This document shows, one piece after another, positions 1 to 64,000 of a stretch of 64,000 bases of DNA. Source of the stretch: Umbilicaria muhlenbergii. Its lineage: Eukaryota; Ascomycota; Lecanoromycetes; Umbilicariales; Umbilicariaceae. The notes under the pieces were generated by a model. The model saw nothing but the letters and a program-made list of their open reading frames with translations. It was not told where the DNA came from and did not search any database. Made by a program: the position numbers and the translations under genes. The stretch is from NCBI GenBank assembly GCA_000611775.1, contig KK106982.1:2343343-2407342 (forward strand), given 5' to 3'. Numbering within the stretch: position 1 is the first letter of the stretch; every line of letters begins with the position of its first letter.

Positions 1-1500
1 GATGATCTCTTTCAGTAATGAAGTCATTAAAAAGTCCTCTGCATTCAACCTTCACTGTACTGTAAGATTGATGAAGTTAACCTTTAGATTATTTCATCAT
101 AATCATGATAATCTTAAGATCACTGGCATCTTTAAGTCAGCAGAGGTAAAAGGTTCATAAGTTTATTTTCAGACTCTGAAAGAGTCCTGAACCTCTACTA
201 CTTCATGATAAATAAAATAAGTCCGCAAGGTATCTCCTTCAACATGATGAAGCAATAACATCTTAAAGACTGAAGATAAACTCTTCACAATATTCTTGTG
301 AAGAAGATTGAGGTCATTAGCACTGTTAAGAACAATTGAAAGTGATCTTTCTGCAAGATGTACTGTGAGTCATAATCATGTCTTCATCTTAAAGAATGCA
401 CTCTTCTCTGATCTTGACTTCATGATGACCTTCATGATAGCCTCAGAGGCTGTCATGACATGATTACTGCTGTTAACTGAATCAGTTGACAGAGTCCTGC
501 TCACAGTGTTGTCTGACTTCTTCTTAAGACAGTTCAGTTCTTTATGTTCATGTTTATCACAGTAGTTGCAGTCTCTGTCAAAGAACACTTCTCATGAAGG
601 TTCTGAATTGTGTGATGTAGTGATGATGAATATTGTAGATTTGTGATTCTTTCATTTCACAGCATTCACAGAAGTGCTTCTGCTGAAGTTATTATTCATG
701 ATTGTTGCTTATGAGTGAGTTTCAGTCTTGATGCTGGGACGGAGTTTCTTCATGAGTGTAATCAAATCTTCATGAGAGTTTAAAAACACAGAGTGTTTGT
801 GAATCTTCTGCTTCATGATGTGATTCAAGCTCTTGAAGAAGATCATTAACTGAATTTAATGATAATTCTTCACTTCATTTTTTATTTAAATCAGAAGTTC
901 ATCTGATCTGTGAAGATACTCATCATCAGATTCACTGTTTAACTTGTGACAATTCATTTAATTCATTCATGTGTTATACACCTGATTATCATGATTTTTT
1001 AAAAGAGACTTTAAAAAGTTCTTCTGACTTTCTTAAGTATCTTTCAAGCTCTTTTCTTCATGATGTGCAACTCATCACTCTGTAATTTTATAATTCAGAT
1101 ATTGATCTGACTCTTCAAGGCAGAGCTTCATGAGAAGGTGCTTAATTTAATGTACATACTGTTGAAAGTGAGGGTAGTCCTTCATATGATAAAGGTCTTC
1201 ATCTTTGACTCACTTTTCATAGCAGGTGTGTTTCAGAGTTGAAGATAAATCTGATGTAAATTATCTGCAAGTTTTAAGCTCAGTCTGCCTAGTATGTTCC
1301 TTCTCACTCATGAGTTGAATCTTCACAAGTTGAATTTTGATATTCATCATGATGAACTCCTCAGAGAATGTAGGAGTGACATGTCATGACTGAGAGTAAA
1401 AGATGATAAAATCATCATTAACTGTTGCTTGTGAAGTTTCTGAAGTGATTTGTAAAACTGTTGTGAAGGCTGATTGAGAAGTTCATGAGTTTTCAGTCAT
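1..1500 (-). mobile_element. Decayed copia-like retrotransposon, gag end
   Basis: The segment is AT-rich and nearly free of CpG. Its only recognisable part is a Gag-type zinc knuckle on the minus strand at 376-588. If the knuckle marks Gag, the pol genes would lie off the left edge of the window, because the minus strand runs that way. Reading further (375 down to 1) gives an interrupted frame with no protease or integrase motif that I can name. The 5' boundary and LTR were not found, so the right limit is approximate. This is a relic, not a working element. Confidence 0.45.
376..588 (-). pseudogene. Gag zinc-knuckle remnant (CCHC)
   Basis: An open stretch of about 70 residues carries CNYCDKHEHKELNC, which fits the C-x2-C-x4-H-x4-C knuckle that binds RNA in retrotransposon Gag proteins; the spacing and the following KKK tract resemble copia-group Gag. 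The frame continues upstream (590-640) into more Gag-like sequence interrupted by stop codons. There is no undamaged start or partner domain, so the stretch survives by chance inside mutated DNA. A gypsy Gag knuckle is the alternative. Confidence 0.5.
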
Positions 1501-2550
1501 TCTTGCCAGACAGCATCCTTACAATGAATTGAAGCAATAAAACTGTAAGTGTACTATTATGAGGTAATATCTTAACTAAGGAATTATGAAGCTATGTGAC
1601 AATAGTGGCTTAAGCTTATAGTTGATGATTCACAATAGTATGATATTGCTAGTAGGTAGAGAATTATTGTTAAGAAAGAAAGTGAAACATGCTCTGACTT
1701 CATAATATATTCCTTCTGAAGCTAGCCTGCTTGAGGAAGATCTCATAAAGCAGTCACCTCAATGAAGCTGTCTTTGTGAGGTGTTCATTGCTGAATCACA
1801 CCTTCATGAGGTGTCATCAATGATGTTAACTTCTTTAATCACTTTCATGAAGTGCTGAGAGTGATGTTTATTGACTGAGCTCCCTCATGAGGTTGATTCA
1901 CTAGTGAAAGTTACCTTCACAAGGCTGTGCTGTTGTTAAACATAATCTTTTTTATTCTGAACTAGCACCTGATGAGTTTCATACACTGAATGCTCACACA
2001 CTGAGAGGTGAATAATATTCTTAACTTAAGATGATATCATGACAGGCTTCAATACAAGGTTAAATGACATGAAATTAATCATAACAATGAGTGATATTAT
2101 GCAGACAAAGGTGAGTTTAATAACTCAACAAAAGTGCTGAAGGAATTTCATCATAAATACTTCAATAAATCATGTTAAGTTCAAACTGTTCAAGAATTAT
2201 TCAAAGTGGCTGTTCAGATTATTCAAGAATTGTTTAAAGTGATTATTTAAACTGTTCAGAACAGCTGAGGAAGAATGTTACATTTTAATGTTATTTTTGC
2301 AGCAGTGTTGTGAACAACACTTTTTCAGAGAAGGAGGTAATGTTAAAAGCATGATAAAACTTAATGACTTATATTAATGTTTGATTGAGCTTAACATGTT
2401 CAGTTAATTCTGCAACATTTACATATGTAGTTTTGCTCATCACTTAATGACTTCTTAGAATTAATCTCTTGATCATCATATTTATATAATGAGCTCTGCA
2501 TGATCCTGATAATTATATCATGACAAGAACATGAAGAAGCACCTGAATTA
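1500..2550. other. Unassigned AT-rich stretch
   Basis: No gene is visible. It holds a cluster of short CTTCATGAGGTG-like repeats (1760-1925) and a direct repeat of GTTCAAGAATTATTCAAAGTG-type sequence near 2185-2250. At 2330-2341 a purine-rich run (GAGAAGGAGGTAA) is followed by TGTTAAAAGC, which looks like a polypurine tract next to an LTR start. No matching LTR copy was found, so the boundary is not called. Confidence 0.35.
1760..1925. repeat. Five short TCATGAGGTG-like repeats
   Basis: The motif YTTCAYGAGGTG or a close variant occurs at about 1773, 1802, 1843, 1881 and 1911, spaced about 29-41 bp apart. The copies differ mostly by transitions (TCATGAGG, TTGTGAGG, TCATGAAG, TCACAAGG), as expected if one sequence repeated in tandem was later hit by C-to-T and G-to-A change. 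It may be a subterminal repeat array of an element or part of an LTR. Confidence 0.4.
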
Positions 2551-3384
2551 AATATAAAATGCAAGAAATATCTTTCATTTTAACTCAGCTGATTTCCCTC
2601 ATGAAGAGAATAAAATGATTTACATCATGTAATATTTAAAGAATGAACTCAAGGAGGTGTGACTGCAAGATGATGAAATTAAAGATTATTTCATTATTAT
2701 TTAAGATGATTTTATGAAATTTCTGCTCAACATTATTAAAAATCCTGTGAATCATCAGCTTCACATTACTCAGTTGTATAATAATGCTGTTCAACTACCT
2801 CATTAATCAGTTTAAGCTTTTAATAATTATTTAAGCACCTTGAAAGCTCAGTTACCTCTTTACAGTGAAGAGCACATGAGAATTCACTTCTTCACAAAAT
2901 TAAAGCCTGAGGTCTGAGCAGCCTTGATGAATTATCAGGACTTACTCACAACTTAAAAAAGAATCATTATTTTAATCACACACCTGAAGAATAACCTGCA
3001 TTTGAGAGACATCATGAAATTGAATGCAAATCTTAATATGATAATTATCTTCAGTTGTAAACTTAAGCTGTCATTAAAGTTTGCTGAGAATAAGAATCAT
3101 AAGCCTGATGAGAGCAAGATGAAGAACAAGTGAGATAATAAATATAAAAATGAATCAATGAAAGCTCCTGAAACAAAGGACTTGTCACACATGACTTGTT
3201 GAAATTATAATCAGAAGAAACATTATTCCCTTGATTATTTACAATCTGTGAAGAACTTAAACTTAAATAAGATCTCAATTACAGCTGTTTTAGCATCAAA
3301 AAATGAAAACACTTCAGTGAAGGCTTCATGCTGCTGAAGTGCTGAACAAAAGTAACCTCAGAGCTCAGTTTAATTATTGATGAA

Positions 3385-3475
3385 CAAGTTCTTCACAATG
3401 ATGATGTCATACTCATGCAAGCCTTATTAAACATAAGAGCTGAAGTCAATGTGATTTCACAACACTTTATTATTG
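3385..3475 (+). pseudogene. Retropepsin remnant of gypsy element
   Basis: The frame reads MQALLNIRAEVNVISQHF. Gypsy proteases have ALLDSGAEVNFIS at this point. The catalytic Asp-Ser/Thr-Gly is replaced by Asn-Ile-Arg, a change explained by G-to-A and C-to-T transitions. The position between the Gag knuckle and the reverse transcriptase fits the family order. Confidence 0.65.
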
Positions 3476-3801
3476 AGCATTAATTAACTCATATGAAGAG
3501 TTTATTGCCTCAACTTCAGTTCTTAAATAATCAGAAGACTTACTGTTTCAGTGTTTATTATGTGTGTTATCAACTTATCAACAGTTGAGAATAATTTCAA
3601 GAAAGTGAACATGTGTTTTACACTTTAAAAAAGTCAAGATCACCTCTTATCCTTGAACTTTTTACATTAAAAACTGATCATGTGTGAATTAACTGCAGAA
3701 TGAAGGCGTGACACTTCAACATTAAAAAGCAATTTATTGAGTTATAGTCATTTAATAAATTTATAAAAGAGATTCAAGATCACTCTGTTGTTTACATTAT
3801 G

Positions 3802-3921
3802 ATATAAGTCAGTCTGAGTGATGATGCTGCATCAGAGGTGCACATACAAAGCATTAATATAATATAAGTCAGTCTGAGTGATGATGCTGCATCAGAGGTG
3901 CACATACAAAGCATTAATATA
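3802..3921. repeat. Perfect 60-bp tandem duplication
   Basis: The 60 bp starting ATATAAGTCAGTCTGAGTGA occur twice head to tail (3802-3861 and 3862-3921) with no mismatch that I can see, and a third partial copy begins at 3922. It lies in the gypsy pol gene between protease and reverse transcriptase. Identity in sequence otherwise full of mutations implies a duplication after decay, or an assembly artefact. Confidence 0.85.
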
Positions 3922-4149
3922 ATATAAGCTTTATCTGAAAAGTACATTAATTATGTGAATATGTTTTTAACAGAGAATGCTGACCTCCTTTCATCTCATA
4001 AAGTCAGTGATCATGCAATTAACTTGAATGATAAAGATTCATCTTATGACTTTTTATATCACCTCTTCAATACTGAGCTAGAGGTGTTATGAGAATACTT
4101 GAATGACATTTTAATAAAAGGTTGAATTCATCATTTCATGAGCTCTGCA

Positions 4150-5170
4150 GAGGCACTCATTCTTTTTGTTTCAAAAAAAGATGAAGAGCTGTGATTATGC
4201 ATTAATTATTAAAGTTTAAATAAAGTGATCATCAAAAATAAGCACCTGCTACTTTTTATAAATGAAATGTTGAATCAGCTTAATGAAGTTAAGTTATTTA
4301 TGAAGTTAAATTTAAAGGATGCTTATCACTGTATTCATATAAAGAAGAGTGATGAGTGAAAAACAGTATTTCACATGCATTATGATCATGCCTTTCAGAT
4401 TAATCAATGCTTCAGTTACATTTCAAGTTTACATCAACTAAGCATTAACAGAGCTTGTGAATGTTTTTTATATTATTTATTTAAATGACATCCTTATATA
4501 CTCAGAATCATCAGTGAAACATCAAGAGCATGTTAAATAAATGTTAAATAAACTTCATTGATTTTGACTTTACATGAACTTTAAGAAGTGTGAATTCTCA
4601 ATTATCAAGGTGAAATTTCTAAAGTTTATTATCACAACTGATAATGTAATGATGAATTCATGATGAGTGAACATCATATGAGATTGATCAGTATTAAGGA
4701 CTTTTCAGGAAGTACAAGTCTTCTTAAGCTTTATGAACTTTTATAAATACTTCATTAAGTGTTATTCACAAGTTGCGGCCCCCTTGACAAATCTTATGAA
4801 AGGTAGCAAGAATGAAAAGAAGTTTAAACCTTTTGAATTCTCAAAGAATGTAAAAATGATGTTTAATCACCTCTGTGAGGTCTTTACAAAGGTGTTCATC
4901 TTGATTCACTTTGATTCAAAGTTATGAATACAGGTGAAAACTGATGTGTTAATCATTAAACTCACTGACATCCTGTCTCAACTATTGAATAGTGAGGAGT
5001 GACATTCAGTTGCATTTTAATTAAGAAAACTGTCTTCTTCAGAGATTTAATATGAAACTCATGATCAGAAGCTCCTTGTCATCATTATAATGTTTAAACA
5101 CTGACATCACTACCTTGAAGGCAGTTGTCATATCATAAAGGTATTAATCAATTATAATAATTTATGAGGA
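4150..5170 (+). pseudogene. Gypsy reverse transcriptase-RNase H remnant
   Basis: From 4387 the frame reads MPFRLINASVTFQVYIN, matching the gypsy MPFGL-NAPATFQ block. It is followed near 4477 by YLND, the decayed form of the YLDD catalytic box (Asp to Asn by G-to-A). RNase H blocks follow from about 4930 (KTD for the family ETD; ILSQ retained). A 64-residue open stretch at 4733-4927 spans the RT-RNase H connection. Stops interrupt all other parts. Confidence 0.75.
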
Positions 5171-5492
5171 TTCATGAACATGAAGGAATTAAATGACAGG
5201 CAAGCATAATCAGTAATGAAGTTCACTGCTTTTAATTTTAATATCTTGCAAATTTAAAAAGATCAACTCTGTTGATGTGTCATTAAGATGATCAGACTAT
5301 GAGGATATTAAAAAGATGAGTGAAATCATGAAGAAATTACTTTCAACACTTTAAAGAAAGTTAATCACTCTTGTGAATGTGTTCTCACTCAGATATGCCT
5401 TTATTGTGAGGCAGTTACTCACAGAGGTGAAGAGAATGATAAAAATTAAAAATCTTAAACTTCAAAAAAAATGCTGAAGAAGTGACAGCAAA

Positions 5493-5744
5493 ATGCTTGC
5501 TCATGATGATTATGACATAACTGTGAAACAGCTTAACTCTGTCACTGAAACTGTTAATTGCAAACAATTCATTTCATGTGTGATGATAAAAGATCTTGTT
5601 ATTCATGAAACAGCTGATGAAAGCCTGAGTTTATCTTTAAGAGATTTAATTCAAACTTTACAAAATGATGATTCATTTGTAGAAGTGACGCGCAACACTG
5701 ATTATACATCAGTGAAGTGCAAGGTTAAAGCTGAAAGTCTCTGA
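5493..5744 (+). pseudogene. RNase H-integrase linker remnant of gypsy pol
   Basis: The 83-codon open stretch begins MLAHDDYDITVKQLN and lies between the RNase H and the integrase zinc finger, where gypsy polyproteins have a variable linker. It has no catalytic motif. It is open by chance within the decayed pol frame and is not an independent gene. Confidence 0.5.
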
Positions 5745-5828
5745 AGATTTGACTCTGAAGGCCTTCTATTTTATGAGGAATAAATATATGTTTCAGAAGA
5801 AAAGTCAGTAAAAGCAGAGATCTTGAAA

Positions 5829-6400
5829 CATCATCATGATGATGCCTTGACAGGGTATCTCAGGGTAGAAAGAACTTTTAAATTAATTAATTATAAATAT
5901 TATTGAATTGATATGAGTCAAGATATTAAAGATTATGTTGCATCATACAACATCTGTCAAAGGGTGAAAGTGCTTAAACATCATTTTTATGAAGAGTTAC
6001 AGGTGTTGCCTCAGTCAGAAGAATCATGACAACAAGTTATAATAAATTTTATCACTGACTTATTATTAAGTAAGCACAAAGGTAACATTTATGATGCAAT
6101 TTTAATAATAATAAATCAGTATATGAAAATGACTCAATATATTCAAATCATGAAAATGATTACAGCAACAAAGTTGACTGACTTATTTTATGAAGAAATA
6201 ATATGCTGATTTAATGTACTGAAAGAAGCTGTCTCTGATTAAAGATTCATTTTTATAAATGCTTTCTGATCAGAAATGTGCTATTATTTAAGAATAAAAT
6301 ATTAATTAAGCACTGCCTTTCACCTGCAGATAAATAAATAAATAGAGTGATAAAATCAGATCTTAAAACATTACCTTCACTGTTATTGCTCAGATGAATA
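5829..6400 (+). pseudogene. Gypsy integrase remnant
   Basis: The HH half of the zinc-binding domain is visible at 5829 (HHHDDALTGYLRVERTF), followed by KYY, DMSQDIKDYVASYNIC and QRVKV, as in fungal gypsy integrases. Catalytic-core blocks follow: MNFITDL (Asp of MDFITDLP changed to Asn), YDAIL, then AVSDQ and LSTAFH, where the family has VSDRG and the STAYHPQT box. Stops and Asp-to-Asn changes make it inactive. Confidence 0.7.
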
Positions 6401-6914
6401 AAATAACTGAATGAGCTTTTTACCTCTGACAGAATTCACTTACAATAATAAAATACAAGCATCAATAAAGTGTAACTCTTTTTATGTCATGTATATTTAT
6501 CATTCAGAAGTAAGATTCAAAGTTGAAAATGACTTTAAAAGAGAAGAGGTACTCACAGTTAAAAATCAAGTAAAATAATTTCATGACATACAGAAAGTGT
6601 TGTCACAATGATGAGAAAATATAATTAAATCTCAGATCAAATATTATGATGTTAAACATAAACTCAAGACTTATAATATAAAAAACTTGATAATGCTATT
6701 TATAAAAAACCTATGACAGAAGCACTCAAGCAGGAAGTTATTTCACAAATTTATTAAATTATTTAAAGTACAGAATTTAGTTGAGAAACAGGCATATCAA
6801 TTATCTTTATCATTAAATTATTGAATTTACAATGTCTTTCATGTATTCTACTTAAAGCTGTATGAGCACTGATACAATGATGAGTTTATGCTGACTTTGC
6901 AACCATCAGAGTTA

Positions 6915-7025
6915 ATTGATGATGAAGAAGAATATGAAGTTGAAGAGATTTTAAATTACTGAAAATACAGAAATGAAATCCTGTACAAAGTGAGATGAAA
7001 GGGTTGATCAGAAGAATATAATTAA
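6915..7025 (+). pseudogene. Chromodomain remnant at integrase C-terminus
   Basis: The frame reads EEEYEVEEILNY, then W(stop), KYRNEILYKVRW(stop)KGW and SEEY. This matches the chromodomain pattern (EYEVE-IL-, LYLVKWKGW, -E-TWEP). The Trp codons at two positions are TGA (from TGG). It closes the gypsy pol and supports the chromodomain assignment of the whole element. Confidence 0.7.
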
Positions 7026-7049
7026 TGAGTATTTAAAAAGAACTTAAAA

Positions 7050-8371
7050 GATGTGCAGAAAATATAAACAGCCTTTAATAATAAATTAAAAGAGTGCAGA
7101 AGGAAGTAATCAAGAAAGATTTAATTAATGTCATAAAAACACTTTTTCCTGATTTTTCTTAAGAGGTTTTACAGGTTTTATTAAGACCTTATAAGTGATT
7201 TACAGCAAGAGTCAAGAGTGACAAGTTCATTAAAGAAGATGAATCATCAGCAAAGCACAAGAGAATCATAATATTATTATCATCACAACAGCATACCTGA
7301 GCAAGGCAAAAGAAAAAAGAAACTATCATATAAAATTAACAAAACATCAGCAAATCATTATTTATTCATCTTTATCATCATTATTATTCTTTTTCTCTTC
7401 TTCATTCTTCTTCAGCTTCTTTAACTCCTCTGACTCCTCTGACTCCTTGAAAGGAGAAAAATCCTCATCATCATCATTATTGTCATCATCAACAAGAGCA
7501 GGCAAATACTTTTAAAATTGAATGCACATTAATTAATCATAACTGTCACAGCAAAGGTGAAGAGAAGGGGATTAAACTGAGTATTACATGATGTTCATGA
7601 TATTCTTAAGAGTGATGTTCATGTGCTTCAGTTACTCAAGAAGCAGCAAGTTAATTTTAATAATAAACTTAAATTTTAAGAGCTTCTGATTACAGCTGAT
7701 GACATGAAGGTGTGCTGTTATCTTTTTGTTGTAACACTTTTAACATACCTTGAGGGCGGTCAGGAGGGTAGGTGAAGAAGTGTTAATATTAACTTTATTA
7801 ATCAGATGAATCAAGGTGTTGACTTTGCATGTAAAGTGTAAGAAGACCTTAAATCATCAGTGAAGTATAATAATTAAGCAGGTTAAAATTACCTGTAAGC
7901 ATGCTTTATAAAAGTGTGTGCAGTATGTGCATTTTACATTCACTTGAGTGTCACAGACCTGCATGATATCTTCAGTAAAATAATGACTCAGTCATTGTTT
8001 TACTGAAGATATTGATACAGGCTGTATCAGAGACAAAATGACTCAATGAGTCATGCATAAGAATCAGCAGAGCATTTGATGATAAATGAATGTTATACAA
8101 TGCCTCACATTAAATGCACATGTGCAGAGTCAGCTTCTCTGACTTATAAGCATGATGACTGAAGTTGTGAAAATGATGATGAGCAGAGAAAGAGAATAAA
8201 GTGTGTTGATGTTATGAAGATGAATTGAAGCTCTCATAAAAGTTGATAATAGAAGATTAAGAAGTTGATAATATTTATATCTTGAAACTTTTATTATAAT
8301 ATCACTGCCTGTGATCTTGTTAAGCATAGATTAAATGTCATCCGCAACTTGGCAGCCTGCTCAAAAATAAG
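7050..8371. other. AT-rich stretch without a recognisable gene
   Basis: Downstream of the chromodomain no coding pattern is clear. The stretch contains a run rich in TCTTCATTCTTC and ATCATCATCATT around 7370-7490, a small CpG-bearing patch near 7750 (GGGCGGTCAGGAGGG), a cluster of perfect palindromes at 7966-8055, and an open minus-strand stretch at 8130-8327 that matches nothing I recognise. Part of it may be the 3' LTR of the preceding gypsy, which I could not pair. Confidence 0.35.
7966..8055. repeat. Cluster of palindromes
   Basis: A 15-bp perfect inverted repeat (ATATCTTCAGTAAAA at 7966-7980 and its complement at 7998-8012) encloses AATGACTCAGTCATT, itself nearly palindromic. Immediately after come TGATACAGGCTGTATCA (8013-8029) and TGACTCAATGAGTCA (about 8039-8053). 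The three nested or adjacent dyads within 90 bp could form cruciforms. They could also be the inner ends of a small element. Confidence 0.6.
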
Positions 8372-9440
8372 GTTTTAGTTAATAGTACTTTATGCGCTCA
8401 GAGCACTCTCTGAGCAGTAAATAAAATAATACAAATATTACACTTTAAATAACTATTATACCTTCATGAATAATAAAAAACTTTTTATTGAAAAGTTTTA
8501 GATCTCTTTATTCTGTACACTTTACAAACTAAAGATTTCTTCATAAGTTTTAATTTGCAATAGTTATGAATTAAAAAACTTTTAACTAATTATAAATATA
8601 TTAGCATATTGAATAACTATTGCGCTTTTATACTGATGATATAACTTTCAGTTTATAAGTTATAGAGAAGAAGCTATTAAACAGTTTTATAACTTAAAGT
8701 TTTCTTATAACTGTTGTTGTTAAAAAGTTACATTGATTTCAAACTTTCAGTGACAAAAATCACAATATTAATAAACAGACTTTTAATGACTTTTTGAATA
8801 ACTCAACAACAACAACACATAAAAAAAAACTTTGTATAAGAAAACTCTTAAACAGCTTATTCTCTACAACTTATAAACTAAAAGTTATATCATAAGTATA
8901 AAAGCGCAATAGTTATTCAAAGTATATGACTTTTTTTGAAAGATTTTTCGCTATTAAAAACTTGAATTAAATATAACTTAACAACAACAGCAGTTATAAA
9001 GAAACTTTTAATTTAACATTAATAAAAAATACTATTCTTTATAACTTATGCATTGAAAGTTTCTTCATATCTGTTGAGGTGCAAAAGTTATTAAAGTGTG
9101 TAAATTTTTAAGTGATGAAAATCTCGAAGTTCTTTAAATATTCAGAACTCAACACTTATACAGTGCTTTCAGACTCAACAAATCATGATTTTTGATTGCA
9201 GAAAAGTGAATTTTAGCAAAAGTTTACTTATTATAAATTTTACTGTTATTATAACACTGCGTGTGTACTTGTTTAAACAATTGTTTTGATAATTATTTTT
9301 TTATCACAAAATTTTGATGTTCTGCTCAAGATTTAAGGTTGAGCTCAAAGCGCTCAGAGGGTGCTAAGAGCGGCTGTTAGCTGAGACATGAGATCAGAAG
9401 CTCAGAGTGCTCAAAGTGCTAAAAATTAACTCAGAGTTAA
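8372..9440. mobile_element. Candidate inverted-repeat element, non-coding
   Basis: The ends are related in inverted orientation: AGTTAAT then TACTTT, GCTCAGAGCACTC and TCTGAGC near 8372-8420, against the complement of 9340-9438 (AGTTAAT, GCACTTT, GAGCACTCTGAGC and CTCTTAGCACCCTCTGAGC). No transposase frame is present. Inside are an 85-bp inverted repeat and two further direct copies of its core. CpGs (GCGC) are slightly commoner than in the flanks. I infer a non-autonomous element lying next to the minus-strand gypsy. The TSD is not resolved. Confidence 0.45.
8611..8918. repeat. 85-bp inverted repeat with 138-bp loop
   Basis: Arm 8611-8695 (starting GAATAACTATTGCGCTTTTA) pairs with 8834-8918, with about ten mismatches. 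Two further copies of the same core lie in direct orientation at about 8503-8570 and 9034-9092, so the motif occurs four times within 600 bp. This is the internal structure of the candidate element at 8372-9440. Confidence 0.7.
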
Positions 9441-9561
9441 CTTGCTAAATTACTGATGCAGCTGATTGTTCATGTACTTCTTGAATCAATCAGAGTCATA
9501 ACTTATTCTTATTTAAATCATTATTAACTTCTGAGACTCATACCTGTTTCTGATACAGTAA

Positions 9562-9816
9562 TCAACTGTTTGCATCTTCAGTACAGTCACTGAGAGAGAT
9601 TTTAATTGAATGTCTTGTCTTAGTCTGTAATAAGTTTAAAATTTCTTGACAGAAATTGTCTGCTTTCACATAACAAGTAATCAACTCATTTAAAGTTTCA
9701 TTTAAAGCCTGTTCAACTGATTCATTCAGAGCCTGTTCAGCTGATTTTAAAAGCTGAGGAGCTTTTTCCTTTTGTTTAATAATGATATGTGAGTTTAAGC
9801 AGCAGCTCAGTAGCAT
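9562..9816 (-). pseudogene. Post-RNase H linker remnant (minus-strand gypsy)
   Basis: The 84-codon open stretch contains CYVKADNFCQEILNLL and ISLSDC, resembling the segment between RNase H and the integrase zinc finger of fungal gypsy polyproteins. It follows the RNase H remnant in the same orientation. No catalytic residues are expected here. Confidence 0.5.
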
Positions 9817-9939
9817 GATTTAAGATTAATATCATAATCACTCATCATCCTCATTCTTCTTTAGTTGATCATCTGAGCATTTAATAAGAATGTTTACCTT
9901 TTCATTTTCTTTGCCTGTTCAGTAGGTGATCACAAAGTT

Positions 9940-10466
9940 GAATTATAAAAAAAATTCAGCTCATCTGACTTGTCTGTGAGTCAGTTTCTTGATCATTATA
10001 AAGTACTTCAGGACTTTATGATCTGTTAAAATTTAAATCAGATCCTCTGTTCTTATTAGTTCAGCACATCATTCCTTTAAACTTTAAATGATGATCAACA
10101 ATTCTTTGTTGTAGATCTCATAATTACATTCAGCTGATATGAGTTTCTTAAAGAAAAATGTGATTAAATGCATTAATCTTTAATCATTCTTCTGAGATAG
10201 TACTCCTGTGAATACCAGATCAGATGAGTCACATTTAAGATAACATGTTCAAGTTCAGTCAAAGTGTTGTAATATTAACATGTTAATCAGTCAGTTCTTT
10301 AGTTTGTTAAAGGCTTGAAGACACTGTTCAGTTTACATATTAAAGAGTATGTTCTTGCCTGTCAGTCTGATTAAAGACTTTGTAATTTTGAAGTATCTCT
10401 CTATGAATTGTCAGTAGAAGTTACAAAAATCTAAGAATGCTTACAGCTGTTTTAAATTAATGAGCA
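9940..10466 (-). pseudogene. RNase H and 3' RT remnant (minus-strand gypsy)
   Basis: On the minus strand the sequence reads AFLDFCNFYWQFI then LTGKN and QAFNKLK (10440-10300), the family GFLGFCNFYRRFI--LTGK---W---C--AF--LK block. It then reads ILTDHKVLKYF and KLTHRQVRWAE (10030-9950), the RNase H TDHKNLEYF-----L--RQARW block. It stops exactly at the LTR of the nested element at 10472 and resumes at 17428. Confidence 0.75.
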
Positions 10467-10471
10467 CTTCT

Positions 10472-10642
10472 TGTTATGATTACATCAAGGCCTTGTTGAC
10501 TTCATTAGTTGTCAAGCTACTCACTTGCTCTTTGAAGCCTGCTACAACATTTTAAGTGTAGCTTAGTTTAGCTCATATATAATGAGTCTTTACATCACTA
10601 AAAAGAATCAATCCTTTTCTCACATATAGAACATGTACAACA
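10472..10642 (+). repeat. 5' LTR of nested gypsy
   Basis: 171 bp, paired with 17252-17422. The two LTRs differ at about 17 positions, all transitions in my alignment. At two places one LTR has CA where the other has TG, as expected from independent loss of an ancestral CG. A likely primer-binding region (ATTTGATAGCAACAC) follows directly. Confidence 0.9.
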
Positions 10643-12749
10643 ATTTGATAGCAACACTGAATTAAGCATCATAAACTGCTTGATTGAATCAGGCCTCCTC
10701 ATATCACTCAATTCAAGTGAGTCAATCAGAGTTTTCTGTCATTTTTCCTTCATCACCTAGCTGAGTCTGAGGCAGCCACGTCATTAAGCACTACTTCATC
10801 ATCAAAACCTTTTATTATCATTCAATCAAGCTGACAGTCACTACTCCCCTTGCTTTGAACCCTGCTATCATTGATTTGTGCTTTCAACTTCAGGATTTCA
10901 TTGAGTCTGAGCACGTCTGAGCTGAAGATATCACTGCCTTGAAACAACAAGTTATAGCCTGAGCTACATGTGAATGAACTCAGTCAAATCAGCCCTCTGA
11001 ACGTCACACTGAACATCAAACTCAATTAAGCTCAAGAGAGCTTCTCACCTGACCTGCAGAGTGAGCAACTGACAAGTCATGCTTATGCTGAGATTTAAAT
11101 TGAGTCCTCAATGAAATCTCAAATCACCTCTTTAATCAAGTCTTTATTAACTCTGTTGATTTTATCACCTCTCTGAGTGAACCTGACATTATAACAGCTA
11201 GACGCCAGAGCTCTTTAATGAATATCATCAATTCAATGAATAATAAAAGAGCAGGCTGAACTGGTCAAGGAATAAAGGAAGATCAGAGATTTATTAATAC
11301 TTAATGATGAGAACTCACTGACCTTATAGCTCAGGCAGTCACTGCAGTTATGATGATTCAGCAAGTAAGCAATACAGAAAGATCAAGCAATAATGAAGAT
11401 GAAAATGAATGAACAGGTAATAATGAAAATGATGTTAATAACTTTATCATCACATCTGTGATCACATCACAGTCAGCTCATTGAAGAGCAGATGAGATCA
11501 ATCTCTTTAACCCTTAACTTAATAAGTTTTATGAAGATGATGAAATTGTCACTGTTGAAAAGAACATTTATTATCAAAGTGTCATGTTGTTCATTGAACA
11601 TATTTGAGATATGACTATAATCAAGAGAGCTTAATTAATAAGAATAAATCTTAATACCTGCCTCTGAGGTGCTTCTCTGACTTGGTACACCTCTGAGCTT
11701 TTAAACCTCAAAAGAATAAGCCTTCAGAATGATGAGAACAGTGTAGAGGAATGATGCTGAGCCTTGAAGAATTACTTCAAGAAGTCAGCTGCAGTTGCTT
11801 TCATCAGTCTCATCTTCATCAAATATATCATGATTGATGCACAGTCACACTGAGAGCCTTCTGCATACATTCAAACAATTCTACGCCATGCTAAGTCAGC
11901 AAACATTGAGAGCATCAAAAATCAATTGATCTTCACTTATTAAAACATCATGATTAAACTCTGAGCATTCATCAACCCTTCTACTGATATTATCATGATT
12001 AATCAGTTTATTCAGACCCTTGAGCTCAAGAAAGACACTTGATGAGACATGCATCAACATGATGAAAATTATGAACAACATATGAGCAATTAATGAAATA
12101 ATTTAAAACATGACAATTGAGTCCCTCAATTTGATAAAAACTGAAACAGTCAGTATGATGACTTTCATTCTTACTTTAACTTTCTTAATCAAGCTCTGTA
12201 TCAGCCCTCATATCAGTCTTTTTATCATCAGTTCTCTTTTCCTTTCTCAAATCATTCTGTTCAGAGTTTCTTTTAAAATACCTTTCCTTCTCATCCAGTG
12301 AACCAAAACTCATCATTTAATACATATCAGCAGCAGCTTATTATCATGATCTCACTGCAGATTTCTATTGACATCAGCAATCAACATCAGCCTTTATAAT
12401 TCACAAGTGAAAACAGGTCTCAAAATCTGTATCATGAGCTCTTGAATCAGCAGTGACCTGGTCAGTCACCTTACAATCAAAGAAATGACAACAGTTATCA
12501 GCCTCTTAATGTACCTTACAGGCCTAACTACCCTCAGCTGCTTAAAACTTATCATGATGAACTGACTGATCAGTTTAGTCAGTTCAATGACTATGAAAAT
12601 GACTACTATGATAATGATTGATATGAGCAGGAAAACAATTGAGTGAACTACATCATTGAAGAAGATTAAGCCTTTTATGAAGCCTTCTACAAAGAAGCTT
12701 CTGAGGTTAATGATGATGTTGATGTTAATCATGCAATTGAGCAGACATC

Positions 12750-12820
12750 TTATCATTACTGCTGCTGCTCAGAAGCCTTCAGCTTGAATAATGCTCTTCA
12801 TAAGCATGTATGAGCTGATC
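12750..12820 (+). pseudogene. C2H2 finger in Gag region of nested gypsy
   Basis: The frame reads YHYCCCSEAFSLNNALHKHV followed by a stop and ADH. Many fungal gypsy polyproteins have a finger of the form C-x2-C-----FPSNN-LHKH at the end of Gag. Both His and the distal Cys are kept. The finger lies directly before the protease. Confidence 0.6.
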
Positions 12821-12939
12821 ATAACAATGATTCAATCAAGGTGTTTAAAGACTTAAACTTAAAACTTAAGTCAGCCTATTCTTCAGCTCCTGATAGCTTA
12901 GTTCAATCAAATGAAAAGTTAATTCAGTTGAACGTCATG

Positions 12940-13570
12940 AACATTTCAGCCAAAGGGTATAAATTTCAAGGATGATGCTACATCACAGTGCAGGCAAGAC
13001 TGTCTCAAGATGATCAGGTCATCTTCATATGCTTGAACATTAATTGCACTGTCAGCCTCATTAATTGAGGATTTCTTAAGAAGCATGCTCTCAAAGCAGA
13101 AGTCAAGAAGATGACTTCATCTATGAAAATTCATGAACTAAATTTCAGCTCACATGCTGCTGAAGACTATGTGAAACTAAATCTTTATCTCTCAGTTGAT
13201 CAGAGTAAAACTGCAGTTCTCTGTCATGAAATTCATGTCATTGATGATCTGAAGATTAATATACTCATTGACACTGACATCCTGATCCCTGAGTGAATTG
13301 ATGTACTTTTATCTCAGTGAAAGGCAGTCATAGGAAGCTGTGAGAATGCAGAATTGAAAGTCAATGTCATCATCTTCCTTAATCAGATCAACTGCCTTTT
13401 AGTGTTAAATAATCAGACTATCATACCTGCTTATAACTTAACAGTCATTCAGATCAAGCCCCTTCATGACTTATTCACTGATCAGGACCTCCTCTTTGAG
13501 TCAGATTACAACCTCACTGAGATTTATACTTCAATAGTGAATCATCAACTTTTCAGCATAAAACTCTGAA
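12940..13570 (+). pseudogene. Aspartic protease remnant of nested gypsy
   Basis: The frame reads CLNINCTVSLIN, where the family has CLDTGCTVSLID, so Asp-Thr-Gly has become Asn-Ile-Asn through transitions. The flanking blocks are well preserved: KMTSSMKIHELNFSSHAAE (13111 onward), LCHEIHVIDDLKINILIDTD and, after 13354, a C-terminal open stretch with PLHDLFTDQDLLFE. Two open stretches (13111-13296 and 13354-13569) are separated by stops. Confidence 0.75.
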
Positions 13571-14019
13571 ATAGCTCAGACAAAGCTGTGATTATATCAT
13601 GTCATACACATTTGAGTTGAATTGTTGAATATAAAGCTGATGACTGCTTTTTAGCCAGCTCTGACCTAATCCTCAAGGTCAGTAAATTGAAGTTTTAAAA
13701 CAGCTGAGTTAAATTGACCTTCTGAACCTTACTGACAGCCAGTGCCGCCTATCATGTGACTTTCAGCATCATCATTGAATCAGAGCAGCAGCTGCAGAAT
13801 GATGTCATCATTTATGAAATAACCTCAACTGCAGTCACAGTCTTAACTGAGATAACTAATCACTATCTGCGCCTGTGAGAAGATAACAGCAACATCATCA
13901 ACATCTCAGAGGATGAATGAATGAGAATACTGCTGTTGAACAACTGACAAGAGCTCTACAAGCCTGATTAAGCAAAAGTCTACTCACTTGAATCAAAAGA
14001 TCATGAAATTGTGAATGAT

Positions 14020-15400
14020 TCTTTCAACAAACTTCATGATCAAGGATGAATGAAATGAATCAGCCAAGTTACTCTGTTCACCTACTCATGCTTCATTGTC
14101 TGAAAAGACACATCTAGAGGCAAAAAAGGTCATGTTGTAGTCAATATTTAAGCTTTAAACTGAATAATCATGCCTGACGCCTATTCAGTCCCTAGTCAGG
14201 CAGATATTCTCACTGCAGTACAAGAAGCAGATTTCATATTAACAGTGAACTGCATCTCCTTCTTCTACCAATGACAGGTTAAATCACAGGACTGTCATAA
14301 ACTCACAGTCTCTTCTCACTGAGGTCAAGAAACATTCAAAGTGACTGTCATGAGATATAAAAACTCATCAGTTTATGTTCAGTGAATGATAAACTGAATC
14401 CTGAGGCCTCACTGACTCTTCTCAAGAGCATATGTTGATGACATTGTTATTTTCATGAAGAAAACTTTAGTGGAACACCTCAGTCACCTTGACAAGGTGT
14501 TCAGCACTTTAAATGAAATTAACATATGCCTGTCACTGAGCAAATCCTTCCTTGATTATTCAACTGTTCAATTACTTAAACAGTGAGTTGATGCCCTGAG
14601 TCTTGCAACAGCTGAGGACAAACTAATGATCATAATGAACCTGAAATTTCCTTGAACGCTTCATCAGTTAAAGATATACCTTGATATGATTAATTACCTA
14701 CGTCAGTACATACCTTACTATGCAGTGATAGTAAAACCACTACAGCTCAGGAAGATGATACTAAATTAATTTAATATCAACAACATTAAGAGCAACACGT
14801 GAAAAAAATTCATCAGCAGAATCATGATTGAATTACTTATTTTCAGTGAGTTAAACACCTTTCATCACCTTCAATTCATGTTTTTCAGATTTATAAACCT
14901 TACACACTATGACCTGAAGCGCCAGCTATACATTGACATGAATGCATTCAAAGAATTTGACTTCAGCGCTCACGTTTATCATATGAAAAGTCAGTCACCG
15001 CCCTCAAACAAGCTGATCAGTCAGAAGAACTTAAAGTTTATACTCTTCCTCAGCAAAGTGCTGAGTAATGTGAAGACTGATTATTGGTCAACTGAGTTGA
15101 AGATAGCAGGCTTAGTCTGAGTAATCTGAAAAATACATCATATGATTGAATCTGCTGAGAAGCTCACAATAGTTTATACAGATCACTCAGTCACTACATT
15201 CATAATTAAGCAATTCAGCTTAACAATTACTACTTTCATTGAGAAAATGAACCTATGACTGATACATGTCAGTGAATTCCTACAACGCTTTCACCTTGAC
15301 GTTCAGCATAAAGCAGGCAAAGTGAATATAATCTTAGATGTCTTGTCTCAATTAATCAACTCAAGCACTTCAGATTCATTAAATCAGTCACTTGATAACC
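14020..15400 (+). pseudogene. RT and RNase H of nested gypsy
   Basis: RT blocks: TLFTYSCFIV, KKGHVVVNI, MPDAYSVPSQADILTAVQEA and an intact catalytic AYVDDIVIF at about 14430-14445, then LVEHLSHLDKVFSTLNEINI. RNase H follows from 14824, with a 98-codon open stretch (14824-15120), and ends with ITTFIEKMN and LDVQHKAGKVNIILDVLS. Stops (mostly TGA) interrupt the frame every 20-80 codons. Confidence 0.8.
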
Positions 15401-15599
15401 TGACAGTCAACGCCCTCATAGTTGAAATTCACTCATGATTAACAGATTGAACAGCTCAGTTGAAATCAAAGGAAGTCATTCTTAAAGACATCTTACTAAC
15501 TGAATATGCCTCAGTATATTCAGTTATTTTAATCAAAATGAATGAAGCCTTCTAAACCAGGCTGCTTGAAGCTTATGAAGCAGAGTCATGATGAGACCA

Positions 15600-16480
15600 C
15601 ATTCAGAAAATGATTTCAGACAATGACTTCTTAAAGAAGAACACCGTGAACCTTTCTTATCACTTAGTTTGAAAGCTCATCTACTTTGATGATTTTGAAC
15701 AAGGTCTTCATTTATGCATTTCTGCTGATCTGATCAAAGAAGTCTTTCAACTTGCTCATGATGAATTGAGACACTCAGGGTATGCCTGTATGCATGAACA
15801 CTTAACACAAGGTTTTTACATTCATAACTTATTCAAGCAGCTGCATGAGTTCATTAGGTTTTGCCCTCAATGTTAAATGAATCAGACACCCCGGCATGCA
15901 CTCTATGAATCAATGCAGTCAATTCTGGCGCCACCGCGGCCATTTCACAGTATAATCATTGACTTTATCCTCAGACTATCAATCTCAACTTCCTCAGACT
16001 GTTTCAACTGTGTTATGTCTGTTACTGACAAGTTCAGCAAAGCAGTCACGTTCATCCCTGAAAAGATCACATGAAGTGATAAGCAATGAGTCACAGCACT
16101 ACTACTATGTTTAAATCTCATCAGTTGAGGCTTACCCTCTGTCATCATCTCAGACTGAGATGTATGATTTGTCAGAGGCTTATGAAAGGTGATATTTAAG
16201 CACTTAAAGATTAATTTATTCTATTCAACTGCCTACCACCCACAAACTGATGATGCCTCAGAGGTCATGAATCAGCAAGCTGAAATCACACTATGATATT
16301 ACCTTATGACTTTAAACAGCTCAGCAGACTGACTCTTGATTCTTTCATGATTATAAGCTGCTTTCAATAATGCTTACTGAATGTCAACATGTCAGACCCT
16401 CAATGAGGTGCTCTATGAGTTTCAATCAAATGAAGCACTTGATTTACTCTGAATGAACATTCTTATCAAGTGAACACCTG
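15600..16480 (+). pseudogene. Integrase of nested gypsy
   Basis: The zinc-binding His and Cys residues are visible between 15757 and 15876 (LAHDELRHSGY and FCPQC). The core keeps all three acidic residues: Asp in IIIDFIL (about 15955), Asp in IISD (about 16150) and Glu in DDASEVMNQ (about 16260), with the STAYHPQT box as FYSTAYHPQT. So the DDE triad survives although the frame has stops. Open stretch 15877-16074 is part of it. Confidence 0.8.
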
Positions 16481-16989
16481 ACCCTGTCATAACAGCTGAG
16501 CTTGATGAGCCTGATAACAATTATGATCTTATCACAGTTGAAGCACAACCTACAGAAGAAGAATGCATCACTGAGTGAGTCACTGAGTGAGTGAGACTTC
16601 AAGAAGCTCAAAAGAAAGCTTTATTACTTATCATGTTCAACTATCAGCTGAGTCATATAAATGTGAAAGACGCTATCACCTGAGCAGTCATGCAGGCCAA
16701 GTACTATTATGACTTGAATCAACAGCTTTAATTCTTTATCATCAGTGATGAAGTCCTACTACGCCTGCATCAGGGATATAAGCTCTCAGGAATTGTGAAT
16801 AGAAAGATCAAACAACAATTCATTAAATTGTTCAAAATCACTGAATGAATAGAACACCTTGCTTACCACTTAAACTTATCACTGAACTGATTAATTCATG
16901 ATGTCATTTCAATAGCTCATCTTGAACCGGCTCATATCAATGATCTTTATCATAAACTTTAATCAGATCACCCTCCTACTGTTGTTGTT

Positions 16990-17175
16990 GATGAAGTCAT
17001 TATCAATGATCACTATGAAATCAAACAACTGCTTTGAAAGTGAGTAAGCTGCTGAGGATGAGGTGTATGCACTCAGTACCTTGTAAGATGAAAAGATTAT
17101 GAGTCAGAGCATGACGCCTAATACAACATGAAGGATTTAAGGAATGTGAAGGAGCTCATTAAGGAGTATGAGCTA
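16990..17175 (+). pseudogene. Chromodomain-like C-terminus of nested gypsy
   Basis: The frame reads VDEVIINDHYEIKQLL, then after stops CTQYLVRW(stop)KDYESEHDA and LIKEYEL. This fits the chromodomain layout (Y-VE-IL, YLVKW-GY). It lies at the 3' end of pol, before a short untranslated part and the 3' LTR. Confidence 0.65.
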
Positions 17176-17251
17176 CATGTAGTCAAGGAGCAGAATGAGG
17201 TTCTATCTTAAAACACATTGAGGTGATGACTTTTCTTCATTGATGACAGAT

Positions 17252-17422
17252 TATTATGATTACACTAAGACCTTGTTGACTTTGTTGATTGTCAAGCTAC
17301 TCACTTGCTCTTTGAAGCCTGCTATGACATTTTAGGTGTAGCTTAGTTTAGCTCATATATAGTGAGCCTTTACATCACTAGAAAGAATCAATCCTTTTTT
17401 CACATATAAAACATGTACAACA
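17252..17422 (+). repeat. 3' LTR of nested gypsy
   Basis: 171 bp, partner of 10472-10642. It starts TATTATGATT, where the 5' copy has TGTTATGATT, a G-to-A change in the terminal TG. CTTCT follows at 17423-17427 as the target duplication. Confidence 0.9.
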
Positions 17423-17427
17423 CTTCT

Positions 17428-18580
17428 TAAGTCTTTATAATCATGATCTTTTCAGGATTTACTCAGATGTCATGACATCTTATGATCAGTTTTAAATATT
17501 AAGTTTTAATCTTGTGAAATTCACACTTCTTGATTTCAGTCTGCAAATTTGCTTTTCTCAGTCATTCTAGAACAGTTCAAACATGAGTTTAATGTTCAGA
17601 CAGAGATTTCAAATAAATTAAGATATTATTCAAATATGCTGTACAGTATGTGTTCAATAAATTGAATAATACATCATTAATGAAGTGCTGAAAGATGACT
17701 GATTCATTAATGAGTCTGAAAGGCAAGATGTCACGGGTTAATGATAATCTGAGACTCACATAAGACATGGCCCTACAAGTGACTTGACAATGTTAATGAG
17801 TCACATGAAAACTCTGCACTGCTCAATCTCACCTTCATTCCTTAGTTATTAGTTTTATATAATTAGAATCATATAATCTTTATACATTTATATCTCATGC
17901 TGTCACATACCTCAACTATACTTCCCTTTCTAGTAAGGGACGCTATAAAGGGCCGCTGCATAAAGGGGAGGTAATTGTCATGAGTTAGTGACAATCTGAG
18001 ACTCATGTAGGGCATGGCCCTACAAGCAGCTTGACAGCATTAATGAGTCACATGAAAACTCTGCACTGCTCAATCTCACCTTCATTTCTTAGTTATTAGT
18101 TTTATATAATTAAGATCATATAACCTCTATACATTTATATCTCATGCTGTCACATACCTCAACTATACTTCCCTTTCTAGTAAGGAATGCTATAGTTTTA
18201 CACAAGATCTTATATTTGTAGAAATCATGCCTTGTTTAAAAGGTTGTCAGATCTTCAGAATCAGAATTCATTCATATGTGATGAAATGCCTGTTGTATAT
18301 CAATCTTGATGAAGTATTTTGTCTTTAAAATCTGAGTCAGGGTTTCCTCAATTAAAGACAATGAGTATCAGTCTTTCTTCATAATTTAATTCAGCTTTCA
18401 GTAGTTAATGCACAGTCATAAAGACTCATCTTTCTTTCATACAAACAGAATCAGTGAGGCTACTGATGATTAACTGACTTCAATGAAACTTTTTTGCAAG
18501 TTGTCTTTTATGTAGTTCTTCACTGCTATCAGTTCCTCATATGACATATTGTAAAAGAGTGTGTATCTGAGTTTTTACTC
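17428..18580 (-). pseudogene. RT remnant of minus-strand gypsy (split)
   Basis: On the minus strand, right to left, 18580-18208 gives TTF-TRHDFYKYKIL (family TAFRTRYGSYEYKVLPFGL). After removal of the LTR relic, 17728 downward gives LPFRLINESVIFQHFIND, then AYLNNILIY (YLDDILIYS with Asp to Asn), then TVLE-LRKANLQTEIKKCEFH. The last block joins across the nested element to GFL-FCNFY at 10440. The reading shows that both interruptions are insertions. Confidence 0.75.
17729..18202 (+). mobile_element. LTR-pair relic with tiny interior (474 bp)
   Basis: Two closely similar copies of an LTR of about 219-227 bp begin TGTCACGGGTTAATGATAAT (17729) and TGTCATGAGTTAGTGACAAT (17976). Between them only about 28 bp remain, ending AAAGGGGAGGTAAT, a polypurine-tract-like run. 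The element ends ...GTTTTACA at 18202 and is flanked by CAAGA (17724-17728 and 18203-18207). It keeps CpGs (GGGACGC, GGGCCGCTG) that the host element has lost. It is either an internally deleted LTR element or a TRIM-like miniature. LTR1 lacks the last few bases of LTR2. Confidence 0.8.
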
Positions 18581-18895
18581 ACCTTTTAAGATGATCTTGT
18601 GATCATAGGGTTGATGTGAAGAAAGTTCATTTGCAGTCTTTTTAAAAAAGACATCAATTAAATCATGATATTTAAGAGGAAGAATCACCTTGATATTTAA
18701 TTCATTTAATTTCAGTTTAAAATTCAATGCTTCCTCAATCTGTTGAATAAAGATAATAAAGATTTCATTGCTTTTCTTTATATTTAATGTGAACAGTGCT
18801 GCATCAATCATCTTGATATTAACTGCATGTGAGAGGTTATTACTTTTTAATGCAGAGGCTGATTCAGGATCTGCTTTTGTGATGAATTTCTTCAA
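18575..18895 (-). pseudogene. Protease-RT linker of minus-strand gypsy
   Basis: An open stretch of 106 codons includes VNIKMIDAALFTLNIKKSN, LPLKYHDLIDVFFKK and LSSHQPYDHKIILKG. Fungal gypsy pols have LP-EYHDFLDVF-------LPPHRPYDHKI just before the RT finger domain. It keeps an open frame by chance. Confidence 0.75.
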
Positions 18896-18979
18896 GATCT
18901 GATAGGTTTTCAGTGATTCAATTCAGTCATTTGATTCAGGTTCAATCATTCAGTGTTCAGTTGTTTGATTTTAGTTTTA

Positions 18980-19380
18980 TTCAGTTCTTTTGATTCAGTT
19001 CATTCATTCAGTTCATTTGTTCAGTTCAGTTCATTTAATGAGAAAATCACTACCTGATTCACAGAGTTGATTAAAATCCAGGTGTGATTCATTCAAGAGA
19101 GTCTCAATATAATGCTGAGATCTTTCATATCTACAATCATCATGAGATTAAGTCACTGAGAATGACTGCAGACCTTCATAATTGAATAAATCATGTGTGT
19201 AACTTATCTCACTGTCTTCTTCTGAAAATTATGTAAGATTCAGGGCTTTGGCAATGATACTGCCTCAATTTCAGATCATTCAATCAGAGTCTTTGTCAGG
19301 TTAGCATTAATAAATACATATTCAATTAACTCAGTATCAAGTAGAGCCTTGACTTGTAGCTTGATCTCATTCAGAGTGAG
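18980..19380 (-). pseudogene. Aspartic protease remnant of minus-strand gypsy
   Basis: The minus strand reads KLQVKALLDTELIEYVFINA, then SLPKPWILHNFQKKTV, SIILRLS-MNHTWILINSVN. The family reads ALLDTGATGY-FID, and the Gly of Asp-Thr-Gly is now Glu through G-to-A change. The later LG-PWL block is also recognisable. It lies upstream of the linker at 18575-18895 in the element's direction. Confidence 0.65.
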
Positions 19381-20870
19381 CTTGCAATTCACTTTGAATG
19401 ATGTTCAGGTGAACAAAATATCTTCATTAATCATTAATATTAATATCACAAGGAGATTATTATCATTTCTTATCATGATTTTAATAAAAGAACGCCTTTT
19501 CCTGAATCTGATTCAAAATCAGATTCAAAATCAGAATTAAATATGATTCATTGCACATGTCTTAATGCTGAAGTCTCTTTCTTTTTGTCTTTATTTGAAC
19601 AGTTTAAGGCAAGGTGCCTTTATTCATTATATTTAAAACAACATTCTTTTTTCATCTGTTGTTCTTTGACGGCGTCTGAGTATGATGTTCAGTTCAGTGT
19701 TCAGGGAACTGACTCAGTGATTATTCAGGTAGTTGATTTTAAAATTTTAATAAAATATTCAGTCCTTGTATGAGTTTGACTTGTGAAGAGAGGTGTTTAA
19801 TTCAATTAAGGTTTGCTGATTTTCTTTGCATCAAGCAGTCATAAAGTCTGATTGATTCACTGACAGCACTTAATGAGTTCATAAAGATCTTCAAGTCTGT
19901 CATTATTAATGTTTAATTATCATTAAATGATGTTGTTCACCTTGTTCAGAAGCTCTCCTATTCAGTATAAATTAAAAAACTCATTCAGTTCAGTAACATA
20001 TCACTGAAAATCAACTCAGAAGGATGAGAAGTCTTTGAATTCTTAATAAAGTTTACAGAATTCATCAATGATGATACATTTTCAGTCTGAGTCTCTGTAG
20101 ATTCAGGTCAAATGTTTTAGCAGTTCAATAATATTTAAATAAGCTGTTCAAGATGCTGAATTCATTTAAGGTCTTATGTGTTTAACAGGATCACTCTCAA
20201 CTCTTGTCTTCATGTAAATTATTTTCATCTGTTTGATGAAGTATTATTCATTCATTACTAGTAAATAGTTTCTAATCTTCATTACTCATTCATCATATTT
20301 CAAATGATTGCTGAAGAACATCAGTGAATCAGGAAGCTTTAATAATCTGAATGATTTTTTAACTGTGAGTTGAGGGAAATCAGATCAAGGAATGCTTGTG
20401 ACTGTGATTTTTTGTTCAAGGTATGTGATCACATCAATTTATTTAATAACTTTTTTCTTCAGTTCCTTGTTCTTATTCTTCATTTTTTCATAGTTCACTT
20501 GTAGTTCTTCATGTGCCTTTATAACAGTGTTGATTTCATTCAAAGACTGCTCATGATCAGTGATCAATTATTGAAGAGCAGTCATTGCTTCAGAGAGATG
20601 TTCTTGTAAGAGATCAATCAAGGTCTCTGCAGTTGAAGCAGTCAAGATTTGATCAATCAGGTTTTTATTCAAAGTGAATTGTTCATCATTCACAGAAGTC
20701 AACAAAGACTCTTTAATTCATGAGTAAACTCTGCTATCAGCTTCTTTAATCATCATGATTAATTTCTGATTCTGATTTTAATTCTGATGTGTTGACTGTC
20801 TGACTTCAGTATCAATCTGATTCAAAATTCATTCAGGATGCCTTGCAGCGGGAGGTAAAAAAAGAGATTA
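19380..20870 (-). pseudogene. Probable gag region of minus-strand gypsy
   Basis: Position and orientation place Gag here, upstream of the protease, but I see no zinc knuckle I can defend. The minus strand is rich in short amphipathic pieces (around 20440-20700) that look like a coiled coil with stops. Two plus-strand open stretches (19349-19540, 19543-19773) do not resemble known proteins. Near 20850 a CpG-containing purine run (GCAGCGGGAGG) may mark the end of the element. Confidence 0.35.
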
Positions 20871-21029
20871 AAATAATGTTAAGACTATGCAGATTATGAA
20901 TTAATGTATGTATTTTAACAGTTGACATTTAACTACAGAGAAGAATTTTAGTCTAAGAAGCAAAAAGAAGAAAAGAGCATGAAGATTAAAATCTTTATGT
21001 GCACATTAAACTCACTAATCTGAATTGCT

Positions 21030-21145
21030 GCTAACTCATTCAGTCATTCAGCGCTAACTCATTCAGTTGTTCAGTTCAGTATGTTGTTCAGATCATTCAG
21101 TTCAACATTTAAATTATTCAGTTCAGTTCAATGTTCAAGTGTAAA
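21030..21145. repeat. TTCAGT-rich low-complexity DNA
   Basis: Irregular repeats of TTCAGT and CATTCAGTTGTTCAGTTCAG fill the stretch. The same kind of repeat occurs at 18905-19040. They lie outside the palindrome that begins at 21152. No function is evident. Confidence 0.6.
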
Positions 21146-21151
21146 TCTGAC

Positions 21152-24143
21152 AAATATCTTCTTTCTCAAATCACTCATCACTGCAATTTCTGCATACACT
21201 TCTATTAATATGTCTTAATATGATAGTGACTTTTCTCTCTCAGAAGCAGAAGAAATTCTTATTTCTTTTTCATAATCACAAACCTCTCAGAAATCTGAGA
21301 ATGCTTAAATCTTACCTCATGCTTTTTAAAATCTATCATCACTTATTGCACTTCAATGCAACACTCTCAAGATACATGTTTTCTGAAAAAGTGACAAGTA
21401 ATATGTGAAACTCTTTTATGAGTGATGAAAGTCAACTTTACATGATCTTCACACTCATGATAAACTGAAAAATAATTTTAAATGAAGATTCATTACTTAG
21501 TCCTTCAACTACTGAAACTTGTTTAAGCAGGTCACAGTTATGTGAAGTGAAAAATTAAATTTATAATACAAGCTTTATCAAGCTGTCATCAATCACCTGA
21601 ATATGAAAAACACTGATTTCAACATTATGAAGAAGTATTTGCATTCAGACTGCTGCAAAATATCACTTAAGTGAAAGTATTCACAATCTACACTGAATGA
21701 ACTGTTACAGTCAACAGTAAATTTATTTCTTTTTATGTATTACTTTTCTTATCAGTATTAATGCTGAAAGTTAATGCTCTTATGATATTTCTTAGAAATG
21801 AACAGTACACAACCTTGACATTTTAATATACATGAAGAAAATCTTTAAACAGTAAATTATTAATGTATTTATATTTATGAACATCTTCTTCTGATTTATT
21901 GAGAATAAGCAGCTTCATATCACTCTTATAATGCTTTAAGATGACATTCAGATACCTTGTCACAATAAAATCTGAAACCTTATCACAAATCAATATCAAA
22001 AAGTGATGCTCACTGTATAAAAAAGTCTTGCTCAGACAAACAGTAAAGTGTTATTAACTTTAAATTATTAATCTCATAATCACTTATCCTTCTTGACGGT
22101 TACTGCTTATTATATTGATAATAACTGAAACTACAATGAGGCTTTATTGAGATTTGAGCATGTGAATGAGTTACATATTAAAGTCACTTTGACACATCAC
22201 GTCCTTAATGTCCTGAAGACATTTAAAATCAAGGACAAGCTCTTCACTATCATTATGAATAACATTGTTAATAACATTATTATGTGCACATATCTGAAGT
22301 CAGTCTTGAGCAGTGATCATGATATTCAATGAGATAATACTGAAATAATAATATCATGTATGACACATGTTTTAACTCTTGCTATCAAGGCTCTACTGAG
22401 GTCACTTGATGTAAACATTAAAAATGATCATCATGTGAAGATATAAAATGTGAACAAGTTGACAAAGATTCAAGAGAAGATATCTTTAATTAACATCATG
22501 CAAAAAGCAAGTGAAATGATAATACTTATTGATAATGCCTGAATGTTAACAACATGTGACAGATTTAATATCTCTCAATTGCAATCAACTTTTTCTCACA
22601 GAGATTCAAATGATTTGCAGATATTCAACAGCAAGTTTATGTAAACAGTTTAAATTAAAAACCTTTTTAAATGATTTAAAATATTAAGATGTGATGAAAT
22701 TTTACATATGACATGCTTTTTCAAGTTTATGTTTTATGAGAGACTCTGTGCAACTTTGTCCTTAATGAATAAGATAAAAAGCTCTGAGTTCTTATAATTA
22801 TTAATTTAGAATGAGAACAGATCTGTTATCTTTTAACATTATTAAAATCATTTAAAGATTGAACTGCAGCACTTTTAAAAATTATTAAAGTTACAATACA
22901 TAAGACCTGATATGTGTACAATTAACTCATTAATCACATTGCAGATCACTGCTGCTGAGTGCAGTTAAAAATCACTTTTTAAAAACATAAACTGATCACT
23001 GCCCTGAAAGCCTGCCAGGATAAGTTAAGGGATTATTATGAAAATTCACAGGCAAGTTAATGACAGATTTATAATCTTGCAACTGTTTTAAACCTGTCAT
23101 GTAAAATGATTAAGTATAAGGTAACTTCAATGCATATATTTGCTTAATCATGATTAATGCATCATAGGGGAAGGAAGTAACAAAATCTTAAGAAATTAAA
23201 TAAAATTAACAGTTTTAAGATTATTATAATTTACATTACTTAAAATATGAGAGTCTGATTATGAACTCAACTATCATTACAGGTCAATCACAGAATATGA
23301 ATTTTAATATATTAATTAAACAAACAGAGCTAAAAAATCAATGATGAACAGATATTTAAAATAATATCTTTAAGTATCTTTTCACATCAGTCAATTATGT
23401 CAATGATTCATTAAAGGTAATGCTCAAAGGTAATGCTGATATGAGGCTTAAGTTAATTATATTATTAAAGTGTGAAGTGTCAACTACAGTGATTTTAAAG
23501 GTTTTTTTTAAATGACAAGAAATGTTCTTACTGTATGTGTTTCTGAAGTAAACAAGAAATGCATTTTCAATATGATTAAAGATATCTGCAATTAATGATA
23601 TGAACATTTAAGCACTGAGATTATACATATGCTCTGTTTAATTAAGTATTATGAGTAAAACACCTTGTTGAATAACCTTGTTGATGATGATGACAATGAT
23701 GAAGAAGTCAATGTCTCTGAAACCTGAGCTCAAGAAGCCTCTGTTCTGAATGAGTTAATTATAACAGATGATAAGAAGACTTATGAGTTCATGAAGACAC
23801 TTTAATGAAGGAAGCTTACCTCTGTTAAGTGTAAAATAATGACAATAAACAATCATAATCATAATGAGTTCAACATGAATGATTTGAATGATATGAAAGT
23901 AAATGAACTTGCTGATATGCATCAGATGAGGGTAAAAATGAGGTAAAGTAATGATTTAAACACCTTTATTATGATTGAAGATGTGTTGAAGAGCAGAGGA
24001 TAAAATGATTTTAACATATTTTTATCATCTGATGACCTGATCACCTCCCTCACTTCAGCATGAATAAGTGAAGCTCAGAGAAGATCAACTGTAGTCAGTT
24101 GAAGCAAGCAATTTATGAATTCAACATATGAATGACACATCAT
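21152..24143 (+). mobile_element. hAT transposon, left copy, decayed
   Basis: Around 22085-22330 the plus strand reads FLTVTAYYIDNNWNYNEALL, then RFEHVNELHIKVTLTHHVLN, FKIKDKLFTIIMNN and NNIIMC. This is the hAT transposase core (LSVLGITAHFID, LGF----GSHTGENLA, FGI--KL--ITTDNASNN). The catalytic-core Asp of TTDN is changed to Asn. A putative intron lies at 21717-21795. The 2.9-kb length suits hAT elements. The same sequence recurs inverted at 26565-29554. TIRs and 8-bp duplications were not resolved. Confidence 0.8.
21717..21795 (+). other. Decayed intron in hAT gene
   Basis: The stretch runs from GTAAAT to TTCTTAG with AATGCTGAAAGTTAATGCTC near its 3' end. The inverted copy (28990 down to about 28912) has GTAAGT as donor but TTAA in place of the acceptor AG. 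Each arm thus keeps a different half of a canonical intron. The motif before the acceptor contains a CTAAC-like branch site in decayed form. Confidence 0.55.
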
Positions 24144-24155
24144 TATCAGCATCAG

Positions 24156-24488
24156 TTTTTTATTTTTTTTATTTCTTCATTAAGTGTATGCAGTCTAAGA
24201 CTATGACACTGACTAGTAATTTAACAATACATTTGTGAGAGAAAACTCTCTAGTCAACTTATTTTGTCAATTTTTTTGATGGCTGCTATTGGTGTCAGAA
24301 TTGCATAATTTTAAATATTTCTTTTAATATCTCCTCAACTCTCTTCCTGATTTTCATCCTCACTCTCTCTCAATGTTTGTGAAAGCTGATCATGCGTAAT
24401 AGGCTTTCAAAGTCATGTTTAAGTTAATGTTTGTGAAGATTAACCATGCATAATGAGCTTCTGAAGTCAACGTTTGAGGCAATGTGTG
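24156..24488 (-). mobile_element. 5'-truncated LINE insertion with poly(A), 333 bp
   Basis: The segment begins on the plus strand with a T-rich run (the poly(A) tail of a minus-strand insert) and ends within LINE 3' sequence; its minus strand matches the tails at 34840-35060 (AACTTAATGAAGAAATAAA, GGATGAAAATCAGGAAG). It is flanked by TATCAGCATCAG at 24144-24155 and 24489-24500. The right palindrome arm has a single TATCAGCATCAG complement at 26553-26564 and no insert, so this is an empty-site comparison. Within it a segment ending TTTCACAAACATT is repeated. Confidence 0.9.
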
Positions 24489-24500
24489 TATCAGCATCAG

Positions 24501-25008
24501 TCAATCAGTATTGTTGTCTGCAGATCAACACTGAGTTGTGTTATGAAATCAGCTACAAATACAGTCTGTAGAGTTAAAAAAAATATATATACAATCATCA
24601 CAAATTCTAAATAGACATTACCTTTGAGCATTATTTTTTTAACATATCATGTTTTTCTTTATATTTGCACAGTGCTCACAATGTATAATATCAATCTTTG
24701 TGAATTAATAATTCAATTACAAATATATAAAAGTATTCAATTATCACAATACTTATCTTTGATAACAACATAATGCAAAGCTGTGATAATATAAGAAGAA
24801 AAGTGATGTTATTACTTATATTAAATTTACTACTATTATGATGACTAAGCAATTTTAACTGTATATGATTAGTTCAGTGTTCATATGAGTACCTCAAGGT
24901 TGACTTAATTAATCACTGAATATCAGGTCTGTGAAGGAGTTAAACTTATAAATTAAGTTTTTAATCATTGACTTGACCTGACCTGACTCAAATGACAGCC
25001 TAGCAAAT
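24501..25008. other. Inner part of left palindrome arm
   Basis: It is non-coding and matches 26048-26552 inverted. It contains the motif pair TAATGCTCAAAGGTAATG in complement near 24620-24640; the right arm has one more 13-bp unit here (26405-26440). It is probably the 3' untranslated and subterminal part of the hAT element. Confidence 0.5.
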
Positions 25009-26047
25009 AGATTATCACACTTAAGTCAACTCACAGACTTATTAAATCAAGATTAAACAGAAGGAAGAAAACAAAAATCTGCAATTAATGCAGTATTAAC
25101 CTTAACACATGATATAGAATCAGCTAAAAATAAAGGTAATACTTTATCATGTTTATTACTGAACATCAAAGGAGCTTTTAATCATGTGTCACTACTGCAG
25201 TTAATTTCAATTATGAAGAAATTAAAATTATCAGTACAAATACAATCATGAACAAAATCCTTTTTAGAAAATAAAAAATCAGGATTAGCCTTTGATGATA
25301 AAAGATAAAAAATGCAAAATATTAAAACAGGAATTTCACAAGGATTATTAATATCCTCAATACTGTTTTTGATATATATAAGGCATTTATTCTCAAAAAT
25401 CAAAGCTAAATTTTCAGATATAAAAAAACTCAGCTATATAGATGATGTGACATTATATATCACTGAAAAATCAGCTGCAGAAAATTGCTTAAAGTTATAA
25501 TCAACAGCTGAAACAGCATTTTCATAAGCAGAAGAAAACACAGTACAGTTTAATAACAATAAATTTAAATTAATTCACTTTGAAAAGTCTAGAAAATCTG
25601 CGGAAAATAGCATTACATTATCAAATGACACAGTGATTAAATCAGTAAAAGAAGTCAAGTGGTTAAATATTTAACTAAACAGAAAACTAAATTTTAAAAC
25701 ACATATTTGAAAAAAGGTTTCCACAGCAACTAAAGTATTACACTTAATAAATAAATTAATAAATTCAGAATGAGGCCTTTCTGCTAAAAATGCAAAACAA
25801 CTTTATCAAGCATATATAATATCAATCAGTGACTATGAATCAGAAATCTGATGAAAAAACCAAAAAAGCTATGTACAGCAATTAGAAAAATTGCAAAACT
25901 CAGCTTTACATAAGATTTTAAAAGTCTTTAAACCTTCTTTCAAAGCTGCAATGGAAATTGAAGCAAATATTCAATCAGTACAGGTCAAATTAAACAAAAA
26001 ATGCAGAAAATATGCATTAAAGATTATAATCTTGTCAGAAATAAGCT
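25009..26047 (+). mobile_element. LINE fragment, reverse-transcriptase region
   Basis: The plus strand reads LLLNIKGAFNHVSLLQLISI, GISQGLLISSILFLIYIRHL and LSYIDDVTLYI, the fungal Tad/I-like LINE RT blocks (DIKGAFDHV, GIPQGSPLSPILF, YVDD). YIDD is intact. It continues to VKWLNI, QLYQAYIISISDYESEIW and an end near CRKYALKI. There is no 5' end, RNase H or tail, so it is cut at both sides, exactly where the hAT arms begin. Related C-terminal halves lie at 33.8-36.3 kb. Confidence 0.8.
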
Positions 26048-26552
26048 GTCATTTGAGTCAGGTCAGGTCAGATTGATGATTAAGAATCTGATTTACAGAT
26101 TCAGCCCCTTCACAGACCTGATATTCAGTGATCAATCAGGTCAACTCTGAGGTACTCATGTGAACACTGAATTAATCATATACAGTTAAAATTGCTTAGT
26201 CATCATAACAATAATAAGTTTAATATAAGTAATAACATCACTTTTCTTCTCATGTTATCACAGCTTTGCATTGTGTTGTTATTGAAGACAGGTATTGTGA
26301 TAATTGAATACTTTTACATATTTTTAATTGAATTATTAATCTGCAAAGACTGATATTATACATTGTGAGCACTGTGCAAACAAAAAGAAAAACATAATAT
26401 GATAAAAAAGTAATGCTCAAAGGTAATGCTCAAAGGTAATGTTTATTTAGAATTTGTGATGACTGTATACTTTTTTTAACTTTGCAGACTGTATCTGTAA
26501 CTGATCTCATAATGTAACCTAATGTTGATCTGCAGACAGCAATACTGATTGA
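26048..26552. other. Inner part of right palindrome arm
   Basis: This is the complement of 24501-25008. It holds three tandem starts of the 13-bp unit AATGCTCAAAGGT at 26405-26440, where the left arm has two, so unit number changed after the arms separated. No coding capacity. Confidence 0.5.
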
Positions 26553-26564
26553 CTGATGCTGATA

Positions 26565-29554
26565 ATGATGCATTGCTCATATGTTGAATTCATAAGTTGC
26601 TTGCTTTAACTGACTGCAGTTAATCTTCTTCAAGCTTCACTTCTTCATGCTGAAGTGAAGGAGGTCATCAGGTCATTAAATGATAAAAACATGTTAAAAT
26701 CATCTTACCCTCTGCTCTTTAATACATCTTCAATTGTAATAAAAGTGTTTAAGTCATCACTCTGCTTCATTTTCACCCTCATCTGATGCATATCAGCAAG
26801 TTCATCTACTCTCATATCATTCAAATCATTCATGTCAGACTCATCATGATTATCACTGTTCATTGTCACTGTTTTACACTTAACAGAGGTAAGCTTCCTT
26901 CATTGAAGTGTCTTCATGAACTCATAAATCTCCTCATCATCTGTTATAATTAACTCATTCAGAACAGAGGCTTCTCAAGCTCAGGTTTCAGAGATGCTGA
27001 CTTCCTCATCATTGTCATCATCATCAATGAGGTCATTCAACAAGGTGTTTTATTCATAATATTTGATTAAACAGAGCATATGTATAGTCTCAGTGCTCAG
27101 ATGTTCACATCATCAATTGCAGATGTCTTTAATCATATTAAAGATGCATTTCATGTCTACTTCAGAGGCACATACAGCAAGAACATCTCTTGTCATCTGA
27201 GAGAAACCTTTGAGGTCACTGTAGTTGACACTTCACATCTAGTGATGTAATTAACTCAAGCCTCATATCAGCATTACCTTTGAGCATTATCTTTAGTGAA
27301 TCATTGACATAATTGACTGATATGAAAAGATATTTAAAGATATCATCTTGAATATCTGTTCATCATTGATCCTTCAACTTCATCTGTTTAATTAATGCAT
27401 TAAGATTCATATTCTGTGATCAACCTGCAGCAGTAGTTGAGTTCATAGTCAGACTCTCATATTTTAAGTAATGTAGATCATAGTAGTCTTGAAACTGTTG
27501 ATTTTACTTAATTTCTTAAGATTTTGTTACTTCCTTCCCTTATGATGCATTAGTCATGATCAAGCAGATATATGCATTAAAGTTATCTTATACTTAATCA
27601 TCTTACATGACAGGTTTAAAACAGTTGTAAGATTATAAATCTGTTGTTGACTTGCCTGTGAACTTTCATAATAATCCCTCAACTTATCCTGACAGGCTTT
27701 CAGGGCAGTGATCAGTTCATATTTTCAAAGAGTGATTTTTAACTGCACTCAGCAGCAGTGATCTGCAATGTGATTAATGAGTTGATTATAAACATATCAG
27801 ATCTTATGTATTGTAACTTTAATAATTTTTGAAAGTGCTGCAGTTCAGTCTTTAAATGATTTTAATAATGTCAAAAGATAACAGACCTGTTTTCATTCTG
27901 AATTAATGATTATAAGAACTCAGAGCTTTCTATCTTGTTCATTAAAGACAAAGTTGCGCAGGGCCTCTCATAGAACATAAGTTTAAAGAAGCATGTCATA
28001 TGTGAAATTTCATCACATCTTGACATTCTGAATCATTCAAAGAGGTTTTTAATTTAAGTTGTCTGCATAAACTTGCTGTTGAATATCTGCAAATCATTTA
28101 AATCTCTGTGAGGAAGAGTTGATTACAATTGAGAGATACTGAATCTGTCACATGTTGTTAACATTCAGGCATTATCAATGAGCATTATCATTTCACTTGC
28201 CTTTTGCATGATGTTAATCAAAGATATCTTCTCTTGAATCTTTGTCAACTTGTCTGCATTTCATATCTTCACATGATGATCATTTCTGATGTTCACATCA
28301 AGTGATCTCAGTAAAGCCTTGACAGCAAGAGCTAGAACATGTGTCATGCATGATATTATTACTTCAGCATTGTCTCATTGAATATCATGATCATCACTTA
28401 AGACTGACTTCAGATGTGTGCACATAATGATGTTATTAAAGATGTTATCTGTAATGATAATGAAGAGCTTGTTCTTGATTTTAAAGATCTTCAGAACATT
28501 AAGAATGTGACCTGTTAAAATGACTTCAATATGTGACTCATTTACATGCTCAAATCTCAATAAAGCCTCATTGTAGTTTCAGTTATTATCAATGTAATAA
28601 GCAGTAACCGCCAAGAAGGATAAGTGATTATGAGATCAACAATTTAAAGTTAATGACATTTTACTGTTTGTCTGAGCAAGACTCTTTTATACAGTGAGCA
28701 TCACTTTTTGATATTGATCTGTGACAAGGTTTCAGATTTTATTGCAGCAAGATATCTGAATGTCATCTTGAAGCATCATAAGAGTGATATGAAGCTGCTT
28801 GTTCTCAATGAATTGAAAGAAGGTGTTCATAAATATGAGTGCATTAATGATTTACTGTTCAAAGGTTTTCTTCATGTATATCAGAATGTCAAGGTTGTGT
28901 ACTGTTCATTTTTAAGAAATATCATAAGAGTATTAACTTTCAGCATTAATACTGATAAGAAAGATAATACATAAAAAGAAACAAACTTACTGTTGATCAC
29001 AACAGTTCATTCAGTGTAGATTGTAAATGCTTTCACTTAAATGATATCTTGCAGCAGTTTAAATGTAAATGCTTCTTCATAATGCTGAAATCAGTGTTCT
29101 TCATATTCAGGTGACTGATGACAGCTTGATAAAGTTTACATTGTAAGTTTAACTTTTCACTCTGCATGACTGCAATCTGCTCAAACAGGTTTCAGTAGTT
29201 GAAGGATTAAGTAGTGAATCTTCATTTAAAATTACCTTTCAGTTTGTCATGAGTGTGAAGATCATGTAGAGTTGACTTTCATCACTCATGAAAGAGTTTC
29301 ACATATCACTTGTCACTTTTTCAGAAAACGTGTGTCTTGAGAGTGTTGCATTGAAGTGTAATAAGTGATGATAGATTTCAAAGAACATGAGGTAAGATTT
29401 AAGCATCCTCAGATTTCTGAGAGGTTTATGATTATGAAAAAAAAATAAGAATTTCTTCTGCTTCTGAGAGAGAAAAGTCACTATCATATTAAAACATATT
29501 GATAGAAGTGTATGCAGAAATTGCAGTGATGAATGATTTGAGAAAGAAGATATT
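26565..29554 (-). mobile_element. hAT transposon, right copy, decayed
   Basis: This is the inverted counterpart of 21152-24143. The minus strand at 28560-28375 reads RFEHVNESHIEVILTGHILN, FKIKNKLFIIITDN and NNIIMC, where TDN of the hAT core is kept (the left copy has MNN). At 29486-29299 both copies share SQKQKKFL and LRNLRMLKSYLM. The two copies have decayed at different positions, which helps recover the ancestral reading. The putative intron donor at 28990 is intact GTAAGT. Confidence 0.8.
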
Positions 29555-30180
29555 GTTGTGTAGAGAATAATTACACTTATATGCATATCAAAAGAGATGT
29601 CAGATAAATATGTTACACAGAAAACCTTTTTTACTCTTGAAAAATAATGCTGAAAGATAATGATCAAGACATGTGTATGAGGCATGTGTAACTCTGCAGT
29701 GTAATTGAACAGATATCAGATTGCATGTACTTTGTGTTAAAACATCTCTTTGCTCATCAAAGATAATCACTGCGTTATGTGTAACCCTGCAGTATTAATA
29801 TTTGATCACATTTATGATGCATGAAAAAGCTTGTTTGTGCAACAAAGATGATGATCATCTTATAAATAATCTTGCAGTGACTTATGACAGTCTGTTAAAA
29901 AATATTAAACTCATTCATCTTCAACTTATAAGATCAAGTAATTGAAAAGATGCTAAAAATCATGAAAATGAAAAAAGTTGTGAAACAGCTGTGATTAGAT
30001 GAAATTTAAGATTTCAACATACTACTCACTTTAATAAGAATAATCATATGCTAAGAGGAACACATCCTCTCATTACAGACTCATGACTTTAATTTTCATG
30101 TTAAAGCATGATATTATGCATCAATGAAAGTGAGCAAACAGTAATGTCAGTAGATAACACCTGAACTTATTATATAAATG
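29555..30180. other. Unassigned AT-rich stretch
   Basis: No domain is recognisable on either strand. A single AATGCTGAAAGATAATG motif lies at about 29648. The stretch separates the palindrome from the decayed gene on the minus strand at 30.2-31.4 kb. Confidence 0.3.
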
Positions 30181-30523
30181 TGCAGTTAATAAAAAAAGAT
30201 TAAACTTCAGCTTCTTCTTCTGATGCAGATGCCTCCTCATACTTCAATTTTAAACTCTCATTTTTTTTAATATCATTCACCACAAAGTCCTCCTCATTAT
30301 ACATCAATAAGTTTTTCATGAAAAGCTCATGATCTGTTATTGAATCATTCTCTGACACTTTAATAATTTTTTTCTTAATCAGCACTTCCTTCTTCACTGA
30401 TTTTTTAATCATATAAATATTGTTCTTAGCCTTCAGATCATCCTTCAACTCATTAACATCACATGCAATGTATGCAGGAAAATGAAGATCTTTTTAAAAG
30501 TTTATAAACTTCTTTTTCAGGTT

Positions 30524-30588
30524 CTGTATTCATGTTAAAATCAAGCTCATCAGCATTACCTTCAGGCATTACCTCAGAGCCGGCTTAC
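30524..30588 (-). other. Putative intron in decayed acidic gene
   Basis: 65 nt from GTAAGCC to TACAG, containing GGTAATGCCTGAAGGTAATG. Splicing removes an in-frame stop region and joins YELL-K to NLKKKF. The same motif is found in introns of the H3-like and hAT genes. Confidence 0.4.
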
Positions 30589-30754
30589 TTCAATAACTCA
30601 TAATCAGCATGATATATCAGTAATTCAAGAAACTGCATAATTGAAACATTATGTTTAAAAATTACCTCTTCAATCTCCTCTGACATTTATACTCATTGAT
30701 CAGTAGATAATGTCAGTAAGTAATGCTTATATCTGCTTATCTTCTTCTCTTCAT

Positions 30755-30880
30755 CATCAGCATCAGCGTCATCATCATCTTTGTCATCATCTTTGTCATC
30801 ATCTTTGTCATCATCTTCATCATCATCTTTATTCTCTTCATCATCATCTTCATTCTCTTCATCATCAATATTAATGTCTT
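30755..30880. repeat. TCATCATCTTTG-type simple repeat
   Basis: Repeats of TCATCATCTTTG and TCATCATCTTCA (12-bp register) encode the Asp-Lys/Glu tract of the minus-strand pseudogene. The plus-strand frame here (Ile/Phe-rich) is only its shadow. Confidence 0.75.
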
Positions 30881-31890
30881 CATCATTGTTGTTCCTCTTA
30901 TTGATGCATGTTAAATTCTGCTTGATTTTGCTACTCTTTCACAGCAAGGTTTGAAGGAACTCATCTTTTACATTTTCACACTTAAAGATAATCTCATTTC
31001 AAATACTCATGAGATTTTGTTTAAGTCATTTCATTATAAGTGTAAATAACTTGTAAAATGAGCATTATTTATCAACTTTACCTGACAACTTCTTCTTGAA
31101 ACATTTCACAGACTTAACTTCTCAGGCATTCTTCAACAAGACTTGATGTTCATCATGATTCATTTCATTTCAACCTGATGTTATCTTTTATATTTTTCAG
31201 TGACATTTCAACTTAGCCTGCTCATCTGTGTTTCTAGCACGTGCAATTATAGTTTAATTGTCAGTTTTATTATAGCACTTTTGCTGCTTTCTGATCATGT
31301 TTTCATGCTGATTATATTCACTGAGGTGCTTTTGCAGAGTGATTAACATAACATTTATCTTATGTCAATCTGCTCACTGAGGTGTGATAGGTAGATTAAT
31401 CATGATGAAGTGAAGAAAAAACTTAATTGCATCATTATTACATAAGTTAACAATCTGTCTCTTATGATGTGAGTATTATCTTTGATCATTACCTTGCTTC
31501 TGACATAAAAGAGTGAGGAGGCGGGTGATTAAATGTACTGATGAAGAAGTGATGTGAGCTAAACAGTAAGTGTTAATAATTGTCATTATCATTGACATGT
31601 GAGCAGTACCTGAAGAAATGAGACATGCTGTTAAATGATGAAGAAGAATGAATGTTGAAGAGAGTTAATATGCACAGCTGATAAGTTGTTCTTTAACTTG
31701 TAAATTTTGATACTGAGGCTTATGTGATTAAGAGCGCTGCTAGACAGGATCTGATGTTGATATTAATTTACAACATTACTTAAATGATGAGGTGAAGTGC
31801 AAATCAAATGATGATAACATGAGCAGAAGTGAGTTGCACAAGGAATGTTTATATTTATGTATTTCAATCATGTTTTTGAAAACTTATGTT

Positions 31891-31982
31891 GATATCACAG
31901 CATCTCACCTCTGCAGTGAATGCACTGAAAGTTAAATATTAATGTCACAACATCTCACCTCTACAGTGAATGCACTGAAAGT
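31891..31982. repeat. Direct repeat, 50-bp period, two copies
   Basis: 31891-31932 and 31941-31982 share CATCTCACCTCTGCAGTGAA-type sequence and differ by a few transitions (CAGCATC/CAACATC, CTGCAG/CTACAG). Confidence 0.75.
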
Positions 31983-32374
31983 ATTATGTTAATTTGACAA
32001 CTTGACTACAGATGTGAAATCTGCAGCTGATCATGTTCTTCTTTTCATGCACTTTAACATCCTCCTTTTACATCTCATTATTGAAGTTTCAGTTAAGTAA
32101 TGCTTCTAGATAACATCTGCAGTATTTATTCATGCTGACAAAGATTTGCTTCTCTTCAGATCTTCAAGCTCTGCATACTTTCCTCATTATTTTCAACACA
32201 TGTTTTTCATGTTGTCCTTCATCTAAATACCTGTCAGTTAAATAATGCTCATAAATAATGTCTGCATTCATTTTTGATGATTGATATTCTATTATCTTCA
32301 GATCTTACATGCCTTTTTGATATACTTCTTCATCTTTGATATATTTTCTCAACTTCAATGCATCTCATCACCTT

Positions 32375-32480
32375 CAGCAAACTCATCACCTTCAACACAT
32401 TTCATCACCTTCAGAACTCATCACCTTCAACACACTTCATCATCTTTAATACATTCAATCACCTTCAACTCACTCTGTCA
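32375..32480. repeat. CATCACCTTCA minisatellite
   Basis: Degenerate tandem units of roughly 16-22 bp built on CTCATCACCTTCAACACA occur five or six times. The plus-strand open stretch over them (32281-32544) is low-complexity and not considered a gene. Confidence 0.65.
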
Positions 32481-32870
32481 CAATCATTACTCTTTATCAT
32501 ATTCAACATACTTCTTTGATGCACCTCTTGCCTCTTCTAGCTAGTCATACACCTTTATCACTTTTCACAAGTATAGTTAGACAAGTCAACACTCATAGTA
32601 ATGCTGAAAGCTAATGTCTACTAAGTAATTGAAGTATGATGTGTATCAAGAGTGAAGTCAGACATCTGTCAGTTGTCTCTCCTCCTTTTAAAGATGAGCT
32701 TCATCAAGTTGAAAAGTCAGTGAAGATTTACAAATCATCAAAGAATAAAGCTGCAGAGAAGCATCAGAAAGATTTAACACAATAATGATTAATTGTATAA
32801 TCTGCACCTCAAGGAAAAGGACCTGCTCACTCAGAGCAGTTAAAGATTTTGTGAAAGATTAAGTCAGAAA

Positions 32871-32921
32871 GTAAGTTTCTCATATTAATTGATAATGTCA
32901 AAAGTTAATGCTCTTTTGCAG
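32871..32921 (+). other. Intron 1 of H3-like pseudogene
   Basis: 51 nt, GTAAGT...TTTTGCAG. It restores the frame across the H3 PGT/ALREI block in phase 1. It contains AATGTCAAAAGTTAATGCTC just before the acceptor. Confidence 0.7.
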
Positions 32922-33125
32922 TGAAAGCCCTTCATGAAATTAAACATTATCAACTTATGAAAGAGCTGCTTATTCTGAAAACTGCATTTCAACATTTAAT
33001 ACATGAAATCATGATTGATCTGCCAGGCATGCAGAACATTAATGTTAAAAAAATATGTTGACAGAAGACTGCTCTGCTGATGTTGCAGAAGTCAACAGAG
33101 ATGTTGTTGATTTCATTTTTTAAGA

Positions 33126-33175
33126 GTAAGTTGTCTGAAATACAAAGTAATGCTAAAGTTAATGCCCTCATGCAG
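33126..33175 (+). other. Intron 2 of H3-like pseudogene
   Basis: 50 nt, GTAAGT...CATGCAG. Splicing joins LISFFK to NINLLIIHEK, as in the H3 LFEDTNLCAIHAK block. It contains GTAATGCTAAAGTTAATGCC before the acceptor. Confidence 0.7.
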
Positions 33176-33791
33176 ATATCAATTTGCTCATCATTCATGA
33201 AAAGTGAGTCATTATTCAGAGTAAGAATATGATCTTAACAAAACATCTCTTGCTTCTTGATTCAGGTGAAAATCTTGTGTCATATATCATTGAAATGCAG
33301 GATTCAAGGGCCATACCTGCTTCAAGACAGCATGATGACTGAAGAAGTAATGTCAAATGATAATGTCTAAATTGTTTCTGTAGGATAAGATACTAATGTA
33401 GTAATAAGAACATGAAACTTAAACTGAGATCACTCTGACCTGCATAAGTGATAACCTTAATGCGCAAAAGTAAAGTTTTAACCCTTGTGTGAATAGAATG
33501 CATCATGTATAAAGGCTTAGTGAATCCTGCAGGACTCTCAGTGTTTTACTTTATTACTCACTCTGACCTGACATGTCAAGGTGAGTTCAAAATCACTGAG
33601 ACACTGTCACTCAACTCAGCTTGACTCAGCCTGACTCAGTGTCACCCTGACCCGCGGTGACAGTCTAGTCAGAAAATCACTGTATCAAGCAAAGAATACT
33701 CACTTCATTTTCATCAGAATTACAAATAGACCAAGACATACTTATAATGATAAATTTCTAAACTGAAATCAAAATACTAAATAGTATATTT

Positions 33792-35063
33792 ATATTAATA
33801 TCATCAGGGCAGGTAGAAAAGTTTATTATAGTTTAAAAATCATGATTACAAATTAATACACAGATTGCGGATATTTAAGTTTTAATAAAAACAAAAGAAA
33901 TCATAATTAAAAAACACTTTGTTCAAGTAAAGCATTTAATTGCCTGTAACACATCAGTCTTTTACACTGATGAGTCAAAAATCAGTGTAAATACAACACA
34001 AAGCACAAAAAACCACATAGAAGTCAGAGTATACTGCATAAAAGACAATTACATAAATACAAAAAGCTACATTTTAGACTGTTACACTAAAGTAATAGAT
34101 GCGGAGCTTTATGCTATAATGCAGGCTACAAAACAAGTAATTTAAAGACAGTTTTTAGGAAAAAACATCTGAATATTTACAGATAGTCAAACTGCAATAC
34201 AAAAATTATAAAAACCTGCAAATACTGAAGTGCTATAACAAATTCAGTCAAATCTACAGCAATTACAGCAAAGTTAAAAGCTAATTCATATACACTGAAT
34301 TCTCAGTCATAGCCAAATACCAGGAAATAAATTAGCAGATAAAGCAGTTAAACAAGAAGCTTTAAACTCAGAAAATGCAATTATTAATGCAAACTCAAGG
34401 CATATTTTTTTATCATATATCAAAAAAGATATTGAGGAAATTGCTAAAGAGGAATAATTAATAAAATGACAAAATGCAAATCAAGGACAGTAATATAAGA
34501 CATATGTTACAAGACTTAATCTAATCATAAAGTCAAATGAATTATACAAATATGAAAGATTAACCTTTACAATATTTACACAATTAAAATTAAGATATGA
34601 CTATTTTAAGTTATATCTTTACAGATTACCTACATATGAAAATAATCAATGTTTTCAATGTAAGGTAAAATAGTCATCAGAGCATTTACTGTTAAATTGC
34701 AGGCAGTATAAACAAGAGCAGCAAGAGTTAAAACAGGAAATACAAAAAGCAAGATTCACACAATTAACATTACAGTCATTACTTTGTACAAAGGAAGGAA
34801 TTAAAAATACTTTAGTATTTTTAAAACACACAGAAATAACTACACGGAAGTGACTTTTAAAGGGGGTTAAGGATGAAAATCAGGAAGTAGAGTGAGGAGA
34901 TATTAAAAGAAATATTTAAAAATGTGTAATTCTGACATCAATAGCAGTCACAAAAGAAATTGACAAAACAAGTTAAATTGAGGTAATAAATACCTCACAT
35001 ATATAGAATACACAGTGTTATAGTTTTAAACTACATACACTTAATGAAGAAATAAATAAAAAA
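33792..35063 (+). mobile_element. LINE 3' half with RNase H, copy 1
   Basis: The plus strand reads VFYTDESKISVNTT (RNase H first Asp), DAELYAIMQATKQVI (Glu block), IFTDSQTAIQKL and HSPGN-like sequence. It then has a C-terminal knuckle-like segment (CFQCKVK, SEHLLLNCRQY) and a poly(A)-like AAATAAATAAAAAAA end at about 35060. It is the C-terminal part of the same LINE family as 25009-26047. It is 5'-truncated and broken by TAA codons. Confidence 0.8.
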
Positions 35064-36325
35064 ATATTAATATCATTAAAGCAAGTAGAAAGATCTATTA
35101 TAATTTAAAAATCATGATTGCAAATTAATACACAGATTGCAGATATTCAAGTTTTAATAAAAAAAATTACAATTAAAAAACACTTTACTTAAGTAAAGTA
35201 ATTAATTACCTGCAAAATATCAGTCTTTTACATTGATGAGTTAAAAATCAATGTAAATACAATACAAATCACAAAAAACCACATAGAAGCTGAAGTTTAC
35301 TATATAAAAAATAATCACACAAGTACAAAAAGTTACTTTTTAAGTTGTTACACTGAAATAGTTGATGCAGAGCTTTATGCTATAATGTAAATTATAAAAC
35401 AGGCAGTTTAAAGATAATTTACAGAAAAAACATCTGAATATTTACAAATAGTTAAACTGCAATATAAAAATTATAAAAATCTGCAAATACAGAAGTTCTG
35501 CAACAAATTTAATTAAATCTACAAGAAGTACAGCAAAATCAAAAGTTAATTCATATACATTAAATTTTTAGTTATAGTCAAATATCAGGAAATGAATTAA
35601 CAGATAAAGCAGTCAAACAAGAAGTTTTAAACTTAAAAAATGCAATTATTAATGCAGACTTTAAGTGTATTTCTTTATCTTATATCAAAAAAGATATTAA
35701 GGAAGTTGCTAAAAAAGAATGATTAATAAAATAACAAAATACAAATTAAGAACAGTAATATAAAACATATATTATAAAACTTAACTTAATTATAAAGTCA
35801 AAAGAATTATACAAATGTGAAAGATTAACCTTTACAATATTTACACAAATAAAATTAAGATATAATTATTTTAAATCATATCTTTACAAATTACTTACAT
35901 ATGAAAATAATTAATATTTTCAGTGTAAGATAAAATAATCATCAAAGTATTTACTGTTAAATTGCAGACAATATAAACAAGAGCAGCAGAAATTAAAAGA
36001 AAAAATGTAAAAAGTAAATTTCATACAATTAATATTATAAACATTATTATGCACAAAGAAAGAAATTAAAAATACTTTGATATTTCTAAAACACATAAAA
36101 ATAATCACATAAAAGTGACTTTTAAAGAGGGTTAAGGATGAAAATCAAGAAGTAAGATAAGAAAATATCAAAAAAATATTTTAAAAATATGTAATTTTAA
36201 CATCAATAGCAGTCACAAAAGAAATTGACAAAACAAATTAACTTAAGGTAATAAATACTTCATATATATAATATAACACATTGTCATAGTCTTAGACTGC
36301 ATATACTTAATGAAGAAATAAAATA
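35064..36325 (+). mobile_element. LINE 3' half, copy 2, more heavily mutated
   Basis: Starts with the same ATATTAATATCAT as copy 1 and follows it for its whole length (offset 1272 bp), ending ACTTAATGAAGAAATAAAA. Compared with copy 1 it shows extra C-to-T and G-to-A changes, many at CpA/TpG (CAACAC to CAATAC, AGTCAAA to AGTTAAA). The RNase H blocks are still aligned but broken. Head-to-tail arrangement with no intervening DNA is noteworthy. Confidence 0.8.
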
Positions 36326-37124
36326 ATAACTTAAATATATTATTTTTAAACCAATTTAAGTCAATTAATCTTTAATTTAAATAACATACTATATCAAACT
36401 TAATTTTATAAGTTGTTAAGTAAAAGTAGTTAAAGATATTAAACTGTAAATTAACTTTATTAAACACATAATTTAATAATTATAAACTCTTAAAACTTAA
36501 CTTTATATAAAATTTAAATAAGTATTACTTACTCAGCACTGATAAAGTTAAAAATATTAATAGATAAATAAATAAATATTTATAATAATTTATATAAAAC
36601 AAAATTATATAAGTAAAAAGAAATATATATATTAATTAAACTTTAACTGTTTATTTATAATTATTATTGCATAAATAATTTATACTTGTTGTAATACTTT
36701 AAAGTAAATATATAATTTTATATTTTATTTATAAAAAAATACTAGTTCTGATCTACTTTAATATAAATTAAAGTATTTGAAACTAAATAAAATATTAATC
36801 TGAGTAAAGATAAAATAAGAGGTTAAGAACTTTATAAGAAGTTTAATTGAGAAGAATGTTGATATTCTTAATGTTGACCTTACTGAGTGAGTTAATGCAT
36901 GTTATGAATATAGAGTCCCCAGGACTTTTTTATATACTCAAGCAGTCAGGTGAACTCTAAGAATAAACTTTATGCATGTCAGTAAGAGCAGTTACTAGGT
37001 AGCACAAAGTGTGCGGGGAACCTTGTCAAAATCATTATCGTCATCCCAGTGTGTGAGGCTTCATAAACGCTCAATATCATCTGAAAGCCTCTCCCCGCCA
37101 TATGCCCCCTCTTTCACCGTCAAA
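36326..37124. other. Very AT-rich DNA, then transition to normal DNA
   Basis: 36326-36830 is almost only A and T and holds no readable gene. Base composition recovers between about 36830 and 37010. GC-normal sequence with CpG begins just upstream of the zinc-finger gene; its promoter must lie in 36.85-37.12 kb. No TATA-like or other element is decisive. Confidence 0.5.
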
Positions 37125-37872
37125 ATGAGCCACTGTGACCCCTGCGGTCGTTCCTTTTCAAATCACAATTCCCTCGTGCAACATCTCAGCACATCATCTC
37201 GACACACATGGTGTGATAGATGCCAGAAATCCTTCAACTCCTTCTCAGCCAAGCAACAGCATCTCATCAGCTCTTCAAGCCATCACATCTGCACGAGATG
37301 TTCTAATCGGCCAGACTTCAGGTCTGAAGATGACTTGGATGAGCACCTAACAAGTGTCCACTATTACTGCAGTCCCTGTGATGATTACTTTAGCAACGCC
37401 GCGCGGTTGATCAGTCATGACGTTGCTGTGCATAACCTCTGTGAGACCTGCAAAACCTACTTTAACACTCCACAGAATCTTAAAGCGGTAGGTGCAATAT
37501 ACATTACTCTGTTCATGATCTACAGTTAACGCCCGGCAGCATGACCTAACGCACAAGGCAAAGACCATCGAGTGTTACGGCTGCAACGATAAATTTGTCT
37601 CTGTGTCAGCGATGATGCTTCACCTTGAATCTGGCTTCTGCGAATGCAAGATTGAGCGCGATAGGATCGTGGAGTTGGCCTTCGAGTGCCATCAGTCGAG
37701 GCACTATACCACCGACGACGAACACTACCCGTTTCAATGTTCAGGTTGCGACAGTCAATTTGGCAGCATAAGCTCCCTCCTCCAGCACACTGAGAGTGAC
37801 TATTGTGATGAGGTAGTCACGTCCAAGAGTCCACTGAGGAAATTCCTGCAGTTTCTTGAAACAAGAGTCTAA
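37125..37872 (+). CDS. C2H2 zinc-finger protein, two exons, 231 aa
   Basis: Exons 37125-37487 and 37540-37872 are joined by a 52-nt intron (GTAGGT...GGCAG) that splits a finger and restores LKAHDLTH. The start ATG at 37125 (TCAAAATGAG) begins MSHCDPCGRSF. Seven finger-like units follow: CDPC, CDRC, CTRC, CSPC, CETC, CYGC and CSGC; the last two end in Cys (ESGFC, ESDYC) instead of the second His. Such multi-finger proteins are widespread in Pezizomycotina, probably nucleic-acid binding, with no assigned function. The gene is free of stops and of CpG loss although flanked on both sides by heavily mutated DNA. The reading could extend 5' in frame without a clear ATG. Confidence 0.75.
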
Positions 37873-38043
37873 GCGGGGTTGCAATGTATCATGCCGCTCT
37901 TGAGATGAGACCGGATAAGTACCAAGACCGCAGTGTTCAAGCAGTGGACAACGGGGGAAGGCCGTAAAGTCATCAAAAAGGAATGAGATTCTATATGACT
38001 AGAAAAGGGCAAGATGTGAGATACATGTAAGGATATTAAAGTA

Positions 38044-40035
38044 ACGTAACCCACGGGGCAACGCCGCACTATAGGCAACGCCGCACCCCCCCCCTCCTAG
38101 GAAAACATGAATACACATAAACATTGATAGAAAATCAGAATTTCACCAATTGAACTGCAGATTTCAATTCAAATAGACAGCTTTGAAGCTCTGCATTGTA
38201 GTCTATAGTAGAGCTGTAGGATCTATGAATTTCAGAAACTCTAAGGCTGCTTTTGCTGTGACAGCTGCAGTCTTTGCTGTCTGCTTCTTCTTCTTCTTAT
38301 CCTGCAGCTGTTCTGACTTCCTGACTTGTGCCTTCAGCTGCTTTACCTCCTTCAGCACCCTCCTCTGCTCTGCTAAGTTCTTCTTGACCTGTTGATTAAT
38401 TAATTGAGCTTGCTTCTTCTTCTCTTCAGTCTCTTGTAGCTTCTCAGCCTCTTCCTTTATCAATACTCTTTTTAACCTTGTATATGTCTTTTTAGTTTAA
38501 GTCTGCTGCTTCTCCTTTCATATATTAGCCTCCGTGAGGGCTTTTGTTTGATGTTCAAGTATAATATGATCTGCAATTGCTTTAATAGCAGCTTTACTGA
38601 GCTGCATCACATGCTGTTTCACATGTGAAGTTCCGTTCAGAATCTGATCCACAACATCATTGATTTCAGAGGGGTTGAAAGGTGTAAGAATGAGGTTGAC
38701 AGAGTATTCATTAAAATCTGTAATAATCAGTTCTGAAGGAGTTTGAGGATGAAGAGGGAGCTTAATTATAATTGCTGCAAGATTGAAGAGATATAACTCT
38801 GCAGCAGCTCAAAAAGAGGCAATATTATCTTATGTAATAACCTCTGAACTGACCTGTAAGTAGTGCTTCAAGAAATCTTATTTGTTAATAAAATAACAGC
38901 CTTCAGAATGATTGTTATTCTTAATTGACTTCTTATAAGCCTTTGCCAACAGCTCAAAGATGTTAATATCAAGAGGCTGTAGCAAGTGCATAAAATGAGA
39001 GGGTAAACATAATAAAATAATGTCTTTCTTATGACAAAAATTGATGAATTGACTGATGCAATGAGAGTCATGATTATTCAAGATAAGAAGCTGCTTTTCA
39101 GCTGCTTATTGAGTAGTATAAAGCTCAAATACCTTGATTAATCACTTTAATTCAAGTTCATTGTCAGTTCAACCCTTCTCAGAAACAGTAATAACAGTGC
39201 TTTTAACAATTTTCTCTTGAAATCATTCTTTTAGGAGTCTTTTCCCCTTGAAAATCATCATAAGTAAAAGATGCTAACCTCATGTGAATATGCATTTTAT
39301 TAAAGTTGTTCATTCTTTATTCTCTGACTGTTGAATATTCTCAGTCTTCATTATATATGATATAATGATCTTGAAGGATGTTACAACCTCATGCAGTATG
39401 CTCTATTTATTTATATCATAGATATCCCTCATAGTGATGTCATACTTCTCAATTGTCATGTTGTATAGTTGAAATCAACACTCAATGACTTCTTGAGAAC
39501 TTGCTAAATATCACGCCTGATTTAACTTATAAGAGAAGGTGCTTTTCAGGTCAAGATGACACTGTAAAAATTTTAAATATTAATTAAAACTTAAGTCAGT
39601 CATATTTTCTTTCACTACAAGAAGATTCTTAGTTAGAGATTACAAATTTTTAATTCACAATGATCATCCTCATCCTGCTGCTACAATAATTCATCTTTTT
39701 ATAAAACTCTCTTTTACAACTGATAGTCTCTGCATGTTACTGCTGAATATGTATTTAAGCTTTCAAGTGCCCTGAATTCTCCCTCATAATGTACAGTCTG
39801 AAATGTCATATTGAATGACAATTCAACAGTAGAAAGGTGAATTTTCTAAATCTTTAAAAGTGTCATTATAAATCTTAATGATCTTAAGAATACACTCTTC
39901 TTTCTTTATTGAATGCACACAATTATGATGAAGAAATGAGTAGTTTCAATGCTTATTTTCTATTTTTTGTGAGGTGATAAGGGGGAGGGGGAGTGCAGTG
40001 TTGCTTATAATGTGATGTTGCCTCATGAGTTATGT
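38044..40035 (-). mobile_element. pogo/Fot1-type DNA transposon, 1992 bp
   Basis: Terminal inverted repeats of more than 50 bp: left from 38044 (ACGTAACCCACGGGGCAACG...) and right ending at 40035 (complement ACATAACTCATGAGGCAACA...), followed inward by a second GCAACG-CGCAC block and a C-rich run. TA lies on both sides (38042-38043, 40036-40037), the Tc1/mariner-pogo target duplication. The minus strand carries DDE transposase remnants. About 2 kb is the usual size for this group. The left TIR keeps its CpGs, while in the right TIR nearly all are CA or TG. Confidence 0.9.
38203..39850 (-). pseudogene. pogo-like DDE transposase, decayed
   Basis: At 39081-38878 the minus strand reads NNHDSHCISQFINFCHKKDI and LLCLPSHFMHLLQPLDINIF. 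This is the DDE_1/pogo catalytic block (DNHSSH-----F---C---I-LLCLPPHSTHLLQPLDVG-F), with the Asp of LDV kept and the first Asp changed to Asn. The C-terminal open stretch 38463-38203 is a Lys/Glu-rich coiled coil typical of fungal pogo transposases. The N-terminal helix-turn-helix part (39.3-39.85 kb) is too broken to read. Confidence 0.8.
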
Positions 40036-41750
40036 TAATAAAAGGTGACTGATAAATTTTTATATTTTTCACAATGAAAAGCAAAATTAAGATCTTCTCA
40101 TCATAAAAGAGAATAAATTTAAATTTTGTTCTTATGTTGATGTAATCTTAAAAGTAAAGTTCAATGTGACAATGCCTTACAGATGCAGAAATAATAAAAT
40201 ATTAAATAAAATAATTAATTAAATAATAAACAAACTGAATCTAAAAAGCTTTGATTATATAATATAAAATATGTAAAGTGAAGCTTTTTTAATATGTTTT
40301 TAAGTTAATTATTTATTAATTATATAATCTTATTACTTTAAATTATAAATTTTTTTTTTATAATATTTTGCACTTATAAACTAATGTCAATAACTTATTT
40401 AACAAAATATTTTTTAAAGTTAAAGAATAAAGTATTATTAAATTTAAATAATCTGCTGAGATTTTTAAAAGTAAAAATTACACTTATAAGTATTTTATAA
40501 AAAGTTTTTCTAATCTTTTAACTTTAATTAAAACAAGTTTAATATTATTTGTTTTAATTATAATAAGAAAAATAACTATGCAAAGAAATATACTATATTA
40601 TTAAAGAACTTAATTAAGTATACAGTGATTATTAAAATTAAATTATTATTTAAATTAAATTAAGTTAAGTTTATAATATAAAACTTAATTTATAATTTGA
40701 TATTCAGTGATTAATTTTGTTAACTTTGAGGTATTTATATAAATATTAAATTAATTATCTCTAATTAATTAAAACTTAATTATAAGATAATATTTACAAT
40801 ATAAATATTTATTATTTTAAACTTTAAACTCATTTAACTTTATGTGCTGTCATTTGTTTTTGATAATTTTTACATAAAATTAACAAATACATTAAACTTT
40901 ACTAATTATAAAATTTGTATAAAAAACAATTATAATATATTAATAAAAATAGTATTGTTTATTAATATCACTTGAATTTTTTAAGTTTTTCACTCAAAAT
41001 TAAGCTTTTAGCTAGTTAGAAATAATTAAATCAGTATTTATATAAATACTTTAAAATTAACTTAATTAATTATTAAATATTAAGTTTTATATTATAAATT
41101 TAACTTAACTTAACTTAGATAATAACTTAATAAAATACACTTTTTATGTATATTTAATAATATATGATGTATCATAATATCAAGGACTGAGATTATAATA
41201 AAAAGTTAAATATAAAATTTAAATAAAGGTTTTAACTATAAAGAAGATAAAATTTATAACTTAAATTAATATATAAAATAATACACAAGAAAGAAAATTT
41301 TTATGTGTTAATTTAAAATTATAACTGCAAAGCATGTTGATTATATTAATTAAATTTAAGCTTATTTTTAAGATTTACTCTCTGACAGTTATTTTAATTC
41401 AATTCAAATAAAAACTTTAAATTTAATATACTTTATATATAGTGATTTATTTTTAGTGATTTGAATTAAATTTTACTATTTATAAAATTTCAAAGAAGAA
41501 AAGCAACTTTTATTTTATTATTTTATAATATTTTTAAAAATTGTGCTGATTTATTATAAAGGTTAATTTGATCTTAATTAATCTCAGTGTCTGAGATAAT
41601 TGTACTATTAGTATCTTATGTTAATATAAAAAAGAAGCTACAATTTAATAGATTTATACTTATATGAGTATGAGTAAATGTATAAATCAAAATAAATGCT
41701 TTCAAACATAAAATATCATGTTTGAAGAACAGCAATCTTCACTTAAACCT
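40036..41750. other. Extremely AT-rich non-coding DNA
   Basis: The sequence is dominated by TTAAT, ATTTA and TTTAAA words, with very little G or C. No open frame of interest is present. It contains a long degenerate inverted repeat (40580-41180). GC returns abruptly near 41745, only about 130 bp before the TTI1 start codon. Confidence 0.6.
40580..41180. repeat. Degenerate inverted repeat in AT-rich DNA
   Basis: Arms of about 200 bp: roughly 40580-40800 and 40970-41180. Shared words include TTAAGTTTTATATTATAAA, GTATTTATATAAATA and TTAATAATATA. Mismatches are mostly transitions. It may be a foldback or the two ends of a decayed TIR element. Confidence 0.5.
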
Positions 41751-41874
41751 CAACTGAGTGATTTATCTGAACATCACTGGTCACAGTGAGCGAATCTCAT
41801 CTTTTCAACGCTATCACCTTCATGATACGAAGTGGGCAATTTCAGTACATCGTTTTCTTGCTGTTTAGTCTCCA

Positions 41875-44800
41875 ATGGAGGAAGCCAGATTGACAGCTTT
41901 CCGCAAGGCAAGTACTTCTGGCCAACGCCTGATATCAGATGCTAATTGCTGCTTCCAGCTCAAACCGCCTTGCGTTGATCTCAGCCAGGCCGCCCTTCGC
42001 TTTAAGGGGAAGGGTGCCTCCGGGAAGGAAGTTGTGCAATCTCTTGAGAGGTTATACCCTGTATTGGAGGACCTCCATGCACAAGGACACACTTTGAACG
42101 AAAAGCTAGCTGATTATGTCTTCTTCCCGCTCTCTCACGTGTTTCGTGAAAGCAAGACCCTGCCTGCCCGAGCTTTGGAGATCGCAGTGCAGTGCCTCCA
42201 AATCTTGGTGTCTTACGGCTGGCGTGATCGGATCGACTCTGGGCTAGGGAAACAGCTCCTTACACTGTTGACTCTCCTCGCGGGGGGAAGTGCGGTAGAG
42301 GCCAAGAGCAAAGATGTGAACGAGGAGCTTAGCACCAGTGCTTTCGAATGCCTTGCTGCGTTCTTTGAGGCGTTGAGCTTTCCAAGTTGCAGCACCAACG
42401 AATTCACGGGCATTGAGAACATTCCTGTTTTGGGACACGCGGTAACGGTCATGCTTGATGGTATTTTGGAAGGACCCTCGAGTAGGGTTCAGATGGCAGC
42501 TTTGCGTGCACTTCATGGACTTCTATTCGAGGTACTTGACAAGCAAGCTCGAATCAGCTTTTTCCCAGGGGTGGTTTCTTCTCTCACGAAGGTACTCCAA
42601 CCTAGCTCCCAATCCATGCGCTCTTACAAGGTCCTGGAGGCTAGTCTTATGGAGCTTCGTGTACTAATACAGGATGTTCTTGGGGATCACAATGCTCATC
42701 TCCGCGAATCTGATACCATTGGCTTCTCGGAGACCGTAAGACACAAGTACAAGCGCCCGAGTGAAGCACATTTGAAAGCATGGTCTGCTCAAGTCAAGCT
42801 GGCTCTCGCAAACGTCACTCGACTCAGACATCATAGCAGACCCGAGATCCGAAAAGCGCTTTTCCAACTCTGTGTGTCCATTCTGGAAGATTGTCGACAG
42901 TCTCTCTCAGAGTCTGCCACTATGGTTTTTGAGACTCTATTGATTATCAGCAGCACAGGTGCTGCCGAGAAGGACAGGAAGATGCAAGCTACGGTGAAGA
43001 GCATCTTGACTACTGATTCCGGCACAGTTGATATACTGAAATCCACTTTGCATAATTGGATCATTGCTTTACCGAGGATCATCCAGTCAAACGACGACAC
43101 TGCAAAGAGCCGGATTGTCAGTCAGGTATCCACTTCTCTAATGCTTATCGAGGAATTGTGTATAGACTCAGGTGTGCTTCAGGAGGCAATCTCTAACAAC
43201 CTATTGACCAGCATCGCTTCATTGATTCAACTGTCATCTCCTCTGGGCATTGACCAGCTTGATGCTGCGACTACAAGCCAAATGCTCATGTCAGGCGGAA
43301 AAAGTCCTAGTTCAGTCGTGTTCCCACCCATTCTGATGGACGGTCAGGAGGATATCTTATACAAATTGCGACCGGTAGTCGAGAGGTTAACAGCATCACC
43401 ATCTTCCGCTGCGGTGGCGAGGAGAATCACTGGATCATTGCGCAATAGCTCTGGGTATGAAAAAGTAGCAAGTCTATGGCTCCTGCTCCGATTGCTCGAT
43501 GACGAACCATCTTCTGCTTTCAACACGGAACAATTCCTAGATTTCGGAACCGACCCACAAGGCCCGGAATGGGGATCACTAGATCAGGTCTATTCCATCT
43601 CACTGGAGCTATTGGCACAACCAGCTGATGGGGCAGGGCCGGATTGGCGTTTACAAGCGCTGGCGCTCGAGGCTGTAGCTTTGCAAGCCCGCCGCCAGAG
43701 GCTTCAGTTCCGCCCAGAACTGGTGGATGCATTATATCCGATTGTTGAACGGATTGGCTCAGGTCAACCAGCATTGCGAGAGCATGCTATGACCTGCCTG
43801 AATATTCTGTCGGTAGCCTGTGGGTACAACAGCTCGAGCGATCTCGTCATCGCCAATGTTGATTACCTGGTTAATGCTGTTGCGCTGAAATTGAATACAT
43901 TCGACATTAGCCCGCAGGCTCCGAGTGTTCTTGTCATGATGGTAAAACTGTGCGGTCCTTCACTGATCCCATATCTCGATGACCTGGTCGAGTCTATCTT
44001 TGCTGCCCTAGCATGCTTTCATGGTTACTCTCGACTTGTGGAATCCTTGTTCTCTGTGCTTGGCACCATCGTAGAGGAAGGCAACAAAACCGCCGCCCCT
44101 ATGCTTCTAAGCAAAGCGGCGGTCGGTGATCAGAAAAAGAGATATAATCCCATCACAGTGGCAGAACTTGCTGAAGCGCTCAAATCTCCGAAGTCAACAC
44201 GCCTCAATGATGAAGACCATTCCCAGTCCTTACCAATGGCAGCAGACACAAGAGAGTCCCCAACAGCGGCCACGCACAAGCAGGAGCAGCCCAGCCAAAA
44301 CAAAACCCTAGAAGCGCCCACAGCACCACCACCCAGCAAGACGTACACCACGATTCAAGCTATCGCTCGATTAGGCCAGCACTATTTGACAAACGAATCG
44401 CCGATGCTTCGACGTCAACTCCTGCAGCTTACAGCGACAGCTTGCTCAACCCTATCCAGGAATGAAGACGAATTCCTTCCACTCATCAACGAAATCTGGC
44501 CAGTCGTCGTGAAGCGCCTGTACGACCCAGAGCCATATGTGAGCGTAGCAGCGGCCGACGCGGTGTCAACAATATGTGAATGTGCTGGGGATTTCATGTC
44601 TTCAAGGATCGAATCAGCGTGGCAGGAATTTCGTAATCTTTATTGGAAGGTCCATCGAAAGTTGCAAGCGGAGAAGAACGGTAGCAGCGGCAGGGGAACG
44701 TACACCCCAGCTTACCAGGTGTGGGATGCCCTTGTGAAGCTTTTGACTACAATCGTCGTTTTCGTAAGATTGGAAGCCGGGATGGAGGACGATACATTCG

Positions 44801-44973
44801 AAATGTTAGGAGATTACATCAACGCACGGCAGGATATCCGGGAGGCTCTCACTGGCCTCAATGCGGATGCTGCTTGGTTAGAGACGGAACGGCAACTGCA
44901 GCTTCGGCAAGGGGTAGCACGAGCGCCGGTCCCGGTCATGGGAGGACTCGTGTTCAAGGAAATGATTGTTTGA
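41875..44973 (+). CDS. TTI1: TEL2-interacting protein 1 (HEAT-repeat)
   Basis: Single-exon gene of 1032 residues. TTI1 works with TEL2 and TTI2 as a cochaperone complex that helps fold and assemble PIKK kinases (TOR, ATM/ATR-type). The N-terminal quarter carries TTI1-type sequence (YGWRDRIDSGLGKQLLTLLT at about residue 115), and helical HEAT-like repeats run through the protein, with conserved C-terminal blocks PLINEIWPVVVKRLYDPEPY and YQVWDALVKLLTTIV. A disordered, polar segment lies at about residues 755-820. The ATG at 41875 is the first in frame. The upstream region before the AT-rich block is only about 130 bp, so the promoter is very short or lies within it. Convergent with TIF5. Confidence 0.9.
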   Translation: MEEARLTAFRKASTSGQRLISDANCCFQLKPPCVDLSQAALRFKGKGASGKEVVQSLERLYPVLEDLHAQGHTLNEKLADYVFFPLSHVFRESKTLPARALEIAVQCLQILVSYGWRDRIDSGLGKQLLTLLTLLAGGSAVEAKSKDVNEELSTSAFECLAAFFEALSFPSCSTNEFTGIENIPVLGHAVTVMLDGILEGPSSRVQMAALRALHGLLFEVLDKQARISFFPGVVSSLTKVLQPSSQSMRSYKVLEASLMELRVLIQDVLGDHNAHLRESDTIGFSETVRHKYKRPSEAHLKAWSAQVKLALANVTRLRHHSRPEIRKALFQLCVSILEDCRQSLSESATMVFETLLIISSTGAAEKDRKMQATVKSILTTDSGTVDILKSTLHNWIIALPRIIQSNDDTAKSRIVSQVSTSLMLIEELCIDSGVLQEAISNNLLTSIASLIQLSSPLGIDQLDAATTSQMLMSGGKSPSSVVFPPILMDGQEDILYKLRPVVERLTASPSSAAVARRITGSLRNSSGYEKVASLWLLLRLLDDEPSSAFNTEQFLDFGTDPQGPEWGSLDQVYSISLELLAQPADGAGPDWRLQALALEAVALQARRQRLQFRPELVDALYPIVERIGSGQPALREHAMTCLNILSVACGYNSSSDLVIANVDYLVNAVALKLNTFDISPQAPSVLVMMVKLCGPSLIPYLDDLVESIFAALACFHGYSRLVESLFSVLGTIVEEGNKTAAPMLLSKAAVGDQKKRYNPITVAELAEALKSPKSTRLNDEDHSQSLPMAADTRESPTAATHKQEQPSQNKTLEAPTAPPPSKTYTTIQAIARLGQHYLTNESPMLRRQLLQLTATACSTLSRNEDEFLPLINEIWPVVVKRLYDPEPYVSVAAADAVSTICECAGDFMSSRIESAWQEFRNLYWKVHRKLQAEKNGSSGRGTYTPAYQVWDALVKLLTTIVVFVRLEAGMEDDTFEMLGDYINARQDIREALTGLNADAAWLETERQLQLRQGVARAPVPVMGGLVFKEMIV

Positions 44974-45285
44974 TCAAGTCACGGTGGTCGCTAAAGTTTG
45001 AATGGAAAGCATGAGGTTGGCGTAGCACAGAGTCAATTTTCGATACCCAGAGAAAAATGTATTGGATTGGGATTTGGATATGTATCATAAATTTCTAAAT
45101 CAGTCCCTACAACATCGCCGCAGGGGGTCATGCTGGAGCCGATTAGGAGCAGCGCGAAAACATGGAAGGGAGAAAATGCAAGCGGTGTTAAAAGACCAAA
45201 CCCAACGAGAACTAGGCATCTAACAGCTTCTCTTCCGAGCGTGTGCAGGACTGATTGTGACAGGCTAGGAAGCGGTGTATGAGCA

Positions 45286-46752
45286 CTACTCGACGTCGTC
45301 GTCTTCTTCATCGTCGCTTTCGGCATTCTCGAGCCATTCTAGGAAAGGCTCGGCAGACTTGCGAACTCTCTTGCTGGTGGAGAGGTCGACGTATTTCTTG
45401 CTTGCCTTGGAGCCCCAATTCTTGAGGACGGCTTCGGAGATAAGATCCTCTTGATAGTAGGCCAATAAGATCTTCGGAACTTGGGGAACGAGTTTGGGGT
45501 GCTCTTTGCCGACAAAGCGTTCAGTACCGCCGAGGAAAGCCTTTTCATGCTTTTCGGAAGTTATCATCTGACAAACTTTTATTAGCGATGGTAAATCAAG
45601 GTAACTCGAAGGAAACGCTGTACCTTCTTGAGCATACTTGCGCGCTTCGGAATCTGAGAGACGATATTGTCGTCGAAGATAGTCTGGGCCAATACGGTCA
45701 AAGTTTTGTGCTTAGCCTCAATACCAAGCTCCTTCGCCTTGACGTATATATCAACATCGTCCAGTTCACTGACGCCCCCGGATTTCTGCTCAGCGGTGCT
45801 TATAACCCAGCTGCCAAGTTGATCATAGGCGCTATTGCCGTTACCTTCGCCTTCGCCGTCCTCGTCGCCCTCGTCAAACACCAGCTTCTGCTTCAGATCG
45901 TCCGGTAGATCCATTGATCGAGCCTTGACCGCCTCTTCGGAAACATCGACAGTCCACTCGTCATCCTTAACCTCCGCAGGTTGGTCAAGTTCTTTAGCTT
46001 CGGCATTGATGCGACGGGTGAGTTCATCGTCGCTTCCAGCTTCGAGCGCGAGGTCACCATCCTCACCATCAGCATTGTCAGAGTTGCTTTCTCCAGACCC
46101 GCCGTGCCCATTTCCATTCTGCTCGGCGTCACCGTTCTCCTTGGCTTTGGCCCTACGCGCTTTCTTGTCGGCTTTGTCCTTCTTACCCTTCTTTGGTTGA
46201 TTCTTGAGTATGAAGGAGCTGAGTTTAAGGCGAAGGTCGACGTCGGAACGCTGGCCACACGCTTTGCAGTCCAACACGATACGACCATCCTTAATGACAA
46301 CGTCTGTCTCTGGATTCTTACACTTCTTGCACAGGACAAACTTGCTGATAAATCCATCCAGGTAGTCTTGTAATTTGGTCGCTTCGTGTGCACCGTTGAT
46401 GATCCAACGGTCATCCGCAGGGTTAGTGTTGGTCTGTGCACCCAGTTCGAAACCAAAATACTTGATCACATCTGTGGAACATGTTAAAGTCTGCTAGGAG
46501 AAGTTGCCGGAAGTAAGTGGTATACGTACAAGAAGGCGGGCGGCTCAGAGACTGAGCGACACTGCTCAAGTTGACAATAACAGTCTTGATGCCATTACCC
46601 TTGCCTTCGATCTTCGACTGGAGACGTTCCATCTTGTAGCGGTAGAAGGGATCGGGTACATCCTAGAACGGGCATCAGCAAAAAGGAAAGGTTAGGGATA
46701 TAGACGTGAAATGGGCACAGAGGCTTACCCGGCGGATGTTGAGGGTAGCCAT
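45286..46752 (-). CDS. TIF5: Eukaryotic translation initiation factor 5
   Basis: Four exons: 46752-46729, 46662-46530, 46471-45624 and 45567-45286; introns of 66, 58 and 56 nt with GTAAGC, GTACGT and GTACAG donors; 428 residues. eIF5 stimulates GTP hydrolysis by eIF2 during start-codon recognition. Exon 1 gives MATLNIRR, joined to [15 protein letters not shown], which carries the arginine needed for GAP activity (R16 here). The next junction restores [18 protein letters not shown]4 zinc ribbon (CKKC...CKACG) follows, then a Lys-rich linker, an acidic region and the W2/HEAT domain with [16 protein letters not shown] and an acidic-aromatic tail ([17 protein letters not shown]) that binds eIF2-beta and eIF3. 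Convergent with TTI1 (312 bp). Confidence 0.95.
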
Positions 46753-48054
46753 ATTGGTTGCAGCGGTTGAGTTTGTTCTAAGAACGAGAGTGGATACAAG
46801 TCGTAGAAAGCTCGAAAGGAACCGTGAGGCTTCTGACCGATGCCGAAAGAGACATGCGGGAATCCAAAGTTGACGTAGGAGAGATCGTGGGCAAGAACGA
46901 GAAGTGACGCTCCGGTTTAACCGTTGGACCTTGAGTAATGACTACAAGGTTTCCGCGGTATGCGAAATGATTGCAGCTCGAGCGGCGGAAGGTGTCTGAA
47001 GGCGTTGACACGGGGCGAATACATAAACCGCAGTATGACGACGATTCTATTCGGTGAAGGGTGGTAGTGAAAAGAAGCCTGGCGAGAGTGCTGGAAGGCT
47101 GATCTTACAGTGGCCTTGGGGAAAGGTCAAGCTGTTTGCCGGATGTTCGAGTAGGTGCGCTGACGATGCCAACGAGCTGGGCACGATGAGATACGTGTTG
47201 TTGATGATACTGCTGGAGTGGTGTTGCAAAAATAAGCAGGGGACTGGGAGTGGAAATGGAAGTGGAAGTGGAAGTGTTTGAAGAAAAGTTCATCAGGATT
47301 AAAGAAGGCTAACGCCCGGCGCATCGGCGAACGCGCACAGATACAAGGTAAATAAATTACGCCTTCACCAATGGGTAAGGTAAGGTAAGCCGTCTTTCAT
47401 TTGCTTGGTCAGAGTACGATACTTGTAAGTTAGCAAAGCAAAACACAGGGCTGTAATGTAAGATTCGTCATGCCAAGCACCTTGGTCCCGTCCATGCAGT
47501 TGGCTACGGTACCATTGATAGGATTATAAGGTATGCCTCGGCATACCGTACAGAGCGCACATTGATATTGTATGTTTATATTGAACTGATATTCTGTACG
47601 TGCCAATGCCTGTTGCCTGCAACTGGCTCAGTTCCGGTGCTTCCTGATTGGTAGGACCGGATTACCTTATATATACCTCAGTACATTTATCTCGCGTTCA
47701 GCCAACATGAAGCCCTAAGTCCGCGTAGCGATCCTGGCGGCTTTTGTATCTCACAGTTCACCTATTGCAGAGCTGATTTCAGATGCTATTTCCACGTAAA
47801 GCATCGAGGTGACAGAGAAGGTATCTCAGCGGTACTCATTCACGCTGCAATAGTCAAAAGGCTTTAAGGCTTTCTCGGGCTGAACGCGGCGGACCGCCAC
47901 GTCTTTGCGCTCATTATTCTACATCTGCGCTGTTGCATCGAGCCGCCACCATTTTCATCGTTCTGCAGTAAATTCTTCATACATTGCAAAAGTCATAAAC
48001 GACTGTATCCGGTCATCGTTTTGCTACGGAAAAGCTTCACAACCAAGCATCGCC
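46753..48054. other. TIF5-THI6 divergent intergenic region
   Basis: 1.3 kb with no convincing gene; all open frames are short and lack homology. It includes a GGAAGT hexamer run (about 47245-47275), GGTAAG repeats near 47378-47392 and a perfect dyad GGTATGCCTCGGCATACC (47531-47548). I looked for TPP riboswitch sequence upstream of THI6 and saw none. Confidence 0.5.
47531..47548. promoter_or_regulatory. Perfect 8-bp dyad in THI6 upstream region
   Basis: GGTATGCC-TC-GGCATACC is a perfect inverted repeat with a 2-bp centre, about 510 bp upstream of the THI6 ATG. Such dyads suit dimeric regulators, but no known factor is matched and it may be chance. Confidence 0.3.
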
Positions 48055-49782
48055 ATGGCAGTCGACTACAGCCTTTACCTGGTCACAGACTCCACAAAGA
48101 CCATCCTCGGTGACAGAGACCTGGTCTCTGTTGTTCGTGCTGCGCTCGAAGGAGGTGGGAGCGTCCTGTTGTGCATATATATCCTGTCACGTCACTGACC
48201 CTTTTGCAAAGGCGTAACGATCGTCCAATACCGAGACAAGACGAGTGAGACCGCAGACCTTATCCGGATCGGAAAACAGCTTCACGCCGTTACAAAGGAA
48301 CATGACGTACCGCTGCTCATCAACGATCGCGTCGATGTGGCCCTCGCTGTTGGCGCAGAAGGAGTTCACGTGGGGCAGGACGACATGGATCTTGCTACGG
48401 CACGAAAGCTCATGGGACCAGATGCGGTGATCGGAGTAAGCTGCAATTCTATCGACGAAGCACAAAAGGCTGCGGCGGGCGGAGCTAGCTATTTGGGCAT
48501 CGGGACCATGTTTGCTACGTCTACGTAAGAGACTATCAATCCTTATATCCTCCCGTGTAACAAACGTTTGGACTAATCCACTCTTAGGAAGCAGAATATA
48601 AGATCCATTATTGGCACCGCAGGTACCAAAGCAATCCTGACCGCTTTGTCAGCCATGGACGAAAAAGTAGCCACAGTTGCGATAGGGGGAATTAATGCCT
48701 CAAATCTGCAACGTGTGATGTACCAATCGAAGGCAACGTTCAAGGGACTGGACGGAGTAGCTGTAGTGAGTGCCATTGTCGGTGCGGAAGACCCAAAGGC
48801 GGTGGCGTCTGAGCTCCGAAGGCTGGTGCGCACACCTCCTGCCTTCGTAAATACTCACGGAAGCAAAGCCACAGCAGTCAAGGATCTCCTTGCTGCAGTG
48901 CCAGATGTGGTCAAGAAGCTTGGACAAAGTGCACCTCTGTGCCACAACATGACCAATCTTGTGGTTCAAAATTTTGCAGCAAATGTGGCTTTGTCGATGT
49001 GAGTTTTTGTAAGCCGCATGTACAAAGGCGTCAACTACTGATGACATTGTAGAGGGGCAAGTCCGATTATGTCGAATTATGGTGAGGAGGCGGAGGACCT
49101 TGCAGGACTTTCTGGTGCACTGGTCATCAACATGGGCACAGTCACTCCTGAAGGGCTTCAAAACTACCGTGTAGCCCTCAATGCCTACAATGACCAGGGT
49201 GGACCAGTTCTGCTGGATCCAGTCGGTGCAGGGGCGACCCGGATTCGGCAAGAGGGAGTCAAGTCGTTGATGGCTGGCGGCTATTTCGACGTTATCAAAG
49301 GGAACGAAAATGAAATCAAGACTGTTTGGGGCGAGGGTTTTGTACAGCAGAAAGGTGTAGATAGCGGTAAGAGTATAACGTCAGGCATGGACAAGGCTCG
49401 TCTGGTCAAGAGACTGGCGGCGCGGGAGAGAAATGTAACGCTCATGACTGGGAGGACGGATTATTTGAGCGACGGCGAGCGAACCTACTCAATTAGGAAC
49501 GGAGACGATTACTTGGGCCACATCACAGGCAGTGGATGCACTCTGGGCACGACGATTGCCTCTTTCCTGGCAGTGCACAAGGACGACAAGCTGCTTGCAA
49601 CGCTGGCTGGAGTCCTTATGTTCGAGATAGCCGCAGAGCACGCTACACGACGTGCGGACGTGAAAGGTCCAGGCACCTTTGTACCCGCCTTCCTCGATGA
49701 ATTGCAATTGATCGCTAAACACGCGGCAATGGGTAGGAGCACCTGGGTCGAAAGTGCAAAAGTGGAAGCGATTGATGTCTGA
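48055..49782 (+). CDS. THI6: Bifunctional thiamine-phosphate synthase / HET kinase
   Basis: Exons 48055-48154, 48212-48524, 48588-48998 and 49053-49782; introns 57, 63 and 54 nt; 517 residues. The N-terminal half is thiamine-phosphate pyrophosphorylase: VTIVQYRDK, LLINDRVDVA, GVHVGQDD, VIGVSCNS and SIIGTAG. The C-terminal half is hydroxyethylthiazole kinase: LCHNMTNLVVQNFAANVALS, IGASPIMSNYGEEA, GGPVLLDPVGAGATR, VIKGNENEIKTVWG and the catalytic ITGSGCTLG. Together they phosphorylate the thiazole moiety and couple it to the pyrimidine to form thiamine phosphate in the cytosol. Exon joins were chosen to keep EGGVTIVQYRDK, ATSTKQN and ALSIGASPIM. The fusion is standard in fungi. Confidence 0.95.
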
Positions 49783-50165
49783 GGATATCGGATGAAGGGG
49801 AGAGGGGGAAGGGGGTTCAGGAAAGGTAGGATGCGAATTAAGAATGGACGGCGTTGTCAGCGTTGTCAGCGTGGAATATGAGGTGAGAGGTTAGGTTAAG
49901 GTGAACGCTGCCTACCCCTTCAGCACCAAGGGATTGTAGGTGTGTACCTTAGTAACGAGTCGCCTCGAGTAAGGTGCCCTTCGTACCTCACCGTACTTAT
50001 ACCTGAACTCGCCTGACCGGTAGCCTGTGCCAAGTGTCAGGCGTCGGGTTCCAAGTAGAGGCATCGAGCCGGCTCCCAGCATTAAACTAATAACAAAGTG
50101 CAACATTGCAGTATCTGGGAACCTAATTAATGAGAAATACAGAGCTCATGAGCTTCTAAAGGTTG
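49783..50165. other. Intergenic region THI6 to hydrolase
   Basis: 383 bp with no gene. A duplicated CGTTGTCAG occurs near 49850-49866. Downstream is a stretch with several short complementary words (GAGTCGCCTCGAGTAAGG, ACCTCACCGTACTTATACC), possibly the end of an old element. It supplies the 3' end of THI6 and the 5' end of the hydrolase gene. Confidence 0.35.
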
Positions 50166-51485
50166 ATGAAGTTCATATTCTTGAGGTCCAAGTTCGGCGC
50201 TATGTTGTGTGCGGCGTCTTTTGACCCTACGCCTGGCGTGCCAAGGCTCACCCCGCATTCGGCCAACCGATCTGGCGCGGGGCAAGATCGATATGATGAA
50301 GCCCAACACTCTGCCATCCTTGGACGTGCTAACCATCAAGTCAACTTTTACAATGGCGAAACGGCGTCTCTGTATGTCAACTCATTTGAACAAGAAGAAG
50401 CAAAAGCAAAAGCAAAAGCAGCAGAAGTAGCAGAAGCTGAAGACGAAGAAGTTTGTCGAGAGACGGCAGGGCTGACCTGTAGACCAGTGAAACCCGCCCT
50501 CTTGTACATTGCCATTGGCCACCATCCTAAAGGCTTCAAATGCTGAATCAACCCACAGCATCTGCGATCTGCAAGAGAAATTCAGGCCAGCAATATGGGA
50601 ATATCCTAAAGTGTGCGTCTGCTCCCCCGGCTCCGCAAAGTTGCATCCGCTCACACTTGCCGTTCAGCATTGCAACAGCGCAGAAGATGATCAAAGCTAG
50701 TACAAATCCCCTTCAGGCACAAGTCGAACCTCGGGTTGATAAGATCAACTGCAGGTCAAATCCTGGATTTCCCCATCTACGCCACCACCCAAGTGCGCTC
50801 CCGCCTGGGCGAGACCTGCTCGGAACTCGGTCTCGACGCCCCTGACGGCGTGAAGACCGCCTGCCACGTCGACAAGACCGCCTTCTCCATGTGGGTGCCG
50901 GAGATCGAGTCCGCCCTGTCGTCCGGAGGACCCCACGAGGTCGTCGTGCTGGGCATCGAGTCGCATATCTGTGTGACGCAGACGACGTTGGACCTGTTGG
51001 CCAGCGGGCACAAGGTATACGTCTTGGCGGACGGGGTGAGTAGCTGCAACAAGGAGGAGGTCCCCATCGCGCTGAGGAGGCTGCAACGAGAGGGCGCGGT
51101 GGTGACCACGAGTGAGAGCTTCTTGTACGAGTGCATGGGCGATGCCGGTATTGCCGAGTGAGTCCTCTTCCGAAGTGTAATTTTAGGTGTGCGGACAAAA
51201 TACGTGGCAATCCCCAGCCAGGGTCCCCTCGACTACTAATTTCCAAGAAAGAACCCGGTAAAGGTTCAGAATGGAGTGACAAGTGAAGTTAATATTTTTC
51301 TTGGTTGTTGAATAGTCGAGGGGGCCCTCCGGCTGGAATTGCCACGTATCTTGTTCCTGGACCTGATGCATCATGTGAAGACACAGCTAACGTGACGGTG
51401 GTTCAGGTTCAAGGGCATCGCCGGCTTGGTCAAGGATACCACAGAGACTACCACGAACACGATGCAAACATTGTGTAAGATATGA
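50166..51485 (+). CDS. Isochorismatase-like cysteine hydrolase
   Basis: Exons 50166-50503, 50559-50612, 50668-50699, 50755-51157 and 51407-51485; introns 55, 55, 55 and 249 nt. Joins restore KPALFICDLQEKFRPAI, EYPKVIATAQKMIKASQI and DAGIAEFKGIAGLVKD. The family's catalytic Asp (in CDLQ), Lys (in VDKTAFS) and Cys (in SHICVTQT) are all present, so the enzyme is probably active; substrate unknown (fungal members are often called isochorismatase or nicotinamidase-like). The core from PALF to the end is about 200 residues, the usual length. The start is uncertain: in-frame ATGs at 50166 or 50202 add about 100 N-terminal residues with a KAKAKAAEVAEAEDEE segment not typical of the family. The last intron carries a MITE. 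Confidence 0.8.
51203..51346. mobile_element. 144-bp MITE inside hydrolase intron 4
   Basis: The inverted ends start CGTGGCAATCCCCAGCC at 51203 and, in complement, CGTGGCAATTCCAGCC ending at 51346, both continuing into CCCCTCGACTA. TA flanks both sides (51201-51202, 51347-51348). Arms are about 34 bp. There is no coding capacity. The ends resemble those of the element at 56121-56368, and such elements are mobilised by Tc1/mariner-pogo transposases. Confidence 0.9.
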
Positions 51486-51677
51486 GGAGTGTTTACGTGC
51501 AATATCATAATTCATTGACATTTTACTTGTTTGATTTGTTATCGAAGACTCCTTTGTTCATGCGTATTGCATGTTGGAAGCCGTAGTGATACATCGCGTC
51601 CCATCAACGTTGCAACCCGGTATGATGTGCCGGGATCAAATGCCCAAAGTAACTCTGCCCAGTCAGTCGACCCACCC

Positions 51678-53570
51678 TCACTCGAACGTGGCCGGCGACT
51701 GCTTTTGCGAGTTTGAGGTCAGCCAACCGAAAGCAGACGCGCCTCCGATCGGGTTTGCTGATCTCGGTTGGTTCGTCACCGCTTGCAGCGGTGACTTCCC
51801 CTCACCCGAAAGCGACCTTTGTGGCATCGGCGGCTGAACATCTTGGTGCTCTCCCGGAGTGGTTTGGTTGGCGCCTCGACCGTTTTCTGCAGACCGAGAA
51901 GGTGCAGCGTCGAATCCAACGGGACCAAGGGCGGCGGCCGCCGACGTTGAACGAGATGAGGTAGTCGACCTGACCGGCTTGAGAATCTTCATACCTCTTC
52001 CGCGTCCCGCTCGTTGGTAGCCAGAGCTCGTACTCGATATGGAAGAAGACGTATCCAACCCAGCGTTCTGCGCGGACCCACGCCTCCAGGAGCCCCAGAT
52101 ACTCCCGGTTTCTGTTCTGGTAGGCGTGTCTGGCGTAGTGGACTCCGGCGCGTTCTTTTGGTCCGTGAGGCCATTACTCTTTTGAGCAGGTGATGATCTT
52201 CCGTTGCACTGTGCAGTCACAGCAGACTTGCGTTCACTCCCGATAATTGACGTTTGGAGGAATGAGGGCGCACCTGTAGCACAGTTTGCACTTGTTGCGC
52301 CTGGTGTGTTGGTTTCCTCTGGCACGGAGCCCTGAAGTGTGGCCGCTTCTTGCGAGCTTTGTTCTTGCAACTTCTTTCCACCGTCCTGAGACTGATTGCT
52401 CTCGGCCGCATCCGAGAATCGCGAAGAGGCGTGCACCGAAACATTGGTCGTTAGCAAGCTTTGGTAAATCGCTGCCTTCTCGGGTCGAACCAAAGGTACC
52501 GCGAGCCTGTTTCGATCGTCGTCAAAAAGCGTAAGCCGGTCTTGAGAGAAAAGGACATCCGCATTGCGCGCGCGAAGGATGTCGCTTCCGAGAACGATCT
52601 GCAGTCCATTGTGCTCGGAATTAATGGTCTGGAGCGTGAAATCCATGGTCAACGTTGGGAGTTGAGGTGTAGGGCTGCTGGAGCGTGACGATGATTGCTG
52701 AATAGTAGCCTCGGGAAGGTAGACGAGAAGCCTCACTTTCTGTTGGCCGTCACGGTCTGTTATGATGTGGCTTTGGAGCCCCAATCGAGAGGCCAAGCTG
52801 CAGTCTAGAATAGATTTGTAGGACCCCGTACAGACAGCGGCATAGAGTAAAGAATCATTGGAAAAGTTTGTGTCGAGCCAGCAGCGGATAATCGACGGCA
52901 CTGGACCAAGGATGAATAGACCAGGCGGGGGTCCTAACGGTATTACAGCTGACCTCGCAGCCGGTGTGGACAGTTGACGTGCATCTAGGCCAAGACTGTT
53001 GGCCCGTACAGACTGAACAGATTGGCCAGCGGAGCTTTGACGTCCTTCAGACTTGTGCGACGACGAGCGCTCCGTCATCGGGTGACTACCAAGCCCACTG
53101 CCAGTTCTCAGCGGGAAGAGGTCGCTAGAAGAGCGTGAACCGTGACCTATCTGGCCGTGTAACGCACTCTCATCGAATCGTACACTGTTAGCTCTTGAAG
53201 CTCCCCTTCTCGGCTCATCCTCGGTGTCCAGGTGCAAGCTTCCAAGCATACTGCTATGCTGGTCCTGATCGAAGTTTTTAAAGGCTTCCGCGGCTGGATT
53301 GTACCCCGGATCTGTCGAGAGACTCATTATTACTTCATCCGGCATGGAAGAAAGGAGCAAGTGGTTACCTTGTTGTGGAGTGCCACTAAGAATGCTAGGA
53401 AACGGAGAGGAGTTGCCCCACACGGATCTTACCCGAGCATCGTCATCTTGTCGTCGCTCCAAGCGTAGAAGTCGGTCTGAATGCTCAGCTTGTGTCGCGT
53501 AGACGTTCTTCATCTCGTCCTGTAAGCGCCAGATATCGGCACTGGAAGCAAAAGCGAACTGTGGATCCAT
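51678..53570 (-). CDS. Conserved fungal protein with retropepsin-like core
   Basis: Single exon, 630 residues, ATG at 53570 (MDPQFAFASSADIWRLQDEM); an upstream in-frame GTG is not needed. Residues about 10-50 form a coiled coil (QAEHSDRLLRLERRQDDDAR). Residues about 55-210 are Ser-rich and disordered. A central folded region (about 215-370) contains AAVCTGSYKSILDCSLASRL and, about 90 residues later, LQIVLGSDILRARNADVLF. This pair mimics the retropepsin DTGA---I----A--LG and ILG-D-L blocks, but the catalytic Asp is Cys. The C-terminal 250 residues are low-complexity with a short Arg/Gly patch (GRGRGMK). I infer a catalytically dead aspartic-protease-like fold; function unknown. Convergent with the hydrolase gene (192 bp apart). 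Confidence 0.75.
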   Translation of the reverse strand: MDPQFAFASSADIWRLQDEMKNVYATQAEHSDRLLRLERRQDDDARVRSVWGNSSPFPSILSGTPQQGNHLLLSSMPDEVIMSLSTDPGYNPAAEAFKNFDQDQHSSMLGSLHLDTEDEPRRGASRANSVRFDESALHGQIGHGSRSSSDLFPLRTGSGLGSHPMTERSSSHKSEGRQSSAGQSVQSVRANSLGLDARQLSTPAARSAVIPLGPPPGLFILGPVPSIIRCWLDTNFSNDSLLYAAVCTGSYKSILDCSLASRLGLQSHIITDRDGQQKVRLLVYLPEATIQQSSSRSSSPTPQLPTLTMDFTLQTINSEHNGLQIVLGSDILRARNADVLFSQDRLTLFDDDRNRLAVPLVRPEKAAIYQSLLTTNVSVHASSRFSDAAESNQSQDGGKKLQEQSSQEAATLQGSVPEETNTPGATSANCATGAPSFLQTSIIGSERKSAVTAQCNGRSSPAQKSNGLTDQKNAPESTTPDTPTRTETGSIWGSWRRGSAQNAGLDTSSSISSTSSGYQRAGRGRGMKILKPVRSTTSSRSTSAAAALGPVGFDAAPSRSAENGRGANQTTPGEHQDVQPPMPQRSLSGEGKSPLQAVTNQPRSANPIGGASAFGWLTSNSQKQSPATFE

Positions 53571-54485
53571 CCCTAACTCTTGAGCAACGACAGGCACTGG
53601 CAGTCCTTCAAAGGATGGACCTGCGTGGCCGCTGTCATCTAGAGAGATCCGGGCCCCAGGCTATGAGGACAACGGCTGTGGATACGGAAAAGAGATCTTA
53701 TGTCCTGTGACTTCCTAGAGACCATAAAATTCGTGCACTGCGCCCAGGCCCCTCCTCCCACCGTTCCGCGCCCAAACGGCGAAGGCCGTCTATCAGCCTG
53801 CACGAGAAGCCGCAAGCCGCAGTGGAGGATGGAGTATAGTAAGTCAAGGGCGTATAGGGTACAGATTGTCGGTGGTGGGATGTTTGCTTTCCTCAACCCA
53901 GTCTCGCAAGGACTACAATGAAAAGACTTGTGTGAACGCGAGGAGCGTGGGCTTGTGGAACGGCGCGTCTGACGAAATATATTGATCGTAGGTAGCGATT
54001 GTATTCTCGTAGGAGAGCGTCGTGACAGCGGTCAATCACTCTGGAGGAAGTGCAGTGCGGACAAGTCCACAATAGTTGGCTGAATCCTTGTGGTGGATGG
54101 GGCCGATGGGACTGATCTGGTCGGGCAGGAAAATCCAATGTTCGCTTTCTGGAGGCAAATATAAGCTGGCGCACTTCAAAGATCCGGCTCGAACGGGGAT
54201 GTTACATTTTCGTAGGATCTGTTGTACAGGTTTCAAGGCAAGTTGGTGGCGGTGGTGGTGGTAGACTTGGTCTTGACTGACAGGGCTCGGTAGAGTAAAT
54301 TCGGATGTGGTGAAGTGATACTCTTTTTAGCCAAGACCTGGACGCCGAGCTCCCCAATTCGATCAATCTGATATAGTAAGGCGGTAGTTGTTCACCATTT
54401 AGTTCGTCTTATGAAGCGTTGTGCGTAGGCTTGAAGGACGTGCATTTGCCCATGCAATATTCCCTTGACGCTGGCATACAGGCTA
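53571..54485. other. Upstream region of retropepsin-like gene
   Basis: No convincing gene on either strand; open stretches up to 93 codons lack known motifs and overlap in opposing frames. A short GGTGGC run lies at 54245-54262. It ends at the MITE that starts at 54486. Confidence 0.4.
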
Positions 54486-54950
54486 CGGTGAGTATCCCCT
54501 GGGTACCCCCTACTTTTTTGGACTACTCACTTCTCACTCTACATCGCCGGAGTACCGTCCAGGCGAATCATCAGAATAAGCGATAGTATTTTGATTAGGA
54601 AGCCTCGAAGGCCCCTCTGCGATGTTCTGTTAATGATGGAATTTGGAGAAGATCAAATGCTGAAAGGTGAAGCTAGTGGCTTCAACACCACACTCTTGCT
54701 CATGTCTTTACTGCACGATATTGTGCTGTTCATTATTGTTTCACTTACCGAGGATGCCTCAGAATTCTCTACTTCAAAGATGTTGGTTTGCGATCAAAAT
54801 GTGCATTTTGCTGCCATAAACGTGCGACATAAACGGGGGAACAGGTGCATCCCTGAAATATTTGACTACGGGGGAGAATGTACCTCGGAAGTCAACTGGT
54901 ACCCTCTAGAAAGACCACAAAAATCAGGGGTACTCGGGGGATATTCACTG
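54486..54950. mobile_element. 465-bp MITE abutting the esterase gene
   Basis: Left end CGGTGAGTATCCCCTGGGTA (54486) and, in complement, right end CAGTGAATATCCCCCGAGTA (54950), both followed by CCCC and a T-rich run with GG and AC. TA flanks both sides (54484-54485 and 54951-54952). The ends are about 36-40 bp long. An open stretch of 136 codons starting at 54591 inside it resembles no transposase. Its right end is 11 bp from the stop codon of the esterase gene. Confidence 0.85.
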
Positions 54951-54962
54951 TACAGGCTAGCT

Positions 54963-55984
54963 TTATGCTGTTTCTCCTGCAGCTGCCTCCCAGGACGGTA
55001 GCACAAATCCTGTACTCCCAACAGCTTGATCTGGCCATTCTCGTTCGATCGTCAGAACCACCTCGTCGTACAAGACCTTGTATCCAATTGGATTGAAGTG
55101 CAACCCTAACGAGTCAGGGAGGCAGAGCAAAGCGTGGCAGATACCGATCAACTTACCATCATGCAATAATTCTCCGAGGACTTTATTTCTCTCGGCTGCC
55201 TTGGACCCAGCCAAGGGCTGCCCCGGCTTCCATCCAGCCTTCTCCATAAAGACTGACCAAAGATCTAAGACAACGACGCCAAGCTCTTGGCCTACCTGAC
55301 GGCAAGCATCCGCGTACTTCTTCGTATGCTCTGCTGTCCGAATCCCGTCGCCGCACTGATGCTCATCGAACGGTGGTGGGGTGATTAGTATGAGACGAGG
55401 TTTCTGATTGCTGACCAGAGGATGTCTGAGTATAGCCTGCACATTCCTCTTGTATTGATCAAGCGGCACATGTTGGCCGGTCGGACCTCCGGGCACGCAT
55501 GCATCGTTGGCGCCGAAGAAGACCGTCTTTGCCTGTTAACACGGCGCATATTGCCATCATATTCCGATCAACATACCATAAAGCGCAAGCGAGCTTGCGC
55601 AGGCGTTGGCATGAATCCAGGCAATGCCGCAAGCGCTTGAGAAGTATTGTAACCGCTGCTCAGATCAGTGGATGAGCAAGCACTGTGGCTATGGAATTTC
55701 GCTTTACCTGAAGCCTCTGTTGATAACATCCAGACGTCTGATATATGCTGGAGGGAAAGACGGGATGTTAGAAATAAGATGAAAGAGAAGACGACATCAT
55801 ATGTAGAGAAGCAGAGAGAACATCAGGATAGCTCACCATCCTGCAACGCCGGTGTGAAGGCGAACCCTCGGTCCTGGCTGCAAGAAAACTGAGTGATGGA
55901 GTCTCCAAAGAGCAGGAATTGATCGTATGGGCCCTTTTCGAGGTTATCAGTGCCGCAGAACCCATCTTCACGTGTCCCCTCCAT
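54963..55984 (-). CDS. GDSL/SGNH esterase, IAH1-like
   Basis: Exons 55984-55837, 55747-55708, 55655-55577, 55532-55157 and 55105-54963; 261 residues; introns 89, 52, 44 and 51 nt. The SGNH blocks are all present: FLLFGDSITQFS (nucleophile Ser), INRGFSGYNTSQAL (Gly), TVFFGANDA (Asn) and DGLHFNPIGY (catalytic Asp-His). Yeast IAH1 hydrolyses isoamyl acetate and related esters; the fungal relatives are small cytosolic esterases, and the exact substrate here is unknown. Joins restore NRGFSGYN, LRFMAKTVFF and LLHDGLHFNP. No signal peptide. The 3' end lies against a MITE, which may supply its polyadenylation region. Divergent from the CLC gene across 1.4 kb. Confidence 0.9.
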
Positions 55985-56120
55985 GGTAGGGCAAAAAGCG
56001 CAAGCTTGGTACCATAGTTGTTACTTTATGATGCACACGCTACACGCCGTCAGCGAAGATTGTCGTGAGACAGGCGCACAGTCCGTAGTCGGAAGACCGC
56101 CAAGGCGGATGGATAGAGTA

Positions 56121-56368
56121 AGTGACAGTCTCCAGCTGGGGAACCCCTCGACAATACAACCACGAAAGCGATGTCTGAAAACCTTGGACGTGGATGTTGT
56201 AGAGATCAAGGGCTTCCATCATTTCTACATTGTTCATAAACGTTTGCCAATATCCGTATTGACTGTAGAGGTTGTGGACTTGCAGTATCTCTGGAAACAA
56301 CAATCATCCCGACCACTCTTGCTTGATTATTGGTTAGTTGAGGGCCCCCCGGCTAATAGACTGCCACT
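56121..56368. mobile_element. 248-bp MITE related to the one at 51203
   Basis: Left end AGTGACAGTCTCCAGCTGGG with ACCCCTCGACAAT; right end, in complement, AGTGGCAGTCTATTAGCC with CCCTCAACTA. Both resemble the ends at 51203-51346 (GTGGCAATCCCCAGCC, CCCCTCGACTA). TA precedes it, but TG follows, so one flank has changed. Internal sequence is unrelated to the other copy. Confidence 0.65.
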
Positions 56369-57382
56369 TGCTTGTACGAAATATCTTACTCCAAAGTACA
56401 TGGGCTTGGAGTGAGCAGGGAGGTGGACTTACTTTGTATGTTCCCCAGGAAAGGGCAATGCCCAAAGCTGCGACGACAGCCAACCAATTGGATATACTCC
56501 CCAGGGGCTCCGTCGAAGCAAAACGCATGAAGGTGAAACTACCTTAGGTACTCCGTACGGTAAGGCAAGGTAGGCACGAGTAGGTAATCGCACGTGGTAT
56601 CGGCAAGTTGGTACGACCCGTGGTCACAGACGAAGCGTGCTCTGTTGAATCCCACCGAGTTCGGCAAGGGTGAAGAAAACGCAGTGTTGGTGGAGAAGCT
56701 CGATCAGGAACAAGGAGGTGGGCGTGTGGCCTGCCTCAGCCTGATGCCGCGATAGGCGACTGTCGTACTCGTTGCACCGTCGCGCTCTAGCCTGTCGAGA
56801 CACTGCAATGGGCACGCGCGGCACCGCTATCACGCCACATCGAAGTCACAACGGGCGAGATGCATCATGAGGCCCAAGTGTTCAAGACTGGAGTCCTCTG
56901 CTCGTTTTGTTTTCCTACTTTTCTATGATTCGTTGTCCAACCCCACATCCCCATGACTGCCACGACGAAGACCTGGCTCCGATCCGTCTCTGGTCCTCTG
57001 CCTTTGTCATCTGATCCCTTCCAGGCCGCCATGGCCGCGCATCATTTTTGAAACTTGCACCGCCTTCGACCGGCGCCCATCTTCCTTCCCTCCCAATCTC
57101 TCCTTGCTTCTCTCTCCAGAGCCCCGCTCGGAGAAATCGAGATCGCGAGCATGTTCCTGCACAAGGCCGCGGTGTGAAACGCCAAACACCTAGGAATGCC
57201 GACTTGACTTGCACACTACTACCGAGCTGGTAGCCCTGCCTTCGCTGCGCTCCTTCCAACATCGGCAGCAGGTAAAGCGGAAGATATGAGGCTTTCTTGC
57301 CCGTCTAACTCGGGTGATACCAGCGAATGTACCAATGCTCAACCTGACACCATGCTGTGCTCCATTCCCTCCCCCAGCTAAC
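56369..57382. other. Upstream region of CLC gene
   Basis: No clear gene. Around 56540-56590 are repeated words related to TACCTTAGGTACTCCGTACGGT and AAGGCAAGGTAGGCACG. 57040-57160 is CT-rich on the plus strand, as in many fungal promoters and leaders. An intron in the leader is possible but not shown. Confidence 0.4.
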
Positions 57383-60324
57383 ATGCATCGCCGCAGTCAT
57401 CCTTATCTAAGCTTCCCCTCACCCTCGTCCGCCATGCCTCGCTCGACCGCGTCTCAACGTCCTTCCTTCACCCCCGAAGAAGAAGATGAAGACGACGGTG
57501 TTGCTTCCCCACGAGCGAGTGCCCCGCCACCGACTTCTCCAGTTGCAAGCAGGCGCCTCCATTCAGCCAGGACATCGGAGCTTGACCTGCGAAGCCGTCT
57601 GCCCGGCCGATTACAGCTTGACGAGCAATCTAGCCTTCTCGCCAATGCGGACGGGATATTGAGAAAGTATACGAGCGCGCCCAACACATCACTGCCGCGC
57701 TTCTCCAGGCGCCAGAGTGCTACCGGCAGCGTTCGTGTCCCCAAAAATCACAGCCGCTCCAGCTCTTGGGGCCTACGGCTCGCCACTGCACTGGTCTCGG
57801 AACGACGGCCGACCGATGCCGGTCTCTCCGATTCCAAAGCTTCCATTTTCAGAGACGAGCGGGTGTGGTATGACCAGTTCACGTCCACCGATTGGGTGCA
57901 CGACAGCATTGCCGACGCTTTCCGGGTGAGAGACCTCAGATCACGCAAAGACCTGCGCGGGCGCATATATGCCTGGTTTGATGGTGCCCAGGGCTGGATA
58001 CTCGTGGCCATCATAGGCTGCATCACGGCGTGCATAGCATACTTTGTCGATGTCACCGAAGCCTCCATTTTTGATATCAAAGAAGGCTATTGTGCGCAAG
58101 GGTGGTATTTTAGTAAACGCAAATGCTGCTTTGCGGAAAAGGAATGCGCTTCGTGGGCTTCCTGGGGCGATGTATTGCCACTGTCTCGCTTTGGGAAGCA
58201 GTGGGTAGATTTTGCGGCTTATGTCTTCTTCGTCGTTCTGTTTGCTGTTGCATCTTGCAGCTTGACTCTTACAACTAAGACCGTCATACCCTCGGCATTC
58301 TCACTGTCCACTCTCGATGAGAACCTTGGCGCCGATTGCCGGAAAGATAATGGAGGTGATGGAGGTGATGGAGGTGACACACCTACTGGTAGGTTAAGCC
58401 CTACTCAGATACTCGGGGACGCGCCGAAGCCATCGACGATGATCTATTATCCAGCAGCCGGAAGCGGAGTGGCGGAAGTGAAGGTTATCCTGAGCGGATT
58501 CGTCGTGCATGGGTACTTGGGAGTGAAAACCCTGGTGGTGAAGACGCTTGCGCTCGTCTTGAGTGTGGCCTCAGGTCTCAGCCTAGGCAAAGAAGGCCCC
58601 TATGTGCACATTGCTACTTGCATTGGAAATATCGCCTGTAGACTGTTTTCCAAATACAACCACAACGATGGGAAGAGGCGGGAAGTTCTAAGTGCCAGTG
58701 CAGCAGGTGGTGTAGGCGTAGCTTTTGGTGCCCCTCTTGGCGGAGTCTTGTTCAGTTTGGAGGAAGTTAGGTGAATATCCTCACCCGTTTGGTGGAACAC
58801 CCCAACTTATTATTGACATCTTTTCTCAGCTACTATTTTCCCCCGAAAACGCTGTTCCGGACATTCTTTTGCTGTATCGCAGCGGCACTTACTCTGAAGT
58901 TCCTCAACCCTTATGGTACTGGAAAGATTGTCATTTTCGAAGTCCGCTACGCAACTGACTGGCGATTCTTCGAAATGATTGTTTTCGTACTCCTCGGCAG
59001 CCTTGGAGGTGCTTTGGGTGCATTCTTCATCAAAGCATCTAGATTCTGGGCTCAGACATTCCGGCGTATTCCACTGGTTAAGAGATGGCCCGTGTTTGAA
59101 GTGGTCCTCGTTGCTCTGATCACTGGATTAGTGAGCTTTTGGAACAGGTACACGAAGCTAGCGGTCACGGAGCTGTTGTTCGAGCTGGCCAGTCCCTGTG
59201 CCCCTGGTGGTTCCTCTGGCCTTTGCCCAAAAGATAAGGAGCAGATCGTGGACATACTACGCTACCTATGTCTCGCCTTTGTCATCAAAAGCCTGTTGAC
59301 TACCATTACATTCGGCATCAAGGTACCTGCAGGGATTTATGTTCCGTCCATGGTGGTTGGTGGGTTACTAGGACGTATCGTCGGCCATTCTGTGCAGTAC
59401 TTGGTCTTAGCTTACCCTGGTGCGGCTCTTTTCAATGGCTGTCCCCTCGACGAGGGGGTTGAAAGTTGCGTGACACCTGGTGTATATGCGTTGGTAGCTG
59501 CTGGTGCTACTATGTGTGGCGTGACACGACTGTCCGTTACCCTTGCGGTTATCCTTTTCGAGCTTACTGGTAGCTTGGATCATGTGTTGCCTTTTTCGTT
59601 GTCGGTTTTGGTAGCGAAGTGGACGGCAGATGCCATCGAACCGCTGAGTATCTATGTGAGTGGCGGCGGCCTCGAGAGAAAATCTCAAAAGCCGGCTTCA
59701 GACTGATGTGTGCTTAGGATTTGCTCACAGATATGAATTCGTACCCTTTTCTTGACAACAAGCTTCGTCCAAATTTCACGACCGACTTGGCCGAGATAAC
59801 TCCACGATTACGCCCCGAGCGTGTGATCGACATATCGAGTTCGCCACTTATATGGGCCCAGACTCTGCGTCCAAAGGTTGAACATCTACACAACGCAGGC
59901 GAACTCGATGGCGGGTTACCAATTGTCCGTAATGGGATACTGGTCGGCTTGATTCCCGCACCGGACCTTGAATTCGCCCTCGACAAATTGGACGATGAAG
60001 ACCAAAGTCTTTGCCTGATGGCTACGGATATCTCTTGGCATAATGCAGAAGAAATGGAAGAGCACGAGGCCGATCCGACAGACTTCACTCCTTATATAGA
60101 CCCTGTAGGTCCGCACATCGTCATCTGGAATTGCGTGTGCTAATTGTGGCTAGGCTCCTGTGGCGCTGGATATCCACTCACCAATGGATCTCGTGTACCA
60201 GTGCTTTGCGAAGCTCGGGCTCCGTTATATCTGCGTCGTCCGGGATGGCCAATATGCCGGCTTGGTGCACAAGAAAGCATTTGTCAAGTACATGAAGGAG
60301 CTAGAGGGAGCCGGAGATAGATGA
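57383..60324 (+). CDS. CLC-type chloride channel/transporter with CBS domains
   Basis: Exons 57383-58770, 58830-59655, 59718-60104 and 60154-60324; introns 59, 62 and 49 nt; 923 residues from the ATG at 57383 (57335 and 57434 are alternatives). A disordered Ser/Pro-rich N-terminus of about 190 residues precedes the membrane region. CLC signature segments are GSGVAEVKVILSGF, GKEGPYVHIA (gating Glu present), GVGVAFGAPLGGVLFSLEEV and KVPAGIYVPSM. Joins restore LEEVSYYFPPKT, LSIYDLLTDMNSYPFLD and YIDPAPVALDIHSP. The C-terminus has two CBS regions, the second containing CVVRDGQYAGLVHKKAF. Fungal relatives move chloride in Golgi, vacuole or plasma membranes. A GGDGGDGGD run (9-bp repeat) lies at about 58350-58378. 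Confidence 0.93.
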
Positions 60325-60807
60325 CAACGAGCCTTCGCTACCACGTATAAAAAACGGCTTTGTGGATTTGGGACCAACTATTAGAGGGAGGTCACTTTCA
60401 GCACTGCAATTTTCGATTTGATAACACTATACATGCATTTACATACAGCATAGCATTTTTTGGAACGCGATGCATAGCTGGCGGATATCTGTACTTTAGA
60501 CTTTTGCCGCACATTCTGCTCCTCATACCGTTTGCATACTTTTATAAATCCAACCAGGCGTCCTCTGCAATTGAAAGCTTCTTCGCTCTTGGTAGCTTCG
60601 TCAGGCTGCGTCCTCTGTATCTACTTTGTGGACTTTTCATCAAGAAGCCATTGCGGCAGAAGTGAGGGGCGTAAGACCCGTTCGCTTCGTTTCCCAACAA
60701 CAACATCATGCATGTCATTAGGGCCGGAATTGCCCAGGTTCCTTGCCAGGTAGCGTGGCGTCGTGTCACCGCGGTCTCGAGCATCGGACCTTTTGCATGC
60801 GCTACCA
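60325..60807. other. Convergent CLC-RRP45 intergenic region
   Basis: 483 bp between two stop codons. An open, hydrophobic-looking stretch (60360-60665) has no homology and I do not call it. The region provides both 3' ends. Confidence 0.45.
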
Positions 60808-61834
60808 TCATCTATCATTCTCAGCGCTAAGTTCCGCTATCATCCCTCCAAGGTCCTGTTTCTTAGCGTCCATGTCCAGCGCTACAGCGATGGCCTTACT
60901 CATCTCTCTCACCTTGGCCACAGCGACATCCACGCACCGTAGCAGCGCCAACGCATCCGTCGGAACGCCACCCAGTTTCGCAATCTGGCATATCTCTCCA
61001 TGCCTATTGGCGGTAACGACCATCTCTCCCTCACTCATCTGCTGTTCCTGCAGTGTAGCGTCCAGTACCACCACCTCACCTCCTTCAAAGAATGAAAAAG
61101 TGACGCATAATGGGTGGTGTAGCATAGCTAGGGCCACTGGAACACGCTCTGCTAGCGTGTACACGGTCACATCCTCGCCCTCAATGCTAACATCTGGACG
61201 TCGAAAGTGCTGAAGTGCGGCAATGACCGCGATGCAACTGGCGTCTACGAGCCCGCCGTCATAGTCGAAAACATGGACATCGGCACGCACGTTCCAGCAT
61301 TTCTTGCCGGCTATTATGCAGAGAGATTCAGTATCGAGGGCGTTTGAGCGGCGAATAGCTTTCTCAAGGAGGCGCGAGAGGATGGTTTCTTGGTCTGTTT
61401 GTCTGGTGTTTTAGTGTCGGTCAGGATGGAGCAGTTCGGAAAGAATGACATGGACGGGATATCTGGCGGCGGCCAAAGTATGCTGAACGTACCTTCCAAC
61501 TTCGAAGGCCGGGGATGCCATAGGCGAGAGCTCAGTGGTTATGGTAAAGATGCCGTCAAATTTTCGGTCGGGAAAGGGTTGTGAGACTTCAGCAGAGATG
61601 CGGGCAAGTACTCTAGTTCGTAGAACATTAGCTTCCAATTCTACGGAGCTGAGGTGTAATGCGATACAACCTTGTCTTGCCCAGCTTTACGTCTGCGATG
61701 CCAAACTCATCGCCAAACGAGACCTCAAGGTCGCGGAAAGCATCGAAAGCGCGGCCATCGATGCGTATATTCTCGCGCAGAGCCTGAAGAACGAAAGCTC
61801 GCTCATTGATTGATGGTTCAGCTTCTCGGGGCAT
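60808..61834 (-). CDS. RRP45: Exosome complex subunit RRP45
   Basis: Exons 61834-61671, 61612-61493 and 61402-60808; introns 58 and 90 nt; 292 residues. RRP45 (human EXOSC9) is one of six RNase PH-like subunits forming the ring of the RNA exosome, for 3' processing and decay of RNA in nucleus and cytoplasm. Visible blocks: LQALRENIRIDGRAFDAFRD, VSFGDEFGIADVKLGKTRVL, ARISAEVSQPFPDRKFDGIF, ELSPMASPAFEVGR, LLEKAIRRSNALDTESLCI and ADVHVFDYDGGLVDASCIAV. Exon joins were set by KTRVLARISAEV and EVGRQTDQETIL. The first donor is the weak GTTGTA. Length is near the fungal norm. Shares its upstream region with CWC15. Confidence 0.93.
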
Positions 61835-62076
61835 GACTGCGCGCTTTGAGAGCTGGAGTATGAGGGTGGGAGTGTCTAAGCTACCAGGCCAGTCGCAGAC
61901 GGGTCCTAGGGCTGCATGTTCGACGGAGCGGATCAATCCAGCCACCAAGTCTAGCCCAACGTGAATGCAAACGTAGCAAACACACCTGAACTTCAAACTG
62001 CTTTGGAAGGGCTGAGGAGCTATAATCGATCGATACTGTGTAATATTCCCCCAGCTTTCAAACTCGAGAATCAAAA
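61835..62076. promoter_or_regulatory. RRP45-CWC15 divergent promoter
   Basis: 242 bp separate the two start codons, so both genes are transcribed from one shared region. No TATA box is obvious. A purine/pyrimidine bias (GCTGGAGTATGAGGGTGGGAG on the plus strand) lies just upstream of RRP45. The pairing of an RNA-decay and a splicing gene is plausible co-regulation but unproven. Confidence 0.5.
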
Positions 62077-63239
62077 ATGACAACTGGTATATATAGGTTC
62101 CATCCGATGGCCTTGATATGCAAGCTAACCTTCTCCAGCCCATAGACCGACGTTCGATCCTGTACGCTCCATTATCTTCTGCGTACAGATACGATACTAA
62201 TAAAAGTAAGGCTCGAGGCAAGGATGCTCAGCGTGGCCCGGCCTACCACCAGCGATTACTACCGGCACATACACAGCTCAAAACTCGGTATGACGCCTTG
62301 GCATAGTAGTGAAAGCCCACGGCTGACGTATCTCAAGGCAACCGGGGCAAGGAGGCAATGCCGATCCGGAAGTTCGCGACCTGAGAGCGCAGCTCTTACA
62401 AGCAGAAGCCGCACACTATTCAAAGACCAAAGGCGCAGCTACAACGACAGACACACAAGCGCAAGATACGTCGAATGCTCCCAAGCGGCAATTGGAGGCT
62501 GGTGCAGGGGAGGATGGGGTTGTAGATGAGGATCCAGAGGCCAAGAGACGGCGCATCTTGGAAGCAACCAGGGATATCGATGCAGACTCGGATGGTCCTG
62601 AGAGTGACAGCAGTGACGAAGACAGGTCGGAGTCTTGTCGGGTGCCTGCTCTGGGGTTCTGGACTGACTTTCCCCAGTGATGATGAGGAGGACGAGACCG
62701 CGGAACTACTGAGGGAGCTTGAGAAGATCAAGAGGGAGCGGGCAGAGCAACGGGAGCGTGAAGTATTTGAATATCTGGTGCTCTTGTGTTATGACTTCAG
62801 CTAAGCGCGAGCATCAGGAACGTGAGAAGGAGGCAGAAGAGCAGGAGAAGCGAGAGCACGACATTGCACTTGGCAATCCCCTGCTAGACCCTACCAAAGA
62901 TTTCAGCGTCCGACGAAGGCTAGTGGTGATGCTTGGTCTCTACATTGTACTATGTCACTAACATGCCTCATAGATGGGATGATGATGTGGTCTTCAAGAA
63001 CCAAGCTCGTGGTACGGAAGATAAAAAGAAGAAGGAATTTGTCAATGTAACGCCAGATGCAGTAACCACTCATTCTCTCGAAAAGGCACTGACACATCTC
63101 CGCAGGACCTGCTGCGATCCGATTTCCACAAGCGCTTCATGGTTAGTCCGAACGACAGTCCGGCCCAAGCTGGACCCGGAAAGCTTGTCGCGGGGGTAAT
63201 TCCGGCTAACGTGCATCACAGAGCAAATACGTGCGCTGA
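62077..63239 (+). CDS. CWC15: Pre-mRNA-splicing factor CWC15
   Basis: Nine exons: 62077-62086, 62139-62161, 62211-62287, 62338-62625, 62678-62762, 62806-62918, 62974-63046, 63106-63141 and 63222-63239; 240 residues. CWC15 belongs to the Prp19/NTC-associated proteins of the active spliceosome. The joined reading is MTTAHRPTFDPARGKDAQRG, then AYHQRLLPAHTQLKTRQPGQ, an acidic middle (DIDADSDGPESDSSDEDSDD), a charged coiled coil, ALGNPLLDP, RRRWDDDVVFKNQARG and DLLRSDFHKRFMSKYVR, matching the family from end to end. Introns are 43-80 nt. Intron 6 uses a GC-AG pair (AAG/GCTAGT); no GT donor keeps the frame into WDDDVV. Divergent from RRP45. Confidence 0.93.
62919..62973 (+). other. GC-AG intron of CWC15
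   Basis: 55 nt from GCTAGT to CATAG with a CTAAC branch site (CACTAACATG). It must leave two bases (AG) to join A-TGG, giving RRRWDDD. Nearby GT dinucleotides put the next exon in the wrong frame. Confidence 0.7.
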
Positions 63240-64000
63240 TAGCATCGTCAACGTTCTACTGGGTGCACCTCTGGTTACCTATCTTGTGGTACGAAGTAGG
63301 TGTTAGCTGTGCCTTGCCTTGATTTGGATATCCCAGCTGAGGGAGCAGAAAGGAGCTAGCTGCATACTGCTCCGCCTTTTCAGCAGGCATGTGCATGCAC
63401 ACGCCAAAGCAGCGAAAAGCGAGGCATGGAGGGGCTCGGAATACGGGTACGGGTACGGGTCCGATTGACAAGGCACGAGCAAAGTGGTCTCATCAAGGAG
63501 CATCTTATATGCCCATGCCGATGCCACCGAGGCTCGCCCTCTTTGGTGTCTTTGGGGCAAATGACAGGACACTGGGAAGCGAGAGTTGTCTCGGGATGCA
63601 GTTTTGCCGGTTACGCGGTCGCGGTTTCGCGCAGATATCTGCCTCAGGTACTTTGCCCTGGCTTGAATCCAGGCGTTCGTCCTTCAGCCGTGCATCAGTC
63701 AGCCCTCCCAATGTGCTGGATGCCCACTGCCCGTTGCCCATTGCCTGGTCCCCACTTTGACTCCGCCCGGACTAGTCAAGCTCCGATCGGCAGCCTGTTG
63801 CTTCGCTGTCTCGGCTGGCTTGGCAGGATCCGACCAATGGCAGGGCCGAGCGGCATGCCCGCGATGATCGTTGTGGTCGGCTGGTGGTCGGCTGTGGTCG
63901 GCTGGTGCTCCTCGGTTGGAGCCGTCGTACCTTGGCCTGCATCAGGGCAAGCGCGTCCCTTGTTGCTGCTGGCGGGTGGCACTGGTGCGGGGTTAAATGC
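63240..64000. other. CWC15 downstream region, no gene called
   Basis: Overlapping open stretches on both strands lack recognisable domains. Features: ACGGGT tandem repeats at about 63438-63460 and three copies of GTGGTCGGCTG at 63872-63905. A gene starting or ending beyond the window cannot be excluded. Confidence 0.4.
63872..63905. repeat. GTGGTCGGCTG tandem repeat, three copies
   Basis: Three 10-12-bp units in tandem with small length differences (TGTGGTCGGCTG, GTGGTCGGCTG, TGTGGTCGGCTG). No function is evident. Confidence 0.75.

Follow-up and report, generated by a model that had tools for sequence, protein, structure and literature searches.

How does a histone H3 gene, broken by stop codons, come to lie among transposons, and whose gene was it? 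Histones are usually regarded as proteins of the host, with a part in transposon silencing. In a 64,000-nucleotide stretch of the Umbilicaria muhlenbergii genome (contig KK106982.1, positions 2,343,343 to 2,407,342; here called the window), a first-pass annotation made from the sequence alone had described a decayed H3- or CENP-A-like pseudogene within a transposon zone. It offered three explanations: a dead copy of the gene for the centromeric histone, a captured gene on a mobile element, or an unusual H3 variant family. The second and third of these have proved the best.

A Decayed Histone H3-Like Gene

The stretch 32690-33342 was examined in three frames, and its part from 32922 to 33342 on the plus strand is confirmed as an H3-like histone gene (H3L) that is mutated and contains an intron of 50 nt. 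When spliced, with stops read as X, it matches the Pfam Histone profile PF00125 at 38.8 bits (1.3e-9; the cut-off is 26.4 bits), and the best match in a PDB search (E 5.9e-11) is to chains named histone H3. The proposal of a decayed gene with an H3 fold among transposons is thereby borne out. Without splicing, the score lies below the cut-off, at 20.4 bits for the frame through the element and 25.8 bits in the genome search; only removal of the intron at 33126-33175 brings the H3 blocks into one frame. Four other H3L types that were scanned score 69.7-77.0 bits. Chance is ruled out as an explanation because related readings occur at dozens of places in the genome.

Both predicted introns had been said to join H3 blocks in frame. 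This is right for intron 2, and the first junction, SE-M-KALHEI, is as the sequence gives it, but exon 1 is uncertain and, like the tail, poorly defined. An ATG at 32694, near the start first proposed, is out of frame with exon 2. The acceptor of intron 1 falls at codon 45, in phase 1, in all six H3L types, and its AG is kept in 14 of 14 copies of the window's own family (family A). Intron 2 has the donor GT in nine of these copies and AT in five, and the acceptor CAG in all 14. The extension past the normal C-terminal end of H3, previously put at roughly 25 residues, is about 25-30 residues long and was found in 14/14 family-A copies read. In two copies of family B (L012 and L032), exon 1 encodes by eye an Ala/Lys-rich tail (AKAKAKA), unlike the canonical H3 tail.

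Table 1. Features of the hAT element and its H3-like gene, in window coordinates.
Feature	Position	Strand	Remarks
Family-A hAT transposon with H3L	26042..33667		7,626 bp; repeat bounds from genome DNA search, ends and target-site duplication read
Target-site duplication, left	26034..26041		GTCAGAAA
Target-site duplication, right	33668..33675		GTCAGAAA; perfect 8-bp match to left
Left terminal inverted repeat	26042..26062	+	TAAGCTGTCATTTGAGTCAGG; other copies TAGGCTGTCA...
Right terminal inverted repeat	33646..33667	-	TAGACTGTCACCGCGGGTCAGG on minus strand; imperfect match to left
Probable decayed hAT dimerisation region	26933..27202	-	Weak: A vs B 0.001, A vs C 0.002
Decayed hAT transposase, second block	27572..28135	-	A vs B 2e-13, A vs C 2.8e-13
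Decayed hAT transposase, core block	28231..28878	-	A vs B 5.8e-27
H3L tentative exon 1	32639..32870	+	By eye; Lys-rich, several stops, without recognisable H3 tail
H3L predicted intron 1	about 32871-32921	+	Donor read in window only
H3L exon 2	32922..33125	+	Histone fold, KALHEIKHYQ to LISFFK
H3L intron 2	33126..33175	+	50 nt, phase 1 in codon 106; donor GTAAGT, acceptor CAG
H3L exon 3	33176..33342	+	C-terminal extension and terminal TGA
Partial inverted second copy of hAT family	21153..25003	-	Inverted repeats; hAT tblastn match 21844-22398, 4e-8

The Element That Carries the Gene

What kind of transposon surrounds the H3L? The gene lies near the right end of a repeat (Table 1) that, judged from its sequence, has the marks of a hAT element: an 8-bp target-site duplication, terminal inverted repeats (TIRs) and similarity to hAT transposase. 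The ends of hAT elements are short terminal inverted repeats beginning TAG or CAG, and TAGGCTGTCA is found at both ends of family A. In a genome DNA search, seven of 38 matches cover almost the complete element, the match in the window being one of them. Both ends were read in six near-complete A copies, that of the window among them. Five of these are flanked by 8-bp duplications, perfect in four and with one C/T mismatch in the fifth; the remaining copy (C4:725451) lacks a duplication and is apparently recombined. Two other copies for which the ends were retrieved (C7:502252 and C3:1259578) are truncated on the right side. The locus L035 contains a related repeat without the hAT insertion: its positions 7750-8787 correspond to window 25004-26041 and 7756-6322 to 33669-35064, with an overlap of 7 bases. 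A Helitron was also considered, as the right end (a hairpin, then CTAG) resembled a Helitron terminus; it is ruled out by the TIRs, the similarity to hAT transposase and the 8-bp target-site duplication.

By eye, readings of the minus strand at 28.1-28.7 kb resembled hAT transposase. When one copy each of three families of the element (A, B and C) was compared in six frames, transposase matches reached 6e-27 and H3L matches 1e-11; the control, one shuffled sequence per pair, gave 0 matches. The same genome holds a 785-residue open hAT frame (L065), at a site with a 64-bit Pfam dimerisation match. This frame matches A at 1e-7 (28863-28309), B at 2e-11 and C at 4e-6, always on the opposite strand to H3L. 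The hAT dimerisation profile PF05699 gave 25 matches in the genome, 13 of them 2.9-5.6 kb from an H3L and on the opposite strand; all 13 belong to families B and C, eight exceed the Pfam cut-off, and no match of this search lies near any A copy. Nine pieces of A, those from the transposase included, gave no hAT Pfam match, and the core transposase piece of A had no match in the PDB. Six-frame Pfam searches of A, of a 4.9-kb part of one B copy and of the 10 kb surrounding one C copy returned the histone and weak sub-threshold matches only. The Pfam hAT-like RNase-H profile had 0 matches in the genome and likewise 0 in the controls, so that it carries no weight. Beyond a low-complexity acidic stretch, the six-frame comparison found no central ORF common to A, B and C.

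Three Families and Six Types of H3L

The genome of the window (34.8 Mb in 7 contigs) was searched for relatives. The Pfam histone search gave 44 matches. Of these, 35 belong to loci of family A, B or C, and one to a divergent locus, L037. The other eight are ordinary histone-fold genes, which we take to be H3, cenH3 (two matches), H2A-, H2A.Z-, NF-YC-, CENP-T- and TAF6-like genes. The DNA that flanks the gene is also repeated, as the first-pass annotation had thought worth checking. A search with 1.1 kb around the H3L, in which 40 of 89 candidates were scored so that counts are lower bounds, found at least 43 matches including itself; at least 29, the window among them, cover at least 1,000 bp, and the other 28 long ones are 83-93% identical to the H3L region of the window.

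The H3L-bearing copies fall into three hAT families (A, B and C) and six H3L types (A, B, C1, C2, C3a and C3b). Family A comprises the window, L038 and 13 other copies, of which 14 were compared, L038 being left out. Sixteen copies were read for B (L022 is without exon 3), three for C1, four for C2, five for C3a and four for C3b; L037 was left out of the type counts. One C element, from C2:6621253 to C2:6632496, measures 11,244 bp between inverted ends (TACGCTGCA and TACACTGCA) and carries four H3L genes, with every C type represented once. At this copy no matching target-site duplication was found (TTCAAAAT vs CAATGATG), and for family B the left end was not found. Two stretches of family C on contigs C1 and C5 (L013 2877-5980 and L014 2426-5529; 3.1 kb) are 99.5% identical, far closer than other C copies, and are probably a recent duplication.

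Decay by RIP or a RIP-Like Process

How did the copies die? Within types, the exons differ almost entirely by transitions: the ratio of transitions to transversions is 24:0 in A (2 copies), 269:1 in B (16 copies), 31:3 in C1, 50:1 in C2, 71:0 in C3a and 56:2 in C3b. Of 149 sites that vary among the 14 A copies, 143 are of the C-to-T type (C-to-T or G-to-A); the C precedes A at 73 of these sites, T at 52, C at 15 and G at 3, and hardly any CpG is left in the A copies as a target for mutation. CpG stands at 0.06 of expectation in the window element, where CpA is not depleted, and at 85-99% of expectation in the gene-rich right part of the window. By these substitution patterns, the copies are inactivated by RIP or a RIP-like process. 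The stop at 33059 is present in 14/14 A copies read, and the H3L of family A might have been dead before the family spread.

Introns and the Origin of H3L

Was the gene taken up as a transcript? An intron of 47-54 nt in phase 1 of codon 106 is present in all six H3L types. The host H3 gene has introns at codons 8, 44 and 120 and none at codon 106; the host cenH3, in our own reading, has one intron just before the REIAL stretch and one N-terminal, and likewise lacks the one at codon 106. The H3Ls are not transcript copies, because this intron is common to six types and absent from host H3 and cenH3. A processed (retro)copy of H3 is thus ruled out by the codon-106 intron in all six types, together with the predicted intron at codon 45. 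Across 34 copies, the donor of intron 2 is GT in 26 and AT in eight, and the acceptor AG in 25, AA in eight and a gap in one. Apart from the gap, all departures from the splice-site consensus are G-to-A, the same change as elsewhere in the copies.

The first H3L intron, at codon 45, lies one codon from the host H3 intron at codon 44 and may be that intron, shifted; by this proximity, it is quite possible that a genomic H3 gene was captured. The conserved introns, taken with the sequence, suggest that the H3L had a function in the transposon and was more than a gene picked up by accident.

H3 or CENP-A?

The first-pass annotation favoured a CENP-A-type protein, pointing to a long loop 1 and a Trp-Gln position. 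A longer loop 1 with a Trp before Gln is a feature of cenH3. The longer loop is real in A and B, but loop length varies among the H3L types, and C1 and C2 have the loop length of H3. In family A, the Trp is deduced solely from the stop column at 33059 (TGA in 6 and TAA in 8 of 14 copies), which is compatible with a Trp codon and no proof of it.

With one copy per type compared, the amino-acid identities to host H3 and host cenH3 are 44% and 34% for A, 46% and 43% for B, 53% and 45% for C1, 54% and 47% for C2, 48% and 46% for C3a, and 46% and 43% for C3b. All six types are closer to H3, narrowly so for B and C3. The best 60 of 178 PDB matches are named H3 or "histone domain-containing", with no CENP-A among those 60. 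In a protein tree that included pieces of human H3 and CENP-A, and in which RIP distorts the amino acids, all H3Ls are separated from a group of cellular H3 and CENP-A that has 98% support; support inside the H3Ls is 36-66%, except for C3a with C3b (100%). In a two-letter tree, H3 and cenH3 are joined at only 75%.

If the gene for the centromeric histone (CENP-A/cenH3) had been duplicated, inactivated and spread by transposons, this could account for the longer loop of A and B and for the stop column. The host cenH3 is, however, intact elsewhere (L010), and the differing intron positions, the identities, the PDB matches and the tree speak against a CENP-A pseudogene; the H3 loop length of C1 and C2 also speaks against it. 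We consider such an origin very improbable.

Probable Constraint on the Encoded Protein

Was the H3L protein maintained by selection? RIP does not produce transversions. Between A and B they number 28, 15 and 31 at codon positions 1, 2 and 3; the counts are 11, 6 and 18 between C1 and C2, and 2, 3 and 6 between C3a and C3b. Pooled, 55 of 120 fall at position 3, where a third is expected (p=0.003); the A-B pair by itself has a weak excess (31 of 74). Second codon positions have the fewest transversions in the pooled pairs, as under protein-level constraint. In the transposase, A and B differ by 131, 114 and 184 transversions at the three positions over 486 codons. Second positions of the H3L have changed less than those of the transposase (15/97 vs 114/486), and first positions no more slowly (28/97 vs 131/486). 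Transversions private to one type (A 5, 5, 4; C3a 7, 9, 6) show no third-position excess in a count that is biased against position 3, and they give no support for constraint. Protein-level constraint on the H3L is likely, not proved, and part of it could be older than the capture.

A Resident Gene or a Passenger?

The reading that we favour, with a probability of about 0.6, is a RIP-inactivated hAT element with a long-resident H3L, which while the element was alive would have been expressed as an H3 variant, perhaps on the chromatin of the element or its target. Long ago, an intron-containing H3 gene would have entered a hAT lineage, to be kept and duplicated there. It would have stayed while the lineage split into A, B and C, multiplying to four genes in one C element. 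The two recognisable genes of the element point apart, the transposase on the minus strand at the left and the H3L on the plus strand at the right. The H3L would probably have been transcribed, spliced and made as an H3 variant, and might have been deposited together with H4 on chromatin of the element itself or of its target, providing accessibility or an escape from silencing based on the H3 tail. Repeat-targeted cytosine mutation would then have killed the copies. The proposed chromatin role, in which for example nucleosomes of the element would lack silencing marks, we infer from what H3 does. That a hAT lineage kept, duplicated and diversified its own H3 variants for permissive chromatin or resistance to silencing, and so encoded a functional histone, is a more tentative proposal, for which the odds appear somewhat short of even.

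Could the gene have been a mere passenger? A hAT element may have taken up host H3 sequence by chance (transduplication), to be amplified and mutated without ever serving the element. There is a precedent in Pseudocercospora fijiensis, for which a transcript or retrocopy is proposed in the published description (PMC6710886). The A, B and C copies read are all broken or RIP-mutated, the H3L is nearer to host H3 than to cenH3, and the private transversions are without third-position excess, all of which fits a passenger. Capture of a mature transcript, however, is ruled out here by the codon-106 intron; moreover, three families in one genome keep this intron and have slower second codon positions, and a single element bears four H3L genes. 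On balance, passive capture seems doubtful. It overlaps with the idea that different hAT families independently captured intron-bearing genomic copies of H3, and our estimates for the two are not exclusive. The DNA of A, B and C is very different, C3 is rather distant from the other types, and the proximity of the first intron to that of host H3 would also fit several captures. Yet all types share an intron that this host's H3 does not have, and the layout is the same throughout, with transposase and H3L on opposite strands. Several captures seem improbable, less so than a cenH3 origin and more so than passive capture.

Relation to Published Elements

H3L-bearing hAT elements have already been published, and the present case is, judged from the published descriptions, of the same kind: like them, the window element has an H3-like gene between TIRs together with a transposase. 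According to the available account of Pyrenophora tritici-repentis (Manning et al. 2013, PMC3538342), a hAT transposase and an H3-like gene lie between TIRs in an element whose long form is 5.6 kb; the 26 H3L copies are nearly identical, only two are frameshifted, ESTs are reported, and the gene is neither H3 nor cenH3 in the authors' view. That element has a central ORF, for which there is no convincing counterpart here; the Umbilicaria element differs further in its RIP-mutated copies, its three families and the four H3Ls in one element.

A histone-H3-carrying hAT family has also been described in Pseudocercospora fijiensis and five other Mycosphaerellaceae (Dhillon et al. 2019, PMC6710886). 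The family has hundreds of H3-like copies, and its element, as portrayed in that paper, is 9.5 kb long with one or two H3Ls, an intron-less transcript capture and CpA-type RIP. It resembles the present one in its hAT nature, 8-bp target-site duplication, RIP-killed H3-like copies, AT-rich blocks and intact original H3. In contrast, introns are present here, CpG is almost gone and CpA is not depleted. The shared intron and the codon-position pattern argue against an accidental transcript capture, the P. fijiensis reading, for this genome.

In Stagonospora (Parastagonospora) nodorum, the RIP-degraded repeat R25 has similarity to histone H3 and weak similarity to a DNA transposon, and was reclassified as an endogenous gene region (Hane and Oliver 2010, PMC3017866). 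Unlike the present element, R25 is not treated there, in the text available, as a hAT with an H3L. From the published description, R25 is probably an H3-like gene in a hAT transposon.

What does the Umbilicaria element add? A shared intron across H3L types, four H3Ls in one element and a codon-position test that is insensitive to RIP are contributed here; in the portions of the open-licence literature covered, no shared intron across H3L families, four-H3L element or test of this kind was found. If a transposon lineage does keep its own H3 variants under selection, mobile elements would have a means of acting on chromatin that is new. If the H3L was functional, the scattered published cases would represent one old lineage of histone-encoding transposons.

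Neighbouring Repeats

Between the two hAT copies of the window lies a 1,038-bp repeat (25004-26041), which occurs elsewhere with the same ends. The element itself is inserted inside another repeat (33669-36329) that has an internal duplication with a spacing of 1.27 kb; an RNase H-like (LINE-like) reading was recognised in it by eye, and it had no Pfam match in three plus-strand frames. A repeat of ~1.1 kb at 8337-9458, with no Pfam domain in the one frame tried, has copies of about 96% identity in L034 and L035; they are closer to it than the hAT copies are to each other, and the repeat is perhaps younger. At 37011-37529, where AT-rich DNA borders gene-rich DNA, there is an open C2H2 zinc-finger reading.
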